Assembly (NCBI GenBank): GCA_025055455.1
Contig: JANWXD010000007.1
Coordinates: 1 to 64,000 of the forward strand
Source: Bryobacteraceae bacterium
GTDB lineage: Bacteria; Acidobacteriota; Terriglobia; Bryobacterales; Bryobacteraceae
Direction: 5' to 3'
DNA length: 64,000 nucleotides
The notes under the pieces are model-generated. The model did no database searches and was not told where the DNA came from. It saw only the letters and a list, made by a program, of their open reading frames with translations. Both the position numbers and the translations under genes were made by a program. Each line of letters begins with the position of its first letter. The stretch's first letter is position 1. Positions 1 to 64,000 of the stretch are shown in pieces.

Positions 1-368
1 GGCTGCGCCTAGAGATTGTCGAAATGACACCAAGACTGGCAACGGCTCCGGGTTATAATCGAAATGGAACAATTTTGGTGGACTACGACCGGATCCCAGG
101 GGCGCTCGAAGTTCGTAGTTGGCATCCAGGCGATCGGTATCGACCCGCCGGACATACAACCACACGAAGCCTCAAGGATTTGTTTCAACGGGCCCGGGTC
201 CCGGTGTGGGAGCGCCGCGTGTGGCCGGTGCTGGAGGCGAATGGCGAGATCATTTGGGCCAAACGATTCGGGCCCGCGGCCGATTACATCGCAGGGCCGG
301 AGTCTCGTTGCGGCTTGCGGATTTCCGAATTGCCGGAATCTCCGGAGACGTCACAGACGTCTCAATGA
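1..368 (+). CDS. tilS: tRNA(Ile)-lysidine synthase, C-terminal part (5' truncated)
   Basis: The frame is open from base 3 of the window to the TGA at 366-368, so only the last ~121 residues are visible. They match the C-terminal substrate-binding domain of TilS, with the characteristic VRSWHPGDRYRP stretch, a KDLFQ segment and VPVWER before the final strands. TilS attaches lysine to C34 of the AUA-decoding tRNA-Ile in the cytoplasm. The catalytic PP-loop domain lies outside the window. It is followed 53 bases later by ftsH in the same direction; the tilS-ftsH order is common in bacteria. The identification rests on the C-terminal domain only. Confidence 0.85.
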   Translation, partial: LRLEIVEMTPRLATAPGYNRNGTILVDYDRIPGALEVRSWHPGDRYRPAGHTTTRSLKDLFQRARVPVWERRVWPVLEANGEIIWAKRFGPAADYIAGPESRCGLRISELPESPETSQTSQ

Positions 369-421
369 GCAGAAGGGTTTGGCTTGGGTGAGGTAACCGA
401 CCCAGGCCGCCGGGAATACCG

Positions 422-2331
<1,910 letters not shown>

Positions 2332-2335
<4 letters not shown>

Positions 2336-3021
2336 TTCCCGGGTTCCCGGTTTACCTGTTCGACGTGGACGGCACGCTGCTGGACTCGGCGCCGGACATC
2401 TGCGGGGCGCTGCACGAGGCGCTGCGAACCGCCCAGGCCGACGGCGTGCCCGACGCGCTACTGCGCCGCTACATCGGGCGGCATCTCTCGGATCTGTTCC
2501 GTGACCTGTTTCCTCTGTGGCCGGCCGAGCGCATCGAGGCCATCATCCAGGACTACCGCACAGCGTACCGGGCCAGAGGACACGCCGGCACAAAGCTGTT
2601 TCCCGGCGTGGCCGAAGCGCTGTCCCGTTTGAGCGGAAGAAAGGCCACGGCGACGACGAAAAGCACGGCTTCCACCGTTCAGGTGCTGGAACAATTCGGC
2701 TTGCTTGGCTATTTCGACCACGTGCAGGGGACCGACGGCTTCCCGAGCAAGCCGGCGCCCGAGGTGATCTACCGGGCTTTGGACGCATTGAAGGCGAGGC
2801 CGGAAGAGTGTTTGTTCGTCGGAGACTCCGCCGCGGACATGGAAGCGGGCCGCCGCGCCGGCGTGAGCGTCTGCGCGGTATTGTACGGTTACGGCGATCC
2901 TCAGGAACTCGCCCGCTGGGCGCCGGATTACTGGATCTCGGACCTGCGGCAGCTAGCGGACTTCGCCGCGGAGCCGGCCGCTCTGTCCACCCCCGCTCGC
3001 ACCTCACTCGATTCGATATAG
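2332..3021 (+). CDS. gph: HAD-superfamily hydrolase, phosphoglycolate phosphatase-like
   Basis: A 229-residue HAD phosphatase. Motif I is [10 protein letters not shown] with nucleophile Asp11 and acid Asp13. Motif II is the Thr in TTKSTAST, and motif IV is [16 protein letters not shown]. The helical cap between motifs I and II, together with the length, fits the Gph/PGMB-like subfamily. Phosphoglycolate is the likely but unproven substrate; other small phosphosugars are possible. GTG is the start because it overlaps the ftsH stop by GTGA and no better start lies nearby. The 3' end overlaps the convergent membrane protein gene by 18 bases. Confidence 0.85.
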
Positions 3022-5217
3022 CCGCGCTCCGGCCCGCTCGCCCAGAAACCGGAGCCCCCATTCAGCAGCGCGCATTCGGAAATCTTCCGCGCGGAAATCC
3101 GAGTCGTGGATCAGCAAGTAGCGCACACCGTGCGCCTTGACGGCTTGGGTGGCGCGGCGGCGCAAATCCTCGGGCGCGGAAGCGTCGGAAAACTGCGGCT
3201 CGCCGAGCAGCTTCCAGCGCCCGGCTCCGTCCATGGCTTCCAGCTTGAGGCGGGTCTGACCGTGATCTTGCGAGCATTCGAGCACGACTCGGCTCACCAT
3301 GGTGGCCTCGCCTAGGTCCACCTCCACGAACATGCCGGGGCGCATGGCTTCCCAGCTCCGCCACCGGGTTGCGGGGTTGCCGTCGAAGGCCAGGTCCACT
3401 TCCCACGGATTGGGTTGCGCCGTCAGCCGCCAGGCCGGCCGCCGCGGCAAGGGATCGCTCTCGCCCTGGATCCGGAATTCGTTCACGGCCCAAAGCTCGG
3501 TCTTTGAGCGGCCGTATTGCACGACGCGCAGCTTGCGCAAGCGTTGGGGCTCGAACTGGAAGGTGAAGCGCCACACAGGGTGGTATGCGGGGATCAACGG
3601 CGTCCACAGGATGTCCCCCAAGGTGTGGTTGAACGCCGCCGTGTAGGCCACCAGGATCTCGCGGGTGGTGTAGGCCTCCGCCACGCGCTGCCAAGCGAAC
3701 ACCTTCTCGCCCGCCGGCACGGAGTCTTCGATCATGCGCGCGATGGAGTAGCCGGGCAGACGCCGGCGCAGCCACTCCTCCTCCGGGATGAGGCGCAACG
3801 CCTCGCGCCAGGTGACGCGTTCCAGGCGCCACGAATACGGGTCCGCGTACATTTTGATGTGGCTGGGCCACGAGATCAGCCCGTGAAAGACCACCACCGC
3901 CGGGGCGATGCCTGGGGTTCGCGTGAGGACCATCGCCATGGCCAGCGCCACGAACGGCGCCGCCGGAATCAGGAATCGCGTGCCGATGTTGGCGAAGTAG
4001 GTGGCCCCGAACACGCCAGCGGCAGCGAGCAGCCGCCGCCCTTGCGGCCAACGGAGCGCGAGCAGCGCCAGCGGTGCAAGCAAGAACACGGGCCCGAGCA
4101 ACCCCGCGAGCACGTGGCCTCGCACGGTGACCTCGAGCGGAATCTCGGCGTAACTGGCCAGCCCCGGGTAATGCCGCATGTGCCAGCGGTATTCCTCCTC
4201 GAAGGAGACGTGCACGTGGGGATTGCGGAACCAGGCGTTGAAGAAGGGGGAGAAGGGATTGTCCACGACGATCCAGTTCTTGGCCGCCCACGGCACGGCG
4301 ATCAGCGCGGCGCACAAACTCAGCACCGCCAGCGGACGCCACAGCGGCTGTCGGGCTTGGCGCAGCTTCCAAGCCACGAAGACCACAGCATAGGGAAAAG
4401 CGACGAAGGCTGTGTACTTGGCCGCGTAGGCGAAGCCGGAGAGGAGCCCGATGGGAACCAGATAACCCGCAGCGCGTTCCCGATCCCACAGTTGGAGCAG
4501 GTAGAACACGGCGAAGGCCACCGCCGCCACAGCCACGTCGACATAAGCGCTGGTGCCGTCGATGCCCACGACGGGGCTCAAATAAAAAAGCAGCGCTCCC
4601 GCAACGCCGGCGGCAGGAACCCCGAAGCGGCGCGCCCAGGCGATCATTCCGAAAGGCAGAGCGGCCAGAAAGGCAAAGTGCACGAGCGCCGCCGCGGAGT
4701 GGCGTCCGAAGGCGTAGGCGTAGAGGAAGAGCAGCTCGACGCCTTGCGACAGGCTCGCATACATGTTCGTCGTAATGCGGGGAAACCCGCGCTCGCGCAG
4801 ATAGCGGGCCACGAGCCCGAGGTGGTATTCGGTGCCGTCGGCGCTGATCTCCGGCGCCATGGCGTTGGCGAAGTACAGCACCGTGTACGCCGCGATTACG
4901 ACGGCGAACAACCGTTTCCAAAAGGGCTCCAGGGGTGGCAGCGGGGAAGGGGAGCGCCGGTGCGCTCCTTGCCGCCAAGCCGCCACGAGCACCGCCGCAC
5001 CGAGAGCCAGCAAGACGCCTTTGTAGAGCCAGTGCGCGACCGCCAGCCAGAAGATCAGCGCGCTCAGGCAGGCCCCGCCGGTGACGAAGGCCAGGAATCC
5101 CTCCTCCGTGCGGTGAAGCCGCAGCCCGAGGGCCCGCAGCAGCATTCGCCCGAGGGCGAGGGACACCGCGACCGTGAACGCCGCACCGAACAGGATATAA
5201 ACCGGCTGGGGAATCAC
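3004..5217 (-). CDS. polytopic membrane glycosyltransferase-like protein with C-terminal discoidin-like domain
   Basis: A 737-residue protein. About 12 hydrophobic segments cover roughly residues 4-450, and a soluble C-terminus follows. After the first segments a loop carries ISADGTEYHLGLVARYL (about residues 124-140), which resembles the acidic first-loop motif of GT39/ArnT-type (GT-C) enzymes. From about residue 596 the sequence looks like an F5/8-type C (discoidin) beta-sandwich: FDGNPATRWRSW, then VEVDLGEATMVSRVVLEC. The start is a GTG that overlaps the stop of the upstream lipoprotein gene (GTGA), making it the last gene of the nth-tldD-tldE-lipoprotein unit. A role in glycosylation or envelope assembly is inference; donor and acceptor are unknown. 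Confidence 0.7.
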   Translation of the reverse strand: MIPQPVYILFGAAFTVAVSLALGRMLLRALGLRLHRTEEGFLAFVTGGACLSALIFWLAVAHWLYKGVLLALGAAVLVAAWRQGAHRRSPSPLPPLEPFWKRLFAVVIAAYTVLYFANAMAPEISADGTEYHLGLVARYLRERGFPRITTNMYASLSQGVELLFLYAYAFGRHSAAALVHFAFLAALPFGMIAWARRFGVPAAGVAGALLFYLSPVVGIDGTSAYVDVAVAAVAFAVFYLLQLWDRERAAGYLVPIGLLSGFAYAAKYTAFVAFPYAVVFVAWKLRQARQPLWRPLAVLSLCAALIAVPWAAKNWIVVDNPFSPFFNAWFRNPHVHVSFEEEYRWHMRHYPGLASYAEIPLEVTVRGHVLAGLLGPVFLLAPLALLALRWPQGRRLLAAAGVFGATYFANIGTRFLIPAAPFVALAMAMVLTRTPGIAPAVVVFHGLISWPSHIKMYADPYSWRLERVTWREALRLIPEEEWLRRRLPGYSIARMIEDSVPAGEKVFAWQRVAEAYTTREILVAYTAAFNHTLGDILWTPLIPAYHPVWRFTFQFEPQRLRKLRVVQYGRSKTELWAVNEFRIQGESDPLPRRPAWRLTAQPNPWEVDLAFDGNPATRWRSWEAMRPGMFVEVDLGEATMVSRVVLECSQDHGQTRLKLEAMDGAGRWKLLGEPQFSDASAPEDLRRRATQAVKAHGVRYLLIHDSDFRAEDFRMRAAEWGLRFLGERAGARLYRIE

Positions 5218-5747
5218 GGCACAAAACCGGCGCGCTGGAGAATGAAGCCGAGGCGGTTGCCGTCGCGGGGATCCACGTACGCCTTGTCCACCTCGGCCGC
5301 CACGCGCACGGGCCTTCCGACGGGCAGCCAGTCCGCCGGAACGGAGCGCTCGAATCGTTTCGTTCCCGGTATGTCACATCGCAGCGTGCCGAGCGCCTTG
5401 CCTTCCACTGACACGGCAAGCGTCACCGGTCCGGTGTGGGCGAACGTAGCCTCCGCGATGGTGAACTCCATGACGAACCGCCAGGGACGCGCTTCGTGGA
5501 CCAGGAACTGGAGTTCGGCGCGCTGGGACGCCCAGCGCCACGCGCCGGCTTCGAGCGTGCGGTTCACTCCCCCGACGAGGTGAACCTCAGCGTCCGGGTC
5601 GCTCATGGCCACGAAGGCACGGAGACGGCCTGGCTCGGCGCCCGTCAGGGGGGTGCGTTCGATGGAGGGCGTGAACAGGTCCGGCCCGCGCTGGCAGGCG
5701 GCCAGCCACAGCAGGGCCGCCGCCAAGGCCGCCAGCCGCGGTCTCAT
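5214..5747 (-). CDS. small secreted lipoprotein of unknown function
   Basis: A 177-residue protein with a lipoprotein signal: MRPRL, a hydrophobic run, then the lipobox LAAC with Cys18 as the lipidated residue. The mature part is mostly beta-strand-like and has a pair of segments typical of a jelly-roll or carbohydrate-binding-like fold (RPWRFVMEFTIAEATF and GPVTLAVSVEGKALGTL), but I recognise no family. The ATG overlaps the stop of tldE by ATGA, and its own stop overlaps the GTG of the downstream membrane glycosyltransferase-like gene. It is therefore probably translated with both. Association with the membrane protein is inferred from that coupling only. Confidence 0.75.
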   Translation of the reverse strand: MRPRLAALAAALLWLAACQRGPDLFTPSIERTPLTGAEPGRLRAFVAMSDPDAEVHLVGGVNRTLEAGAWRWASQRAELQFLVHEARPWRFVMEFTIAEATFAHTGPVTLAVSVEGKALGTLRCDIPGTKRFERSVPADWLPVGRPVRVAAEVDKAYVDPRDGNRLGFILQRAGFVP

Positions 5748-7072
5748 ACCGCGTCGGAGACGCTGGTGAATTGGAAACCCGTGGAAACCAGCGGCGGCAC
5801 GACCAGAGAACCACCTTCGGCCCCCTGCACGCGTTCCGGCCGCCCGGCGCGCTGAGCGTTCTGGAGCAAGCGCACGGGGCTGTCGTTGAATCGCAGGTTC
5901 CTCACCGGCCGCGAGACCTTGCCGTTTTCGATCACAAACAAGCCGTCCCGGGTCAGCCCGGTAAATTGGAGCGTCTGCGGGTTCACGATGCGGATATACC
6001 AGAACCGGGTAACCAGAAGGCCGCGCTCGGTCTGACGGATCAGATCCTCCACGCTGCCTTCCCCGCCTTCCATCACCAAGGAACCTGGGAATCCCGTGGG
6101 TTCCTTGCCCGTTTTCGCCGCCCAGTAGCGGGTGTACACCAGGTTGCGCACCACGCCGTTTTCCACCCAGACGATGCGCCGGCTCGGGAGCAATTCTCCG
6201 GTCCAGGGCAAAGCGGGCAGCCGCGGGTCGAACGGGTCGCTGCGCAAGGTGACGAATTCCGCAAACAGCTTTTCGCCGAGGCGCGTGCCGCCTCCTTTCT
6301 TGCTCAGAAACGACCGGCCCTCTTCGGCAGCCCGTGCGTCCATGGCAAACCCCATGCGGCCGACCAGGTCGCCGACCGCGGTCGGCTCGAGCACGACCGT
6401 GTACGCGCCGGGTTCCAGGCGCTCGGCCTTGCGCCACCGGAGGCACTTGTCGATAGCCCGCGCCGCGATCTCGCTGCCGCGGATCTCGGCAATCCGCAGC
6501 GACGGCTGACCCGCCCAGCCGGAACTCGTGCCGTCCGGGGTCCGCATGGTGGTCGTGAGCCGGGCGTCGGCGGATCGGTTGTAGCCGAACAGCTTGTTCT
6601 TGTTCGCTACGGCGCGTACCGTCGCCGAGCGCAGGAAAAACCCGGCTGCGACGAGGTTGTTCTTCCGAGCCGCTTCGATGACGGCGGCGATGTGCGGGAC
6701 CATTTCCGGGGAGCGGGCACGGGCGGTCGCCTCGTCATACTTGCCCGTCTCCGGGTACTCCTGCGGACCGAGCGGCGGCATGTGCTCGGGATTGGGCGGG
6801 GCCAGAGCCGCCAGCTCTTCGGATCGCCGCACAACGGCTTCGAGCCCGGCCGGGTCGGTCTCGGTGGTCTGGGCGGTGCCGCTGCGGCCGTCGCGCGTCG
6901 AAGTTACGGTCACCGAACGTTCCAGGACGAAACCGGCCGTCGTGATGCCGTTGTTGGCGAAGCGCACGTTGGCTTGCTCGGAAGCCGCCAGCGTCACCGT
7001 GCACTCAGGAAAACGCGACAGCGACAGAATCCTCTCGGCCAGCTTCTGAGCCTCCTCCCGCGTCCACATCAT
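5744..7072 (-). CDS. tldE: TldE/PmbA-like subunit of the TldD/TldE metalloprotease
   Basis: A 442-residue member of the TldD/PmbA (PF01523) family. The N-terminal half has the family pattern around FANNGITTAGF and SVTVTSTRDGRSGTA. The C-terminal half includes LEPTAVGDLVGRMGFAMDARAAEEG where TldD has its zinc site. This gene lacks HExxxH, which is normal for TldE, the non-catalytic partner in the heterodimer. The family degrades small unfolded or modified peptides. It lies 21 bases downstream of tldD and is translationally coupled (ATGA) to the lipoprotein gene. No signal peptide is visible, in contrast to its presumed partner. Confidence 0.85.
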   Translation of the reverse strand: MMWTREEAQKLAERILSLSRFPECTVTLAASEQANVRFANNGITTAGFVLERSVTVTSTRDGRSGTAQTTETDPAGLEAVVRRSEELAALAPPNPEHMPPLGPQEYPETGKYDEATARARSPEMVPHIAAVIEAARKNNLVAAGFFLRSATVRAVANKNKLFGYNRSADARLTTTMRTPDGTSSGWAGQPSLRIAEIRGSEIAARAIDKCLRWRKAERLEPGAYTVVLEPTAVGDLVGRMGFAMDARAAEEGRSFLSKKGGGTRLGEKLFAEFVTLRSDPFDPRLPALPWTGELLPSRRIVWVENGVVRNLVYTRYWAAKTGKEPTGFPGSLVMEGGEGSVEDLIRQTERGLLVTRFWYIRIVNPQTLQFTGLTRDGLFVIENGKVSRPVRNLRFNDSPVRLLQNAQRAGRPERVQGAEGGSLVVPPLVSTGFQFTSVSDAV

Positions 7073-7093
7073 CGCGCCTCTGCCTCCCTTCCG

Positions 7094-8659
7094 TTAGTCC
7101 GTGCGGATGACGGTGATTTGCCGGAAGCGGGCTGGCGAGCAACCGTGGCTCACCGAGTTGGTCTGCATCGGCTCCCCCTTGCCGTCGTTGGGCGAGCCGT
7201 ACTGCTCCCAGTAACTGGGTCCGGCGATGCCGTCGCAGGCCTGCCAGAAATCGGGAGTCCGCGATTGGTAGGCCACCCGCGAAATCATCCCGCGCTTCTT
7301 ACCGCCTTTAATCTCCCAGAACGCGTCCCCGCCGAACTGGAAGTTGTAGCGCTGCTGGTCAATCGAGTAGCTGCCGCGTCCTTCGATCAGAATGCCGTCG
7401 TCTACGCCCGCAATCAGGTCTTCCAGCGTCACCTCGGGGGGACCGGGCGCCAGCCACACGTTCGGCATGCGCTGGAACGGCACGCTCGCCCAGGAATCGG
7501 CGTAGCAGCAGCCGCGCGACTCCTTTTCGCCGATCAGGTGCGCCTGGTCCCGGATCGTCTGAAAATGCTTGAAAATGCCCTTCTCGATGATCGGAAAGCG
7601 GGTCGTCTTGACGCCGTCGTCATCGTAGGCCACGGTAGCTAGCCCGCGCTCGTAGGTGCGATCTCCGTAGATCGTCACGATGTCGCTTCCAATCCGCTCC
7701 TTGCCCATCTTTTCCGGCGTCAGGAAGCTCGTGCCGGCGAAGTTCGCCTCATAGCCCAGCGCCCGGTCGAGCTCGGTCGAGTGGCCGATGCTCTCGTGAA
7801 TCGTCAGGAACAGGTTGCTCGGCATGAGCACCAGATCTTTCTTGCCGGGTTCGACCGGCGGCGCCGCCAAATGCTCGAGCACCTCCTGCCGGATCCGTGG
7901 CGCATGTTCGAGAAAGTTCATTTTGGGCACGTATTCCCATCCGGCTTCGAGCGGCGGTGGCGTGTAATTTCTCGTGCGGGAAATTCCCCTGGCTAAGTCC
8001 ACCGCCGTGGCCGACAGGTTGGCGATCGTGTGCACCACAAGCTGCTGGATGGAGGACCCCTCCGAAGACGCGAAGTACTTGTCCTCGGAGTGGAACATGA
8101 GCATCGCGGCGGAGGCGAAAACCCGCTTCTCTTTTTTGACCTCGGCCGCGGCCGCCCGCAGCAGCTCGAGCTTTTCGGCCACCGGGACCTCGAAGGGATT
8201 GCGCTCGAAGGGCGACGTCCACCGGTCGCGGTAAGCCCGCGTGGGCGCCAGCACCACCAGCCGCGACTGGATGCGTGCATTGGCCTCCGCCACGGCGACG
8301 GCTTCGCGCGTCATTCGGGCGATCTCCTGTTCGGTCACCACCGGCGAGGCCGCAAAGCCCCACGCACCCCGCGCGATCACGCGCACGCCGAAACCGAAAC
8401 TTTCCTGGTCGGAGACCGAAGGCACTTCGAGGGTGCGGCCGGTGCCGCGCTCCGGCGACAAGCGCACGGAAACGGTCTGGTCGCGGTAGCGGTTGATGCG
8501 AATATCGCAGTAAGTGGCTTTCAAGCGCCGGGCCTCGCGGAGCGCCGTTTGCGCCAGTTTTTCCAGTTCAGCGGAGGGCTGTTTCGCATCGCGGGGCGCC
8601 CCGAACAGTTCCGCGGCCGCACAGGCCGAAGATCCGAGAAACAGGCGTCGGGAAATCAT
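7094..8659 (-). CDS. tldD: TldD-like metallopeptidase with a Tat signal peptide
   Basis: A 521-residue catalytic TldD-type protein. The zinc site HESIGH (HExxxH) is at 288-293, and Cys507 near the C-terminus (VSHGCSPARF) fits the third ligand of E. coli TldD. The start ATG overlaps the nth stop by ATGA. From that start the protein begins with a twin-arginine pattern, SRRLFLG followed by SSACAAAELFGA, at residues 3-20. Export through Tat would be unusual because characterised TldD/TldE pairs are cytosolic. An internal start after the signal is possible but I see no good candidate. It is probably co-transcribed with nth upstream and tldE downstream. Confidence 0.87.
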   Translation of the reverse strand: MISRRLFLGSSACAAAELFGAPRDAKQPSAELEKLAQTALREARRLKATYCDIRINRYRDQTVSVRLSPERGTGRTLEVPSVSDQESFGFGVRVIARGAWGFAASPVVTEQEIARMTREAVAVAEANARIQSRLVVLAPTRAYRDRWTSPFERNPFEVPVAEKLELLRAAAAEVKKEKRVFASAAMLMFHSEDKYFASSEGSSIQQLVVHTIANLSATAVDLARGISRTRNYTPPPLEAGWEYVPKMNFLEHAPRIRQEVLEHLAAPPVEPGKKDLVLMPSNLFLTIHESIGHSTELDRALGYEANFAGTSFLTPEKMGKERIGSDIVTIYGDRTYERGLATVAYDDDGVKTTRFPIIEKGIFKHFQTIRDQAHLIGEKESRGCCYADSWASVPFQRMPNVWLAPGPPEVTLEDLIAGVDDGILIEGRGSYSIDQQRYNFQFGGDAFWEIKGGKKRGMISRVAYQSRTPDFWQACDGIAGPSYWEQYGSPNDGKGEPMQTNSVSHGCSPARFRQITVIRTD

Positions 8660-9339
8660 ACCGTTTTGTCCTCCGCATAGCAGAAGGGGTTCATTGGGCA
8701 GTCGGCGCAGCGCGGGCGGCGCGCCGTGCACAGGTTCCGGCCATGGTGGATCACCTGGTGCGAGAAGAGAATCCATCGCTCCTTGGGGATGAGCTTCATC
8801 AGGTCCTGCTCGATCTTGTTCGGATCGGTCTGCCGGGTCAAATCCAGCCGCCGGGCGATCCGTTGCACATGCGTGTCCACCACGATGCCGGAGGGGATGC
8901 CATAAGCGGTGCCGAGAACGACGTTGGCGGTCTTGCGCGCCACGCCGGGAATGGTCAACATCTCCTCCATGGTTCGAGGGACCTGGCCGCCGAAGTCCGC
9001 CAGAATCTTGCGAGCTGCGCCGATCAGCGCCTTGGCCTTGTTGTTGAAGAAACCGGTCGAGCGGATGTCTTGCGCCAGCTCCTCCTGGCTGGCCGCCGCG
9101 AAGTCCCGCACCGTAGGATATTTCTGAAAAAGCCCTGGAGTGACCTCATTGACGCGCTTGTCCGTGCACTGGGCCGAAAGAATCGTGGCGACCAACAGCT
9201 CCCAGGCGTTGCGGTGATGCAGTGCGCACGTGGCGTTCGGGTAGAGCTCGTCCAGAGCCCGGAGAATCTTGCGAAGCCGCGCTTTGCGTTCCGCCTCGGT
9301 CTGCGGACGTTTGGGTTTGGGCGCTGTTTGTACCGCCAT
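8656..9339 (-). CDS. nth: endonuclease III (DNA glycosylase/AP lyase)
   Basis: A 227-residue base-excision repair enzyme that removes oxidised pyrimidines and cleaves AP sites. It has the helix-hairpin-helix LTIPGVARKTANVVL with the catalytic Lys, and the GPD Asp in VVDTHVQRIARRL. The C-terminal 4Fe-4S cluster C-x6-C-x2-C-x5-C is complete (CTARRPRCADCPMNPFC). The chosen start at 9339 gives a short Lys/Pro-rich leader. An alternative ATG at 9363 would add eight residues and would overlap the divergent gene start at 9362. It is the first gene of the coupled minus-strand unit; its stop overlaps tldD by ATGA. Confidence 0.95.
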   Translation of the reverse strand: MAVQTAPKPKRPQTEAERKARLRKILRALDELYPNATCALHHRNAWELLVATILSAQCTDKRVNEVTPGLFQKYPTVRDFAAASQEELAQDIRSTGFFNNKAKALIGAARKILADFGGQVPRTMEEMLTIPGVARKTANVVLGTAYGIPSGIVVDTHVQRIARRLDLTRQTDPNKIEQDLMKLIPKERWILFSHQVIHHGRNLCTARRPRCADCPMNPFCYAEDKTV

Positions 9340-9361
9340 CTGGGGGCCGGAAAGCCCTAAC

Positions 9362-10873
9362 ATGATAGCATTGCGGGAACCGCTGATCCTGGCGGCTGCT
9401 GCGGCCGCCGTTTACGGAGCAGGCCTCGCCGCGCCCTTCCACCTGGACGACTATGCGCTGTTGTCCGACCGGGCCGTCACGGCGTCGGACGGATGGCGCC
9501 AGGTGTGGGCGCCGCTGCGGACGCGGCCCTTGACCTACTTCACGTTCTGGCTCAATTACCGGCTCGCCGGCAGCAGTCCAGCGAGCTACCATGCCGTCAA
9601 CCTGGGGTTGCACGCCCTCGCCTCGGCGCTGACCTGGAGCGCGCTCCGGCGCCTGATTCCGGGGCAGGCTGCGTTGTTTGCGGCGCTGTTGTTCGCCGTT
9701 CACCCGATCCAGTCGGAAGCGGTCAATTACGTGTTCGCGCGTAGCACGCTCCTAATGAGCGTCTTCTGCTTGGCTGGTTTGCGGGATTGGGTCCGGGGTA
9801 GGCACTGGCGAACCGCGGCTTGGTTCCTGGCCGCCCTTCTGGCCAAGGAGGAGTGTGCGGCGTTTCCGGCGTTTCTGCTGCTGTTGTTCGTCTCGATTTC
9901 CCGCAGCGCGGCCGAGCTCCGCCCGATAGCAGCCATGGCCGTGTTCGCCGTGGCGGCGGGCGTGCGAGTGGTGCTCGCGACGGCGGTGGAACCGGGCGCC
10001 GAGGCGGGAGTACACGCTGCGGTTTCTCCGGCGCAGTACTTCGCCTCGCAGGGAGTCGTGATCTGGCGCTATCTGCGTTTGTTGGTCTTGCCGTGGGGCT
10101 TTACGGTGGACCCGGACGTGCGGATTCCTCCGCCGGCCATCGCCGCCGCGGCTTGGATGTTGCTGGCCGCATCCGCCGCCGTGGCGTGGCGTCGTTTCGA
10201 CAGGGCTCGGGAGGGATTTTGGTGGATTGCGGGCCTGGTGCTCTTGCTGCCCAGCTCGTCGGTGTTCCCTGCGAGCGACCTGAGCGCGGACCGCAGAATG
10301 TATCTACCCATGGTTGCCTTTTCTGCCTTGGCCGGCTTGGCCGCGCGCCGCGTGCGGGCGCGCTATGCGGTGGGGGCGGTGGCGCTGCTGGCGGTGCTCG
10401 GCGCCGCCCGCACGCAGGTCTGGCGCAGCGAGCGAGCGCTTTGGGAAGAGGCTTCGCGGAGGGCGCCGCGCAAGCTCCGTCCCAAGTTGCAACTGGCCCG
10501 GTTGCTGCCCCCGCCAGAGGCGCTGCGCGTGCTGGAAGAAGCCCGCCGCCTCGCGCCGGAGGATCCGCGCGTCCCCTCGGCCATGGGGCGCGCCTATTTG
10601 ATGCTGGGCGACGCCGGCGGCGCGCTCCGGGAGTTCGGCCGCGCCCTGGCGCTGGCGCCGCAAGACGCCCGGGCGTACAACAATCGCGGTGTGGCGCTCA
10701 TGGCCCTCGGCCAGCTCGAAGCCGCGCGCCGCGATTTCCAGACGGCTCTGACGCTCGATCCATGTCTGTTCGATGCCCACTTCAACCTCGTCCGGCAGGG
10801 GCGCCGGCCCCCACCGTCGGACCGCTGCCCTTTTTCCGAGGAACAACGTCGGCAGCTTCAAGCAGCGCCTTGA
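9362..10873 (+). CDS. polytopic membrane protein with C-terminal TPR repeats
   Basis: A 503-residue protein. An N-terminal membrane domain of about 8-10 helices begins with FHLDDYALL, an acidic motif resembling the first loop of O-mannosyltransferase and TMTC-like proteins. About three TPR-like repeats follow over the last 120 residues (for example AYLMLGDAGGALREFGRAL and AYNNRGVALMALGQLEAARRDF). The same architecture occurs in TMTC-like glycosyltransferases, so a protein or lipid glycosylation role is possible but unproven. The ATG at 9362 is preceded by GGAAAG at a usable distance. The gene diverges from nth with almost no spacer, so their promoters must overlap coding sequence. Confidence 0.7.
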   Translation: MIALREPLILAAAAAAVYGAGLAAPFHLDDYALLSDRAVTASDGWRQVWAPLRTRPLTYFTFWLNYRLAGSSPASYHAVNLGLHALASALTWSALRRLIPGQAALFAALLFAVHPIQSEAVNYVFARSTLLMSVFCLAGLRDWVRGRHWRTAAWFLAALLAKEECAAFPAFLLLLFVSISRSAAELRPIAAMAVFAVAAGVRVVLATAVEPGAEAGVHAAVSPAQYFASQGVVIWRYLRLLVLPWGFTVDPDVRIPPPAIAAAAWMLLAASAAVAWRRFDRAREGFWWIAGLVLLLPSSSVFPASDLSADRRMYLPMVAFSALAGLAARRVRARYAVGAVALLAVLGAARTQVWRSERALWEEASRRAPRKLRPKLQLARLLPPPEALRVLEEARRLAPEDPRVPSAMGRAYLMLGDAGGALREFGRALALAPQDARAYNNRGVALMALGQLEAARRDFQTALTLDPCLFDAHFNLVRQGRRPPPSDRCPFSEEQRRQLQAAP

Positions 10874-10892
10874 AGGCCACACGGAGCCGATC

Positions 10893-10901
10893 TGCTACAA
10901 T
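10893..10901 (+). promoter_or_regulatory. extended -10 promoter element (TGCTACAAT)
   Basis: TGC followed by TACAAT is a good extended -10 element. It lies 14 bases before the ATG of the secreted Rid-like gene at 10916. No convincing -35 is present at 17 bases, as expected when an extended -10 is used. Confidence 0.5.
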
Positions 10902-10915
10902 CGTGTGCGAAACGA

Positions 10916-12055
10916 ATGAAAGTTGCGTCCTTCCTGCTGCTGGCAGCGTGGGCGGCGGGCTCTTTGGCCGCGCAGAAACCTCCGGCCGAGCCCAAGACCC
11001 AGCTGGAACTCGAGCAGGAAAAAGTCGCGCAGACCCGCGTCATTCCGAAAGAGCCTCCCACGGTCGTGACGGCGGACCCGCGCCGGCTGATGTTCCACGT
11101 CTCGCCGCTGTCCGCCCGCGGATTGCTCTCGCGGCAAACCCGTGACGCCTTGCAGGCCCTGTTCCGCATGACGCGGGACATGACCATCGTCAAACTGCGG
11201 GCCTTCGTAGCCGGCAGCGGCGACATGCGGCGCGTCCAGAGCCTGGTCAGCGAAGTGTTCACTGAGCGCCGCCTGCCGTTGCCCGCCCTGACCGTGGTGC
11301 AGGTGGGCGCGTTGCCGCTTACCGGCGCCCAGGTCGTGCTCGAGTCGGTGGCCGCGGCCCGCAAAGATGTCAACCCGCACGGGCTCGCCTTCATCTCCGG
11401 GCAAGCCGCCACTTCCGAGGACTACCGGCTCACCCTGGCGCCGCTGGCAGAGAAGTCGCTGGCGGACCTCATGCGGGCGGTGCGCGGCGCCGGAGCCGAT
11501 GCAAAGGACGTGCTGCGGGTCACCTGTTTTTTGACCTCGCTCGAGGATATCGACGTGCTGCGGGCGCGCGTGGCCCGTGAGTTGCCCCATGCGGCAGCCA
11601 ACTACGTACAGATCCAGCGGGCGCCCGCGCGCAGCCTGGTCGAGTGCGAGGCCGTGGCGCGGCTGAATGCGCCCGTGGGAGCGCCTCTGCGCACGCTCAA
11701 TCCCGACGGGCTGCCGGCCTCCCCTCACTACTCCCATGTGGCGCTCGTGGGGGCGCCGAAGATCGTCCTGACCGGCGCCCAAATGGCGTTTCAATACGAG
11801 GAGCAGGACGTGCGTCTGGCGTTTCAGCGTCTGGACCGGGAGCTGGCTCAAGTCGGGGCCTCCCTCCGGCAGACTGCCATGGCTTCGATTTATCCTTTGT
11901 CGGGCGGCCTCAGCGCCTTGATCCGCAAAGTCCGCGCGGAATTCTATGACATGACCCGGCCTCCGGCCAGCACGATGCTGCCGTTCGAAGGCCTGCCCGC
12001 GCTCGACGCTTCGCTGGCCGTGGACGTCATCGCCGTTCCGGATGCTTCCAAGTGA
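10916..12055 (+). CDS. exported protein with three Rid/YjgF-like domains
   Basis: A 379-residue protein with a signal peptide (residues 1-20, AAGSLAAQ) and a charged linker. Three consecutive segments resemble the Rid (YjgF/YER057c/UK114) fold. They cover about residues 55-148, 152-250 and 262-374. Each has the pattern of an alpha helix, a strand with K-x-R/V-x-x-F/Y, a hydrophobic helix and a C-terminal strand, e.g. DVLRVTCFLTSLEDIDVLRARV and QTAMASIYPLSGGLSALIRKV. The Arg that marks active imine deaminases (in a P-A-R context) is replaced in all three: PALTV, HAAANY and PPASTM. Enzymatic RidA activity is therefore unlikely. The fold assignment is my reading of the pattern; the function is unknown. 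Confidence 0.65.
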   Translation: MKVASFLLLAAWAAGSLAAQKPPAEPKTQLELEQEKVAQTRVIPKEPPTVVTADPRRLMFHVSPLSARGLLSRQTRDALQALFRMTRDMTIVKLRAFVAGSGDMRRVQSLVSEVFTERRLPLPALTVVQVGALPLTGAQVVLESVAAARKDVNPHGLAFISGQAATSEDYRLTLAPLAEKSLADLMRAVRGAGADAKDVLRVTCFLTSLEDIDVLRARVARELPHAAANYVQIQRAPARSLVECEAVARLNAPVGAPLRTLNPDGLPASPHYSHVALVGAPKIVLTGAQMAFQYEEQDVRLAFQRLDRELAQVGASLRQTAMASIYPLSGGLSALIRKVRAEFYDMTRPPASTMLPFEGLPALDASLAVDVIAVPDASK

Positions 12056-12089
12056 CTCGCACCGACTCCGACTGGCTTGAGAGCGGAAT

Positions 12090-13121
12090 ATGAAACCTGT
12101 AGTCACCTTCGGGGAGATCATGCTCCGGCTCGCCCCGCCGGGATTCGAACGTTTCTTGCAATCGCCGCAGTTTGTCGCCACTTTCGGGGGTGGGGAGGCC
12201 AACGTTGCGGTAGCGCTGGCCGGCTTCGGGGTACCGGCCCGTTACGTGACCGTCCTGCCGCCCAACCACCCGATCGCCGACGCGTTCGTGGGGGAGCTGC
12301 GCCGCTTCGGCGTGGACGCCTCGGCCATTGTGCGCGGCAAGGGACGCATGGGCATTTACTTTGTCGAGCCTGGGGCCAACCAGCGCCCGTCCAAGGTGGT
12401 TTACGACCGTGACTACAGCGCCATCGCTCTGGCTAAGCCCGGCGATGTGCCCTGGGAGAAGGCCTTCGACGGCGCCGGATGGTTTCACGTCACCGGCATC
12501 ACGCCGGCGATCAGCCAAAGCGCCGCTGACTTGGCCTTCGAGGCGGTCACGAAAGCACGCGCCCTCGGTCTGACGGTCTCCTGCGATCTCAACTACCGAA
12601 AGAATCTCTGGAAGTACGGCAAGAGCGCCGCCGAGGTGATGGGCGAGCTGTTCCGCCACGTGGACGTGGGCATCGCCAATGAAGAGGACTGCCAGATGGC
12701 CCTGGGCATCGAAGCTGGCGTGGACGTGGAGTCCGGCAAGCTGGACGTGAGCGCCTACCGCTGCCTCGCCGAGCGCGTGCTGGAACGCTTCCCTAACCTG
12801 AAGCTGATGGCGATCACGCTGCGGGAATCCTTCAGCGCCTCCCACAACGGCTGGTCGGCTTGTTTGCACGACCGCAGCCAGTTCCTCACCAGCCGCCGCT
12901 ATGACATCACGCACATCGTGGACCGCGTGGGGGCGGGCGACTGCTTCGCGGCGGGCTTGATCTACGGGCTCCTTTGCCTGCCCAGCCGCCAGGAAGCGCT
13001 GGAGTTCGCCGTGGCGGCGTCCTGTCTGAAGCACTCCGTGCCGGGCGATTTCAACCGGTTCTCCGTCGAGGAAGTCAATCAGTTGGTGCGCGGAGCCGGC
13101 TCCGGGCGCGTGCAACGCTAA
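12090..13121 (+). CDS. kdgK: PfkB-family sugar kinase, probable 2-keto-3-deoxygluconate kinase
   Basis: A 343-residue ribokinase-like kinase. It has the N-terminal [15 protein letters not shown], the sugar-binding [15 protein letters not shown], and the C-terminal signature [14 protein letters not shown], where the catalytic Asp lies in GAGD and Cys replaces the usual Ser. The N-terminus (GEIMLRLSPPG-like) and the [11 protein letters not shown] segment are typical of KDG kinases, which phosphorylate 2-keto-3-deoxygluconate in uronate breakdown. Substrate is inferred from these similarities. A GH88 unsaturated glucuronyl hydrolase 11 kb away supplies a compatible upstream step. The gene follows the Rid-like gene by 34 bases. 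Confidence 0.8.
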
Positions 13122-13148
13122 ACCGGCTCGTTTCGGCGGCATTGCCGG

Positions 13149-13154
13149 TATAAT
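13149..13154 (+). promoter_or_regulatory. -10 promoter element (TATAAT)
   Basis: A perfect TATAAT in a 49-base gap before the VWFA-like gene (ATG at 13171). No good -35 is visible at the expected spacing. Confidence 0.45.
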
Positions 13155-13170
13155 TGGGGTTGAGATCCCC

Positions 13171-14199
13171 ATGCGGGGGTGCGTTGTTAGCATCCTGTTG
13201 ACGGCGTTGGCCGCCGCGTCAGGCCAGGAGCAACCGCCCGCTCCCAAGTCCTCGGGTCAGGAGCGTCCGCCTGCCTTCCGCGCTCAGGTGAATGAGGTCG
13301 TCGTGCCGGTTACCGTCACGGACGAAAAAGGACGCTTCGTCAGCAACCTGGAAGCGAGCGACTTCAAGATCTTCGACGAGGAGAAGGAACAGAAGATCTT
13401 GTATTTTTCCCGTGAGCACAACCAGCCGGTCGTGATCGGGTTCCTGCTCGACATGAGCAATGCCACGCGCCTGCACTGGAAAACGTTCCAGGAGGCGGCG
13501 CTCGAGCTGGTGTTCACGTTGCTCCCGGGCGACAAACGGTTTCGGGGCTACCTGATCACGTACGCCAACGAGCCGGAGCTGCTCGTAGACACCACTCATG
13601 ACTCCGAGCCGATCGCGGACAAGATCCGCAAACTCAAGCCCGGCGGCGGGGCCGCCTTCTTCGACGCCATTTACATGGCTTGCACCCGGCGCAGCCTGGT
13701 GGAAGGGGAACCGATCGAGCCCCGGCGCGTGCTGGTGGTCATCGGCGACGGACACGACACCGCCAGCACCAGGAGCCTGGAAGAGGTGCTGGAAATCGCG
13801 CAACGCAATCTCGTGACCATCTATGGCATCAGCACGGTCGCGTTCGGATTCGGTTCCGAGGGGGACAAGAACTTGCGGCGTCTGGCCGAGGAGACGGGGG
13901 GCCGGGTCGAATATCCCCTCGAGAATCTCTACAAGGACGTGGCCGGCTTCCTTTCGACGCCCTCCGACGAAGGCAACTATGCCTTGAAAGTCGGCACGGG
14001 CCAGTACGCGGCTAAGATCGCCAAGGGTTTGTTCAACGCGGTGGCCGCCATTGCCGGGGAGGTGACCACGCAGTACATCCTGCGCTACGTTCCCTCGGAG
14101 ACCGATGTGCCGCGGACCTTCCGGAATATCCGCGTAGAGGTCAACCTGCCGAACGTTACGGTGCGGACGCGGAAGGGTTACTACCCCTACGCCCCATAA
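13171..14199 (+). CDS. secreted VWFA-like protein of the acidobacterial TIGR03436 type
   Basis: A 342-residue protein with a short signal peptide (to about residue 19). A conserved N-terminal strand block contains VNEVVVPVTVTDEKGRFVSNLEASDFKIFDE. A von Willebrand A domain follows (about 87-270), starting VVIGFLLDMSNATR. The MIDAS is only partly kept: Asp94 and Ser96 are present, but Ala98 stands where the second Ser is expected. The C-terminal part with YILRYVPSE and VRTRKGYYPYAP is typical of the family, which is expanded in Acidobacteria. The function of the family is unknown; extracellular binding is the usual guess. Confidence 0.85.
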   Translation: MRGCVVSILLTALAAASGQEQPPAPKSSGQERPPAFRAQVNEVVVPVTVTDEKGRFVSNLEASDFKIFDEEKEQKILYFSREHNQPVVIGFLLDMSNATRLHWKTFQEAALELVFTLLPGDKRFRGYLITYANEPELLVDTTHDSEPIADKIRKLKPGGGAAFFDAIYMACTRRSLVEGEPIEPRRVLVVIGDGHDTASTRSLEEVLEIAQRNLVTIYGISTVAFGFGSEGDKNLRRLAEETGGRVEYPLENLYKDVAGFLSTPSDEGNYALKVGTGQYAAKIAKGLFNAVAAIAGEVTTQYILRYVPSETDVPRTFRNIRVEVNLPNVTVRTRKGYYPYAP

Positions 14200-14236
14200 C
14201 GGGTCCCGTGCCTGCGTCCGATCAAGGGAGAGGGAC

Positions 14237-15070
14237 ATGAGCTTGGCATGGGAGGGGGCGCAACAGGCCGAATATCTGCTGATCCAGTTGGCGCTGCCCG
14301 GCCGGCCGGAGGTCAACGCTGGCGTATTGCTCCTCGATCCCGCTCGGGATGCGCTCTACGTGAAGCTCCGCCAGGACTGGGACCGGATTGCGGCCCCCGA
14401 AGACGCCGAGGTGCTGGCGCTGCTCGAATCGGATCTGGAAGAGAAGGCGAAGCAGATGGGGGCGCGGGCGTTGCTCGAGTGGCTGGAAGATACACTCTCC
14501 AACGCGGTCCGCGTCACGCCCCGCGAGCCGGTAGCGGTTCCCGCTGGTGCGTTCCTGCGGACGTTACAGAATCTGTACCGGCGTCACGTCGAGGGCCGCA
14601 AGCTGGAAGTGGTGGAGATGCCGGCCAGCGTGCGGCACGTGCGCCTCTACTCCTTACGGGCGGCGGCCGGACCGTTCGGCGAAGACATGGAGGTGCGGCT
14701 CGAGGGCTGGGTGGAGGCCCCCGAGGAGTTGCGGGAGACGCAACGCGTTTTCCTGGCCCGCGTGGTGGGTCGCTCCATGGAGCCCCTCATCCCCGACGGC
14801 AGCTTATGCCTGTTCCGGGAGAACGTGGTCGGCTCCCGCGGCGGTAAGGTGCTGCTGGTGCAGGAGCGGGGCGCATCCGAATCCGGGGGCCGGTTCACGG
14901 TCAAGCGCTACGAGAGCGTCAAGCGGCCTGTCGGGCCCGACTCCTGGCGCCACGAGCGGATCCGGTTGATTCCCCTGAATCCCGCCTATCCGGTGCTGGA
15001 GCTGGAGCCCTCGGAGTTCGAGGATCGCTACCGCGTCGTGGGAGAGTTCGTACGGGTCCTCCCGGAGTAG
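14237..15070 (+). CDS. DUF3037-like / S24 (LexA-like) autoprotease fusion protein
   Basis: A 277-residue protein. The N-terminal part (about 8-125) resembles DUF3037 proteins (AEYLLIQLALPGRPEVNAGVLL). The C-terminal part (about 136-275) is an S24 peptidase domain of the LexA/UmuD type. It has a nucleophile Ser180 in VVGRSMEPLIPDGSL, a Lys223 general base in FTVKRYES, and an upstream AAAG (142-145) at the position of the LexA Ala-Gly cleavage site. No helix-turn-helix DNA-binding domain is visible, so this is not a classical repressor. A strong Shine-Dalgarno (GGGAGAGGG) precedes the ATG. It sits 87 bases before the ECF sigma gene, whose promoter lies in between. Function is unknown; self-cleavage is inference from conserved residues. 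Confidence 0.75.
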   Translation: MSLAWEGAQQAEYLLIQLALPGRPEVNAGVLLLDPARDALYVKLRQDWDRIAAPEDAEVLALLESDLEEKAKQMGARALLEWLEDTLSNAVRVTPREPVAVPAGAFLRTLQNLYRRHVEGRKLEVVEMPASVRHVRLYSLRAAAGPFGEDMEVRLEGWVEAPEELRETQRVFLARVVGRSMEPLIPDGSLCLFRENVVGSRGGKVLLVQERGASESGGRFTVKRYESVKRPVGPDSWRHERIRLIPLNPAYPVLELEPSEFEDRYRVVGEFVRVLPE

Positions 15071-15081
15071 GTCGCGGCGGC

Positions 15082-15110
15082 GGAACCTTTGTTCGGCCGG
15101 GAGGGTCTAA
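15082..15110 (+). promoter_or_regulatory. ECF-sigma-type promoter (GGAACC - 17 bp - GTCTAA)
   Basis: The -35 GGAACC (15082-15087) and -10 GTCTAA (15105-15110), separated by 17 bases, match the classical RpoE/ECF promoter pattern. They lie 48 bases before the sigma gene start at 15158. This suggests that the sigma factor transcribes its own operon. Confidence 0.75.
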
Positions 15111-15157
15111 ACCAATGCGGGCTTGGCGCGTGATACCGTAAGAGAGGCAGGCGAGCC

Positions 15158-15817
15158 GTGACAGATTTCCTCGTCACCCTGGATCTCACCGCCTCCTTCG
15201 ATCCCGCGGCGGCCGATGCGGAAGAGGATCGCCGCCTCGTGGAGGCTCTCCGAGAGGGAGGGGAGGAGGCCTATGAGACGTTGCTCGCCCGCTTCCAGCA
15301 GCCCGTCTATAACCTCGTTGCGCGCCTCCTTCAGGACCCGGGTGATGCGCCCGACGTGGTCCAGGATATTTTCTTGAAAATCTTTCGCAAGATCTCCGGG
15401 TTTCGCGGCCAGAGCAGCCTGAAAACCTGGGTTTATCGCATCGCCGTGAACGAAGCCCATAACCACCGCCGCTGGCACGGGCGTCACCGCAGGCGAGAGG
15501 TCGGCTTGGAGGAGTGCGGTTCCTTGGTGGATACCTCGCGCGATGGCGCACGTTCCCCGTTCGAGACGGCGGTGGCACAAGAAAGCCGGGCCCTGCTCGA
15601 GCAGGCGCTTGCGGCCCTCAGTCCCGTGTTGCGGGAAGCGGTGGTGTTGCGGGATGTGGAGGACTTGAGCTACGAGGAGATCGCGGAGATCCTTCAGGTG
15701 CCCCTCGGCACGGTGAAATCCCGGATCCTGCGCGGGCGCGAGGCGCTCCGCGCGGAGCTCGAGAAACGGTTGGCGCCCGCGGCCGCCGTCCGATGGGCGC
15801 CCCAGGCGGTCGAGTGA
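15158..15817 (+). CDS. rpoE: ECF (RpoE-like) RNA polymerase sigma factor
   Basis: A 219-residue ECF sigma factor. Region 2 (about 35-105) contains YNLVARLLQDPGDAPDVVQDIFLKIF and the -10-binding FRGQSSLKTWVYRIAVNEA. Region 4 (about 145-200) has LPVLRE-like LSPVLREAVVLRDVEDLSYEEIAEIL and the helix-turn-helix end GTVKSRILRGREAL. The linker between the two is somewhat long and charged. The GTG start is preceded by AGAGAGGCAGG. The anti-sigma gene begins 4 bases after the stop. A canonical ECF promoter upstream indicates autoregulation. The stimulus cannot be told from sequence. Confidence 0.95.
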   Translation: MTDFLVTLDLTASFDPAAADAEEDRRLVEALREGGEEAYETLLARFQQPVYNLVARLLQDPGDAPDVVQDIFLKIFRKISGFRGQSSLKTWVYRIAVNEAHNHRRWHGRHRRREVGLEECGSLVDTSRDGARSPFETAVAQESRALLEQALAALSPVLREAVVLRDVEDLSYEEIAEILQVPLGTVKSRILRGREALRAELEKRLAPAAAVRWAPQAVE

Positions 15818-15821
15818 GACT

Positions 15822-16517
15822 ATGAACTGCAAGGAGGTACAACGCGCGCTCTCCAGCCTGGCGGACAATCGGCTGACGCGTCCGGAACAGGAATGGGTGC
15901 AACGCCACCTGAGTTGGTGTGTCGAGTGCCGCAACCGGTGGCAGCAGCTGGATCGGGTGCGGCGGATGCTGCGGGGCTTGCCAGCGTGGCCCCCGCCGCC
16001 GCGCTTGGTCTATTCGCTGCGGGTGTTGGCGTCCCGGGAACGGGCCCGCGGGCTGGCGGGAGGCGGGTTCCGGGGATGGGCGACGCTGGCGGGGCGCCGG
16101 GTCCGGCTCTGGGCCGATAATTTCCTGCGCCCGGCGGCAGTCCCGGTAACAGGGGGCATTCTGTCGGCCGTCTTGCTGTTTGCGATCCTCGCCCCGGTGT
16201 TTTCGCGCCCAACGGCGGCGAGCCACAACGACGTGCCCATCTGGTTGTCGCGTGAGGCCACCTTTCTCTGCATGGGGCCCTACGGACTGGTCAATGCCGA
16301 TGAAATCGTGCTCGATCTGACGGTGGATCCACAGGGGCGCATTGTGGATTACTCGGCCCCGGCCGGCGAGAACTGGATCCGCGACCCGCGGACCCGGCGC
16401 AGCCTGGAAAATGCGCTGCTGTTCACGCAGTTTACTCCGGGGACGACCTTCGGGCAGCCCGCGGCCGCCCGCGTCCGCATCACGCTGCGGCGCAGCGAGA
16501 TTGACGTGAGGGGCTGA
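15822..16517 (+). CDS. zinc-finger anti-sigma factor with one membrane segment
   Basis: A 231-residue protein. The N-terminal anti-sigma zinc finger has Cys3 and His29-x3-Cys33-x2-Cys36 (RHLSWCVEC). A Pro-rich linker and a single membrane helix follow at about 105-127, then a periplasmic domain of ~100 residues. That domain (EIVLDLTVDPQGRIVDYSAPAG) resembles the TonB/energy-transducing C-terminal fold in its strand pattern, but the assignment is weak. It should hold the adjacent sigma factor at the membrane until a periplasmic signal arrives. Spacing to the sigma gene is 4 bases and to rsmA 13 bases, so all are likely in one operon. Confidence 0.88.
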   Translation: MNCKEVQRALSSLADNRLTRPEQEWVQRHLSWCVECRNRWQQLDRVRRMLRGLPAWPPPPRLVYSLRVLASRERARGLAGGGFRGWATLAGRRVRLWADNFLRPAAVPVTGGILSAVLLFAILAPVFSRPTAASHNDVPIWLSREATFLCMGPYGLVNADEIVLDLTVDPQGRIVDYSAPAGENWIRDPRTRRSLENALLFTQFTPGTTFGQPAAARVRITLRRSEIDVRG

Positions 16518-16530
16518 GCGGAACAGCCCC

Positions 16531-17295
16531 GTGGGGCGGCGGCTCGGACAGCACTTCCTCACGGCGAAACCCTTACTGGAGCGCATCGCGCGGGAAGCCT
16601 GTCCCGAATACGAGCCGCGCGTCATTGAGATCGGCGCCGGGACCGGGTCGCTGACGGCGTGCCTGCTCGAGCGGGCCGCCTCGGTGATCGCGATCGAAAA
16701 GGATCCAGCCCTCGCGGCGCGCCTTGCCGAGCGATTCGCCGGTGCGGCGCAGCTGCAGATCGTGCAGGCCGACGTGCTGGCGCTCGACCTCGGGCAATGG
16801 GGTCCGGCGGTGGTCGCCGGCAACCTGCCTTATTACATCACCTCTCCGATCCTGGACAAAGTGCTCGCTTTGGGAGCGCACCTCCGACGGGCCGTCCTGC
16901 TCCTCCAGAAGGAAGTGGCCGAGCGGCTGACCGCTCCGCCGCGGGACCGCGCTTACGGGTTCCTCACCGTGCGGACTCGCCTCTTCGCCGAACCGGAGAT
17001 CCTGTTCCTCGTAGGCCGCCGCGCCTTTCGTCCCCCTCCCCAGGTGGACTCAGCCCTGGTGCGCCTCGTGCCTGTGTCGCCGGAAGAGCGCTGGGGCATC
17101 ACGGATCCGCACGCGTTTCTCCGGTTCGCTGCGCGCTGCTTCCGGCAAAAGCGGAAGACGATCCGGAACAACTTGGAGCGCTACTACGGGCCCGCGCTCC
17201 AGGCCTTGCCGGAGGCGTCACGGCGCGCCGAGGAGCTTTCCATCGAGCAACTGGCCCGCCTCTGGCGAGAGCTCGACGAGCCTGTGCTACGATGA
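16531..17295 (+). CDS. rsmA: 16S rRNA dimethyladenosine transferase (RsmA/KsgA)
   Basis: A 254-residue S-adenosylmethionine-dependent methyltransferase that dimethylates two adjacent adenines near the 3' end of 16S rRNA. Motifs: GQHFL near the N-terminus, motif I EIGAGTGSLT, an acidic residue at the end of strand 2 (IAIEKD), the QADVL motif, and catalytic motif IV NLPYYITSPI. The C-terminal domain has FRQKRKTIRNNL. The start is GTG (MGRRLGQHFL). Its stop overlaps the ATG of the next gene by ATGA. Location inside an ECF operon suggests that its expression can follow the stress response. Confidence 0.96.
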   Translation: MGRRLGQHFLTAKPLLERIAREACPEYEPRVIEIGAGTGSLTACLLERAASVIAIEKDPALAARLAERFAGAAQLQIVQADVLALDLGQWGPAVVAGNLPYYITSPILDKVLALGAHLRRAVLLLQKEVAERLTAPPRDRAYGFLTVRTRLFAEPEILFLVGRRAFRPPPQVDSALVRLVPVSPEERWGITDPHAFLRFAARCFRQKRKTIRNNLERYYGPALQALPEASRRAEELSIEQLARLWRELDEPVLR

Positions 17296-18311
17296 GCCGC
17301 ATGATGCGGGCAATTTTGGCGTTGTGCCTGGCGGCGTGGGTGGGACAGGCCCAGAACGCCGGTAAGCTCGATATCTACTTCATTGACGTAGAGGGCGGGC
17401 AAGCCACTTTGATTGTGACCCCGGCCGGGGAATCCATGCTTGTGGATGCGGGATGGGCCGGCGTGGGCGGACGTGACGCCGAGCGGATCGCTTCGGTGGC
17501 CAAAAGCGCCGGGGTCGGTGAGCTAGATTATCTCTTGATCACGCACTACCACCTCGACCACGTGGGCGGCGCACCGGAGGTGGTCGAGCTGCTTCCCGTC
17601 AAGACGTTCGTGGATCACGGCCCCAGTGTGGAAACCGGCGCCCGGGCAGCGGAACTGTTTGCCCGCTACGAACGCGTTCGGCAGAAGGGCCGGCACTCGA
17701 TCGTGCGGCCGGGCGAGACCATTCCGTTGAGAGGCGTAGAGGTGCGCATCGTGGCCAGTGGCGGAGAAGTCTTGCGCGCTCCGCTGGCCGGCGCGGGCCA
17801 GGAAAATCCGTTGTGCCGGGACGAAAAACGACGGGACGACGATCCGAGCGAGAACGCTGCCTCCATCGGTTTTCTGTTGAGCTACGGCAAATTCCGCTTC
17901 CTGAATCTGGGGGATCTGACCTGGAACAAGGAACTGGACTTGGTTTGTCCGTCCAACCGCATTGGCACGGTGGATGTTTACCTGACGACTCATCACGGCA
18001 TGAACACCTCCGGTCCGGCGGCCTTGGTGCACGCGGTGCGGCCGCGCGTGGCGGTGATGAACAACGGCGCCCGAAAAGGCGGCACGCCGGAGGCCCTGAA
18101 AGTGCTGCGCAGCTCTCCGGGCCTCGAGGACATCTGGCAACTGCATTACTCCATCGCCGCAGGTCAGCAGCTGAATGCTCCGGAGGCGTTCATCGCAAAC
18201 TTGGAAGAGAACTGCTTGGGCGACTGGTTAAAGCTGTCGGCCTCCCCCGACGGGTCTTTTACCGTGCGCAACGGCCGCACGGGTTATTCCAAGTCGTACG
18301 GGCCGAGGTGA
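17292..18311 (+). CDS. exported metallo-beta-lactamase-fold hydrolase (ComEC/Rec2 C-domain-like)
   Basis: A 339-residue protein with a signal peptide (MMRAILALCLAAWVGQAQ). The metallo-beta-lactamase domain has the HxHxDH motif at residues 85-90 (THYHLDHVGG). Later ligand-region motifs include LNLGDLTW and TTHHGMNTS. The opening KLDIYFIDVEGGQATLIVTP is typical of ComEC-like stand-alone MBL proteins (FIDVGQGD-like, here VEGGQA). ComEC MBL domains are nucleases, but here neither a DNA channel domain nor an OB fold is attached, so the substrate is open. ATGA overlap with rsmA places it at the end of the sigma/anti-sigma operon. An alternative start is the ATG at 17301. Confidence 0.83.
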   Translation: MSRMMRAILALCLAAWVGQAQNAGKLDIYFIDVEGGQATLIVTPAGESMLVDAGWAGVGGRDAERIASVAKSAGVGELDYLLITHYHLDHVGGAPEVVELLPVKTFVDHGPSVETGARAAELFARYERVRQKGRHSIVRPGETIPLRGVEVRIVASGGEVLRAPLAGAGQENPLCRDEKRRDDDPSENAASIGFLLSYGKFRFLNLGDLTWNKELDLVCPSNRIGTVDVYLTTHHGMNTSGPAALVHAVRPRVAVMNNGARKGGTPEALKVLRSSPGLEDIWQLHYSIAAGQQLNAPEAFIANLEENCLGDWLKLSASPDGSFTVRNGRTGYSKSYGPR

Positions 18312-18353
18312 ACAAGCTCGACAACCGTTGGCTCGAGCGATGCCGCGGCGTGG

Positions 18354-18362
18354 TGGTATCAT
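18354..18362 (+). promoter_or_regulatory. extended -10 element (TGGTATCAT) placed for a leaderless transcript
   Basis: TGG-TATCAT ends 6 bases before the ATG at 18369. Initiation 7 bases after the hexamer would fall on the start codon itself. Confidence 0.5.
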
Positions 18363-18368
18363 GGTAGG

Positions 18369-19490
18369 ATGCGTTTCTGGGAGCGCGTGCGGCGCCATGC
18401 CCGGATTACGTGGCGGAACTACCAGCCGGGCCCACCTCCCACTCCCCCATTTCTGATTCTGTTCATTAACTCGACTTGCAACCAAACGTGTGAGCACTGC
18501 TTTTACTGGCGCAACTTGAACCGGCCGGACGATCTCACCGTCGAGGAACTCGACCAGTTGTCCCGCGAGCTCGGCCGGGTGGAGACGCTGAATCTTTCCG
18601 GCGGGGAGCCGTTCCTGCGCAAGGAATTCGGCCAGATCTGCCGCTTGTTCATTCAGCGCAACCGCGTCGAGCAGATCTACGTGCCCACCAACGGATCCTT
18701 TGCCGACCGCACGATCCGGGCCTTGGAGGAAGTGTTCCGAGAGCCGTCGCTGCGGCTGTTCGCCATCGAGCTTTCTCTGGACGGCATGCCCGAATTTCAC
18801 AACGCCTTTCGCGGCATGCGGGACGCCTTCGAGCGCGCCATGGCCACCTACGACGCCTTGGAGGAGTTTCAGCGGCGGGAGCCCCGGCTGCGCATCCATG
18901 CCATTTCGACGGCCACGGACAGCAACATGGATGAAATCCGGCGCCTCACGCGTTACCTTTATGAACGCTGCCCGGCCATGGATCACCACAACTTGGCTTT
19001 GATCCGCGGCGATCGGAAGAACCCGTCCTTGCAGGGTCCGTCCCTGGACGAGTACCGGCGGCTGTATGAAGAAGTCCGGCAAATCTGGGCGCCACGGGAA
19101 GCGCAGCGTTATGGCGCCATCGTCGAGCCGCTGTTGCAAAAGGCCAAGATGCGCACGGCGGCGGAACGCCGGCAGGTTATCCCTTGCCGGGCCGGGATCT
19201 TGAACGCCGTGGTCTACGCGAACGGGGATGTGAGCTTCTGCGAGACACATCCCCCGATTGGCAACCTACGCCGTCAGTCCTTTACCGAGATCTGGCGCTC
19301 GGCGGCGGCGGAGGCCTTACGCCGTTCCATTGCTGCCAAGGAGTGTTACTGCACCAACGAAGTGTTTCTGTGGCCGAGCATCGTCTACCAACCACCCCAG
19401 TTGGTGCGGGCGCTGTGGGCTTCCCGTGAGTGGCTGCGGGGGCCGTCGGCGGCGCAGCAAACCGCTCCCGAGCTCAACGTCCTGCGGTAG
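18369..19490 (+). CDS. radical SAM protein with SPASM-like C-terminus
   Basis: A 373-residue radical SAM enzyme. The 4Fe-4S/SAM motif is CNQTCEHC (Cys37, 41, 44), followed by the SAM-contacting [11 protein letters not shown] (74-84). The C-terminus carries Cys273, Cys291, Cys326 and Cys328 around [12 protein letters not shown], the layout of a SPASM auxiliary-cluster domain, although the last pair is CxC rather than CxxC. Many relatives modify peptides or act near glycan genes. No precursor peptide is visible next to it. The downstream neighbour is the convergent glycan operon, overlapping by 17 bases. The substrate is unknown. Confidence 0.87.
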
Positions 19491-20637
19491 TCGGCGTTGG
19501 CGGCGGGTTCACCATCGAACGGACGACCTCGAGGAACGCCTCCGCGGCGCGATCCCAGGAGAAGGCTCGCGATCGGCGCAGGCCTCGCTCGGAGAGCTGC
19601 TGGGCCAGGAGGGGGTCTCCCAGCACGCGGTCCATGGCCTCGGCGAGCGCCGCCACGTCGTTCGGAGCCACCACGAGGCCGGCGTCGCCGACCACCTCTT
19701 CGAGCGCGTTTCCGGAGCTGACGACGACGGGCGCGCCGCACGTCATGGCCTCCAGGGCGGGCAGGCCGAAGCCCTCGTCGAGCGAGGGCATGACAAATAG
19801 CGCGGCGCTGTTGTAAAGCCGGCACAGCTCCTCGTCAGGGACGTAGCCGGCAAAGATGACGTCTTCCAAAAGGCCCGCACAGCGCACCTGCTCCCGGAGT
19901 TCCGCGTAGCAGCTCTTGAAGTGGTCCGACTGGTAGTCTCCGACGAGGATCAGCTGCACGCCCGGGCGCCGGGCGCGGATCCGCTCGTAGGCGGCAATCA
20001 GCGTGGAGAGGTTCTTATGCGGCGAAATTCCTCCCGCGTACAGGATAAAGGGCCGCGCGGGGGGATCCACCGGCATCTTGCGGAACACCGGCGCCACCCC
20101 TTCGGACACCACGTGGATCCGGCTCAGGGGGACCCGGTAGTATTCGTGAATCGAACGGCGCGAATATTCCGACACGGTCAGGACCCTGTCGGCGCGGGCC
20201 AGCGCCATCCAAACTTTGATCCGCCAGAACAGCTCGTGTTTTCGAGACGCGAAGGTTAACTCGGGGCGGCGCTCGGCGATGGTGTCGTGAACGCCGACGA
20301 TGACTGGAACGCCGGGGGACAACGGGAAATAGGAGTAGACCGAAGGAAAGAAGAAGGCGTCAAGCGGCTGCTGCGCCACGGCCCGAGCCATGCGCCACAG
20401 GTCGCCGACCCTCCGCCGGCCGTCGGCGCGAGCGGCTTCGTTCACAGCCGCCGAAGTGGACACGCGTCGGACTTCGAGGCGACGCGGGACCGGGAATTCG
20501 TCCGCGGCGTTGCTATCGAGAAACAGAATAAATTCGCTAGCGCGATCCCGGCGCGCTACCGCCGTGAGCAGCTCACGGGTAAACCGCCCGTACCCTCGAC
20601 GGTTGCTCCAGCACCCTCCATCGATGCCGAGGCGCAT
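19474..20637 (-). CDS. glycosyltransferase family 4 (GT-B)
   Basis: A 387-residue GT-B glycosyltransferase. The N-terminal domain starts [23 protein letters not shown], an acceptor-binding pattern of mannosyl/rhamnosyl-type GT4 enzymes. The C-terminal nucleotide-sugar domain has [21 protein letters not shown] and the retaining E-x7-E element EGFGLPALE followed by GAPVVVS. Cytoplasmic. It is the third gene of a minus-strand unit: a GT2 gene, a polysaccharide deacetylase gene, then this gene 3 bases after the deacetylase. The product is probably an exopolysaccharide or surface glycan; donor sugar not predictable. Confidence 0.9.
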
Positions 20638-20640
20638 GGG

Positions 20641-21375
20641 TCATCCCGCCACCCATTGGCGCACCCAACGCAAGGCGCGCCGCACTTTGAGGTAGGTCTC
20701 GTCGCCGGCGATGAGCCGTCGGAAACGCTCGAGGTCGCGAAAGTAATGGACGTCCACGCGAGGCAGGTCAAAAACGTCGGCGCCGTCGCGGACCAAATCC
20801 AGACGGGCGCCGCAGGCCCGGTCAAAAAAACGACATGCGATGCGGCGGACGGCAGGATTCGAATGTCCATAAGGGTACGCCAGACTCCGGGGCTGCTGGC
20901 CGACACGGTCCGCGATCTCCTCCTGGCAGCGTGCGAACTCCCACGCTACTGCCGTTTCCGGAAGACGCCGAAGATCAGGGTGGGAGTAGGTGTGCGCGCC
21001 AATCTCCACGCCCGCCCTCGCCGCTTGCCGGACCTCTCGCCAACTCATCAGCTCCAGGGGCGGTATGGATCGGTACCCGGCCTGATCCCAATCGTTGCTC
21101 CTGCCGCAGCGGCCCGCCACGAGAAACACGGTGGCGGGCAGGCCATAGCGCGAGAGCACGGGGAGGGCTTCCTCGAAGAAATCCCGGTAGCCATCGTCGA
21201 AGGTGAGCGCCACCGAACCCGGCGTCGCGCAGACGGAGTGAAGGGGCACCACCGGCGCGCCCGAGCTGGCGAGCCACTCCATCTGTTGCCGAAACACAAC
21301 TGGGGAAATGGCAATCACGGACTCAGCGTTGCGAATCGAATGATATGCAAGAATAACAGACTTACTTCTTGCCAT
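20641..21375 (-). CDS. polysaccharide deacetylase (NodB-homology domain)
   Basis: A 244-residue carbohydrate esterase family 4 protein. Catalytic motif 1 is LTFDDGYRD, where the first Asp is the base and the second a metal ligand. Motif 2 is GAHTYSHPDL with both His ligands. Motif 3 is in SLAYPYG. These removals of N-acetyl groups usually act on exopolysaccharide, chitin-like or peptidoglycan sugars. No classical signal peptide is present, which fits either a cytoplasmic precursor-modifying enzyme or a non-standard export route. Its start overlaps the GT2 gene end by 14 bases and its end precedes the GT4 gene by 3, so the three act together. Confidence 0.9.
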   Translation of the reverse strand: MARSKSVILAYHSIRNAESVIAISPVVFRQQMEWLASSGAPVVPLHSVCATPGSVALTFDDGYRDFFEEALPVLSRYGLPATVFLVAGRCGRSNDWDQAGYRSIPPLELMSWREVRQAARAGVEIGAHTYSHPDLRRLPETAVAWEFARCQEEIADRVGQQPRSLAYPYGHSNPAVRRIACRFFDRACGARLDLVRDGADVFDLPRVDVHYFRDLERFRRLIAGDETYLKVRRALRWVRQWVAG

Positions 21376-22717
21376 CTGCGGGTGCTACCGCCGCTGGCCT
21401 CGGAGCTTTCTCCCACAGACGGCTCCAGTAGTAATGGAAGCATCCGGCGAGAAACGATAACCCGTTGTAGAAGTGGTAGAGCAGGTGGAAGGGAATTGCC
21501 GCCAGGGCAAACAGGCGGCCCTGGCGTGCAGCGAGGAAGAGGTAGAAGCGGCTGTTGAGTATTACAATGACCGAGGCCACTAGAGATACGGCGAATATGA
21601 GCTTGTGAGCCGGCAGGCGCTGCACCATGAAAGCAATGGCGCCAAGAATGTAAAGTCCGACCAGCACGCCAGTGATCTTGCGCGCCCGTTCGTTGCTGAA
21701 GGCATAGCGGTGGCGCAAGAACAACAGAATGACCGCCAGATACAGGGGAGGTAAGATGCCGGCCATCTCAACGGCGAAGGCCTGCCAGGTGATGAATCCC
21801 AGGATCGCGAGCATGGCGACGACGATCCCCTTCGAGGGATGCCGCCGGAACGGCTCGAGCCAGCAGGCGCCCAGCAAAAGGAACAGCACGCCCATGAAGG
21901 GAGCGACGAAATACCATCCCCAATACAGCGAAGCGGCCGTAGACAGCCCCATGAGCAAAAAAGCCAGCGCCACGCTGACCCGCTGGCTGAGCTCCAGGTT
22001 CAAGTCATTGGGCATGTAGTGCTGACGCAGGATGAGCTCCGTCCAGGGGATCCCTCGGTCAAAAATGTCCGTCTTGATCAGTTTCCAGAACGTCCAGCGT
22101 TTCAAGTGCTTGACCTGAACGTGCTTGTCGAGGACCATTTTGCGGCCGGCCATGCGCAGCCGGTAGCCCAGTTCGATGTCTTCAATGGCCGGACGCCCGT
22201 AAGATTCGTCGAAGCCCGCGTGTGCCAAGAAGACTTCCCGTCGGATGGCGCCGCAGCCACTCCAAAACGTGCACGCCTCACGCCGGGCGTTCTGGTGCAC
22301 GTAGTGATGCATCAAATTGCGGTACTGCGACAGGAAGTCCGGTGAGCTGGGCGAGTCGTCGTAGGAACCAATCAGCGCGTCGAGTTCGGGGTCGGTCTCA
22401 AAGGCGCTGGCGACCCGTGACAGCGTATCGGGATGGACGCAGACGTCGGCGTCAAGGAAGAGCAAGACGTCTCCGCGCGCGGCGCGGGCTCCGAGGTTGC
22501 GGGCGTGCGCCGGCCCCCGCCTGCCGCCGGTTCGAAGCACTCGCGCCCCCAACTTTTCAGCCACCTCCGCCGTTTCGTCGGTCGACCCGTCATCAACGAC
22601 TAAGCACTCATAAGGAGGAGTTTCGGATTGGAAAAGGCATTGCAAGCATTGCGCCAGATCGTCTGCCGCATTGTGGGCAGGAATGATAACGGTTAGGGAC
22701 GTTTGTGCCTTGGCCAT
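21362..22717 (-). CDS. family 2 glycosyltransferase with C-terminal membrane segments
   Basis: A 451-residue inverting GT-A enzyme. SLTVIIPAHNAADDL and CLVVDDGSTDET form the nucleotide-binding start. The metal-binding DxD lies in LLFLDADVCVHPD. A downstream acidic-QxxRW-like region (IEDIELGYRLRMAGRKM) follows. The C-terminal ~200 residues contain about four or five hydrophobic helices. It is likely a membrane-bound transferase of a surface polysaccharide pathway. The start at 22717 (MAKAQTS) is chosen because GAGAGGGG lies directly before it; an upstream ATG at 22741 would add eight residues. It is the first gene of the three-gene glycan unit. Confidence 0.88.
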   Translation of the reverse strand: MAKAQTSLTVIIPAHNAADDLAQCLQCLFQSETPPYECLVVDDGSTDETAEVAEKLGARVLRTGGRRGPAHARNLGARAARGDVLLFLDADVCVHPDTLSRVASAFETDPELDALIGSYDDSPSSPDFLSQYRNLMHHYVHQNARREACTFWSGCGAIRREVFLAHAGFDESYGRPAIEDIELGYRLRMAGRKMVLDKHVQVKHLKRWTFWKLIKTDIFDRGIPWTELILRQHYMPNDLNLELSQRVSVALAFLLMGLSTAASLYWGWYFVAPFMGVLFLLLGACWLEPFRRHPSKGIVVAMLAILGFITWQAFAVEMAGILPPLYLAVILLFLRHRYAFSNERARKITGVLVGLYILGAIAFMVQRLPAHKLIFAVSLVASVIVILNSRFYLFLAARQGRLFALAAIPFHLLYHFYNGLSFLAGCFHYYWSRLWEKAPRPAAVAPADGKK

Positions 22718-22727
22718 GCCCCTCTCG

Positions 22728-22737
22728 CACAATTGTG
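22728..22737. promoter_or_regulatory. 10-bp perfect palindrome upstream of the glycan operon (CACAATTGTG)
   Basis: The palindrome lies 11 bases before the GT2 start in an otherwise GC-rich gap. It could be an operator half-site pair or chance; no repressor gene is adjacent. Confidence 0.3.
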
Positions 22738-22810
22738 GCATCCGTCCGCGTTGCTGTCAAAAGGAAAGCACTGTCCGGCCACTTAGTACCTGTGCATCAA
22801 AGTACTAAAA

Positions 22811-23803
22811 CTACAGTACAGAACTCGAGGTCGACCCTGCGGAGACGCCGGCCAGTTCGGCGCAGATCCGCCGCACCCGCTCGGCGTTCTCACGGATCTG
22901 GTCGCTGTAGCGCGGGTACATGCCCACGATGATGGCGTCTTGCGGTTTGATATTGCCGAACACGAACCGGAAGGCTTCGTCGATCTGCGCGGGGGAATCG
23001 GTCAGCCGTCCAGCGGCCAGCACCTTGTAAACCAGACACGTCTTGCGGGTCTGGCGAATCGCCCGGCACATGCGCGGCGGATCCTCGGGCAGATAGACTT
23101 CCCCCAGGGGCTTCTGGCCGAGCAGTTTGTTGAACTCGTCGGCCGTCCGAGTGATGTAGTAGAGGCTGTTCATGTAATAATCCACGTCCCAGTTCTCCTC
23201 CTCGACCTGCTCGAGCAGCGTGGGGTCATGGAGGGAAAGCCCTACCAGCACGCCGGCGTCACGAACGGCTTTGAGGAAGTCGCGCACTTCGCCGAGCCGG
23301 CCAGCGCGTCGCTTGCGCTCGGCAGAGCCCCCGTGGTGCGCGATGCCGATGGGCTTCAGCTTGACCACCTCCCGGATCAGCGTAAAGTCTTTTTCCATCT
23401 CCGGATGACTGAGCAACAGCCACTGGATTGTGCCGCCTTCGGCGCGGTAGCGCTGCAAATCGGCCAGGGGCCGCTGCATGTGCGAGAACTGCCACGTATT
23501 GATGCCGTTGGCCTCGCACCGGCGCAAGATTTCGCAGACGCGCTCGGGCGTGGACCACTCCATCATGTGCTGGCTGAAGAGCCGGTTGAAGTGCGAGTAG
23601 CCATAGAACGGATTTCCGCCAATAATGAGCCGGCTCACTTGGTAATCCCCCATGCGGATTTGGGGGAGCGAGAGCTTGCCCTCTGAAGGGGTCGGAGGTA
23701 CGGCCGCAGGGCTTTGAAGCTCGACCTCGGCGGTGCAAGGAAAGGCCAGTGTCGCGGCGGCGCCCGCCGCCGACTGCAAGAATCTGCGCCGTTTGGTGGT
23801 CAC
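22811..23803 (-). CDS. Tat-exported aldo/keto-reductase-like TIM-barrel protein
   Basis: A 330-residue protein with a twin-arginine signal (KRRRFLQSAAGAAATLAF, residues 4-21). The mature part has a TIM-barrel pattern like that of the aldo/keto reductase family: RMGDYQVSRLIIGGNPFYGY near the start and a helix region beginning EILRRCEANGINTWQF. The classical catalytic tetrad is not clear; IAHHGGSAERKRR is a possible active-site segment. Redox or sugar-epimerase activity cannot be decided. It follows the PEBP gene after 28 bases in the same direction, so it may belong to the GH88 unit. Tat export suggests that it is folded with a cofactor before export. Confidence 0.7.
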   Translation of the reverse strand: MTTKRRRFLQSAAGAAATLAFPCTAEVELQSPAAVPPTPSEGKLSLPQIRMGDYQVSRLIIGGNPFYGYSHFNRLFSQHMMEWSTPERVCEILRRCEANGINTWQFSHMQRPLADLQRYRAEGGTIQWLLLSHPEMEKDFTLIREVVKLKPIGIAHHGGSAERKRRAGRLGEVRDFLKAVRDAGVLVGLSLHDPTLLEQVEEENWDVDYYMNSLYYITRTADEFNKLLGQKPLGEVYLPEDPPRMCRAIRQTRKTCLVYKVLAAGRLTDSPAQIDEAFRFVFGNIKPQDAIIVGMYPRYSDQIRENAERVRRICAELAGVSAGSTSSSVL

Positions 23804-23831
23804 GATGCAGCCTCCCGGAACCGGAACGTTC

Positions 23832-24290
23832 TCAGCGGCGCTCGTAGCGGCCCATATATTGGGCTACGCCCAGGATGCGGCCCTCGAGCGCCTGATCCAA
23901 CTCTCTGCGGCGCGCCCCAGCCTTCAGTCCGAGCGACGGCGTGTTCAGCGCGTACAGACGGAAGAAATAGCGGTGCGGCCCGTGGCCGCGCGGCGGGCAG
24001 GGGCCGCCGTAACCGACCCGACCGAAATCGTTCGTGCCGCTCACGCCGGTCTGGCCCGGTTTGAAACCCTGGGCCAGGGTGTGCACGCTCGCCGGGATGT
24101 CCCAGAGCAACCAGTGGTTCCAGACCCCCGCCGGCGCATCGGGATCGTCCACGATCAAGGCGAAGCTTTGCGTGCCGGCCGGTTCACCGTCCCATTCGAG
24201 TGCCGGGGAGAGGTCGCCGCCGTCACAGGTGTGAAGCTTCGGGATCAGATCCCCTTCGCGAAATGACGGACTCTTAAGCTGGAACGCCAT
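23832..24290 (-). CDS. YbhB/YbcL-type PEBP-family protein
   Basis: A 152-residue phosphatidylethanolamine-binding-protein homologue. It carries the family signature [21 protein letters not shown] and the downstream [20 protein letters not shown], with the anion-binding-site residues Asp, His and the PPxGxHRY loop. No signal peptide is present. Bacterial members have no well-established role; inhibitor or chaperone functions have been proposed. Its start overlaps the GH88 gene end by 17 bases, so translation is likely coupled. Confidence 0.93.
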
Positions 24291-25419
24291 CGTCGGTCTC
24301 CTGGAGCGCGCGCGCCAGCGCTTCCACAAAGAAATATTCTCCCCACATGACAGACTCGTTAACGCCCAGTCCTTTGTGGAGGTGATAGACGCCCCCCTTG
24401 AGGATGCCCTCCCATTCCGGATCTGGTTCCGCCAGGTGGCGGGATGCCAGCGTATAGAGCGTGTGTAGCGCGACGGTCCGATAGAGTCGGCCGCGGATTC
24501 GATCCGGCGTGGCGGCAGCCAGCCGCAGCAGGCCTCCGGCGGCGATGGCGGCCGCCGAGGTGTCGCGCAAGGCGCGTTGCTCCGGAGGCGCGTCGTAATC
24601 CCAGGGCGGGACGCCGTCGGCGGGGGTGTTTTCGATGTAGTAGCGGGCGCAGGCTTCGGCGGTTTCCAGGAGCCGAACGTCCCGCGTGTAGCCGTAACAG
24701 TCGGTGAAGCCATACAGAGCCCAGGCCAGCCCTCGCGACCAGCACGAGTCGCCCCGATAACCTTGATGCGTGCTTTGGCGGAGAAACTCCCCGGTGGCGG
24801 TGTCGAAGATGCCTTCGTGGGCTGTGGAGCCGTCTCCGCGCACCAGCACGCGCCGCGTGGTCAAGCAGTGGCGCAGCGCGATGTCGTGGAGCGTCCGCTC
24901 GCCGGTTTCCTGAGCCGCGTAGAAGATAATGCCCACGTTCATCATGATGTCGATGAACAGCGACTCCTCGGCGACGAACGAGCGCAGGTACTGGCCCTTC
25001 TCGCGGAAGCGCAGCGCCATCGTACGGCCGGCTTCGATGACCACCTCGCGCGCCGACGGCTCGCCCGTGAGAGCGTGCCAGCGGCGAAAGGTGGACATGA
25101 AAATGAAGCCCAAGTCGTGAACCTCACGGTCGTGCTTGCGCGGCTCCAGGGGTTTGGTGTACCGCACCGCCTGCTCGAGCCACCAGGCCGCCTCCGGGCT
25201 GTGCGGTTCGTGGCGCTCGTGGAAGATCCACATCAGGCCCGGCAGGAAGCCGTCGCACCAGTGGGTCCAGGCAGGCAGGTCGTGGCGCCAGCGGCCGCGG
25301 TGCGTGTACATGGGGTAGAAGCCGGGGTCGCGTTCGATCAAGCGGCGGACTTGGTGCTCGGCGAAGTCTAACGCGTGCGTAAACAATTCGCGGTAGTGGT
25401 GAACTTCCGGTCGGATCAC
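24274..25419 (-). CDS. glycoside hydrolase family 88 (unsaturated glucuronyl hydrolase)
   Basis: A 381-residue alpha6/alpha6-barrel enzyme. Family hallmarks are [21 protein letters not shown] near the N-terminus, the [14 protein letters not shown] motif with the catalytic Asp, and [22 protein letters not shown] later. GH88 enzymes hydrate the double bond of 4,5-unsaturated uronic acid ends left by polysaccharide lyases and release the sugar. No signal peptide is present, so the enzyme should act inside the cell on imported oligosaccharides. The start is a GTG overlapping the stop of the upstream secreted-protein gene (GTGA). It links to the KDG-kinase-like protein at 12090 as a possible later step. 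Confidence 0.9.
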
Positions 25420-26702
25420 GGTCCTGTGTTCTCCGGTTTCAGATCGGTGTTCCACAACATCGTAAATCCGCGCGGGAGCTGCAAACGGGAGGCGCGCGCT
25501 AATAGGAGGGCCACGCCGGCCCGGCGTGCAGGAGGCTCTACCAGCAGCAGCGTGGTCCGCCGCTCCGGAGGAAGGTAGGCGAAGTGCATGGTGCTGCCCG
25601 GGATGCGCGCGGTCGCGGCGCCCGCCTGTTCGAGACGAGCGCGGAAAGGCGCGCGCCCGCCCTCGAACTCGATCGCGTAAAACTCCAAGCCCACCACGTA
25701 GTGGGCGGGGGTCGAGGCAAGGCGTTCCAGCCGGGTCAGCCGTCCGGTGACCACGGCCCCTTTGGGCACCACGACGCGTCCCTCCTTCTTGACCGCCCGC
25801 GCCACGACGGCGCGGAGCGGGTCGCCGACGAAGGACGTCTCCGAGTCGACCGGAGTCTCCAAACGGAGCTCGAGGTCGACACCGGCGGGCAGCTCGAATT
25901 CGCGTAGTTGCGGCGCCGGCGGCGGGGCCTCCGGCGGCGGATCCCCGAAGGAGAGATGCGACTCTCCCGTGAACTGGCGGCACTGGGTGAACTCGATGCG
26001 GTTACGGCTTTCGTTTCCCGCGAGATCGATCATGACCAGCTCGGAGCGGCGCGGGAGCAGAAACTCGTCCTCTCCGATGGGCACCCGGCCGTACCAGATG
26101 CTGGTGCGCGCCTCCCGTAAGTTGAGTTCGGAAGGGATCTGATCGGCGGTGACATCGAGACGCACCAGGTCGAGCGTGGCGGCGTCCACCCAAAAGGCGC
26201 CGTGGTAGGGTACCCGCGCCTCGCGAGGTGGAACGCGGATCCGATAGCCGCTGAGGAGGAGGGGAACGCGATAGTCGTACCGGATGGTGCGCCGACCGTC
26301 GAGAATGTCCTCACCGACGTAGGTGTAGGTCGGGGCGGAGGAGAGGAAAACGCTGTAGGCGTGCAAAGCGAAATCGCCGTTGCCGATGGCCCCGCCGCCG
26401 ACCATGTCCACGAGGTCGCGCTCTTGGAAGCGGTTCTCGCCGTACCAGGAGTAGAGCTCCTTGCGCCCGATCATGGCCACCTCCAGCCGGAGAGCGTCGA
26501 CGAGCTCGAACTTGCGCGCCGGAGCGCGGCGGCGGGACCGCTCGACGGTTTCGACACAGGTGTAGTTGGGCAGGCGCTTGAGGTTCTCCTCCATGTGCAC
26601 CTTGATGCGCGCTAGCAGCAAGACGTCCGGAGCCAAGTCGCTTTGGGCCACACCCAGGGCGGGGCTGAAGAGGCAAGAGAGCCAGAGCCGGGCACGCCCC
26701 AT
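25416..26702 (-). CDS. secreted protein of unknown function, acidobacterial type
   Basis: A 428-residue protein with a signal peptide ([21 protein letters not shown]). The mature part contains [14 protein letters not shown] and [14 protein letters not shown]. It also has a beta-rich middle with [26 protein letters not shown]. This layout resembles hypothetical secreted proteins frequent in Solibacter-type genomes. The last third ([29 protein letters not shown]) resembles the fold used by organic-solvent-tolerance or TrbI-like domains, but this is weak. Its stop overlaps the GTG of the GH88 gene. An upstream ATG at 26714 would add four residues. Function unknown. Confidence 0.65.
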
Positions 26703-26727
26703 GGCATCTATCATGATGGCGTCGTTC

Positions 26728-26736
26728 TGCTAGGAT
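26728..26736 (+). promoter_or_regulatory. extended -10 element (TGCTAGGAT) placed for a leaderless transcript
   Basis: TGC-TAGGAT ends 6 bases before the CDGSH gene ATG at 26743, so initiation at +7 would coincide with the start codon. Confidence 0.5.
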
Positions 26737-26742
26737 CGCAAC

Positions 26743-26973
26743 ATGGCGGTGAAGATCACTGCGTTGACGAACGGGCCCTTGCGCGTGGAGGGCGACTTCG
26801 TTCTGTGCGACCCCGAGGGGAAGGAATTCGGACTGGGTGGCCGTACGGTGATTTCCCTTTGCCGGTGCGGCCATTCCGAGAATAAACCGTTTTGCGACGG
26901 CAGCCATCGCAAAGCCGGTTTCAGCTCCCAAGTGCAGGCCAGAGATTTGCCCCCGCCGGCGCCGAAGGCGTGA
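26743..26973 (+). CDS. CDGSH iron-sulfur domain protein
   Basis: A 76-residue single-domain protein. The 2Fe-2S binding motif CRCGHSENKPFCDGSH has three Cys and one His ligand (C-x-C-x2-S-x3-P-x-C-D-G-x-H pattern). Preceding residues GRTVISL are the usual beta strand. Such small proteins transfer electrons or clusters; bacterial members are cytosolic. It is a lone gene, divergent from the secreted-protein operon and convergent with the ABC exporter operon. Its function is not predictable beyond cluster binding. Confidence 0.93.
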   Translation: MAVKITALTNGPLRVEGDFVLCDPEGKEFGLGGRTVISLCRCGHSENKPFCDGSHRKAGFSSQVQARDLPPPAPKA

Positions 26974-27075
26974 GGTTTTCTGCGCGAGCGAGCCGGCGCA
27001 AGCCGTACCGCGGCCCTGAGGCCGTCGCACTTCACTGGCACGTGGCCTGTGGCTTGTGCAGAGATAGGCGTGGAC

Positions 27076-27096
27076 CTGGCGGATGGACTCCGCCGG
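27076..27096. terminator. possible bidirectional hairpin terminator
   Basis: GGCGGA (27078-27083) and TCCGCC (27089-27094) form a 6-bp perfect stem with a 5-base loop, extendable by a wobble and one more pair. It lies between the convergent CDGSH gene and the ABC exporter operon end (27104). No clear T-run follows in either direction. Confidence 0.35.
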
Positions 27097-27103
27097 TTGT
27101 CGC

Positions 27104-27799
27104 TCAGTCCGGGACCTGGCCCTCCGGCAGGAGTTCCCCTTTTTCGAGGTAACGGGTCTTGCCAGCGAAGCGAGCGGCGTGGGGATCGTGCGTGACCAGG
27201 ATGATCGTCTTGCCGAACTCCTGGTTGAGCTTTGCGAGCAGCGTCAGGACCTCCTGGGCTGAGGCGGCATCCAAATTCCCGGTCGGCTCGTCGGCAAGGA
27301 TCAGGTCCGGGTCGGTGACGATCGCCCGGGCGATGGCGACGCGTTGCTCCTGGCCGCCGGAGAGCTGACGCGGCAGGTGATGCATCCGGTCGGCCAGCCC
27401 CACCAGTCTGAGCGCGGTTTCCGCATGGGCCAGGCGCTCCTTTTTGCTGAGGTGGGTGAGTTTCAACGGCAGCTCGACGTTCTCGATCGCCGTCAGCACG
27501 GGGATCAGGTTGAACGTCTGGAAAACGAAACCGATGTGCCGATTCCGCCAGCGGGCGACTTCCCGATCGCTCAACGCCCTCAGATCCTGGCCGAGGACAC
27601 GTATCTCGCCTCGCGTGGGACGGTCCATGGCCGCGATCAGGTGCAGCAGGGTGGACTTGCCGGACCCGGAAGGGCCCATTAAAGCGAGGAACTCGCCGCG
27701 GCGCACCTCGAGGTTAATCCGGTGCAGTGCGGTAATGCTGAACCCGTCGCGACGGAACTCTTTGTCGAGATCCCGGGTCTGGATCACGATTTCGGTCAT
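27104..27799 (-). CDS. ABC transporter ATP-binding protein (MacB/LolD type)
   Basis: A 231-residue ATPase. It has Walker [10 protein letters not shown], the Q-loop [16 protein letters not shown], the signature [15 protein letters not shown] (an E replaces the more common Q), Walker [13 protein letters not shown] and the H-loop [10 protein letters not shown]. Size and Q-loop are typical of LolD/MacB ATPases that work with FtsX-like permeases on the periplasmic side. The gene overlaps the adaptor gene by ATGA (27796-27799). It is the last gene of the four-gene exporter operon. Confidence 0.96.
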
Positions 27800-29136
27800 G
27801 AAGCGTGTCCCTTTCGGATGCGGATCCGGTCGCCGTCCTTGAGCTCGGCAGGCGGATTGACGATGAGGTCTTCGCCGCCGAGGAGGCCGTCTTCGATGCG
27901 AATGCCCTGGCCGGTGGGTGGGCCGGTCCGAACCGGCCGCCGCACCGCTCGGCCGCCGAGGGCGACGAAGACGCCGCCATCGCGCACGGCCGAAGTCGGC
28001 ACCACGATGGTCGGGCGCGGCGCCGCGGCGTCGTGGCGTTCCTCGTCGGAGTAGAACGCCACGCTGGCGTTCATCTCCGGACGCAGGTACTCGTCCGGGT
28101 TGAGGATCTTGACCTTGACTTGCACGGTGGCTTTCTGGCGGTTGGCCTCGGGCGAGATCTGACTGATGACGCCCTCGTACTTGCGGTCGGGGTAGGCGTC
28201 CGTCGTGACGATGCCCTTCTGTTTCGGACGGAGCTTGGCGAAGTCGTTCTGGCTGATGTCCAGCTCGACTTCGAGATCGTTCAAATCGGCCAGGGAGACG
28301 ACGTAGCCCTTGGCGCCGCGTTCGCCCACGAAGCTGGTGGTCACGAACTCGCCGGGTTCGACCTCGCGCTCGAGAATGGTGCCCGAAATCGGGGCGCGGA
28401 TGAGGGTATTGGCAAGCTGGGTCTCGTAGAACGCCACGGCGCCGCGGGCCTGCTCCACCTGACCGCGCACCGCGTCGATCTGTTCCTGGCGGGGGCCGAT
28501 GCGGACCAGTTCGTAGTTCCGTTCCAGGGAGGCGACGCGGGCTTTCTGGGCCTCGTAGCGGGCCTGGGCATCATCGAGCGCCTGCTGGGAGAGGACCTTC
28601 TCGGCGACGAGCTTGCGCGTGCGCTCCAGGCTGACGCGGGCGTTCTCGAGCTCCGCCTGCGCTTGCTCGAGATTGGCCTTCGCCATGGCGATCTCCTCGG
28701 GGCGGGAGCCCCGGAGGAGCTCCTGAAGACGGGCCTCGAGAGCGGCCAGCTGGCCCCGGGCTTGCTGGAGTTGGGCGCGGTACTCGTCATCCTCCAAACG
28801 GACGATCACCTGGCCCGCTTTGACCTTGTCGCCCTTGTCCACGCCGATCCAGGCGACGCGGCCCATAACTTTGGAGGCCAACTCGATCTTATGAGCGGCG
28901 ACGATGTAGCCGGTAGCGTTGAGGACGATTCTCGGGCCCCCGCCGCCGCTTTCCGAAGGCACGACTCGCACAACCTCTACCTCCACGGCGGAGTTGAGGC
29001 GGCTCCAGAGAAGCCGTCCCGCGACGAGCAGGACGAACAGGGCGATTCCCGCCACGATCCAGCGCACGGCCCAGCGAGGCCGAGTGTCGCTGGGGCGGCT
29101 GCGGTCTATGCGCAGGCTTCTGAGGTCGGCGTCCAT
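27796..29136 (-). CDS. periplasmic adaptor (membrane-fusion protein, HlyD/MacA type)
   Basis: A 446-residue MacA/HlyD-like adaptor. The N-terminal membrane anchor is at about 27-45. A lipoyl-like barrel half ([29 protein letters not shown]) is followed by a long alpha-helical hairpin from about 110 to 240 and beta-barrel segments. It should bridge the ABC permease and an outer-membrane channel. The hairpin is rich in Gln/Glu/Ala. No TolC gene lies in the window. It lies 2 bases after the permease gene and overlaps the ATPase gene start. Confidence 0.92.
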
Positions 29137-29138
29137 GA

Positions 29139-30305
29139 TCAGTACTCCCGGAGGGCGGTGAGGATCTCCTTCCGGGCGGCCACGGCTGCCGGAAACACTC
29201 CTCCCAACGCCCCCATGGCGACAGCGAACAGCAGTCCCGAAATCAAGCTGGAAGGCCCGAGGTGGAAGTCGAAGGCGATCTCACTGAACGTGACGAAATT
29301 GCCGATGCCGGTGGTCATGCCGTCCAGCGGAAGCACCAGCAGGACGCCGAGCACGCCCCCGAGCAACGACAGCAGCACGGACTCGACAAGGAAACTGGCG
29401 AGGATGCTCAGCCGCGAAAAGCCCAGCACCCGGAGCGTGCCGATTTCGCGGGCCCGGCGAGCCACAGCAGCGTACATCGTGTTCATGGCAGCGAAACTGC
29501 TGCCGACCGCCATGATGAGGGCCACCAGCGTGCCAATGTACTGGATGGGCGCCCCGGAAATTTTCTGCCGCTCGTAGTAGTCGCGCTCGCTGAGGGCCGT
29601 CACGTTCAGGCGGCGGTCGCTCGAAAGGTCATTGATGAGCGCCTGGGCAGCGACAGAATCCACTGCCCGGACGAGCGCCGAGCTCAGCACTTCGGCGCGG
29701 TTGTAATCGGCGCTGAGCTGGTTGAGATCGGCGAAAATCTCGCTGTTGGCCACGCCGCGGCCAGCGTCCATAATCCCTACGACGGTCCAACGGCCCCGAC
29801 CGAATTCCAGCTGCTTGCCGAGCTCTGCGCCCGGAAAACGGGCGGCGATCGACTTGCCGACGACCACCTCGCGCTTGCCGAACTCGAACCAGCGGCCGGC
29901 GACGAGGCGCACCTCTTCGCGCATCTCGATGCCAATTGGCAGCAGGCCGCGCAGGGTCACGTTCATGCCCTCCGGGCTATCCACGCGCGGAAGGTTGATC
30001 ACCGTCACCATTTCGAGCGAGGCCATCGGTTCGCCGGTCCGGCTGCGCGCGATCCCGGGTTTGAACTTCAGGTCCTGGTACATCGCGCGGGTGAAGTTGC
30101 TGACGAGCTCGGAGTCGGAACCCTTCCGCAACACGAGCACATGCAAAGGATTGCCGGTGGCTTCGAAGGCGCGTCGCAAGCCTTCAATCAGCGCCAGGAC
30201 CGCCACGAGCACGGCCACGGTGAGAGCGATGCCGAGGGCGGTCATCAGGGTGGTGGCCTTTCGGACCACGAGGTTGCGCCAGTTGTACGCCAAGGGGATC
30301 GCCAT
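29139..30305 (-). CDS. FtsX-like ABC transporter permease, second of two
   Basis: A 388-residue permease with one N-terminal membrane helix (about 19-41), a long periplasmic domain, then three helices near the C-terminus. The region [21 protein letters not shown] is the conserved cytoplasmic loop of the MacB/FtsX family. It contacts the ATPase. The start at 30305 ([12 protein letters not shown]) is preferred to the upstream ATG at 30362, which would overlap the first permease by 47 bases. It forms a heteromeric pair with the first permease. Confidence 0.92.
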
Positions 30306-30315
30306 AAAGCATCCG

Positions 30316-31476
30316 TTAACCGGTGTGCCGCAAAGCCTGAATGATGGGGGTGCGGGAGGCACCCCAGGCGGGAATGGCCGAGCTGAGCACGCCGATCGCC
30401 AGCGCCACGGCGAGGGCGGTGGCCAGTACGCCGGCGTCCACGCTCAAGGAGCGGATCTGCTGAAAGGCGATGGGGCCGTTGCGCACCACCGCGCACAAGA
30501 CCGCCGCAAGGCCGCAGCCCAACAAGCCGCCGGCCAGAGAAATTAGCACCGACTCGCCCAGGATGATGCCCAGGATGCTCTGCGGCGTGTAGCCGAGCGT
30601 GCGCAACACGCCCACCTCGCGGATCCGCTCGCGCACCGACATGGCCATCGTATTGGCGCTCACTAGGAGGATCGTGAAGGTGACCGCCGCGGCGATGCTC
30701 AAGATGAAGGCTTTCACATTGCCGAGAAAGGCCACGAAGCTCAGGGCGAAGGCCTGCTCCGTTTCGGTGCGTGTTTGCACGGTCGCATTGCGGAACATGG
30801 CGTCCACGGTTTCGGCGATGCGCGTGACATCCTCAGGGCGTTCGGCCAAAATGCTGAAGGTGCCCACCAAACCCTGGCGCGCTGGCGGCAGGCTTTCCTC
30901 CAGATATTTCCAGTGGAAATAGAGAACTTCGTCGTTGTCGGGAGCATCCCAGATGGCGCGTACGGTGAGCTCGAGGTCCACCGGGAAGATGTCGCCTTTT
31001 AGAGTGATGCGGTCGCCCAGGCGGAATCCGAGCCGTTCAGCCAAGCGGCGGCCCACGGCGCAGGCGGTTCGCTCGGCCAAAAAGGCGCGTTTCTGATCCT
31101 CGGGGACGCGGATCTCGCCGCGGATCACAAACAGCTTTTCGGGCTCGACCGCGAAACGGGCGAAGAAATTGTTCGGATCGCGGCTGTCTTTGTACACCCC
31201 GCCGAACCACTGAGAGATCATTACTTCTTGCACGCCCGGCACCTGGCGGATGCGGTCGCGGTAATAAATCGGCATGGGGACGGCGAGCGAGACGCGGTTG
31301 CGGGTAATGAGACGTCGAGCTTGCCAAGGCGGCGCTTCCCGGAGGTAGAAGGCGTGGTAGAGGGCCATCAGCAAGCCCAGCAGGCACAACGAGACGCTGA
31401 TGCTCAACACCGTGAGTGTCGTGCGGCGGCGGTTGCGCCAGCTATTCTTGAGGATGAGCGGAATGTGCCGAAACAT
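30316..31476 (-). CDS. FtsX-like ABC transporter permease, first of two
   Basis: A 386-residue permease. The first membrane helix is at about 18-37. A periplasmic domain includes [24 protein letters not shown], resembling the MacB periplasmic core (SPY motif area). The loop [25 protein letters not shown] and three C-terminal helices follow. The gene heads the operon permease - permease - adaptor - ATPase. The similarity of the two permeases suggests duplication. Substrate (antibiotic, peptide or lipid) is unknown. Confidence 0.93.
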
Positions 31477-31535
31477 CCCCCTACCTTCATTGTAGAGGAA
31501 CGGAGCGGAGCGCCGGTTCGTTTTAACAAGGCGTG

Positions 31536-31988
31536 ATGGCGGTGGATGACGATCGCTACATGCGCGAAGCGCTCGAGGAGGCGGCCAAAGCGGAAGCTGC
31601 CGGAGAAGTCCCCGTGGGCGCCGTGGTGGTCCAAGCCGGGCGGATCACGGGACGCGGGCACAATGCGCCCATCGCGCGCAACGATCCGACGGCCCATGCC
31701 GAAATCCTGGCTTTGCGGCAGGCGGCGGAGGCGGCGGGCAACTACCGGCTCGAGGATGCGACGCTGTACGTGACGCTGGAGCCGTGCGTGATGTGCGCGG
31801 GGGCGCTGGTGGCGGCCCGCGTGCGACGGCTCGTGTTCGGGGCGCGCGACCTGCGCTTCGGAGGCGTGCGCAGCAAGTTTCGGCTGGCGGACTCGGAGCT
31901 GCTCAATCACCGGGTGGAGGTGGTGGAAGGGATCCTCGGCGCCGAGTGCACCGCGCTGTTGCAGCGGTTTTTCGAAGCACGAAGATGA
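31536..31988 (+). CDS. tadA: tRNA adenosine(34) deaminase
   Basis: A 150-residue zinc-dependent deaminase that converts A34 to inosine in tRNA-Arg(ACG). It has the HAE motif in PTAHAEILAL and PCVMC as the two Cys ligands, and the GRGHNAPIARNDPTAHAE and FGARDLRFGGVRSKF stretches expected of TadA. Start at ATG 31536; a GTG codon precedes it directly. AAGG lies just upstream as a Shine-Dalgarno. It diverges from the exporter operon and is not part of an obvious operon. Confidence 0.95.
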   Translation: MAVDDDRYMREALEEAAKAEAAGEVPVGAVVVQAGRITGRGHNAPIARNDPTAHAEILALRQAAEAAGNYRLEDATLYVTLEPCVMCAGALVAARVRRLVFGARDLRFGGVRSKFRLADSELLNHRVEVVEGILGAECTALLQRFFEARR

Positions 31989-32101
31989 GGGGTTCGGCTT
32001 GCGCGGGAGGCGCTGTGGCGTGTCGAGGCCAAGCGTTCGCCAGGAACGAAGACCGATGGGCCAACAGCAAATTCTGCGTTTTGCGTCGCCTGATTCCAGG
32101 A

Positions 32102-32920
32102 TTAGGGGAAGGGGCCGGCGTGGCGACGGACGCGGGCGCCGTGGGCCAACAGCACGGCGCGCTCCTCCGGTAGCGGAGCGCGCCAGTCGTCGAGCAGCGT
32201 CAGCACGTGCGCAAGTTCGCTGCGGTTGGATGGCGCCGCTAGCACCACCGCTACGGCAGGATGAGCGAGGCAGAAGCGATACCACTCCACCGCGGGCGGC
32301 GGCTGGAAGCCCGGCGGATCGTCAGGAGTGGGCCGCAGCAGCGCTTTCCACCGCAGCGCGGTGTACGTGACCACGGGAATTCCTAACTCCTGCGTCGCGG
32401 GAAACACATCCTCCTCGGCGCCGAGATGGGCGGCGTTGTAGCGCACCATGAGCAGGTCGAGTCGGCCCGATCGGGCCCAGCGAGCCGCGAGTTTCCGCTG
32501 GTGACTGGTCAACCCGATCAGGCGCAGCCGGCCTAGACGCTTCTGCTGCTCCAGATATTCCAACACCCCGCCCGGGGCGCTCAGTTGGCTCCACTCGCTG
32601 TCGGATTCCACATAGTACAGCGTGGCGACGTCCAGGTAGTCGGTAGCGAGCTCATGGAGGATCCAGTCGAATTCCCGCTCGGCCTCGGCGCGGTCTCGAG
32701 CCTGGAACTGGACCGCGACGACGACCTGTTTTCGCGCTGGGCCGAGAGCCGCCACGGCGCGGCTCAGGCTGTCCGGGTGGCCGCACCAATTGAGGTAATT
32801 CACGCCGCGGCTCAGCGCTTCTGCGACATCGTCCACGCTGAGTCCGGAGCCGCCTCGGGTAGCCAAGCCCAGCCGACAAGCGTCGGGAAGTTCAGGGGCC
32901 AAGTGAACCGTGCGCTGCAT
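32102..32920 (-). CDS. aldo/keto reductase-like protein
   Basis: A 272-residue TIM-barrel protein of the aldo/keto reductase family. The signs are the SLSRAVAAL helix, an FDWILHELATDYLDVATLYYV strand, and IGLTSHQRKLAARWARSGRLDLLMVRYNAAH. A later VTYTALRWKAL region and a C-terminal VAVVLAAPSNRSELAHVL carry NADPH-phosphate-binding-like residues. The usual N-terminal Gly-rich first strand (CRLGLATRGGSGL) is short, and the catalytic Tyr (N-terminal GxNYLNW segment) is displaced. The gene starts inside the end of the upstream YkgJ-like gene (29-base overlap). Confidence 0.82.
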   Translation of the reverse strand: MQRTVHLAPELPDACRLGLATRGGSGLSVDDVAEALSRGVNYLNWCGHPDSLSRAVAALGPARKQVVVAVQFQARDRAEAEREFDWILHELATDYLDVATLYYVESDSEWSQLSAPGGVLEYLEQQKRLGRLRLIGLTSHQRKLAARWARSGRLDLLMVRYNAAHLGAEEDVFPATQELGIPVVTYTALRWKALLRPTPDDPPGFQPPPAVEWYRFCLAHPAVAVVLAAPSNRSELAHVLTLLDDWRAPLPEERAVLLAHGARVRRHAGPFP

Positions 32921-33596
32921 CAGACAGCGGCGATGGCTGGTTGCGGACGAGAACGTCCGTGGGGAAGGGTTCCAGGGCCAGTGCAAACGCGACGATCGTC
33001 TCTCCCCGGGTCTCGACGGCCTGCTCGAGCTCGAGCAGAAGAGCCTCCTCGACGCCGTCGGGATCTATCTCGACCCGGCAGGCTTCGATTTCCTCGGCCG
33101 GTGAATCCTGAAAGCAGAGCCGGCAGGGAGGAAGGTTCTCGCCAGCCAGGCGCACGGGTGGGCCGAAGGTGCGGCAGCTCACCGGGCGAGCGTCGTACAG
33201 TTCGCAGGCGCCGCTTTCCGGCTCGAGTAAGGGACACGGCTCGGACTCGTGGCGCGTGGCGAATGCCTCCTCGGCGGTCGCGTCCGGGTGGAGAATCCCG
33301 GATCGAAGGTCGCCGGGGAAGTCGGGCGCGAGCCGTGCCAGGCTGTCGAGGGCGCGGCGACGGATGCGAGCCGCTCGCTCTGGATCGCGCGCGGCGAGGT
33401 CGCGTAAGGCATTACGAAGCCGCCAGGCATCGAGCAGCGTGATGGGAAATGGCCCGATGCAGCATTCGATGCACCCGATACGGCACGCCAGGCGGGGGCC
33501 GGCGCGTCGCGCGGCTTCCTCGAGTGCCTCCGACAGCACTCGGAGGAGCAGCTCGTCACCCTTGCCGATGCGGTGCTCGGGCGAGGAGGCGACCAC
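32892..33596 (-). CDS. YkgJ-family cysteine-cluster protein
   Basis: A 234-residue protein with the Cys-rich pattern of the YkgJ (UPF0153, PF03692) family. The first group is Cys38, Cys42, Cys45 and Cys46 (ACRIGCIECCIGPFPIT). The second part is CPLLEPESGACELYDARPVSCRTFGPP, followed by LPPCRLCFQD. The Cys residues probably bind zinc or an iron-sulfur cluster. The role of the family is not established. GTG start. A TAGAAT -10-like element lies about 30 bases upstream on this strand. Confidence 0.88.
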   Translation of the reverse strand: MVASSPEHRIGKGDELLLRVLSEALEEAARRAGPRLACRIGCIECCIGPFPITLLDAWRLRNALRDLAARDPERAARIRRRALDSLARLAPDFPGDLRSGILHPDATAEEAFATRHESEPCPLLEPESGACELYDARPVSCRTFGPPVRLAGENLPPCRLCFQDSPAEEIEACRVEIDPDGVEEALLLELEQAVETRGETIVAFALALEPFPTDVLVRNQPSPLSDAAHGSLGP

Positions 33597-33642
33597 GGCC
33601 AGTTTCTCGGTACGAGTTACCTCTCATTCTACGCTGCGGCCA

Positions 33643-33651
33643 TGTTAGGTT
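33643..33651 (+). promoter_or_regulatory. extended -10 element (TGTTAGGTT) placed for a leaderless transcript
   Basis: TGT-TAGGTT ends 6 bases before the ATG of the thioredoxin-like gene (33658). The hexamer is a weaker match than the others. Confidence 0.4.
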
Positions 33652-33657
33652 GGCAGT

Positions 33658-34203
33658 ATGAAACTGTTGACCTTCATGGCCGCGTTGGTGCTGAGCTGCG
33701 GTGATCCTCTTTTCGGCGCCGGGAAACTGTCCGGGCGGCGGGCGCCTGGCTTCTCTCTGCCCGATTCGAATTTCCGCCAATACGATTTGCAGGATTATCG
33801 CGGCAAGGTCGTGGTGCTGGAGATCATGCAGACCAACTGCCCCCACTGCCGCGATTTCGCCAAGGTGCTCGAGAAAGTTAAACAGCGATACGGCGATCGG
33901 GTGGCGGTGCTGGCGATCGTGAATCCGCCGGATACGCAGGCCACGGTGGCCCGGTACGTGGCCGAGACCGGTTCGACCATTCCGATTCTGTTCGACTGCG
34001 GGCAAGTGGCGGCCTCGTATCTCAAGGCGACTCCCGCGAATCCGTCGTTCGATGTGCCGCACGTTTTCCTGATCGACCAAGACGGAATGATCCGCAACGA
34101 TTTCGGCTACGGGCCGGCGACGAAGGCCATTTTCGAAGGCACGGCGCTGTTCGGCGAAATCGATCGGCTACTGGGCAAAGCGGCGCCGGGCAAGGGGCGC
34201 TAG
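33658..34203 (+). CDS. TlpA/ResA-like periplasmic thioredoxin-fold protein
   Basis: A 181-residue exported thioredoxin-like protein. A hydrophobic signal segment (residues 1-21) ends near SCGDPLFGAG; a lipobox is not clear. APGFSLPDSNFRQYDLQDYRGKVVVLEI leads to the redox site CPHC (61-64) instead of CGPC. The cis-Pro region is FDVPHVFLIDQDG. Redoxin members reduce disulfides in cytochrome c or other exported proteins. A methionine-rich EIMQTN precedes the active site. It converges with nuoM at the 3' end and has no obvious partner. Confidence 0.86.
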   Translation: MKLLTFMAALVLSCGDPLFGAGKLSGRRAPGFSLPDSNFRQYDLQDYRGKVVVLEIMQTNCPHCRDFAKVLEKVKQRYGDRVAVLAIVNPPDTQATVARYVAETGSTIPILFDCGQVAASYLKATPANPSFDVPHVFLIDQDGMIRNDFGYGPATKAIFEGTALFGEIDRLLGKAAPGKGR

Positions 34204-34279
34204 ACGGAGGCGCTTGCGCGGGCTCGTGCCGGTGTGCCGCTCGGGCTGGACGGACGGCCGCGTGCTTTGCGAAATCGGA

Positions 34280-35836
34280 TTAACGTACGGCGGGAGTCAC
34301 GGTTCCGCCCGCATCGGCTCGGACGAGCGGATTGGGTAGGTTGTGGCGCGCGTAGTAGCCGGGCTGTACCCGCTCGACGATCTGGGCCACCGGACGCTCC
34401 AGGATGCGGAAGAACGGTTTCGGATAGAGGCCGATCCAGAACACCGCCACCAGCAGGGGAGCGAAGACGGCAATTTCGCGGGGGGTGAGATCGCCGAGTC
34501 CGGCGTTTTTCTCGTGCAGCTCGCCGAGCATGGTGCGCTGGAACAGCCAGATCAGGTACGCCGCTCCCAAGGCGATGCCGGAGACGATCGCCAGCGCCCA
34601 CCATAGCGAGACTTGGTAGGCGCCTTGCAAGATCGTGATCTCGCCGATGAAACCATTCAGCGGAGGCATGCCCATGGAGCTCAGGGCGGCAATCAGAAAC
34701 ACGATCGTGTAAACAGGCATAACGCGCAGCAGCCCGCTGTATTCGGCGATCTCTCGCGTGTGCCGCCGCTCGTAGGCTATGCCCACGATCAAAAACAGCA
34801 TGCCCGTGGAGATGCCATGGTTGATCTGCTGGAGGATCGAGCCAGCGATGCCGAGCGGGTTCAGAGTGAAGATCCCCAGCGTGCAAAATCCCATGTGGCT
34901 GACCGAGGAGTAGGCGATGAGCTTTTTCCAGTCCTTCTGCATCAGGCACACCAGGGCGCCGTAGACGATGGCCACGATCGAGAGGAACGCCATGACCTGG
35001 ATGATTTGCGGATTCTTGGCCGCATCCGGAAGCAACGGGAGCGAGAAACGCAAAAATCCGTAGGTCCCCATTTTGAGGAGGATGCTCGCCAGCACGACGG
35101 AGCCGGCCGTGGGCGCCTCGGTGTGGGCATCGGGCAGCCAGGTGTGCAGTGGAAACATGGGCACTTTGACGGCGAAACCCACGAAAAAGGCCCAGAAAAT
35201 CCACCACTGCGTTTCGGGGGGCAATTGCGTTCGCATCAGCGCCGCAATGTCGAAGGTGTACACTCCGAACTGGCGATAGTGCTCGAAATACAATCCCAAG
35301 ATGCCGAGCAACATCAGCACGGAGCCGATCAGCGTGTAAATGATGAACTTGAACGCGGCGTAGACGCGGCGCGCACTGCCCCAGATGGCGATGATGAAAT
35401 ACATGGGGACGAGGACGAGTTCCCAGAACACGAAGAACAGCAGGAAGTCGAGCGCCATGAAGACGCCGAGCATGCCCACCTGAAGCAGCAGGAAGTAGGC
35501 GTAGTACTCCTTGAGACGGTGCTCGATCACTTTCCAGCTCGACAGGATGGAGAGGAAACCGAGCAGCGCGGTCAGGACAACCAGCAGCAGGCTGTAGCCG
35601 TCGATGCCCAGGTGATAGGAGGCGCCGATGGAAGGGATCCAGGCAGCCTTTTCGACGAACTGAAAGTCACGCCCGGGATCGAAGTGGAACACGAGCGGCA
35701 GGCAGACGAGAAATCCCGCCAAGCTGGCGACGTTCGCCCAGATCTTGATGGCCCGTTCCTTCGACGAGGGGATCGCCAGCAGGATGGCGAAGCCCACCAA
35801 GGGCGTCAGCAGGACGATGGAAAGGATGTGGTCCAT
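34280..35836 (-). CDS. nuoM: NADH-quinone oxidoreductase subunit M (isolated)
   Basis: A 518-residue polytopic proton-pumping subunit of respiratory complex I, with about 14 membrane segments. The conserved TM5-TM7 block is present (MFPLHTWLPDAHTEAPTAGSVVLASILLKMGTYGFLRF), and KKLIAYSSVSHMGF follows. MPPLNGFIGEI near the C-terminus is typical of NuoM. The length is normal. No other nuo gene is in the window. It sits between lysC and a convergent thioredoxin gene. It may belong to a scattered or second complex I set. Confidence 0.95.
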   Translation of the reverse strand: MDHILSIVLLTPLVGFAILLAIPSSKERAIKIWANVASLAGFLVCLPLVFHFDPGRDFQFVEKAAWIPSIGASYHLGIDGYSLLLVVLTALLGFLSILSSWKVIEHRLKEYYAYFLLLQVGMLGVFMALDFLLFFVFWELVLVPMYFIIAIWGSARRVYAAFKFIIYTLIGSVLMLLGILGLYFEHYRQFGVYTFDIAALMRTQLPPETQWWIFWAFFVGFAVKVPMFPLHTWLPDAHTEAPTAGSVVLASILLKMGTYGFLRFSLPLLPDAAKNPQIIQVMAFLSIVAIVYGALVCLMQKDWKKLIAYSSVSHMGFCTLGIFTLNPLGIAGSILQQINHGISTGMLFLIVGIAYERRHTREIAEYSGLLRVMPVYTIVFLIAALSSMGMPPLNGFIGEITILQGAYQVSLWWALAIVSGIALGAAYLIWLFQRTMLGELHEKNAGLGDLTPREIAVFAPLLVAVFWIGLYPKPFFRILERPVAQIVERVQPGYYARHNLPNPLVRADAGGTVTPAVR

Positions 35837-36009
35837 AAGTCGGGGAACAAGCCCCTTATCTTAACCCAGGGGCCGCCGCCACATGCAGGCGGGATCGGCT
35901 CGGCTGGACGCGACGGTCGAAGCCGCACACGGCCGCCGCTCCGTGCCGGGGAAGTTCGCGTCGGGCGCGACCGGTGTTCGGACCGGGGCAGGCCGCCGAG
36001 GGTGGCGCG

Positions 36010-37455
36010 TCAAGAATACGACGGTTCCGGGGATCGGGCCGCGCGCGCCTGCTCGGCCATGCGGCACTCAGCGTGGACCGCCCGGACCGCTTTCTCCAGC
36101 CCGTCGCGGTGGACGACGATAGCGATCGTCAGCTCGCTCGAGCCCTGGGCGATGGCGATGATGTTGATGCGCTCGCGCGAGATGGCGGTGAAAATTCGCC
36201 CCGCAATGCCGGGCGTGCCCCGCATGCCCTCGCCCACCACCGCCAGCAGACCGACGTTCTCGTCCACTTCGAGCGGGTGGACGTAGCCATGGGCGAGCTC
36301 GAGGGCAAGAGCCGCCTCCAGTTCCTTCATGGCAGCCGGGAGCTCCTCCTTCCGAATCAGGAAACAAAAGCTCTGGCGGTAGCTGGAGCTGGACAACGCC
36401 AGCACTTCGGCGTTGGCGCGGGCCAGCGCCTCGAGGGCTCGCGCCATGACCTGGGCGCCGCTGACGGAGGCGCGCGCCGGTTCGATCGAGATCAAAGCGA
36501 CGTTGGCCATCGAGGTGACGGCCCGGGGTCCGGCGGGAGCGTTGATTTTCGGCACGATGCGCGTGCCCGGTTTGTCCAGAGCGAAGCTGTTCTTGCTCCA
36601 GATCGGGATCTGTTTTTCGATGAGCGGCGTGAGCGTGCGCGGGTGGAGTACCTTGGCGCCGTTGTAGGCCAGCTCGGCGGCTTCGTTGTAGGTCACTTCG
36701 GGGAGGACGGCGGCATCGGGCACCAGGCGCGGGTCGGCCGTGAGGATGCCGTCCACGTCCGTCCAGATCCACAGCTCGGCAGCGTCGAGCACGGCCGCCA
36801 GGATGGAGGCGGAGAAGTCCGAACCACCACGCCCGAGCGTCGTGGGGCGCCCGTCGGCTGTGGCGCCATTGAAGCCGGTCACCACCGGCAGCACGCCCGC
36901 CTCCAGCCAGGGCAGGACGTTTCGGCGGGCTTTCTCGCGCGTGGGATCCAGCAGCGGCGCGGCGTTGCCGAAGACCGCGTCGGTCACGATGACGTCGGCC
37001 CCGTTGATGGCGACCGCGCGGACGCCTTGACTTTCCAGGTAGGAAGCCAACAGGGAGGCGGACAGCCGCTCTCCGACGGCGAGCGCTTCGTCCACCGAGC
37101 GCGGTGGACGTTCGCCCAGCATCCGGATTCCCGCCGCGATGCGCTGGAAGTCGCCGATGAGGGAGTGGATGCCCGCCAGGACCGCTTCGTGCTTTTCCGC
37201 TGGCAACAGCTCGTGACAGGTTTCGACGTGGCGGTCCTGAAGTTTTTGCAGGTTCGCCTCCATGCCGGCGGTATCGCCCGCCTCGGCGCGCCGCAGGGTT
37301 TCGAGCAGCAGATCGGTGACCCCGGCCATGGCCGAGACGACGACCAACACCGGGCGCTTGCGTCGTTCCTCGGCGGCGATGCGGGCCGCGATGCGGATGC
37401 GTTCCGCCGAGCCCATGCTCGTGCCGCCGAATTTCATCACCAATAATTCCTTCAT
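36010..37455 (-). CDS. lysC: aspartate kinase (monofunctional)
   Basis: A 481-residue aspartokinase for the first step of Lys/Thr/Met biosynthesis. MKFGGTSMGS (7-16) binds ATP, and GFNGATADGRPTTLGRGGSDFSA is the aspartate-binding loop. The C-terminus has tandem ACT-like segments (ALISIEPARASVSGAQVMARAL and LLAVVGEGMRGTPGIAGRIFTAI), the allosteric part. Length and lack of a homoserine dehydrogenase domain mark it as monofunctional. It is 75 bases downstream of cmk on the same strand. The pathway neighbours are not in the window. Confidence 0.95.
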   Translation of the reverse strand: MKELLVMKFGGTSMGSAERIRIAARIAAEERRKRPVLVVVSAMAGVTDLLLETLRRAEAGDTAGMEANLQKLQDRHVETCHELLPAEKHEAVLAGIHSLIGDFQRIAAGIRMLGERPPRSVDEALAVGERLSASLLASYLESQGVRAVAINGADVIVTDAVFGNAAPLLDPTREKARRNVLPWLEAGVLPVVTGFNGATADGRPTTLGRGGSDFSASILAAVLDAAELWIWTDVDGILTADPRLVPDAAVLPEVTYNEAAELAYNGAKVLHPRTLTPLIEKQIPIWSKNSFALDKPGTRIVPKINAPAGPRAVTSMANVALISIEPARASVSGAQVMARALEALARANAEVLALSSSSYRQSFCFLIRKEELPAAMKELEAALALELAHGYVHPLEVDENVGLLAVVGEGMRGTPGIAGRIFTAISRERINIIAIAQGSSELTIAIVVHRDGLEKAVRAVHAECRMAEQARAARSPEPSYS

Positions 37456-37530
37456 GCCGTAGCTAGGATTCTCCTTTTACCTGGCAGATAGTCGCAACGC
37501 GGATCCGGACGAGTGCGCCCTGGTGCGCGC

Positions 37531-38214
37531 TCAGGCCTTGCCATTGGAGGTTCGGTCGCGGATGAGTTTGAGGAGAACTTCCTCGGCTTCTTCGATGGTC
37601 ATCCCGCTCGTGTCGACGTAGACGGCGTCGGGCGGCTGTTGCAGCGGTGCTTCGGCCCGGTTCCGGTCGCGTTGGTCGCGCTGGGCGAGCTCGCGCCGCA
37701 CGTCTTCGAACGAGGCCGGCTGGCCGGCGCGCTCGAGGTCCCGGAGCCGCCGCTGGGCGCGGACGTCCAGATGAGCGTCCAGAAAGATTTTGATGTCGGC
37801 TTCGGGAAACACCACAGTGCCGATATCGCGTCCCTCCATGACCACGCTGGACGCCACTGCGTAAGCGCGCTGTTTGTCGAGCAAGGCGCGGCGCACGCAG
37901 GGCAAGGTGGAAACCTGGGAGGCGGCTTGCGCCACGGCCGGATCGCGGATGGCTTCGGTGACGTCTTGCTGGTTCAGCCAGACCCGCCCGCCGGGCAGGA
38001 GCTCGATGTGCGCTTCTTTGGCCAGCTGTGCCAGGCGCAGCTCGTCGGCGAGACCGACGCCGCTGCGCAGAGCCCAGAGGGCAACTGCGCGGTACATGGC
38101 GCCTGTGTCGATGTAGAGAAAGCCGAGGCGCTCCGCCAGACGGCGGGCGAGGGTACTCTTGCCGGCCCCGGCGGGACCGTCGATCGCGATGACGATGCGC
38201 TTGTTGCCGCCCAT
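37531..38214 (-). CDS. cmk: cytidylate kinase
   Basis: A 227-residue CMP/dCMP kinase. P-loop GPAGAGKST in IAIDGPAGAGKSTLARRLA, then FLYIDTGAMYRAVALWAL for NMP binding. The DIGTVVFPEADIKIFLDA stretch and the VMEGRDIGT motif are characteristic. The start is 11 bases from the divergent small zincin. It may be transcribed with lysC downstream. Cytoplasmic. Confidence 0.96.
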   Translation of the reverse strand: MGGNKRIVIAIDGPAGAGKSTLARRLAERLGFLYIDTGAMYRAVALWALRSGVGLADELRLAQLAKEAHIELLPGGRVWLNQQDVTEAIRDPAVAQAASQVSTLPCVRRALLDKQRAYAVASSVVMEGRDIGTVVFPEADIKIFLDAHLDVRAQRRLRDLERAGQPASFEDVRRELAQRDQRDRNRAEAPLQQPPDAVYVDTSGMTIEEAEEVLLKLIRDRTSNGKA

Positions 38215-38221
38215 GCGCCGC

Positions 38222-38227
38222 TACAAT
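38222..38227 (+). promoter_or_regulatory. -10-like element TACAAT overlapping the zincin start
   Basis: GCTACAAT overlaps the annotated ATG at 38226. If it is used, transcription would begin near 38234 and the in-frame GTG at 38238 would be the first usable start. Confidence 0.3.
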
Positions 38228-38603
38228 GAAAACGCTGGTGACTGCACGCGAGTTCGATCAGCTTGTCGAGCGGGCCTTGCGCAAGATCCCGGCGCGTTTC
38301 CGCCGCAAACTCCACAACGTGGCCTTCTTGGTGGAGGCGGAGCCGCCCACCCCGGGGCTGCTCGGGCTGTATGAGGGCCGTCCGCTGCCCCAGCGCAGCG
38401 TGAGCGATTCCTTTACCCTGCCGGACCGCATCACGATCTTCCAGGGTCCCCACGAGCGGCTGGCACGCGACCGGGCCCACCTCGAAAAACTCGTCGAAGA
38501 TACAGTATGGCACGAGGTGGCGCACTATTTCGGCCTGGACGAAGCCCAAGTGCGGCGGGCGGAGCGCCGTAGGGTGCGTCTTCGCAGAAAAGCGCGCCGT
38601 TAA
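38226..38603 (+). CDS. small zincin-like metallopeptidase-family protein
   Basis: A 125-residue protein of the minimal zincin family (PF06262, formerly DUF1025). Zinc site HEVAHYFGLDE has His96, Glu97 and His100, with the distal Asp/Glu at 105-106. The family is widespread in Gram-positives and Acidobacteria but has no proven peptidase activity. No signal peptide, so cytoplasmic. A -10 element overlaps the ATG, so the start could be the GTG at 38238. The gene lies alone, divergent from cmk. Confidence 0.88.
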   Translation: MKTLVTAREFDQLVERALRKIPARFRRKLHNVAFLVEAEPPTPGLLGLYEGRPLPQRSVSDSFTLPDRITIFQGPHERLARDRAHLEKLVEDTVWHEVAHYFGLDEAQVRRAERRRVRLRRKARR

Positions 38604-38811
38604 ACGCGATCGGCCGGAGATCGGTCGCCACAGTTCAAGTCTTAGTCTTCGGATACGATCGAAGAAACTCGGTATAGGGAAAGCTCGAGATCACGCTGGC
38701 CAGCCTTGGAGCTCGAGCTAACTTGTTCGAGGAAATCGTCTACGAGCCTACCTGGCCCCGGCCTCTGATGAGTTGATGACAGCGGGCCCCACTTGGACTC
38801 GCAAATCGCTC

Positions 38812-39828
38812 TCAAGCCAGCACGGGCTCCGGAAGGCCGAGTTTGACGTACCAGGGCTTGGCGGCCTTGATGGCGTCGTTGACGGCGTTGATGTTGCGCA
38901 CCCCGTCCTTGGTGAGCCAGTCTTCGAGCGCTTTGACCCCCTTTTGCGCGTACACAGGGATACCGTCCTTCCAGGTGGCGCGGCCGCACAGCACGCCAGA
39001 GAAATCCACGCCCGCTTCGGCCGCCAGATGCAGAGACTCGACAAACTGCTGGTTGCTGACGCCCGCGCTCAAGTAAATGAATGGCTTCGTGGCAGCGGCC
39101 GCAGCCCGGCGGTAGTGGTCGAGCGCCTCGGATTTGGAGTATGCTTTCTGACCCTTGTAGACGGACGTGCCTTCGACGTACTCCGTGTTGACTGGAATCT
39201 CGACTTTGAGCACGTCGACATGGTAGTGCGGCTTGGAGAACTCCTCCATGCTCCGCGCCACCACCTCGGGCTTGATCTTGGCGTACTCGAAGCTCTTCTC
39301 GTCTCCCCCCTTGGGGTCGTAGCCGACAAACTCCAAAAAGAACGGGATTTCGTAAGCCAGGCACTCGGCGCCGACGCGTTCCACAAAGGCGTGCTTGATG
39401 TCGTTGATCCGGGCGTCTTCGAACGGCGTGTAGTACATGAGAATCTTGACGGCGTTGGCGCCCCAGTCCACGATGCGCTTCACAGAGACATGCGGGAGCA
39501 GGTCTGGCAAGCGACCTGGCTGCGTATTGTCATAGCCGCTCTTTTCGTATGCCAGAAGCAGACCGCAACTCTTGGCCCGAGCTTTGGCCGCTTCGAGGCC
39601 GAATTCCGGATCGAGCAAGATCGCGCTGGCGTACGGCGTCAGCACCTTCGCCACCGCGGTCTTGAATTCGGCCATCATCTCCGGCGTGACTTCCTTTTTG
39701 TCGATGCCCTTGGCGGCCGCGATCGACTTTTGCAGACTGCCGCGCTGGTCCATGGCGGCGGCGGCAATGATCCCGTTGCCCGTCGCCAGGGCTTTCATGT
39801 GCCTGATCTTACCTTCAGAAAGTTTCAT
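38812..39828 (-). CDS. lacD: tagatose 1,6-bisphosphate aldolase (LacD-like)
   Basis: A 338-residue class I aldolase. Family signature AAAAMDQRGSLQKSIAAAKG near the start, LLDPEFGL, then VDVLKVEIPVN with the Schiff-base lysine, and YLSAGVSNQQF near the end of the barrel. LacD enzymes split tagatose-1,6-bisphosphate; close relatives act on other ketohexose bisphosphates. A strong AAGGAG precedes the ATG. The gene is alone between two intergenic gaps; I see nothing in the 208-base gap 38604..38811. Confidence 0.87.
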   Translation of the reverse strand: MKLSEGKIRHMKALATGNGIIAAAAMDQRGSLQKSIAAAKGIDKKEVTPEMMAEFKTAVAKVLTPYASAILLDPEFGLEAAKARAKSCGLLLAYEKSGYDNTQPGRLPDLLPHVSVKRIVDWGANAVKILMYYTPFEDARINDIKHAFVERVGAECLAYEIPFFLEFVGYDPKGGDEKSFEYAKIKPEVVARSMEEFSKPHYHVDVLKVEIPVNTEYVEGTSVYKGQKAYSKSEALDHYRRAAAAATKPFIYLSAGVSNQQFVESLHLAAEAGVDFSGVLCGRATWKDGIPVYAQKGVKALEDWLTKDGVRNINAVNDAIKAAKPWYVKLGLPEPVLA

Positions 39829-39886
39829 GCGCCACTCCTTATGAGTTCCCCTAGGAAGTACCAGCTTCAGTATACCGCGCCGAGCG

Positions 39887-40876
39887 CTAGCACTCCGCCT
39901 CGACCACGGCGGGGGTGCGGGCGACCCACCGTGCCACCCGCCGGTGCCAGGCCCGGGCCCTTGCGGCGTCGCGAAGAATTTGAGTCTTCAAAGCCGCGAC
40001 GCTTTCGAATTTGCGTTCGTCCCGGAGCCGGCGGAGGAATTCAACGCGGAGGCGGCGCGGCGGAGCGCCCTCGAGGCCGTCGAGCAAGTAGCTTTCGACG
40101 GACAGGTCCTTGCCTCCGAACGTGGGTCGGTAGCCGACGTTCGTCACGGACGGCCACCTCGTGCCGGTGTCGCGATCCAGCGTTTCGGTGACATACACGC
40201 CGGTTGCGGGCAGCACTTGCCCTTCGGGCCGGAGGTTCAGCGTCGGGACGGTCTGGGCGGCGCCGACGCCGTGGCCCGGCACGACGTCCCCTTCCAGGAA
40301 ATGAGGCCGCTCCAGCAAACGCGCGGCCAGCAGCACCTGGCCGGATTGGATCAGGCGGCGGATCTCGCTGCTCGAGATCATCCGGCCGCGGAATTGCACC
40401 GGCGGCACGACTTCCGTCTCGAAACCGTAGCGCTCCCCGAGGCGGCGCAGCACCTCGACATCTCCGGACTGCCGGTAGCCGAAGCGGAAATTGCTGCCCA
40501 CCAGGACAGCGCGCACGTTCAGCCGCTCCCGCAAGACGTAACGGGCGAACTCCTCGGGCGACAACTGCGCGATTTCGGGTCCGAACGGCAGGATCAGGAC
40601 CTGGTCAATGCCCTCTTGCGCCATGAGGCCGCAACGCTCCTCGGGGGTGGTCAGCAATCGCGGAGCGCGGTCGGGGGCGACGACCTTGGCGGGATGCGGA
40701 TCGAACGTGAGTGCGGCGGCCTTCCAACCCCGCTCCCGCGCCCGCTCGACCACGCGCCGGAGGATCCGGCGATGCCCAGCGTGGACGCCGTCGAAGTTGC
40801 CGATGCTGAGAGCGCACGGACCGAAGTCTGGTCCCACTTCCGCTAAACTTCGGCAGACGTGCACGGCCGGCGACAT
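39887..40876 (-). CDS. ribF: bifunctional riboflavin kinase / FAD synthetase
   Basis: A 329-residue two-domain enzyme making FMN then FAD. The N-terminal nucleotidyltransferase has SIGNFDGVHAGHRRILRRV (HxGH motif) and the SSSEIRRLIQSGQ motif. The C-terminal flavokinase has VVPGHGVGAAQTVPTLNL and GVYVTETLDR. It overlaps the MBL gene by one base and lies downstream of it. truB is often its neighbour but sits about 14 kb away here. Confidence 0.96.
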   Translation of the reverse strand: MSPAVHVCRSLAEVGPDFGPCALSIGNFDGVHAGHRRILRRVVERARERGWKAAALTFDPHPAKVVAPDRAPRLLTTPEERCGLMAQEGIDQVLILPFGPEIAQLSPEEFARYVLRERLNVRAVLVGSNFRFGYRQSGDVEVLRRLGERYGFETEVVPPVQFRGRMISSSEIRRLIQSGQVLLAARLLERPHFLEGDVVPGHGVGAAQTVPTLNLRPEGQVLPATGVYVTETLDRDTGTRWPSVTNVGYRPTFGGKDLSVESYLLDGLEGAPPRRLRVEFLRRLRDERKFESVAALKTQILRDAARARAWHRRVARWVARTPAVVEAEC

Positions 40877-41655
40877 CAGTCTTCCTCCACGACGATCTCC
40901 AGCCCGTCGTAGGCCAGATACACGCCCGGCGGCAGTTCCCGTTGGGTAGCTTCGTGCGGCAGATCGTGACAGATGTGCGTGAAGAACGTGCGCGCCGGAC
41001 GGAGGCGCTCGACGTATTGCAGCGAGCGTTCCAGCGTGGAATGCGTCGGGTGCGGACGGCGGCGCAGGGCGTCCAGGAACAGCACGTCCAGACCGTGGAG
41101 CTTCTCGAGCGAGTCCTCAGGGATCTCGCTGTGGTCGGTCAGATAGGCCGCCCGCCCGAAGCGGAACCCGTAGACCGTCGCGCGGCCGTGGAAGACCGGT
41201 ACGGGCGTGAACTGGCGCCCGAACAACTCGAAAGCCGAGCCGTCGAGGGCGTGCAGTTCCAACTGGGGCACCTGCGATTCACACTCCCGGGTGTCGAAGA
41301 TGTAGTCGAAGCGGCGGCGGATGGCGGCAAGGGTCTCCGCGGAGCCGTACACCGGGATGCTCGCTTTCTGGCGGAAATTGAAGGGCCGCACGTCGTCCAG
41401 GCCCATGATGTGATCGGCGTGGGCGTGGGTGAACAGGATGGCGTCCAGCCGCTCCAGGCCGGCACGGAGGGCTTGCAAGCGGAAGTCCGGCGTGGTGTCG
41501 ATCAGGACGCAACGTCCGGCGTAGCGCAGCAGGATCGAGGGCCGGAGGCGGTTGTCGCGGGGGTCGTCCGAGCAGCAGACCGGGCAGCGGCAGCCCACCG
41601 TGGGCACGCCCACACTGGTGCCGGAGCCGAGCACGGTGATGCGGAGCGATCCCAT
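40876..41655 (-). CDS. metallo-beta-lactamase-fold hydrolase (PhnP-like)
   Basis: A 259-residue MBL-fold enzyme. GSGTSVGVPTVGCRCPVC at the start contains the Cys-rich insertion of the PhnP family. The metal site is THAHADHIMGLDDVRPFNF, and later ligand motifs are YLTDHSEIPE and FTHICHDL. PhnP hydrolyses cyclic phosphodiesters in phosphonate breakdown; related proteins include tRNase Z-like enzymes. No phn genes are present, so a general phosphodiesterase role is more likely. It is coupled to ribF by a one-base overlap. Confidence 0.88.
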   Translation of the reverse strand: MGSLRITVLGSGTSVGVPTVGCRCPVCCSDDPRDNRLRPSILLRYAGRCVLIDTTPDFRLQALRAGLERLDAILFTHAHADHIMGLDDVRPFNFRQKASIPVYGSAETLAAIRRRFDYIFDTRECESQVPQLELHALDGSAFELFGRQFTPVPVFHGRATVYGFRFGRAAYLTDHSEIPEDSLEKLHGLDVLFLDALRRRPHPTHSTLERSLQYVERLRPARTFFTHICHDLPHEATQRELPPGVYLAYDGLEIVVEED

Positions 41656-41665
41656 CGCCGAGCGC

Positions 41666-41989
41666 TTAGCCTTGCCGCTTGCGGCTCTCCTCGAACGCCT
41701 GCACGTAGCGAAAGCGGAGCTCGGTCACCGAGTTGTCCAGCAGGCGCTGCTCCTCCCAGGTGAGGTTGCCCTTGGTCTTTTCCTGCAGCATGGCCAGCAG
41801 GTCGATGGCGTGGCGCGCCGCTTCCAAGTTGGGCTTGGGGGGCTCCTGGTCCTCGCCTCCGCCGAGCAGGCCCAGGTGCATCTCCGCTTGCAAGCGCAGG
41901 GATAGAGTGAGCCACTCGAAGGTGGCGGGCGGCGTCGGCGCGGCCGCTTCGGCGTCTTGGGCAACCGGTGTGTCCGGAGCGTCGCTCAT
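41666..41989 (-). CDS. DUF1844 domain protein
   Basis: A 107-residue protein with the DUF1844 core: FEWLTLSLRLQAEMHLGLLG and LEAARHAIDLLAMLQEKTKGNLTWEEQRLLDNSVTEL. The N-terminus is Ala/Pro rich and disordered. The function is unknown. It is 10 bases upstream of the MBL gene, so it probably starts that operon. On its strand a TACAAT element (42003-41998) ends 8 bases before the ATG, again close to leaderless. Confidence 0.9.
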   Translation of the reverse strand: MSDAPDTPVAQDAEAAAPTPPATFEWLTLSLRLQAEMHLGLLGGGEDQEPPKPNLEAARHAIDLLAMLQEKTKGNLTWEEQRLLDNSVTELRFRYVQAFEESRKRQG

Positions 41990-42039
41990 CGCTTTTAATT
42001 GTATCCTGAGCCCGGCCGGCGCTTGACCGGAAGGGTGGC

Positions 42040-42077
42040 GGTATGTAATTATTCACTACAATGAATAAAGATTCGGC
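42040..42077 (+). promoter_or_regulatory. probable ArgR operator (two ARG boxes) at the argF start
   Basis: Two 18-bp sites match the ARG box pattern (TGAAT-4 W-ATTCA core). Site 1 (42040-42057) keeps 11 of the 14 core bases, with a perfect right half ATTCA and AATT centre. Site 2 (42060-42077) has TGAAT AAAG ATTC, missing one W and the last A. They are 2 bases apart, like the paired boxes of known ArgR operators, and stand in AT-rich sequence inside a GC-rich genome. A TACAAT element (42057-42062) lies between them. Confidence 0.6.
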
Positions 42078-43032
42078 GGCCCCGCTCCGGCGGTCACGCT
42101 ATTCGGCGGACCGCGCCGCCTTGTGGAAACTGCCGGGACGGGATCTGACCCAGGATCTGGATCTGAGCGCCCGCGAGCTGTCCTATTTGCTCGATTTGGC
42201 GGCGCGGGTCAAGCAGGACCCGGCGCCGTTCGCCACCGCGCTGGCGGGCCGCTACTTGAGCCTGCTGTTCGAGAAGCCGTCGCTCCGCACCCGGCTCACC
42301 TTCGAGCTGGCCATCAAGCAACTGGGGGGCGATGCGGTGCTGACCACTGGGCCGATCGGAGACCGGGAACCGCTCAAGGACGTCGCGCGCAATCTGGACC
42401 GCTGGACCCACGGCATCGTGGCGCGCACGTTCTCGCAAGCGACCATCGAGGAGCTGGCGCGGTGGTCGCGCGTTCCGGTCATCAACGCTCTCAGCGACCG
42501 CTACCACCCCTGCCAGGCGCTCGCCGACATGCTGACCCTGAAGGAGTGTTTCGGCCGGCTGGAAGGACTGAAGCTGGCTTTCGTCGGCGACGGCAACAAC
42601 GTGGCGCATTCGCTGCTGTTGACCGGCGCACGATTGGGAGTGCACGTGGCCGTGGCCACCCCGGCTGGCTACGAACCGTCCGCGGCGATCGTCGAAGAAG
42701 CGCGCCGGCACGCGGCGCCGGGCGTGCGTATCACCGTCACCCACGATGCGGCGGAGGCGGTTCGCGGCGCGGATGCTGTTTACACGGACGTTTGGACCAG
42801 CATGGGCCAGGAGGCCGAATCGGAGCAGCGGCGTCGGGACTTCCGTGACTACCAAGTGGACGAGAACCTGTTTGCCTTAGCCAAGCGCTCGGCGGTGTTC
42901 ATGCACTGCTTGCCCTCCAAGCGGGGCGAGGAGGTCACCGACGCGGTCATCGAATCGGAGCGCTCGGTGGTGTTCGACCAAGCTGAAAACCGGCTCCACG
43001 CGCAAAAAGCGCTGCTGCTCATGCTGCTCTGA
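42061..43032 (+). CDS. argF: ornithine carbamoyltransferase
   Basis: A 323-residue transcarbamylase that makes citrulline from ornithine and carbamoyl phosphate. The carbamoyl-phosphate loop is FEKPSLRTRLTFE. Later come RTFSQATIEELA, LSDRYHPCQALADMLT and FMHCLPSKRGEEVTDAVIE with the catalytic Cys. Relative to the family it carries an extra N-terminus of about 20 residues. If the TACAAT at 42057 is a promoter element, the ATG at 42061 would lie upstream of the transcript start and a TTG at 42121 would give the usual length. First gene of argF-argG-argH-argR. Confidence 0.95.
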   Translation: MNKDSAAPLRRSRYSADRAALWKLPGRDLTQDLDLSARELSYLLDLAARVKQDPAPFATALAGRYLSLLFEKPSLRTRLTFELAIKQLGGDAVLTTGPIGDREPLKDVARNLDRWTHGIVARTFSQATIEELARWSRVPVINALSDRYHPCQALADMLTLKECFGRLEGLKLAFVGDGNNVAHSLLLTGARLGVHVAVATPAGYEPSAAIVEEARRHAAPGVRITVTHDAAEAVRGADAVYTDVWTSMGQEAESEQRRRDFRDYQVDENLFALAKRSAVFMHCLPSKRGEEVTDAVIESERSVVFDQAENRLHAQKALLLMLL

Positions 43033-43050
43033 GCCGCGCCAGCTGCGCGC

Positions 43051-43056
43051 TACAAT
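43051..43056 (+). promoter_or_regulatory. -10 element (GCTACAAT) for possible argG leaderless start
   Basis: TACAAT ends 8 bases before the argG ATG at 43065, in the 32-base argF-argG gap. It could give argGHR a second promoter. Confidence 0.4.
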
Positions 43057-43064
43057 GCGGACTT

Positions 43065-44279
43065 ATGACACGACCCAAGAAAGTGGCGCTGGCCTACTCC
43101 GGCGGCTTAGACACCTCCATCATCATTCCTTGGCTCAAGGAAAATTACGGCTGTGAGGTCGTGGCCGTGTGCGGCAACATTGGCCAAGGCGACGAAGAGC
43201 TGGCCGGCCTGGAGGAGAAGGCGCGCCGGACCGGCGCTTCCGAAGTCTATGTGGAGGATCTGCGGGAAGAGTTCGTGTCGGAGTATCTGTGGCGGCTCGT
43301 CCGGGCCGGCGCGGTCTACGAGCACAAATACCTGCTCGGCACCTCCATTGCCCGTCCCCTACTAGCCAAGACGCAGGTGGAAGTAGCGCGCCGCACCGGC
43401 TGCGACGCCCTCGCCCATGGTTGCACGGGAAAAGGCAACGATCAGGTGCGGTTCGAGCTGGCCTACAAAGCGCTGGCGCCGGACCTTCCCGTCATTGCGC
43501 CGTGGCGGGAATGGGAGATCCGTTCCCGAGAGGACGCTCTCGCGTATGCGGCGCGGCACAACGTGCCCGTAGCGGCGACGGCCACCAAGATCTACAGCCG
43601 GGACCGCAACCTCTGGCACATCTCTCACGAGGGCGGCGCGCTCGAAGATCCGCAGAAGGCCGCACCGGACGACGTCTGGATGCTCACGCGCAGTCCCCGG
43701 GAAGCGCCGGACGTGCCCGCCGAGGTGACGATCGGCTTCCGCGAAGGAAGGCCCGTTTCGGTCAACGGGCAGCACTTCCCCTCGGCGGTCACTCTACTTG
43801 AGACGCTCAACCGGCTGGGCGGCGAACACGGCGTGGGGCGGGTGGATCTGGTGGAGAACCGCTTCGTGGGCATGAAGTCCCGCGGCTGCTACGAAACGCC
43901 GGGCGGGACGCTGATCCTGGCGGCGCACCGCGAACTGGAGGCGCTGACGCTCGACCGGACCACGCTGCACTACAAACAGAAGCTCTCCGTGGACTACGCG
44001 GAGCTCGTCTACAACGGGTTTTGGTTCACTCCGCTCCGTGAAGCGCTGGATGCCTTCTTTGCCGAGGTCAGCCGCCCCGTGACCGGGGAAGTGACGCTGC
44101 GGCTGTACAAGGGCAATGTCGAGCCCGTGTCACGCTCCTCGCCGTACTCGCTCTATTCCTTGGACATCGCAAGCTTCACCATGGGCGCGGACTACGACCA
44201 GAAAGACGCCCAGGGCTTCATCAACTTGATCGGGCTGCCGATTCGCCTCCGGGCGGCTCTGGGGCAACGGAGCGCATGA
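43065..44279 (+). CDS. argG: argininosuccinate synthase
   Basis: A 404-residue enzyme that joins citrulline and aspartate with ATP. It has the N-type ATP pyrophosphatase P-loop ALAYSGGLDTSIIIPWL, then VAVCGNIGQGDE and HGCTGKGNDQVRFEL. The C-terminal YNGFWFTPLREALDAF segment is typical. Length is normal. The stop overlaps argH by ATGA, so the two proteins are made together. Second gene of the arg operon; likely controlled by the ARG boxes upstream of argF, or by the internal promoter element at 43051. Confidence 0.98.
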   Translation: MTRPKKVALAYSGGLDTSIIIPWLKENYGCEVVAVCGNIGQGDEELAGLEEKARRTGASEVYVEDLREEFVSEYLWRLVRAGAVYEHKYLLGTSIARPLLAKTQVEVARRTGCDALAHGCTGKGNDQVRFELAYKALAPDLPVIAPWREWEIRSREDALAYAARHNVPVAATATKIYSRDRNLWHISHEGGALEDPQKAAPDDVWMLTRSPREAPDVPAEVTIGFREGRPVSVNGQHFPSAVTLLETLNRLGGEHGVGRVDLVENRFVGMKSRGCYETPGGTLILAAHRELEALTLDRTTLHYKQKLSVDYAELVYNGFWFTPLREALDAFFAEVSRPVTGEVTLRLYKGNVEPVSRSSPYSLYSLDIASFTMGADYDQKDAQGFINLIGLPIRLRAALGQRSA

Positions 44280-45658
44280 AACTCTGGGGCGGGCGGTTCG
44301 AGCGGGCTCCCTCGGAGCTTTTCGAGCGATTCTCCGAGTCGCTGAGCTTCGACCGCCGCTTGCTCGAGGCGGACATCCGGGGCTCGCAGGCGTGGGCTCG
44401 CGCGTTGGAGCGGGCAGGGATTCTGACGGTGGCTGAACGCGAGACGCTCGTTCGCGCCCTGGAGGAGATCGCGGCGGAGGCCCGCCAGCCGGGGTTTTTC
44501 GACGGCGCCGCCGACGAGGACGTCCACACTCTGGTCATCCGCAAGCTGCGAGAGAAGGCCGGGGAGCTGGCGGGCAAGATGCACACCGGCCGCAGCCGCA
44601 ACGAGCAGGTCTCGCTCGACACACGGCTCTGGCTCCGGCAGGAGATCGGCCACCACCAGAACCGGCTGGCGGCCCTCATGGGAAGCTTGCTCGCGCTGGC
44701 GCGGCGGTACCCGGACGCGATCCTGCCCGGATTCACCCACCTGCGCCGCGCGCAAGCGGTGCTCTGGCCGCACTACTTGCTGGCCTACTTCGAGATGTTT
44801 TTTCGCGACTGGCAGCGGTTGGCGGCGGCGCGGCGTGCCGCCGGGGCGATGCCGCTAGGTTCGGGCGCCCTGGCCGGCAGCGGCTTGCCCATCGATCGGG
44901 CCCAGATCGCACGGGAGCTGGGCTTCGACGAGCTCACGCGCAACAGCATGGACGCCGCTTCGGACCGCGACTTTGCCCTGGATTTTCTCCACGCGGCGTG
45001 TTTGGCCATGCTCCACTTGAGCCGCCTCGCCGAGGATTGGATCCTCTATTCGAGCGAAGAGTTCGGCTGGCTGGAGCTTGCCGATGAAGTGACCAGCGGC
45101 TCCAGCTTGATGCCGCAGAAGAAGAATCCCGACGCGCTCGAACTGGTCCGAGGAAAGTGCGGCCGCGTGCTGGGAAGTTACGTCTCCCTCGTTGCGACGC
45201 TCAAAGGGCTGCCCATGACTTACAATCGCGACATGCAGGAGGACAAGGAGCGGCTGTTCGATGCCTCCGACACGCTCGGCGCCTGCTTGGAAATGACGCG
45301 GGCCGTCGCGGACTCGGCGCGGCTGAATCCGGAGAGAACCGCCGAGGCGGCGCGTCAGAGTTGGGTAGTGGCGACGGATTTGGCCGAGGCCTTGGCCAGA
45401 TCGGGCGTTCCCTTCGAGCGAGCGCACACACTCGTGGGCCGGCTGGTTCTGGAAAGCCTGCGCAGCGGCCGGCGGCCGGCGGATTGGACCCCGGAGGCGC
45501 TGGCTGCCTTCGCTCCGGAATTTGCGCCGGAGATGGCGCGCCTGCTGCGTCCCGAGGAGGGTCTAAAAACGCGGGAGATTCCGGGGGGGACCGGTCCGGC
45601 GGCGGTCGCTGCCGCGCTGGATGAGGCGGCACGCCGATTGCGGGAGCTCGGAACATGA
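44276..45658 (+). CDS. argH: argininosuccinate lyase
   Basis: A 460-residue fumarase-superfamily enzyme releasing arginine and fumarate. The signature GSSLMPQKKNPDALE is complete, with the catalytic Ser in its loop. MKLWGGRFER is the usual start. HTGRSRNEQVSLDTRLWLRQEI and the last helix segment are typical. Overlap with argG (ATGA) and with argR (ATGA) shows tight translational coupling. Confidence 0.98.
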   Translation: MKLWGGRFERAPSELFERFSESLSFDRRLLEADIRGSQAWARALERAGILTVAERETLVRALEEIAAEARQPGFFDGAADEDVHTLVIRKLREKAGELAGKMHTGRSRNEQVSLDTRLWLRQEIGHHQNRLAALMGSLLALARRYPDAILPGFTHLRRAQAVLWPHYLLAYFEMFFRDWQRLAAARRAAGAMPLGSGALAGSGLPIDRAQIARELGFDELTRNSMDAASDRDFALDFLHAACLAMLHLSRLAEDWILYSSEEFGWLELADEVTSGSSLMPQKKNPDALELVRGKCGRVLGSYVSLVATLKGLPMTYNRDMQEDKERLFDASDTLGACLEMTRAVADSARLNPERTAEAARQSWVVATDLAEALARSGVPFERAHTLVGRLVLESLRSGRRPADWTPEALAAFAPEFAPEMARLLRPEEGLKTREIPGGTGPAAVAAALDEAARRLRELGT

Positions 45659-46095
45659 CGAAGAGTTACCGGCACGGCCAAATTCTGAAATTGATCCGCA
45701 GCAAGAACATCCATACGCAGGAGGAACTGGCGCGGGAGCTCGAGCGGCTGGGCATCCGGACCACGCAGGTGACGCTGTCGCGCGACATTCGCGAGCTCGG
45801 GTTGGCCAAGACGCCGGACGGCTACCGGCAGATCGCACTGGAGCCCGGCCGTCCGTCTCTGGCGGCAATCGCCCCGGAGTTCCTTCAGGACGTCCGCATC
45901 GCCCAGAACCTGGTGGTGCTCAAGACCTCGCCCGCCAATGCGGCGCCGCTGGCGGCGGCCATCGATCAGGAGAATTGGCCCGAAGTCGTGGGCACGATCG
46001 CCGGAGACGACACCGTGCTCGTGATCAGTTCGGACAAGCGGGCCGCGGAAGCCGTCCGCAAGAAAATGATGCGCTACCTTGCGGTGCTGGGCTGA
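45655..46095 (+). CDS. argR: arginine repressor ArgR
   Basis: A 146-residue ArgR/AhrC regulator. The N-terminal winged helix (about 1-70) has ILKLIRSKNIHTQEELARELER and TQVTLSRDIRELGLAK. The C-terminal arginine-binding and hexamerisation part has the GTIAGDDTVLVIS motif, in which the Asp pair contacts arginine. It ends the arg operon, overlapping argH by ATGA. It probably represses its own operon through the ARG-box pair at 42040. Confidence 0.96.
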   Translation: MTKSYRHGQILKLIRSKNIHTQEELARELERLGIRTTQVTLSRDIRELGLAKTPDGYRQIALEPGRPSLAAIAPEFLQDVRIAQNLVVLKTSPANAAPLAAAIDQENWPEVVGTIAGDDTVLVISSDKRAAEAVRKKMMRYLAVLG

Positions 46096-46194
46096 GAACC
46101 GGCCGCCCTGCCGTGCGAAGGTCTGCGCTTCGATCCAGCTCGGTGAGAGGTGTGCTGCACTAGGCCTCAGATCTCGGCGACCCGTGGGGGCTCA

Positions 46195-46203
46195 TGCTAT
46201 CTT
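46195..46203 (+). promoter_or_regulatory. extended -10 element (TGCTATCTT) placed for a leaderless transcript
   Basis: TGC-TATCTT ends 6 bases before the phosphomannomutase ATG at 46210, so +1 would be the start codon. Confidence 0.5.
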
Positions 46204-46209
46204 CGGGAT

Positions 46210-47565
46210 ATGCTGAAGCCGACCATCTTCCGCGAGTACGATATCCGGGGCATTGCGGAAACGGAGCTGCGCAGCGCCGACGTCGAGGATCTGGGGCGGG
46301 CCATCGGCACGTACCTGCGGCGCCACGCGGGTACGCAAATCAACCTCGGGCGCGACTGCCGCCTCAGTTCCAAACGCCTCCGCGACGCGCTGGTCCAGGG
46401 CCTGCTCGCAAGTGGATGTCACGTCACCGACCTGGGCGTGATCCCGACGCCGCTGCTGTATTTCTCCGTGTTTCACCTGAAGGCGGAAGGCGGCGTGATG
46501 ATCACAGGAAGCCACAATCCGCCCGAGTACAACGGCTTCAAAGTAATGGCCGGTACGAGCACGATCTACGGTCATCAGATCCAGAAGGTACGGGAAATTT
46601 ACGAAGGGCGGGACTTCGCGGCGGGCGAGGGTTCCGAGCGGAGCTACGACATCGTGACGCCATACGTCGAAGACGTCGCCTCGCGGATCCGGCTCAGTCG
46701 GCGCGTCAAGGTCGTCTTCGATGCTGGTAATGGGACGGCTGGCCCGGTGGTCCATCGCCTCGTCGCAACTCTGGGCTGCGAGGCGGTGGAACTGTTCTTC
46801 GAGATGGACGGCAATTTTCCGAACCACCACCCCGACCCGACGATCGAAAAGAATCTGGAGCCTCTGATCCGCACGGTGGCGGACACCGGGGCCGAGCTCG
46901 GCATCGCCTTCGACGGAGATGCAGACCGCATCGGCGCGGTGGATGAGAAGGGCAACATCATCTGGGGCGATCAGTTGGTGCTCATCTTTGCCCGCGAGAT
47001 TTTGACCCGCAAGCCCGGCGCCACCTTCATCGGCGAGGTCAAGTGTTCCCAGGTCATGTACGACGAGCTGCGCCGCCTGGGAGGCAACCCGATCATGTGG
47101 CGCACCGGCCATTCGCTCATCAAAGCCAAAATGAAGGAGACCAAAGCGGAGCTGGCCGGCGAGATGAGCGGCCACATTTTTTTCGCGGATCGGTACTACG
47201 GCTTCGACGACGCCATTTACGCCGCCTGCCGTTTACTGGAGATCGTCGCCGCCTCCGGGAAGCCCCTCTCGGCTCAGCTCGAAGGCTTGCCCAAAATGGT
47301 CTCGACTCCCGAAATCCGCGTGGACTGCCCGGACGAAGTTAAGTTCGAGGTTGTCGAACGCGTGGCCGAGCACTTCAAGAAGACCCATCAAGTAGTGGAC
47401 GTCGACGGCGTGCGCGTGCTGTTCGACCAGGGATGGGGCCTGGTGCGTGCTTCCAATACGCAGCCCGTTCTGGTGCTGCGGTTCGAGGCGGCCAGCCGGG
47501 AGTTGCTCGAGCAATATCGCCGGCAGGTCGAGGAAGTGCTCGAGCAGGCGCGCGCACGGGTCTGA
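46210..47565 (+). CDS. phosphomannomutase/phosphoglucomutase
   Basis: A 451-residue alpha-D-phosphohexomutase of the AlgC/ManB type. REYDIRGI is at the N-terminus. The phosphoserine loop is GGVMITGSHNPPEYNGFK and the metal loop is AFDGDADRIGAVD. The sugar-binding loop is AELAGEMSGHIFF, and a phosphate-binding RASNTQPVLVLRFEA ends domain 4. It interconverts mannose-6-P and mannose-1-P (or glucose equivalents) for nucleotide-sugar supply, which fits the surface-glycan genes in the window. Start ATG at 46210. It is monocistronic, converging with a small membrane protein. Confidence 0.95.
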   Translation: MLKPTIFREYDIRGIAETELRSADVEDLGRAIGTYLRRHAGTQINLGRDCRLSSKRLRDALVQGLLASGCHVTDLGVIPTPLLYFSVFHLKAEGGVMITGSHNPPEYNGFKVMAGTSTIYGHQIQKVREIYEGRDFAAGEGSERSYDIVTPYVEDVASRIRLSRRVKVVFDAGNGTAGPVVHRLVATLGCEAVELFFEMDGNFPNHHPDPTIEKNLEPLIRTVADTGAELGIAFDGDADRIGAVDEKGNIIWGDQLVLIFAREILTRKPGATFIGEVKCSQVMYDELRRLGGNPIMWRTGHSLIKAKMKETKAELAGEMSGHIFFADRYYGFDDAIYAACRLLEIVAASGKPLSAQLEGLPKMVSTPEIRVDCPDEVKFEVVERVAEHFKKTHQVVDVDGVRVLFDQGWGLVRASNTQPVLVLRFEAASRELLEQYRRQVEEVLEQARARV

Positions 47566-47575
47566 GCGCGCATCG

Positions 47576-47860
47576 TCAGGCCGTAGAGACCGCCACCAGC
47601 GCCGCGAGGTTCCAAAGCGCGAGTACGGCGTAAAACCAAGTCACTCGCTTCAGGAGCGTCAGCCTCCCGCATCGCCAGCAGTACAGCGCCAGACCCACGG
47701 CCGCCAGCTTCACGGCCGCCAGAGCGGCGAGCCGCGAAGGTATCCAATCCAGCAGCAAACGGACCACAGGATTGGCCTCCTCGACTCCATGCGCCAAGAA
47801 AGCGAGCGTGGTAAGCAGATCCAGGGCCTGAAGGTACACGAACTGAAGGAAAACACTCAC
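47576..47860 (-). CDS. small DUF5658-like membrane protein
   Basis: A 94-residue protein with three hydrophobic segments. VSVFLQFVYLQALDLLTTLAFLAHGVEEANPVVRLLL contains the D-x-x-T-T and E-x-N-P pattern seen in DUF5658. A Trp-rich last segment follows. The start is a GTG with AAGG about 8 bases upstream. The frame stays open upstream to an ATG at 47950, but the extra residues are charged and unlike a coding start. It ends 10 bases from the phosphomannomutase stop (convergent). Function unknown. Confidence 0.6.
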   Translation of the reverse strand: MSVFLQFVYLQALDLLTTLAFLAHGVEEANPVVRLLLDWIPSRLAALAAVKLAAVGLALYCWRCGRLTLLKRVTWFYAVLALWNLAALVAVSTA

Positions 47861-47999
47861 AGTCGACCCTTGTCTCTTCCGGGGCCTCGACTCGGCATCA
47901 CAAACTCTCCCCCAGAATAAGCCTGACGCTGGTCCGAGTAAAGACCTCAAGACTTACGCCGAGTACTGGAACGAACGCGACAGTACCGGGAAAGCCCGC

Positions 48000-48845
48000 T
48001 CAGTCTTCACTGCCCAGAAGGTTGGTGAGGGAGCCCAGGCCGCTGCGCTCGTCGCCACCGGTACGCGCCGGCATGAGCTCGCGGCGCATTTTTTCCAGGG
48101 TCATGCTCTGGACGATGACGCGTCCGGGCCCGGTCAGCGTCGCCAGGAAAAGGCCCTCCCCGCCGAAGATCCAGGTCTTGATGCCCCCGGCAAACTGCAC
48201 GTCGTAACTCACGCTCGGGTCGAAGGCGACCACGCAGCCCGTGTCGACTTGCAACGTTTCCCCCGGCTTGAGGTCGAACTCGACGAAGTCACCCCCGGCA
48301 TGGATGAAGACGGTACCGGGTCCCGTCAGCCGCTCCAGGATGAAGCCTTCGCCGGCGAAGAAACCGGCGCCGACGCGTTTGACGAATTCGATGCCCACCT
48401 GCACGGTGTCCTGAGCGCACAGGAAGGCGTCGCGCTGCACCAGCACGCTCTGGCCCGGGCCGAGCTCGAAAGCCTGAATCCTTCCCGGATACGGTCCGGC
48501 GAAGCCGACTTCACCCGGCGAGTCCGCCCGGAAATACGTCCAGAACAGCGACTCTCCCGCCAGCTTGCGTTTGAGCGCACCCAGCAATTTGCTTCCAAGC
48601 CCGGCGCCGCTCATGCGGGAATCCCACTGCACGTTCGCGGTTTTGTACAGCATCTTGCCGGCCTCGGCGTAAATCTCCTGGCCGGGTTTGAGTCGGATGC
48701 GCACGACCTGCAAGTTGTCGCCGTGGATGGTGTAATCCAGCGGCTGCAGCACTGCCGTTTGCACGGCGCCGACGGGCTTCCCACAGTTCGGGCAGAACCG
48801 GGCGTCGTCTTGCAATCGGGAACCGCACTGGGTGCAGAATGCCAT
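48000..48845 (-). CDS. AIM24-family (TIGR00266-like) protein with zinc ribbon
   Basis: A 281-residue protein. An N-terminal zinc ribbon CTQCGSRLQDDARFCPNCGKPVG (Cys4, 7, 18, 21) leads into a beta-helix-like core of the AIM24/TIGR00266 type, with the FFAGEGFILERLTGPGTVFIHAGG and IFGGEGLFLATLTGPGRVIVQ repeats. The repeats of G-E-G and L-x-G-P-G are the family hallmark. Function in bacteria is unknown. A GGGAGG Shine-Dalgarno precedes the ATG. It diverges from the large secreted protein, sharing a 57-base gap with overlapping -10 elements. Confidence 0.9.
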   Translation of the reverse strand: MAFCTQCGSRLQDDARFCPNCGKPVGAVQTAVLQPLDYTIHGDNLQVVRIRLKPGQEIYAEAGKMLYKTANVQWDSRMSGAGLGSKLLGALKRKLAGESLFWTYFRADSPGEVGFAGPYPGRIQAFELGPGQSVLVQRDAFLCAQDTVQVGIEFVKRVGAGFFAGEGFILERLTGPGTVFIHAGGDFVEFDLKPGETLQVDTGCVVAFDPSVSYDVQFAGGIKTWIFGGEGLFLATLTGPGRVIVQSMTLEKMRRELMPARTGGDERSGLGSLTNLLGSED

Positions 48846-48872
48846 AAGCCGAACGCGTACCTCCCAGTATCT

Positions 48873-48878
48873 TACAAT
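48873..48878 (+). promoter_or_regulatory. -10 element TACAAT with GTG start at +7
   Basis: Initiation 7 bases after TACAAT would fall at 48885, where an in-frame GTG would add six residues to the secreted protein below. A TAAGAT element for the divergent gene (48874-48869) overlaps it. Confidence 0.4.
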
Positions 48879-48902
48879 CAGTCGGTGGGTAGCGCACTCG
48901 GC

Positions 48903-51900
48903 ATGTCCAAACGTTCCTTCCGTGTTGGCCTCCTCGCTGCGGTTCTACTGGCGCAGGCGCTGCCGCGGCAGATCCCGACCGTCTGCGGCACTCACCGTGA
49001 GAAGGGGCGCGAGCAAATCTTTCTTCACCGGGTCTCCGAGCGGAGTCGCCTCAGGGGTACGGGGCAGCTTCTTCAGGCCCAGCCGCGGCCCCGCGCGCAG
49101 GTGGTCGGCCACATCGCCGTGCTGGAGGACGCGGGCGACATCGTATTGCGGCCCAACCCCTTCAACTTGGGGGACCGCACGCTCTCCTTTCAGCCGGGCG
49201 ATACGAGCGCGACGCGCTATCGCTTCCAGGTCGGGGCCAACACGTATGACGCGGGGGCGGCGTCTTCAGGTGCCCCGCTGGCCGGCCTCGATGACGACGA
49301 CGCCCGGCTGGTGCCCCTCCCATTCGCCTTCCCCTTCTACGGGGAGTCCTACACCCAACTCTTCGTCAATTCCGACGGTAACCTGACCTTCGGCGAAAGC
49401 GACACGGCTTCGACCGACCGGTCGCTGGGCCGGGTGACGCACGGGCCGCCACGCATCGCGGCGCTGTTTCGCGATCTGGATCCCTCCCGGGCGCCCTCGT
49501 CCGTGCGCGTGCTGGCCGAATCAAGGCGCTTCGTGGTGAGTTGGGTGGCGGTGCCGGAGTACCGCGAGTCGGGCATGGGGCCGACGCAGACCTTCCAAAT
49601 TCGGCTTTTCCCGGATGGTCGCATCGAGTTTGCCTATGCCACCATCACGACGCGGGAAGCGGTCGTGGGCATCTCTCCAGGACGGCGCCGGGGCACGACC
49701 TCCCTGGTGACGTTTCTCAGCGGCTCGGCGAACGAATTCACGGGCACTGTGGCGGAAGTGTTCCGGGCCGGCTCGAGCCAGATCGACATCGTCGCAGCCG
49801 CACGCCGTTTTTACGAAACCCACGAGGACGCGTACGACTATCTCGTGATCTTCAACAACGTCGGCATTCCGGCCGCAGCAGGCGCTGTCGCATACCAGGT
49901 GACCGTGCGAAATCGCCAGCGGGGCATCGGAGCGGAGATCGTCGATTACGGGGCTGTCTTCGGCTCGAGCAGCCGCTTGCAAGCGGTCATCAATATGGGG
50001 CCGCTCGAGCAGTACCCCGGGGATCCCTATGCACCGATTCCTGGCCGCGGCGCCGTCACGGGCGACACCCCCATGACCGTGTTGGGCCACGAAGCCGGGC
50101 ACCTCTTTCTGGCATTCGTCAGCTATCGCGATCCCAACAATCCCACGGCCCGCCCAATGCTCGGCGCGCAGCAGGCGCATTGGAGCTTTTTCTTCAACTC
50201 GGACGCCTCCTTGCTCGAGGGGAATCGGATTCGCGACAACGGCCCGCAAGCCAGCCCGCGTTTCACGACGGTGGCCACGGTGGAGGGCTTTTCCCCCCTC
50301 GACCAGTATCTGATGGGGTTGCGGGCGCCCGAGGAGGTCCATCCGCCCCACGAACTCTTCGTCGTCACCAACCCCACGGCGAACCGAACTGCTTCGAGCT
50401 TGCCGGAACCGGGGCTGAGCTTCAACGGCAACCGGCGGAATACCAGCATCGAGGAGATCATTCAAGCCGAGGGACGCCGCACTCCGGATCACACCGTGTC
50501 CCAACGGCGTTTCCGCTTCGCCTTTATCCTGGTTACGGCCCAGGGCAGCCAGCCGTCACAGTTCGAACTGGACAAGCTGGAGCGTTTCCGTCAAGAGTTC
50601 GAGACTTTCTACCGCCGGGCCACCTCGGACAGGGCATGGGCGGAGACCACGCTCAAGCGCAGCTTGAAACTTTCGGTTTTCCCCGCCGCCGGGGCTCTGG
50701 TGGGCGTGGAGCGCCCGGTGACCCTCTCCTTAGAGAGGCCCGCGGCAAGCGCCCTTCCGATCGCGCTCCGGACCACCGGCGGACTTCTGCGGGTTCCCGC
50801 CTCCGTAACGATTCCGGCTGGCGAAACCAGCGTGAGCTTTCCGATCACGGGACTCGCTGCGGGAGTTGCCGAGCTGATGGCCGAGCCAGCGGATGCGACC
50901 TACGAAACGGCCCATGCCCGCATCCAAGTCCGCAACGCCGTCTCGGAGCTGAAGCTCCTCGTGGTCTCGGGGGACCGGCAAGCGAGCGTGCCGGGGAATC
51001 CGTTGCAGCCTATCGTGCTGCGTGTCGTGGATATCAACGAGCTCCCGTACCCCGGCGTTCGTGTGCAAGCGATCGTGTCCGGGGGAGGAACCGTGTCGCC
51101 CTCGACGGCCGTCACCGACGGGGACGGGCTGGTACAGTTCGTCTGGACGACCGGTGCGACGGGCGCGCAACGGTTGACCGCCGTGCTGGAGGGCGCGCCC
51201 CACTCCGCCGTGACCGTGACGGCCCTCACGCCGCCAGCCTTCGAAGCAGGGGGCGTCGTCAACAGCGCTTCCTTCCAAGCAGAGCTGGCGCCCGGCAGCT
51301 TCGCTTCGATTTTCGGATCGGGGTTGGCCGGAGGGGCCACGGCCGTGGCGAGCCCCCCGTATCCGACCACGCTCGCCGGCGTCCAAGTCCTGGTCAACCG
51401 CACTGCGGCGCGCCTCCAGTTTGTGAGCGACTACCAGATCAATTTTCTGGTGCCTGAGAACGTACCCACGGGTGCGGCGACGCTTTCCGTCTCGACCCCG
51501 ATCGGCACCTCGGCGACCGTCCAGGTGCCCGTAGTGCCCGCAGCGCCGGGGATCTTCGTTCTCGACCCCGTGACGAATTTCGGGGCAATTCTGATTTCGG
51601 GCACTGGGCTTACGACGGTGCAGCGGCCGGCGCGGCGAGGTGAATTCCTGGAGATTTATGCGACGGGTCTAGGTGTGACTCAGGCCAGTTCCCGTTTTCC
51701 CGGGTTCCGGGAAACAGCGCTGACACCTGCCGTCTTCATCGGCGGGGTGCGGTTGGAAGACCCGGCGTTCAGCGGCCTGTCGCCGCAGTTTCCCGGCCTT
51801 TATCAGGTGAATGTGCGGGTGGGCGCCAACGCCCCCGCAGGTGAGCAGCTGCTTTGGCTGGAAATGGGCGGGCGGCGCAGCAACCAGGTGAAAGTACGCA

Positions 51901-51908
51901 TCGAGTGA
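48903..51908 (+). CDS. large secreted zincin-like protein with Solibacter-type C-terminal domain
   Basis: A 1001-residue exported protein. Signal peptide (about 1-20). Residues ~136-290 hold strands with FPFYGESYTQLFVNSDGNLTFG, nidogen-like in layout. A putative metallopeptidase core contains HEAGH (396-400) in MTVLGHEAGHLFLAF, with His426 and Glu439 as possible third ligands. Beta domains follow, including an invasin/Big-1-like repeat (685-776). The last ~225 residues (777-1001) match the TIGR03437 C-terminal domain: VNSASFQAELAPGSFASIFGSGL, ARLQFVSDYQINFLVP and LEIYATGLG. Cell-surface or extracellular degradation is inference. Start could also be the GTG at 48885. Confidence 0.82.
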   Translation: MSKRSFRVGLLAAVLLAQALPRQIPTVCGTHREKGREQIFLHRVSERSRLRGTGQLLQAQPRPRAQVVGHIAVLEDAGDIVLRPNPFNLGDRTLSFQPGDTSATRYRFQVGANTYDAGAASSGAPLAGLDDDDARLVPLPFAFPFYGESYTQLFVNSDGNLTFGESDTASTDRSLGRVTHGPPRIAALFRDLDPSRAPSSVRVLAESRRFVVSWVAVPEYRESGMGPTQTFQIRLFPDGRIEFAYATITTREAVVGISPGRRRGTTSLVTFLSGSANEFTGTVAEVFRAGSSQIDIVAAARRFYETHEDAYDYLVIFNNVGIPAAAGAVAYQVTVRNRQRGIGAEIVDYGAVFGSSSRLQAVINMGPLEQYPGDPYAPIPGRGAVTGDTPMTVLGHEAGHLFLAFVSYRDPNNPTARPMLGAQQAHWSFFFNSDASLLEGNRIRDNGPQASPRFTTVATVEGFSPLDQYLMGLRAPEEVHPPHELFVVTNPTANRTASSLPEPGLSFNGNRRNTSIEEIIQAEGRRTPDHTVSQRRFRFAFILVTAQGSQPSQFELDKLERFRQEFETFYRRATSDRAWAETTLKRSLKLSVFPAAGALVGVERPVTLSLERPAASALPIALRTTGGLLRVPASVTIPAGETSVSFPITGLAAGVAELMAEPADATYETAHARIQVRNAVSELKLLVVSGDRQASVPGNPLQPIVLRVVDINELPYPGVRVQAIVSGGGTVSPSTAVTDGDGLVQFVWTTGATGAQRLTAVLEGAPHSAVTVTALTPPAFEAGGVVNSASFQAELAPGSFASIFGSGLAGGATAVASPPYPTTLAGVQVLVNRTAARLQFVSDYQINFLVPENVPTGAATLSVSTPIGTSATVQVPVVPAAPGIFVLDPVTNFGAILISGTGLTTVQRPARRGEFLEIYATGLGVTQASSRFPGFRETALTPAVFIGGVRLEDPAFSGLSPQFPGLYQVNVRVGANAPAGEQLLWLEMGGRRSNQVKVRIE

Positions 51909-52584
51909 GCGTCTCGCGACGGGGGGTCCCGGCTGGGAACGCCGCACGGACTGTTGTGTTCCCGAGGACTCGTCCTGAGGCTTGTATGCTGGCGTGCTTG
52001 AGTCGGCTCGGCGCCCTCTGGCGCAGCTCCTGCAAGATCCGGCACGCCAGGGAAGGGTTGAAGACGCCACAGGAGCAGAAGCGCGTCAGATAGCTCGCGG
52101 CCTGCTCTGGAGTGCGGCGGCCTACTTTGACCCAGTCGATCATTTTCCGCGCCAAGGCGTGGCTGATCATCCCATGCCCGCACATGGTGGAAAGCATCAG
52201 CACGCCGCTTTCAGGCAGCTTCTCGGTCTTGCCTTCGAAGCCCAACGAGTAGCCCAGGCTGTGTCGCGCCAGCCCCGCCGCGCAGCAGCACTGCTCGGCG
52301 CCTTCCACCGAGGTGGAGATATTGACCGAGAGGCCGAGATCGGCCGCTTTGACGGCTTTGACGAATTCTTCGGCCGCCGTGCGGTTATCGAAGACCGCGG
52401 CCACCGTGGTGGGCGCGTCCACGCCCGCGATCACGGCCCGGAAATCCGGCCGCGCGTCGCGCCGCCAGCGGGCCACGGGAGGGAGGCGCTGGCAGAGGCG
52501 GAGCGCTCTCCCGTGGCGTGCGTCGCCCAGGTTGACAGGGCCGAAGGGCAGCGCGAGTTCCAGGAATTTCTTCAGCTTCGGCAC
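51769..52584 (-). CDS. Cys-rich conserved protein of unknown function, with possible run-on tail
   Basis: A 271-residue protein from a GTG start (AAGG about 4 bases upstream). The core up to about residue 190 has three Cys groups: CCC (99-101), MCGHGM (Cys135) and FCSCGVFNP (170, 172). They resemble metal or cluster ligands. GVLMLSTMCGHGMISHALARKMIDWV and RRTPEQAASYL look conserved rather than random. The last ~80 residues are Arg/Pro/Ala rich and overlap the large secreted protein gene by 140 bases on the other strand. That suggests loss of the original stop by substitution or frameshift. Function unknown. Confidence 0.55.
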   Translation of the reverse strand: MPKLKKFLELALPFGPVNLGDARHGRALRLCQRLPPVARWRRDARPDFRAVIAGVDAPTTVAAVFDNRTAAEEFVKAVKAADLGLSVNISTSVEGAEQCCCAAGLARHSLGYSLGFEGKTEKLPESGVLMLSTMCGHGMISHALARKMIDWVKVGRRTPEQAASYLTRFCSCGVFNPSLACRILQELRQRAPSRLKHASIQASGRVLGNTTVRAAFPAGTPRRETLTRCVLSPGCCAARPFPAKAAAHLRGRWRPPAHSPDKGRETAATGR

Positions 52585-52635
52585 CGAGCCTTGGTCGTTG
52601 CGTCCCCGGCTGGGGATGGCGTGCGGACGGGTGCC

Positions 52636-52641
52636 TATACT
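52636..52641 (+). promoter_or_regulatory. -10 element (TATACT) of tRNA-Gly
   Basis: TATACT lies 14 bases before the tRNA 5' end; expected start of transcription is near 52649. No clear -35 is present. Confidence 0.5.
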
Positions 52642-52655
52642 AAAATGAGGACAGA

Positions 52656-52730
52656 GCGGGAGTAACTCAATGGTAGAGTCACGGCCTTCCAAGCCGTTGG
52701 TTGCGGGTTCGATTCCCGTCTCCCGCTCCA
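52656..52730 (+). tRNA. glyT: tRNA-Gly (anticodon TCC)
   Basis: A complete cloverleaf. The acceptor stem GCGGGAG pairs with CTCCCGC. The anticodon arm ACGGC-CTTCCAA-GCCGT has anticodon TCC. The T arm is GCGGG-TTCGATT-CCCGT. The 3' CCA is encoded (52728-52730) after a T discriminator. It decodes GGA/GGG glycine codons. It ends 2 bases before the stop codon of the convergent ABC exporter gene. Confidence 0.97.
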
Positions 52731-52732
52731 GC

Positions 52733-54559
<1,827 letters not shown>

Positions 54560-54613
54560 CACGTTCAGTGTAACAAGCACGGCCCGAACGCTCTGGTCCG
54601 AGCGCGCCGGCGC

Positions 54614-54622
54614 TGTTACAGT
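54614..54622 (+). promoter_or_regulatory. extended -10 element (TGTTACAGT) for truB
   Basis: TGT-TACAGT ends 8 bases before the truB ATG at 54631, giving a leader of at most about two bases. Confidence 0.4.
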
Positions 54623-54630
54623 GGAATTTC

Positions 54631-55512
54631 ATGGACGGCGTCATCGTTGTCGACAAGCCGGAAGGCTGGACCTCCCACGATGCGGTGAACAAGGTTCGGC
54701 GCTTGGTCGGCACCCGCAAAGTGGGTCACTTGGGCACTCTGGATCCGCTCGCTACAGGGGTGCTGCCTTTGGTGGTCGGGAGGGCTACGCGCCTGGCCCA
54801 GTTCCTCATGCGGGGCGACAAGACGTACGATGCTGTGGTGCGGTTCGGATACTCCACGGACACCTATGACCGCGACGGGGTGCCGACTTGCCCTGTCAGC
54901 GAGCCGGAGCTCGACCGCGCGCGCCTCGAAACTGTGCTCCAGGGCTTTCAGGGATTGATTCGCCAGATGCCCCCGCCAATTTCCGCAAAGAAGGTTGGGG
55001 GCACGCCAGCCTACCGCTTGGTGCGGCGCAAGATTCCCGTGGAACTCAAGCCGGTGGAAGTGACGGTCTACTCCGTCGAAGTGCTGTCCGTCCAAGGTCC
55101 GGAGGCGCGCTTGTTGGTGCGGTGTTCGCAGGGGACCTACATGCGCTCGATCGCCCACGACCTCGGGCAGGCGCTCGGCTGCGGGGGCTTCCTCAAGAGC
55201 CTGCGGCGCTTGGCCTCCGGTGACTTCCGCATCGAACAGGCCCGCACGATTCCGGAGCTGGAGGAGTTGGCGCGGGCCGGGCGGCTCGAGGAAGCTCTCA
55301 TTCCAGCGGCCGAACTGCTCCCCCAGTTTCCCAGCGAAACGGTGGACTCGCTCACGGCTCGCCAGATCCGCCAGGGCCGTGACTTCCGGGTTTCGCCCTT
55401 CCGTGACCGCGCCGGCGCGCGCTATATCAAAGCGGTGACCCCGGACGGGCAATTAGTCGCCATTGGCGAACAAAAACTCCCCAATCTGTATCATCCCTGC
55501 GTGGTTCTGTGA
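54631..55512 (+). CDS. truB: tRNA pseudouridine(55) synthase
   Basis: A 293-residue pseudouridine synthase for U55 of the T loop. GVIVVDKPEGWTSHDAVNKVR and the catalytic block KVGHLGTLDPLATGVLPLVVG contain the essential Asp. Other blocks: TYDAVVRFGYSTDTYDRDG, and LVRCSQGTYMRSIAHDLGQALGCGG. The C-terminal PUA-like tail has TARQIRQGRDF. It is not next to rbfA or ribF here. Monocistronic, followed by a 121-base gap. Confidence 0.97.
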   Translation: MDGVIVVDKPEGWTSHDAVNKVRRLVGTRKVGHLGTLDPLATGVLPLVVGRATRLAQFLMRGDKTYDAVVRFGYSTDTYDRDGVPTCPVSEPELDRARLETVLQGFQGLIRQMPPPISAKKVGGTPAYRLVRRKIPVELKPVEVTVYSVEVLSVQGPEARLLVRCSQGTYMRSIAHDLGQALGCGGFLKSLRRLASGDFRIEQARTIPELEELARAGRLEEALIPAAELLPQFPSETVDSLTARQIRQGRDFRVSPFRDRAGARYIKAVTPDGQLVAIGEQKLPNLYHPCVVL

Positions 55513-55633
55513 CCCTCCCGAGGGCGAAGGTGCCGCCGTCCCTCGGTCCCTTGGGTGTAGCCTGAGGGTCGGCTCAGGCGTTTGTCCGATGAGGTTGGCG
55601 GCTTGAACGCCCGTAAGTTGAGCTGGAGGGTGT

Positions 55634-56818
55634 GTGCTGCGCGCATTGTTGATTTCGCCGGATCCAGCACGAACGCAACAATTCGAAGCGGCCGTGACGG
55701 CGCTGGGCAGCGTGGACGTCGTGCGGCGGTTGCCCCAGTACCCGAGCGCCGCTCAGTTGGATCGTCTGGTGCGCGTCCACGCGCCGCGGGTCATCTTTCT
55801 GGACGCCGCGGCCCTCTCGGAGGCGGTCGCAGTGGCACGCACGGTGGAGGTGTCGCGGCCCGGCCTCGAGGTGGTGGCTTTTCACGAAACGGCGCACCCC
55901 GCGCTCTTGCTCGAACTCATGCGGGTCGGCGTGCGGGAATTCCTGGCAGCGCCCTTCCCGCCGGAAGCCGTGAGCGACGTCCTGAGGCGCGTCGCCGAGC
56001 GTGTGGGCCGGACGCCTCTGCCGGTCGACGCCACGGACCTGGTTCTGTCGTTCTTGCCGGCCAAAGCGGGCGTGGGCACGACCACGGTGGCCGTCAACCT
56101 GAGCATGGCCCTGGCCGAGCAGCTGCAGGAGCCGGTGCTGCTGGCGGACTTCGACCTCAACTGCGGCATCGTGGGCTTCATGCTCAAGCTGGAACCACGA
56201 TATTCGCTGACGGACGTGGCGGAGCGGGCCGACCGGCTCGATGAGTCCATGTGGGAACAACTCATCTGCTCCGTCGGCCGCCTGCACGTACTGCCTTCCG
56301 GAAAGGTCGATTTGGGGTTCCGGATCGAGGCTTCCCAAATTCGCACCCTCATCGACTTTGCTCGGCGACACTACAAAGCCGTCTGCGTTGACCTCTCCGG
56401 TAACATGGAAAAATACTCCGTGGAATTGATGCATGAGTCGAAATGGATTCTGCTGGTGACGACGCCGGAACTGCCCGCCTTATATCTGGCCCGCCAGAAG
56501 TTGGCGTTTCTGCGCTCGGTGGAACTCGAGCATCGGGTCAAAGTCGCGTTGAACCGTGTGCATAAGCGAATGTCGATCAGCGTCGAGGAGATAGAGCGAC
56601 TGCTGGGTGTGCCGGTGTCGATGCCGTTCTACAACGACTACGCAGGAGTTCACAAAGCCCTCCAGGACGGCGCGCCGGTGAGCCCTTCATCGGCTTTGGG
56701 GCGGCAATTCCACCGCTTCGCCGCGGAGTTTTGCGGGCAGCCTAAGCACGTCGAACCGCAAAATCAGGGCGTGTTGAGTTACCTTGGTCTGACTCCGGCA
56801 CGCCGCTTGGCGTCCTGA
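55634..56818 (+). CDS. cpaE: CpaE/TadZ-like pilus-assembly ATPase
   Basis: A 394-residue MinD-superfamily protein. The N-terminal 120 residues form a receiver-like domain with VIFLD where the phospho-acceptor Asp would sit. The ATPase has the deviant Walker A KAGVGTTT (144-151), LLADFDLNCG and CVDLSGNM, where catalytic switches sit. Such proteins localise Flp/Tad pili. No other tad/cpa genes are in the window, so it may be an orphan copy. GTG start with GGAGGG just upstream. It converges with the rnr gene. Confidence 0.83.
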   Translation: MLRALLISPDPARTQQFEAAVTALGSVDVVRRLPQYPSAAQLDRLVRVHAPRVIFLDAAALSEAVAVARTVEVSRPGLEVVAFHETAHPALLLELMRVGVREFLAAPFPPEAVSDVLRRVAERVGRTPLPVDATDLVLSFLPAKAGVGTTTVAVNLSMALAEQLQEPVLLADFDLNCGIVGFMLKLEPRYSLTDVAERADRLDESMWEQLICSVGRLHVLPSGKVDLGFRIEASQIRTLIDFARRHYKAVCVDLSGNMEKYSVELMHESKWILLVTTPELPALYLARQKLAFLRSVELEHRVKVALNRVHKRMSISVEEIERLLGVPVSMPFYNDYAGVHKALQDGAPVSPSSALGRQFHRFAAEFCGQPKHVEPQNQGVLSYLGLTPARRLAS

Positions 56819-56832
56819 ACCATCGAAGGAGT

Positions 56833-59109
56833 TCAACCCCACCGCCGACCCCGCGCCGGCTCCGCGAGCGAAAAATACAAGCGCCGCTCCACCCCGTCCA
56901 CGCGGTCCAGCCGGACGCGCACGCGGTCGCCGACCGCAAATCTCCGGCGCGTGCGCTCGCCGACGATTTGCCGCGCATTGTCCAAGTACCGGTAGCGTTC
57001 CCCGGGCAATACCTCGATAGGGACGAGCCCCTCCATGAACAAATCGATAAGTTCCACGAAGAAACCGAGCTTCGAGGTGCTGATAATTAATGCGTCGAAC
57101 TCGTCGCCCAGCCGCTCGGCCATGAACTTGACTTTCTTCCATTCCACCAGCTCCCGTTCCGCCTCCGCGGCCCGGCGCTCGGTTTCGGAGGCGTGTGCGG
57201 CGATCGCCGGAAGATCCATGGCCGGGGGTTGGCGGCCATCGAGCAAGGCCGACAGGATGCGGTGCACGACCAGGTCCGGGTAGCGGCGAATGGGCGAGGT
57301 GAAGTGCGTGTAAGTGTCCGTGGCCAGCGCAAAGTGACCCGTGTTCTCTGGGCTGTAACGAGCCTGCTTGAGGGACCGCAGCATCAGATAACTTAAGATC
57401 CGTTCTTCGGGCTTGCCCTGAATCTTTTCGACCAGTCGCTGGTACTGCCGCGAGGAGACCTCCAATCGCTCATCGGCCCGGATAACATCCTTGCGGATCT
57501 TGCGTCCGTCCCGCTTGCGATCCACCACGGCAAAACGCTTCACCGGCAGCGCGCCGAGGCCCAGACTGTAGCCGAAGTGTGCGGCGATTTCCTCGAACTC
57601 GACCACTTTCTGCGGATCGGGGGGTTCGTGGATCCGGTAGAGCGACGGGACGCCCCGCGTCTCCAAGTGCGTCGCCACCGCCTCGTTGGCGGCCAGCATG
57701 AACTCCTCGATGATGCGGTGCGCGATGTTGCGGGGCGCACGCCGGATGCCAGTCATCTCCCCCCATTCGTCGAACTCGATGAAGGGCTCCGGCAGGTCGA
57801 AATCGATCGAGCCACGGCGCGCACGTTTGCGGTTCAAGATCAGGGCGAGCTCGCGCATCCGCTCGAACCGCTCCAGAAGGTGCGCCCAGCGCTCGCGGGC
57901 TGCCGGGTCGCCCTCCAGGGCCGCATGCACCTCCGTGTACGTCAGCCGCGCGGCGCTGCGGATCACGCCTTTGACGAACTCCTGCGCGATCACATCGCCT
58001 CGATGATCGATCTCCAGCAACACCGAAAGCGTCAACCGGTCCGAGTGCGGCTTCAAGGAGCAGAGCTCGGCGGACAGCTCCAGCGGCAGCATGGGAACGG
58101 CGCGGTCCGGGAAATAGACGCTCGTGCCCCGCCGGTAGGCTTCCTCATCGATCGGCGTGCCGGGCGCCACATAATGGCTGACGTCGGCGATGTGGACGTG
58201 CAGCGCGTAGTGACCGTTGGGCAGACGGTCCACCCAGACGGCATCGTCGAAATCTCGCGCCGTCTCCCCGTCGATCGTGACCACGTCCATGCCGCGAAAA
58301 TCCACGCGCCCGGCCAGCTCGTGCGCCCTCACCGCAGACGGCAAGCTCTGCGCCTGTTCGAGCACCTCCGGCGGGAACCGATGGGGGAGGTGATGCTTGC
58401 GGATGATGATCTCGACGTCCACGCCGAAGTCTTCCGGGTATCCCAGCACCTCGATCACGCGGCCCACGGCGCGCTCGCCGTCCTTCGGATAGGCCAACAG
58501 CTCTACGTCGACGATCATGCCGTCCAGCTCTTCGGCCGACTGCACGCCCGGCGCGCTCACGGCCATGCGGTGCGTGCCAAGCGACGGCTCGGGCAGGGCC
58601 AGCTCCGGCGGGATCTCGATCCAGTCCCGCAGCCGTTCGTCGTGCGGGATCAGGAAGTAACCGTTGCGGCGGATCCGAAACTCTCCCACCACCGTGGGAT
58701 GGGCGCGCTGAAGGATATGGACGATCTCCCCCTCGGCACGCCCCACCCGGTCCACTCGCGTTATGCGTGCTACGACGCGATCTCCGTGCATCGCCTTCTC
58801 GGCGGCCGCGGGCGGCAGGAAGATGTCGCCGTCCACGCCCTCGAGGGGCCGGTCGGCAATGATGAATCCGTAACCTTCGCGATGCCGGTGAAGCCGTCCG
58901 GTGACGTACTCGCGCGTCCGCGCTGCGGAAACAAAATGCCCCGGGCGAAACTCGATCAAGGCGCCGCGGCGCACCAGCCGTTTCAGGGCCGATTCTAACT
59001 CGGTCCGACTGGCCCCCTTTGCGCCGAGCTCCCGCACGAGCTGCTTGAAGCTCGCACGGGCGTGGGGCAACCGTTCGAGGTGGCGGAGAATGGCGTTTTC
59101 TTCGATCAA
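56833..59109 (-). CDS. rnr: ribonuclease R
   Basis: A 758-residue 3'-5' exoribonuclease that degrades structured RNA. A helix-turn-helix N-terminus (about 1-65) precedes two cold-shock domains (GYGFIIADRPLEGVDGDIFLPP and VVGEFRI). The RNB domain has DFDDAVWVDRLPNGHYALHVHIADVSHYVAPG, with catalytic Asp residues intact. A C-terminal S1 domain (ISTSKLGFFVELIDLFMEGLVP) completes it. TTG at 59109 is the best start; no ATG or GTG lies between it and the TRAP stop. It sits 44 bases after the TRAP operon on the same strand, so it may be read with it. Confidence 0.94.
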   Translation of the reverse strand: MIEENAILRHLERLPHARASFKQLVRELGAKGASRTELESALKRLVRRGALIEFRPGHFVSAARTREYVTGRLHRHREGYGFIIADRPLEGVDGDIFLPPAAAEKAMHGDRVVARITRVDRVGRAEGEIVHILQRAHPTVVGEFRIRRNGYFLIPHDERLRDWIEIPPELALPEPSLGTHRMAVSAPGVQSAEELDGMIVDVELLAYPKDGERAVGRVIEVLGYPEDFGVDVEIIIRKHHLPHRFPPEVLEQAQSLPSAVRAHELAGRVDFRGMDVVTIDGETARDFDDAVWVDRLPNGHYALHVHIADVSHYVAPGTPIDEEAYRRGTSVYFPDRAVPMLPLELSAELCSLKPHSDRLTLSVLLEIDHRGDVIAQEFVKGVIRSAARLTYTEVHAALEGDPAARERWAHLLERFERMRELALILNRKRARRGSIDFDLPEPFIEFDEWGEMTGIRRAPRNIAHRIIEEFMLAANEAVATHLETRGVPSLYRIHEPPDPQKVVEFEEIAAHFGYSLGLGALPVKRFAVVDRKRDGRKIRKDVIRADERLEVSSRQYQRLVEKIQGKPEERILSYLMLRSLKQARYSPENTGHFALATDTYTHFTSPIRRYPDLVVHRILSALLDGRQPPAMDLPAIAAHASETERRAAEAERELVEWKKVKFMAERLGDEFDALIISTSKLGFFVELIDLFMEGLVPIEVLPGERYRYLDNARQIVGERTRRRFAVGDRVRVRLDRVDGVERRLYFSLAEPARGRRWG

Positions 59110-59153
59110 CGTTCGGCGGGAGCGATCCCTTTGCTTTTCAGTATACCCAAGCT

Positions 59154-61010
59154 TCAGTCGCCCCCGAACCAGCGGGGCAGCGCGGTGGTGAAAGGCGCCA
59201 CGTAGGTGATGAGCAACACGCCGATCACTTGCACCAGCAGCAACGGCAACACCGCCCGGTACACCGTTGTAAGCGGTTTGTGAAAGCGGTAGGAGGCCAG
59301 GAACAGGTTCATGCCGACCGGGGGCGTTAAATAGCCCACTTGAAGATTGGCCAGGAAAATGATCCCTAAGTGCACCGGCTCGATACCAAACGCTTCCCCG
59401 AGCGGCAAAATCAGCGGCACGACGACGACCAGCGCCGAAAAGATGTCCATCAGGCAGCCGACCACGAGCAGAAACACATTCAACAGCAGCAGGAAGCCCC
59501 AACGGGACTGGATCGCCCCGGTCACCCATTCCACGGCCCGAGCCGGCACTTCGGCATCCACTAAGTAGTTCGTAAACCCCAAAGCCACTCCCAGAATGAG
59601 CAGCACGCCGCCGACGAGCAGGCCGCACTCGGTCGTCACGCGCAGGGCGTCCTTGCGCAGCCGGAGATCGCGGTACACGAACGTCTCGATCGCGAACGCG
59701 TACAGCGCCGTGAGGGCCGCGGCCTCGACGGCGGTGGCGAATCCGCCAAACAGCGCGCCCAGCGCCACTACCGGGAGCAGCAGCTCCCACTTGGCGTCCC
59801 AGAGGGCGGCCCAAGCCTCTGACCCGCGAAACGATTCTTTCGGCGGCAGGGGAGGTCCGCGCCGCACCGCCCACCAAGCCGTCAACGTCACCATCAGGGC
59901 GCCGGGCAGGATCCCGGCCAGGAAGACCTCCTCGATGCCGATGCGGGCGATGACGGCGTACAGAATCAAGGGCAGGCAGGGCGGGAACAGCAAGCCGAGC
60001 GATCCCGAAGCGGTCAGCAATCCCAGAGCATCCCGTTCCGAGTAGCGGGCGGACAGCAGAATCGGCAGCAGCAGGCCGCCGAGGGCCAGGATAGTGACGC
60101 CGGAAGCCCCCGTGAAGGAAGTAAAGAAGGCGCACACCAGCGCGGTGACGATGGCCGGTCCGCCCCGCATCCGGCCGAACAGGGCCTCGAAAACGCGCAC
60201 GAGTCTCCGCGAGGCGCCGCCTTCAGCGAGAAAATAGCCAGCCAGCGTAAACAGCGGAATGGCCGGTAGCGTGGGATTCGTTACCAAGCGGTAATGGTCG
60301 ATGGGCAGGGAAGCGATGGGCAGACCGGCACCCCAGAACAAGATCAACGCCGCGCCTCCCAGAGTCGTGAACACCGGCGTACCGAGCACGGTCGCCACGA
60401 GGAGCGCCACCAGCGCCGGGGGGACCATGGCGGCGGGCTCGAGCGGCGGGCGCAGCGCCACGCCGGTTAGGGCGCCCGCTGTCGCCAGCGTGATCCAGCG
60501 GCCCCGCCATGTGGCGGCGCCGTGGAGGATCATGCGCAAGGCAATCACCGCGAAGCCGGCCGGCATGGCGGCTTGCACCACCCATACGGGCAGGCCGTAG
60601 GCCAGCAGCTTGCCAGCCTCACGTTCGCTCAACACGAACTCCACGCCGGCGACGCAAAAGAATGCACTCGCCGCTGCGGCGCAGGCGTGGGCAAAGATGT
60701 GGGCGGCGGCGCGTGCCGTGCCCGGCAGCAGCGCGGCCGCAGTGGAAAGCGCCAGCAGGCGGTCCTCCCGCGCCGCCACCGCGCCCCCGATCATCGCCAC
60801 GACCAGCGTCAGGTGTTGGACGACCGACGTGGCCCCCGAAATGCCCGTGCGGAACAACGAGCGGAGGACAATCTCGGCCAGCGGCACCAGGGTCATCGCC
60901 GCCAGCGCCGCGAACAAGAGCGTGTTCTCGGCGCCAGCGATGACGCGGACAATAAGTGGTGCGGCCGATCGGCGCGTCTCCTGCGCTGCCGATCCCTCCC
61001 CGCGGCTCAT
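59154..61010 (-). CDS. fused TRAP transporter permease (DctQ-DctM)
   Basis: A 618-residue polytopic membrane protein that joins the small (DctQ-like, four helices, about 25-175) and large (DctM-like, about 12 helices, 195-610) TRAP permeases. The large part has VCAFFTSFTGASGVTILALGG, and its C-terminus carries VGCLMDIFSALVVVVPLILPLG and FLANLQVGYLTPPVGMNLFLASY, all DctM hallmarks. The start ATG overlaps the DctP stop by ATGA. It imports a small organic acid-like solute driven by an ion gradient; the substrate is unknown. Confidence 0.92.
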   Translation of the reverse strand: MSRGEGSAAQETRRSAAPLIVRVIAGAENTLLFAALAAMTLVPLAEIVLRSLFRTGISGATSVVQHLTLVVAMIGGAVAAREDRLLALSTAAALLPGTARAAAHIFAHACAAAASAFFCVAGVEFVLSEREAGKLLAYGLPVWVVQAAMPAGFAVIALRMILHGAATWRGRWITLATAGALTGVALRPPLEPAAMVPPALVALLVATVLGTPVFTTLGGAALILFWGAGLPIASLPIDHYRLVTNPTLPAIPLFTLAGYFLAEGGASRRLVRVFEALFGRMRGGPAIVTALVCAFFTSFTGASGVTILALGGLLLPILLSARYSERDALGLLTASGSLGLLFPPCLPLILYAVIARIGIEEVFLAGILPGALMVTLTAWWAVRRGPPLPPKESFRGSEAWAALWDAKWELLLPVVALGALFGGFATAVEAAALTALYAFAIETFVYRDLRLRKDALRVTTECGLLVGGVLLILGVALGFTNYLVDAEVPARAVEWVTGAIQSRWGFLLLLNVFLLVVGCLMDIFSALVVVVPLILPLGEAFGIEPVHLGIIFLANLQVGYLTPPVGMNLFLASYRFHKPLTTVYRAVLPLLLVQVIGVLLITYVAPFTTALPRWFGGD

Positions 61011-62011
61011 TTCACTGACTTTCTGGCGGCCCGGTGTTCTTCTAACAGTTGCCGGACTTTGTCGAACATGTCGGCGGGCACCATACGCCCGCGAATCTGC
61101 GGGTAGAGGCTTTCGGCGAGCTTGCGCCACTCGGCCTCGGCATCCAGCGGCACGCGGTGGACCGTCAGACCGCGCTTCTGCATGGCCCGAACCGCCTCTT
61201 CGCTTTCCGCGCGGCTGCGCGCCTTGATCTGCTGGCCCGCCTCGCGTGCGGCTTGCATCACCGCCGTGCGAGTTTCCGGCGACAGCGCCTCCCACGCTTT
61301 GCGGGTCAGCACGGTGGCGCCCACGAGCGGCGCCCAGTTCAACTCCAGCATGTGGCGCGCCACGGTATAAATCTGGCTGGCTAGGGCATGCACCGGGATG
61401 GTGGGCACCGCGTCAATCATGCCGGTCTGAAGGCCTGTGAGCATGTCGTTGGTTTCGAGCGGCACGGGCCGGTAGCCGGCCGCCCGTACGATCTCTAACT
61501 GCTCGTTGTCTCCCGCGCCGACAAAAACCTTCAGCTTTTTCAGATCGGCGGGCCGGACCACCGGCTCGCGGCAGAAGTAGCGCACCCATCCCGCGTCGCC
61601 CCAGAACAGGACCACGAAGCCCTTGTCGAGCAGGCGCCGCTCCAAATCCGGCTGCAACTTTTCTTCGACGTAGTCCACTTCTTCGAGCGACCGGAACATC
61701 ATCGGCATGTACTGCAAGGCGGTGACGGCCTTGTCGATCTCGGAAAGCCCGCCGGTGGTGAGCATGCCCGCCTGGAGCTGGCCGATGCGCATCCGGCGGA
61801 CGACGTCGGCCTCGCTGCCCATGGTTCCATCGGTGTAAATGGTCAGCGCGACGCCTCCTCCTGGCGCGCGCCGCCACTTCTCACCCATGGCGAGCAGGAT
61901 CTGGTGGAACGAGGAACCTTTGGGCGCCAGGGTCGCCAGGCGAACCCGAACTTGGGCCGCTGCCGGAAGCCAAGTGAGCGCCGTCAGAATGGCGGCAAGA
62001 AGTGTCCGCAT
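61007..62011 (-). CDS. TRAP transporter periplasmic solute-binding protein (DctP)
   Basis: A 334-residue exported DctP-type binding protein. Signal peptide (1-19). The motif LATLAPKGSSFHQILLAMGEKW starts domain 1. GLQTGMIDAVPTIPVHALASQIY and ETNDMLTGLQ mark the ligand hinge; in many DctP proteins an Arg there binds carboxylates. Start ATG 62011 is preceded by GGAG at 8 bases; a GTG at 62020 overlaps the upstream stop (GTGA) and is an alternative. Downstream permease overlaps by ATGA. Confidence 0.92.
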   Translation of the reverse strand: MRTLLAAILTALTWLPAAAQVRVRLATLAPKGSSFHQILLAMGEKWRRAPGGGVALTIYTDGTMGSEADVVRRMRIGQLQAGMLTTGGLSEIDKAVTALQYMPMMFRSLEEVDYVEEKLQPDLERRLLDKGFVVLFWGDAGWVRYFCREPVVRPADLKKLKVFVGAGDNEQLEIVRAAGYRPVPLETNDMLTGLQTGMIDAVPTIPVHALASQIYTVARHMLELNWAPLVGATVLTRKAWEALSPETRTAVMQAAREAGQQIKARSRAESEEAVRAMQKRGLTVHRVPLDAEAEWRKLAESLYPQIRGRMVPADMFDKVRQLLEEHRAARKSVK

Positions 62012-62016
62012 CGAAC

Positions 62017-62928
62017 TCACTCCAGGAAAAGCTCGTCGAGCCGGCTGAGAAGCCAGCGGGCGCGGCGCTGCACGATCAGGTTGGCCAGCCGGAATTCGGG
62101 GCGCGCGTCCGGATCGATCTCCAGGGCCCGACGTAACAACGCCTCGAACTCCTTGCGGTCTTGGCGGGCCAGGGCCACAGTTTCCGCATAGGCCACGAGC
62201 GGACCCGCCAGACGCCCCTCGGACAGCTCCATGGCGCGCTCGAAGTGCTTTCGGCTGCGCTCGTAGGGATCGCCCGCTGCGCCCTTGCGGCTCGGTTCGT
62301 ACGAGATGAGGAAGCTGTGCACTGCGCCGTGCTCGAAGCCTTCGTCGACTTCCAGCGCCCGGTCGATCAGCGCCTCGACGAGCGGCTGGTCGGCGACGAG
62401 CTCCGGGTTGTCTTTGCTGAGCGCGATGGCCGAACCCCAAGCCGCCGCGGTCCAGTACAGCAGGGGCACGTCGCGCCGCCCGATGGCGCGCACGGCCGCC
62501 TTAGGATCCCGCCGCAGTTCGCTTTCGAAGCCCGCGCGGGCGAGACTCAGCCCCCGGAGGCCGTAGTCGCGGGCCCGCAAGTACATTTTTCTCGCGCGCG
62601 TGCGCAGGGCGGTGGCCTTGTCCAAGTCCTGCGGCTCCAGCTCGTCGGCCGGCTGCTGCAAAAACGCGTAGGCGTATTGGGTGAATCCGCTGGCGGCCGC
62701 CAACAGCAGGCCCCGGTGGCGTGGATTCTCGGCCAGCAGGCTCTCGATCAGCTTCAGCCCGAAGGGGACCGCCTCTCCGACGAAATCCGGGTCGTTGTCG
62801 CTGGCGAAGGTGGTCCCCGTGCGGGCCAAGGCGTCGCCCACGCGGTTGACGGCGTACCGCATGCAGCCGGACAAGCTCAGGGTGAGCAGGCAGGCAGCCG
62901 CTGCGACCGTCAGCTTCCTTTGGCTCAT
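62017..62928 (-). CDS. TatT-type TRAP-associated TPR lipoprotein
   Basis: A 303-residue protein with a lipoprotein signal: lipobox LSLSGC, Cys22. The mature part is all-helical with several degenerate TPR-like repeats and matches the TatT family (T component of TRAP transporters, described for Treponema pallidum). FVGEAVPFGLKLIESLLAENPRHRGLLLAAASGFTQYAYAF is the typical first half. It should deliver ligand to DctP near the outer membrane. Its stop lies at the start of the DctP gene, so the four genes tatT - dctP - dctQM - rnr appear as one unit. Confidence 0.85.
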   Translation of the reverse strand: MSQRKLTVAAAACLLTLSLSGCMRYAVNRVGDALARTGTTFASDNDPDFVGEAVPFGLKLIESLLAENPRHRGLLLAAASGFTQYAYAFLQQPADELEPQDLDKATALRTRARKMYLRARDYGLRGLSLARAGFESELRRDPKAAVRAIGRRDVPLLYWTAAAWGSAIALSKDNPELVADQPLVEALIDRALEVDEGFEHGAVHSFLISYEPSRKGAAGDPYERSRKHFERAMELSEGRLAGPLVAYAETVALARQDRKEFEALLRRALEIDPDARPEFRLANLIVQRRARWLLSRLDELFLE

Positions 62929-63003
62929 GCGCGACACCAACCCCAATAGGATAGCTGGAACCGCTCGACGCGCCGCGCCGCCGTAGTATGCTGAAAAGCG
63001 CCC

Positions 63004-63486
63004 ATGGAACTCAAGGCGGTCCGTTTGGAGATCCCCGAAGGTGGCAACCTCATCGTGGGGCAGACGCACTTCATCAAGACCGCGGAGGACCTTTACGAAG
63101 CCATCGTCAACACGGTCCCGCAGGCCCGTTTCGGGGTCGCCTTCAACGAGGCGAGCGGTCCCTGCCTGACGCGGGTGGAGGGCAACGACGAGGCGCTCAA
63201 AGCTCTGGCGGCCCGCAATGCCGCGGCCATCGGCGCCGGGCATACGTTCGTGATCGCCCTGCGCGAGGCCTATCCGATCAACGTGCTCGGACGCATCAAG
63301 GACGTCCCCGAAGTCTGTTCCATCTTCTGCGCTACCGCCAACCCGGTGGAGGTCATCGTGGCGGAAACGGAGCAGGGCCGCGGGATCCTGGGCGTCGTGG
63401 ACGGCTTTTCGCCCAAGGGCCTCGAAACCGACGAAGACGTCCGCAAACGTCACGAATTTCTCCGCAAGATCGGCTACAAGCGGTGA
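63004..63486 (+). CDS. adenosine-specific kinase (PF04008)
   Basis: A 160-residue protein of the adenosine-specific kinase family (COG1839). It matches [26 protein letters not shown] at the start and [52 protein letters not shown] in the core. The family binds adenosine and phosphorylates it. Length is standard. It stands alone, divergent from the TRAP operon by about 75 bases. Confidence 0.93.
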
Positions 63487-63513
63487 CGTCCCGGTCTTCG
63501 GGGACGGTGGAAG

Positions 63514-64000
63514 TCAGCCTTCTTCGACGACTTTGAATCCTGCGAGCGCGCTGACGGTCTCCACGGGAATTCGCCAGTCCCCGTAAACCGTCACCCGATG
63601 CCAGCCCCAAGCCCAGTCGGCCGCCAGCTTGCGAGCGTTCCGCACCACCACGGCCAGCTTGGTCCGGCAGGCCCGGTCTTCATCAATGTTGGCCACCGCG
63701 ATTCCTTGGTGGAAGACCACGATCTTGTGCCGCGGCAGGAACTTCAGCGTGGCGGTCATCCCGCCGAGAGGCAGCAAGGAGCGGATGGAAGCACCTTTGC
63801 GATCCTCCGAGTGGCTGCGGATGTGGTACGGGTTCGTCTTCCCCGTAGGCCCAAAAACCCTGTTGGGCGCCACACAGTGGGCAGCGATGACACGGTTGGT
63901 AGCGGTATCGAGCACCGGGTCGTAAATATGGCCCGGCCGCCCGGTCAGATACGTCATCAGCAGCATAGTGATCGCAGAATCCAGGTCAGCCTCACAGGCG
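63514..64000 (-). CDS. sugar isomerase-like protein, C-terminal part (5' truncated by the window)
   Basis: At least 161 residues, open to the window edge on the minus strand. The visible part resembles the C-terminal half of L-fucose/L-arabinose isomerase-like proteins: CEADLDSAITMLLMTYLTGRPGHIYDP, then RVIAAHCVAPNRVFGP, and a beta-rich tail with GGMTATLKFLP. In that superfamily the acidic and His residues of these motifs bind the metal and sugar. The substrate cannot be told, and the N-terminal domain is missing. It converges with the adenosine-specific kinase gene. Confidence 0.6.
   Translation of the reverse strand, partial: ACEADLDSAITMLLMTYLTGRPGHIYDPVLDTATNRVIAAHCVAPNRVFGPTGKTNPYHIRSHSEDRKGASIRSLLPLGGMTATLKFLPRHKIVVFHQGIAVANIDEDRACRTKLAVVVRNARKLAADWAWGWHRVTVYGDWRIPVETVSALAGFKVVEEG

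Follow-up and report, generated by a model that had tools for sequence, protein, structure and literature searches.

An apparently exported protein of three fused Rid domains lacking the deaminase arginine in Bryobacteraceae

The window analysed here, that is, the whole stretch of 64,000 nucleotides that opens contig JANWXD010000007.1 of a Bryobacteraceae bacterium (GCA_025055455.1), comes from a genome of 3.95 Mb in 145 contigs and contains a gene for an exported-looking protein built of three consecutive Rid domains (Table 1). The open reading frame, its coordinates and its length had been given in the original prediction and were found correct on re-reading, and the segment limits proposed there (residues 55-148, 152-250 and 262-374) are consistent with the secondary structure of the model described below. 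A TPR protein is encoded upstream of the gene, and a sugar-kinase-like protein, a VWA protein and a protein with both DUF3037 and S24-peptidase matches are encoded downstream. Further upstream, at 5744-8776 on the reverse strand, lie two adjacent genes whose products carry PmbA/TldD domains.

Table 1. Genes, protein parts and pocket residues at the locus, with positions counted from the first letter of the window; residue counts refer to 81 aligned sequences.
Feature	Position	Strand	Basis or remark
Whole gene, exported-looking protein with three Rid domains, 379 aa	10916..12055	+	ORF and Pfam
Putative signal peptide, residues 1-19	10916..10972	+	cleavage site approximate, by eye
Linker, residues 20-49	10973..11062	+	K/E-rich among relatives
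Rid domain 1, residues 50-150	11063..11365	+	most conserved domain; model, alignments, conservation
Rid domain 2, residues 151-252	11366..11671	+	Pfam, alignment to 2csl, model
Rid domain 3, residues 253-379	11672..12052	+	model, 5v4f_A match, YabJ alignment
Q108, Asn88-equivalent, domain 1	11237..11239	+	Gln 43, Arg 17 of 81
L125, Arg105-equivalent, domain 1	11288..11290	+	Arg 0/81; Leu 58, Val 20, Ile 2, Phe 1
E143, Glu120-equivalent, domain 1	11342..11344	+	Glu 81/81
R216, Asn88-equivalent, domain 2	11561..11563	+	Arg 73/81
A228, Arg105-equivalent, domain 2	11597..11599	+	Arg 2/81; otherwise mixed
E245, Glu120-equivalent, domain 2	11648..11650	+	Glu 81/81
R337, Asn88-equivalent, domain 3	11924..11926	+	Arg 74/81
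S352, Arg105-equivalent, domain 3	11969..11971	+	Arg 0/81; Ser 51, Gly 20, Ala 7 and three others
D370, Glu120-equivalent, domain 3	12023..12025	+	Asp 52, Glu 29 of 81
TPR protein	9269..10873	+	ends 42 bp upstream; tblastn match in 1/80 loci
PfkB kinase, closest to KDG kinases	12090..13121	+	34 bp downstream; below every listed cut-off
VWA protein (TIGR03436)	13171..14199	+	recurrent neighbour; acidobacterial family
Protein with DUF3037 and S24-peptidase matches	14237..15070	+	neighbour in 13/81 loci

The protein is a member of the Rid (YjgF/YER057c/UK114) superfamily. PF01042 of Pfam matches it in three stretches (E 3.4e-22; 79.1 bits against a curated cut-off of 27.3), and no other Pfam family was matched at E up to 1 in a search whose HMMER filters drop most weak matches. 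For structure prediction by AlphaFold2, residues 20-379 were aligned with 80 relatives, the putative signal peptide being excluded. The resulting model has a mean pLDDT of 93.7 and a pTM of 0.90, with 323 of its 360 residues at 90 or above, and the relative placement of the three domains within the single chain is predicted with confidence; low pLDDT values are found in residues 20-39 of the linker, whose conserved features are TQ (AQ in the window protein, residues 38-39) and P48. Structural alignment with VIA-align matches domain 3 to 5v4f_A (Z 9.9, rmsd 1.9, 120 residues, model positions 237-356), and the Rid proteins among the matches listed reach Z 8.2-9.9 over 98-120 residues, although most of these alignments span both ends of the model and only that to 5v4f_A clearly corresponds to domain 3. 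Domain 1, the sole segment folded alone (41 of the 81 sequences; pLDDT 91.7, pTM 0.84), aligns with NMB1025 (Z 10.9, rmsd 3.2, 92 residues) and with TdcF (Z 10.6, rmsd 3.2, 94 residues), and the fold of domain 2 rests on sequence and on the whole-chain model. A model in which two or more segments lacked the Rid fold had been named as the outcome contradicting the original prediction of three Rid-like segments in one chain; Rid folds are seen in the structure predicted here, in keeping with the threefold PF01042 match and with the structural matches of domains 1 and 3. In a viral structure library the top matches were Rid-like proteins of giant viruses, followed by weak ones, and human FBXO22 was among the Foldseek matches listed (E 2.0e-6, TM 0.21).

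A signal peptide had also been read ahead of the Rid segments, and a signal-peptide-like N-terminus is indeed recognised by a crude scorer in the window protein and in 71 of its 80 relatives. The same scorer passes none of the KDG-kinase-like (0/27), PdxS (0/19), PdxT (0/18) and S24-like (0/13) proteins encoded in the neighbourhood, one of 26 PdxR proteins and 13 of 19 members of the VWA family. Because it also passes 10 of 18 sequences of a small phosphatase, presumably falsely, the export score is taken as supportive only. In many relatives the hydrophobic segment is followed by a lysine-rich stretch; for 54 of the 71 that the scorer passes, its net charge lies between +1 and +4 (the cleavage points being rough). 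A stretch of this kind is unusual at that place in a cleaved Sec substrate, so that a membrane anchor is possible. If the N-terminal helix remained uncleaved, the Rid domains might even stay on the cytoplasmic face of the membrane and serve PLP or KDG metabolism in a role like that of Rid4-Rid7, which would agree with the lack of signal peptides in the neighbouring gene products. We regard this as highly improbable, given the A-x-A-like sites that close the hydrophobic segment in many relatives and the lipobox-like or Tat-like starts of some members of a sister family (both judged by eye).

The pocket residues were placed by HMMER alignment of domain 1 to TdcF, of domain 2 to 2csl and of domain 3 to YabJ, and were compared across 81 sequences, i.e., the window protein and 80 relatives, the latter being the best 80 of 171 stretches from a scan of species. 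According to the available text of PMC5979572, the active site of TdcF comprises Tyr17, Ser30, Asn88, Arg105 and Glu120. As had been claimed for the window protein, the deaminase Arg is substituted in all three segments, and this holds for the family at large: in 79 of the 81 sequences, that of the window included, all three Arg105 sites carry a residue other than Arg. The pocket acid, either Glu or Asp, is present at all three Glu120 sites in every one of the 81. Of the features expected of a RidA imine deaminase (Arg105 and Glu120 in TdcF), the catalytic Arg is therefore lacking and the acid is retained. The activity of RidA has been reported to be almost abolished by a change of Arg to Ala and little affected by a change of Glu (accessible part of PMC4433059), and with the triple loss of Arg imine hydrolysis is thus expected to be lost. 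A second shift concerns the Asn88 position, which is occupied by Arg in both domains 2 and 3 in 67 of the 81 sequences; we infer that this Arg may stand in for the lost cation, but it could be structural instead. The window protein accordingly shares the domain fold and the pocket acid with RidA, TdcF and YabJ, and differs from these single-domain proteins, which carry Arg105, in being Arg-less and in having Arg at the Asn88 position of two domains.

Conservation is uneven along the chain. Its mean is 0.70 in domain 1, 0.59 in domain 2 and 0.62 in domain 3, and of the 48 positions within residues 20-379 at which conservation reaches 95%, 24 fall in domain 1, R76, R95, D103, R105, R106 and E143 being among them. 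Such a concentration would suit a functional enzyme whose site has been rebuilt, similar to the chorismatases or AtzD, with one dominant site centred on domain 1 and its invariant R95, R105, R106 and E143. Full-length comparisons with solved structures point in the same direction: the best full-length Foldseek matches are chorismatases and Toblerone-fold hydrolases (E 7e-9 to 3e-7 in the best 20; 7.3e-9 for the best Toblerone-fold match), and the best full-length structural alignment by VIA-align is to chorismatase (5ag3, 5a3k), with Z 13.1 for 5ag3_B. However, the TM-scores of these best 20 matches are low, at 0.23-0.27 (0.25-0.26 for the Toblerone-fold 5hy2_A) at 8-15% identity, the chorismatase alignment takes in only 192 of 360 residues at an rmsd of 3.9 A and 15% identity, and PF01042 remains the sole family match at E up to 1. 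In the literature, AtzD appears as a YjgF trimer concatenated into one chain, with conserved Ser and Lys (available part of PMC3758960), and a single chain of three YjgF-like units would be what the cyanuric acid hydrolases AtzD/TrzD have in common with the window protein. At the level of sequence, the alignment of 81 family members contains no invariant Lys or Ser, which would set the window family apart from AtzD; nor does the window protein match the AtzD/TrzD sequence family, and its TM-score to these hydrolases is low. A rebuilt enzyme is hence, in our estimation, a tentative and somewhat unlikely explanation. The reading that we prefer, a Rid trimer in one exported chain, leaves room for some catalysis of a different kind, as discussed below.

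A search for orthologues had been recommended, and it found the gene in 35 of the 37 genomes of the window's family (Bryobacteraceae-like), the window's own included, with no match in G034 and G036. Two further families of the same order were covered: one gave no match in its 2 genomes, the other gave matches in 13 of 18 genomes, none stronger than E 3.7e-20, and the proteins inspected from these 13 belong to a sister family. A two-pattern scan over one genome per species (84,980 genomes) passed the 171 stretches mentioned above, the best 80 of which are labelled with acidobacterial groups, e.g., Bryobacterales and Solibacteraceae. Among 396 genomes sampled across the phylum, 17 have matches to the profile of the window family at 1e-10, made up of three window-family proteins, seven of the sister family and seven shorter frames, and the sister family is found in 7 of the 396 at 1e-30; a tblastn search of a plasmid collection with one sister-family protein gave no match at E 1e-8. 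The sister family can be aligned with the window family along the whole chain, and its 13 inspected sequences are likewise Arg-less and acid-bearing, with exported-looking starts, by eye, in the 12 whose start could be placed (all except L155). At position 88 of domain 3, all 13 have Asn, in contrast to the Arg of the window family. In a tree of single domains, which carries only moderate weight given its 123 columns and 65 rows, the window and sister families group by domain position, with values of 99/98 for domain 3 and 87/87 for domain 1 and no support for the grouping of domain 2.

A second exported-looking triple Rid protein, P0002, is encoded in the same genome (G000:C90:134303-135454; L002:766-1917). 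The P0002 family, represented by 24 sequences from 24 of 61 genomes, shares with the window family the signal-peptide-like start and the three Rid domains, but its pockets show nearly the opposite pattern: Arg is kept at the Arg105 sites (in 19, 24 and 24 of the 24 sequences for domains 1, 2 and 3), whereas the acid is mostly lost (Asn 12, Thr 5, Ser 5 and Asp 2 in domain 1; Thr 24 in domain 2; Ser 23 and Ala 1 in domain 3). P0002 itself is one of the two members retaining Asp in domain 1, so that within the window genome full reciprocity is confined to domains 2 and 3. Domains 1 and 2 of P0002 pair with each other in the domain tree at 97/95, apart from the window family, and descent of both exported triple fusions from one ancestor was dropped because the tree separates P0002 from the window and sister families; the two would rather represent separate concatenations, a view to which the tree lends moderate weight. 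The remaining Rid genes of the window genome encode an ordinary RidA and a protein with one Rid domain (G000:C57, L003), with Arg kept and a Tat-like N-terminus, as judged by eye, and three of its four Rid genes are exported-looking.

The surroundings of the sister-family and P0002-type genes hint at the kind of chemistry in which exported Rid proteins may take part. Eight sister loci (L194-L201) were looked at, six of them with tests of their neighbours. By Pfam, a DUF7133 gene adjoins in three of the eight, a gene for a PQQ dehydrogenase with cytochrome c in one and an MR/MLE dehydratase-like gene in one, and one tested neighbour has no Pfam match. DUF7133 proteins are presumably dehydrogenase-like. 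In genome G023 (L173, reverse strand, 2160-5433), a gene with two CxxCH motifs, cytochrome-c-like by eye, a P0002-type gene and a sister-type gene follow one another with overlaps of 4 bp each. An aminotransferase gene lies just upstream in 3 of 24 P0002-type loci, and G003 (L181:7816-12249) has a row of genes for an exported-looking aminotransferase, a triple Rid protein, an MR/MLE enzyme and a DapA-like protein (so named by eye), in which the aminotransferase, the MR/MLE enzyme and the DapA-like protein have Tat-like starts, again by eye; this row suggests a pathway outside the cytoplasm. Taken together, these contexts support extracytoplasmic metabolism as the setting of exported Rid proteins, for families other than that of the window. 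The adjoining DUF7133 and PQQ dehydrogenase genes, as well as the overlapping trio of G023, could also mean that the triple Rid protein is an accessory subunit or scaffold of an exported dehydrogenase or PLP enzyme and binds no ligand of its own. This appears quite improbable, as a different set of genes recurs beside the window family, namely those for pdxRST, the kinase and the VWA protein.

These neighbours were counted over 80 loci plus the window as one locus, including only loci with enough flanking sequence. The kinase gene is immediately downstream in 25 of 71 loci with 2 kb there, and the VWA gene is downstream in 17 of 63 with 4 kb. On the other side, 26 of the 66 loci whose upstream sequence reaches 2.5 kb have a divergent pdxR inside that distance, and pdxS and pdxT are each upstream in 22 of 56. 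The order PdxR / Rid / kinase / VWA is seen in five loci (L039, L043, L055, L083 and L092). Of the 52 loci, the window among them, that extend far enough in both directions, 12 lack PdxR/PdxS, kinase and VWA altogether. PdxS and PdxT are named on NCBIfam scores over cut-off; for PdxR, the score is 327.9 bits in L043 against a cut-off of 320, and 310.6 bits, below it, in L060. Clustering of ORFs from a crude caller over the 81 loci, which are related, so that the counts are not independent events, returned Rid in 78, the kinase in 27, PdxR in 26, VWA and PdxS in 19 each, an arsenate-reductase-like phosphatase and PdxT in 18 each, the S24-like protein in 13 and a TonB-receptor-like protein (by eye) in 10, any other cluster being limited to at most 8 loci. 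The window locus has the kinase, VWA and S24-like genes and lacks the pdx side, the pdxS of this genome being located on a separate contig, C22. As the scorer finds no signal peptide in the kinase and PdxST, a pathway shared with the Rid protein across the membrane would be only indirect.

On the whole, the protein is most likely a periplasmic Rid trimer that binds a ligand or catalyses a different reaction, binding or buffering being a little likelier than catalysis; that it is an exported single-chain Rid trimer which does not hydrolyse imines in the manner of RidA seems to us about evenly balanced between true and false. In the mechanism that we propose, in line with the trimer-like unit suggested in the original prediction, the three domains would be arranged as in a RidA trimer, with pockets at the interfaces, and these pockets could accommodate a small acidic metabolite on the extracytoplasmic side, which might be held by the relocated Arg together with the conserved residues of domain 1 (R76, R95, D103, R105, R106, E143). 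Candidate ligands would be a 2-oxo acid, a sugar acid or a PLP-related compound, classes put forward on account of the vitamin B6 synthesis and KDG-kinase-like genes nearby and of the exported dehydrogenases and sugar-acid dehydratase at some sister loci. A RidA-family protein, OngD, has been reported to be required, along with a KDG kinase, by cells growing on an oxidised chitin sugar (available part of PMC9537276); this RidA and KdgK cluster was considered as a model and kept as a lead only, the catabolism described there being cytoplasmic.

The architecture as such has precedents. Proteins with three RidA domains, e.g., EF_0115, were named 3x-RidA and taken as a covalently linked trimer, and the groups Rid4-Rid7, which lack Arg and keep Glu, were termed 'mysterious' (Niehaus et al., 2015; accessible part of PMC4433059). 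The unusualness ascribed to the window protein in the original prediction therefore has to be narrowed, in that the triple RidA fusion and the Arg-less Rid groups are both already described in the available text of that paper. A literature search over titles and abstract openings, covering few subscription journals, showed no exported or Arg-less 3x-Rid among the matches listed. With 3x-RidA, compared here by description and not through EF_0115 itself, the window protein shares three tandem Rid domains in one chain; the domains of 3x-RidA are of the RidA subfamily, whereas those of the window protein are Arg-less in all three cases and belong to an exported-looking chain, and 'signal peptide' occurs nowhere in the main text of PMC4433059, the portion of that source available. 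Given that the best NCBIfam match, TIGR00004, stays at 44.8 bits, under its cut-off of 106.25, and that Arg is lost, the window domains fall outside the RidA subfamily by which 3x-RidA is recognised. Loss of Arg with retention of Glu is common to the window family and Rid4-Rid7, but Arg is replaced by Trp in Rid4 and Rid7 and variably in Rid5 and Rid6 (available text of PMC4433059), and in the window family by Leu/Val, a mixture and Ser/Gly in three fused domains. As far as we have searched, what is new is the combination of export, triple loss of Arg, Arg at position 88, a largely reciprocal paralogue and a gene order with B6 and kinase genes. The retained acid, the Arg at the Asn88 position, the Arg-bearing paralogue and the neighbouring genes all go beyond the original prediction.

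The family thus offers an Arg-less Rid protein as a single, family-conserved and apparently exported chain, part of the family being tied by gene order to vitamin B6 synthesis and a KDG-kinase-like gene. With an Arg-bearing counterpart in the same genome, it constitutes a concrete system for the function of the Rid pocket without Arg, and it also bears on whether enamine/imine damage control takes place outside the cytoplasm. A wider generalisation would be that Acidobacteria possess an exported Rid set for extracytoplasmic imine and sugar-acid chemistry, in which Arg and acid are largely split between triple Rid paralogues and, in the window family, relocation of the carboxylate-binding Arg to the Asn88 position has created a new specificity. 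The overlapping Arg-type and sister-type Arg-less genes of G023 can be cited for such a split, but we consider the generalisation as a whole doubtful.

A last observation concerns the DNA between the Rid gene and divergent pdxR. When up to 2 mismatches are allowed, 24 of 25 pdx loci (e.g., L043 and L084) have the 11-mer CCAATATGGTA upstream of the Rid gene; exact copies of its 10-mer core occur in 15 of the 25, as opposed to 0 of 25 loci without pdx. A shared operator proving control of the Rid gene by PdxR was considered and rejected: the 11-mer is absent from the 515 bp upstream of the window gene and tracks pdxR, a perfect copy standing beside pdxR in the window genome (L193:6528) with no Rid gene adjacent, and for these reasons it is assigned to pdxR and is probably the PdxR operator. 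A second motif was dropped, since it falls where the pdxR coding sequence is expected. The PdxS of the window genome, at G000:C22:48076-48933, lies inside an open frame of 760 codons.
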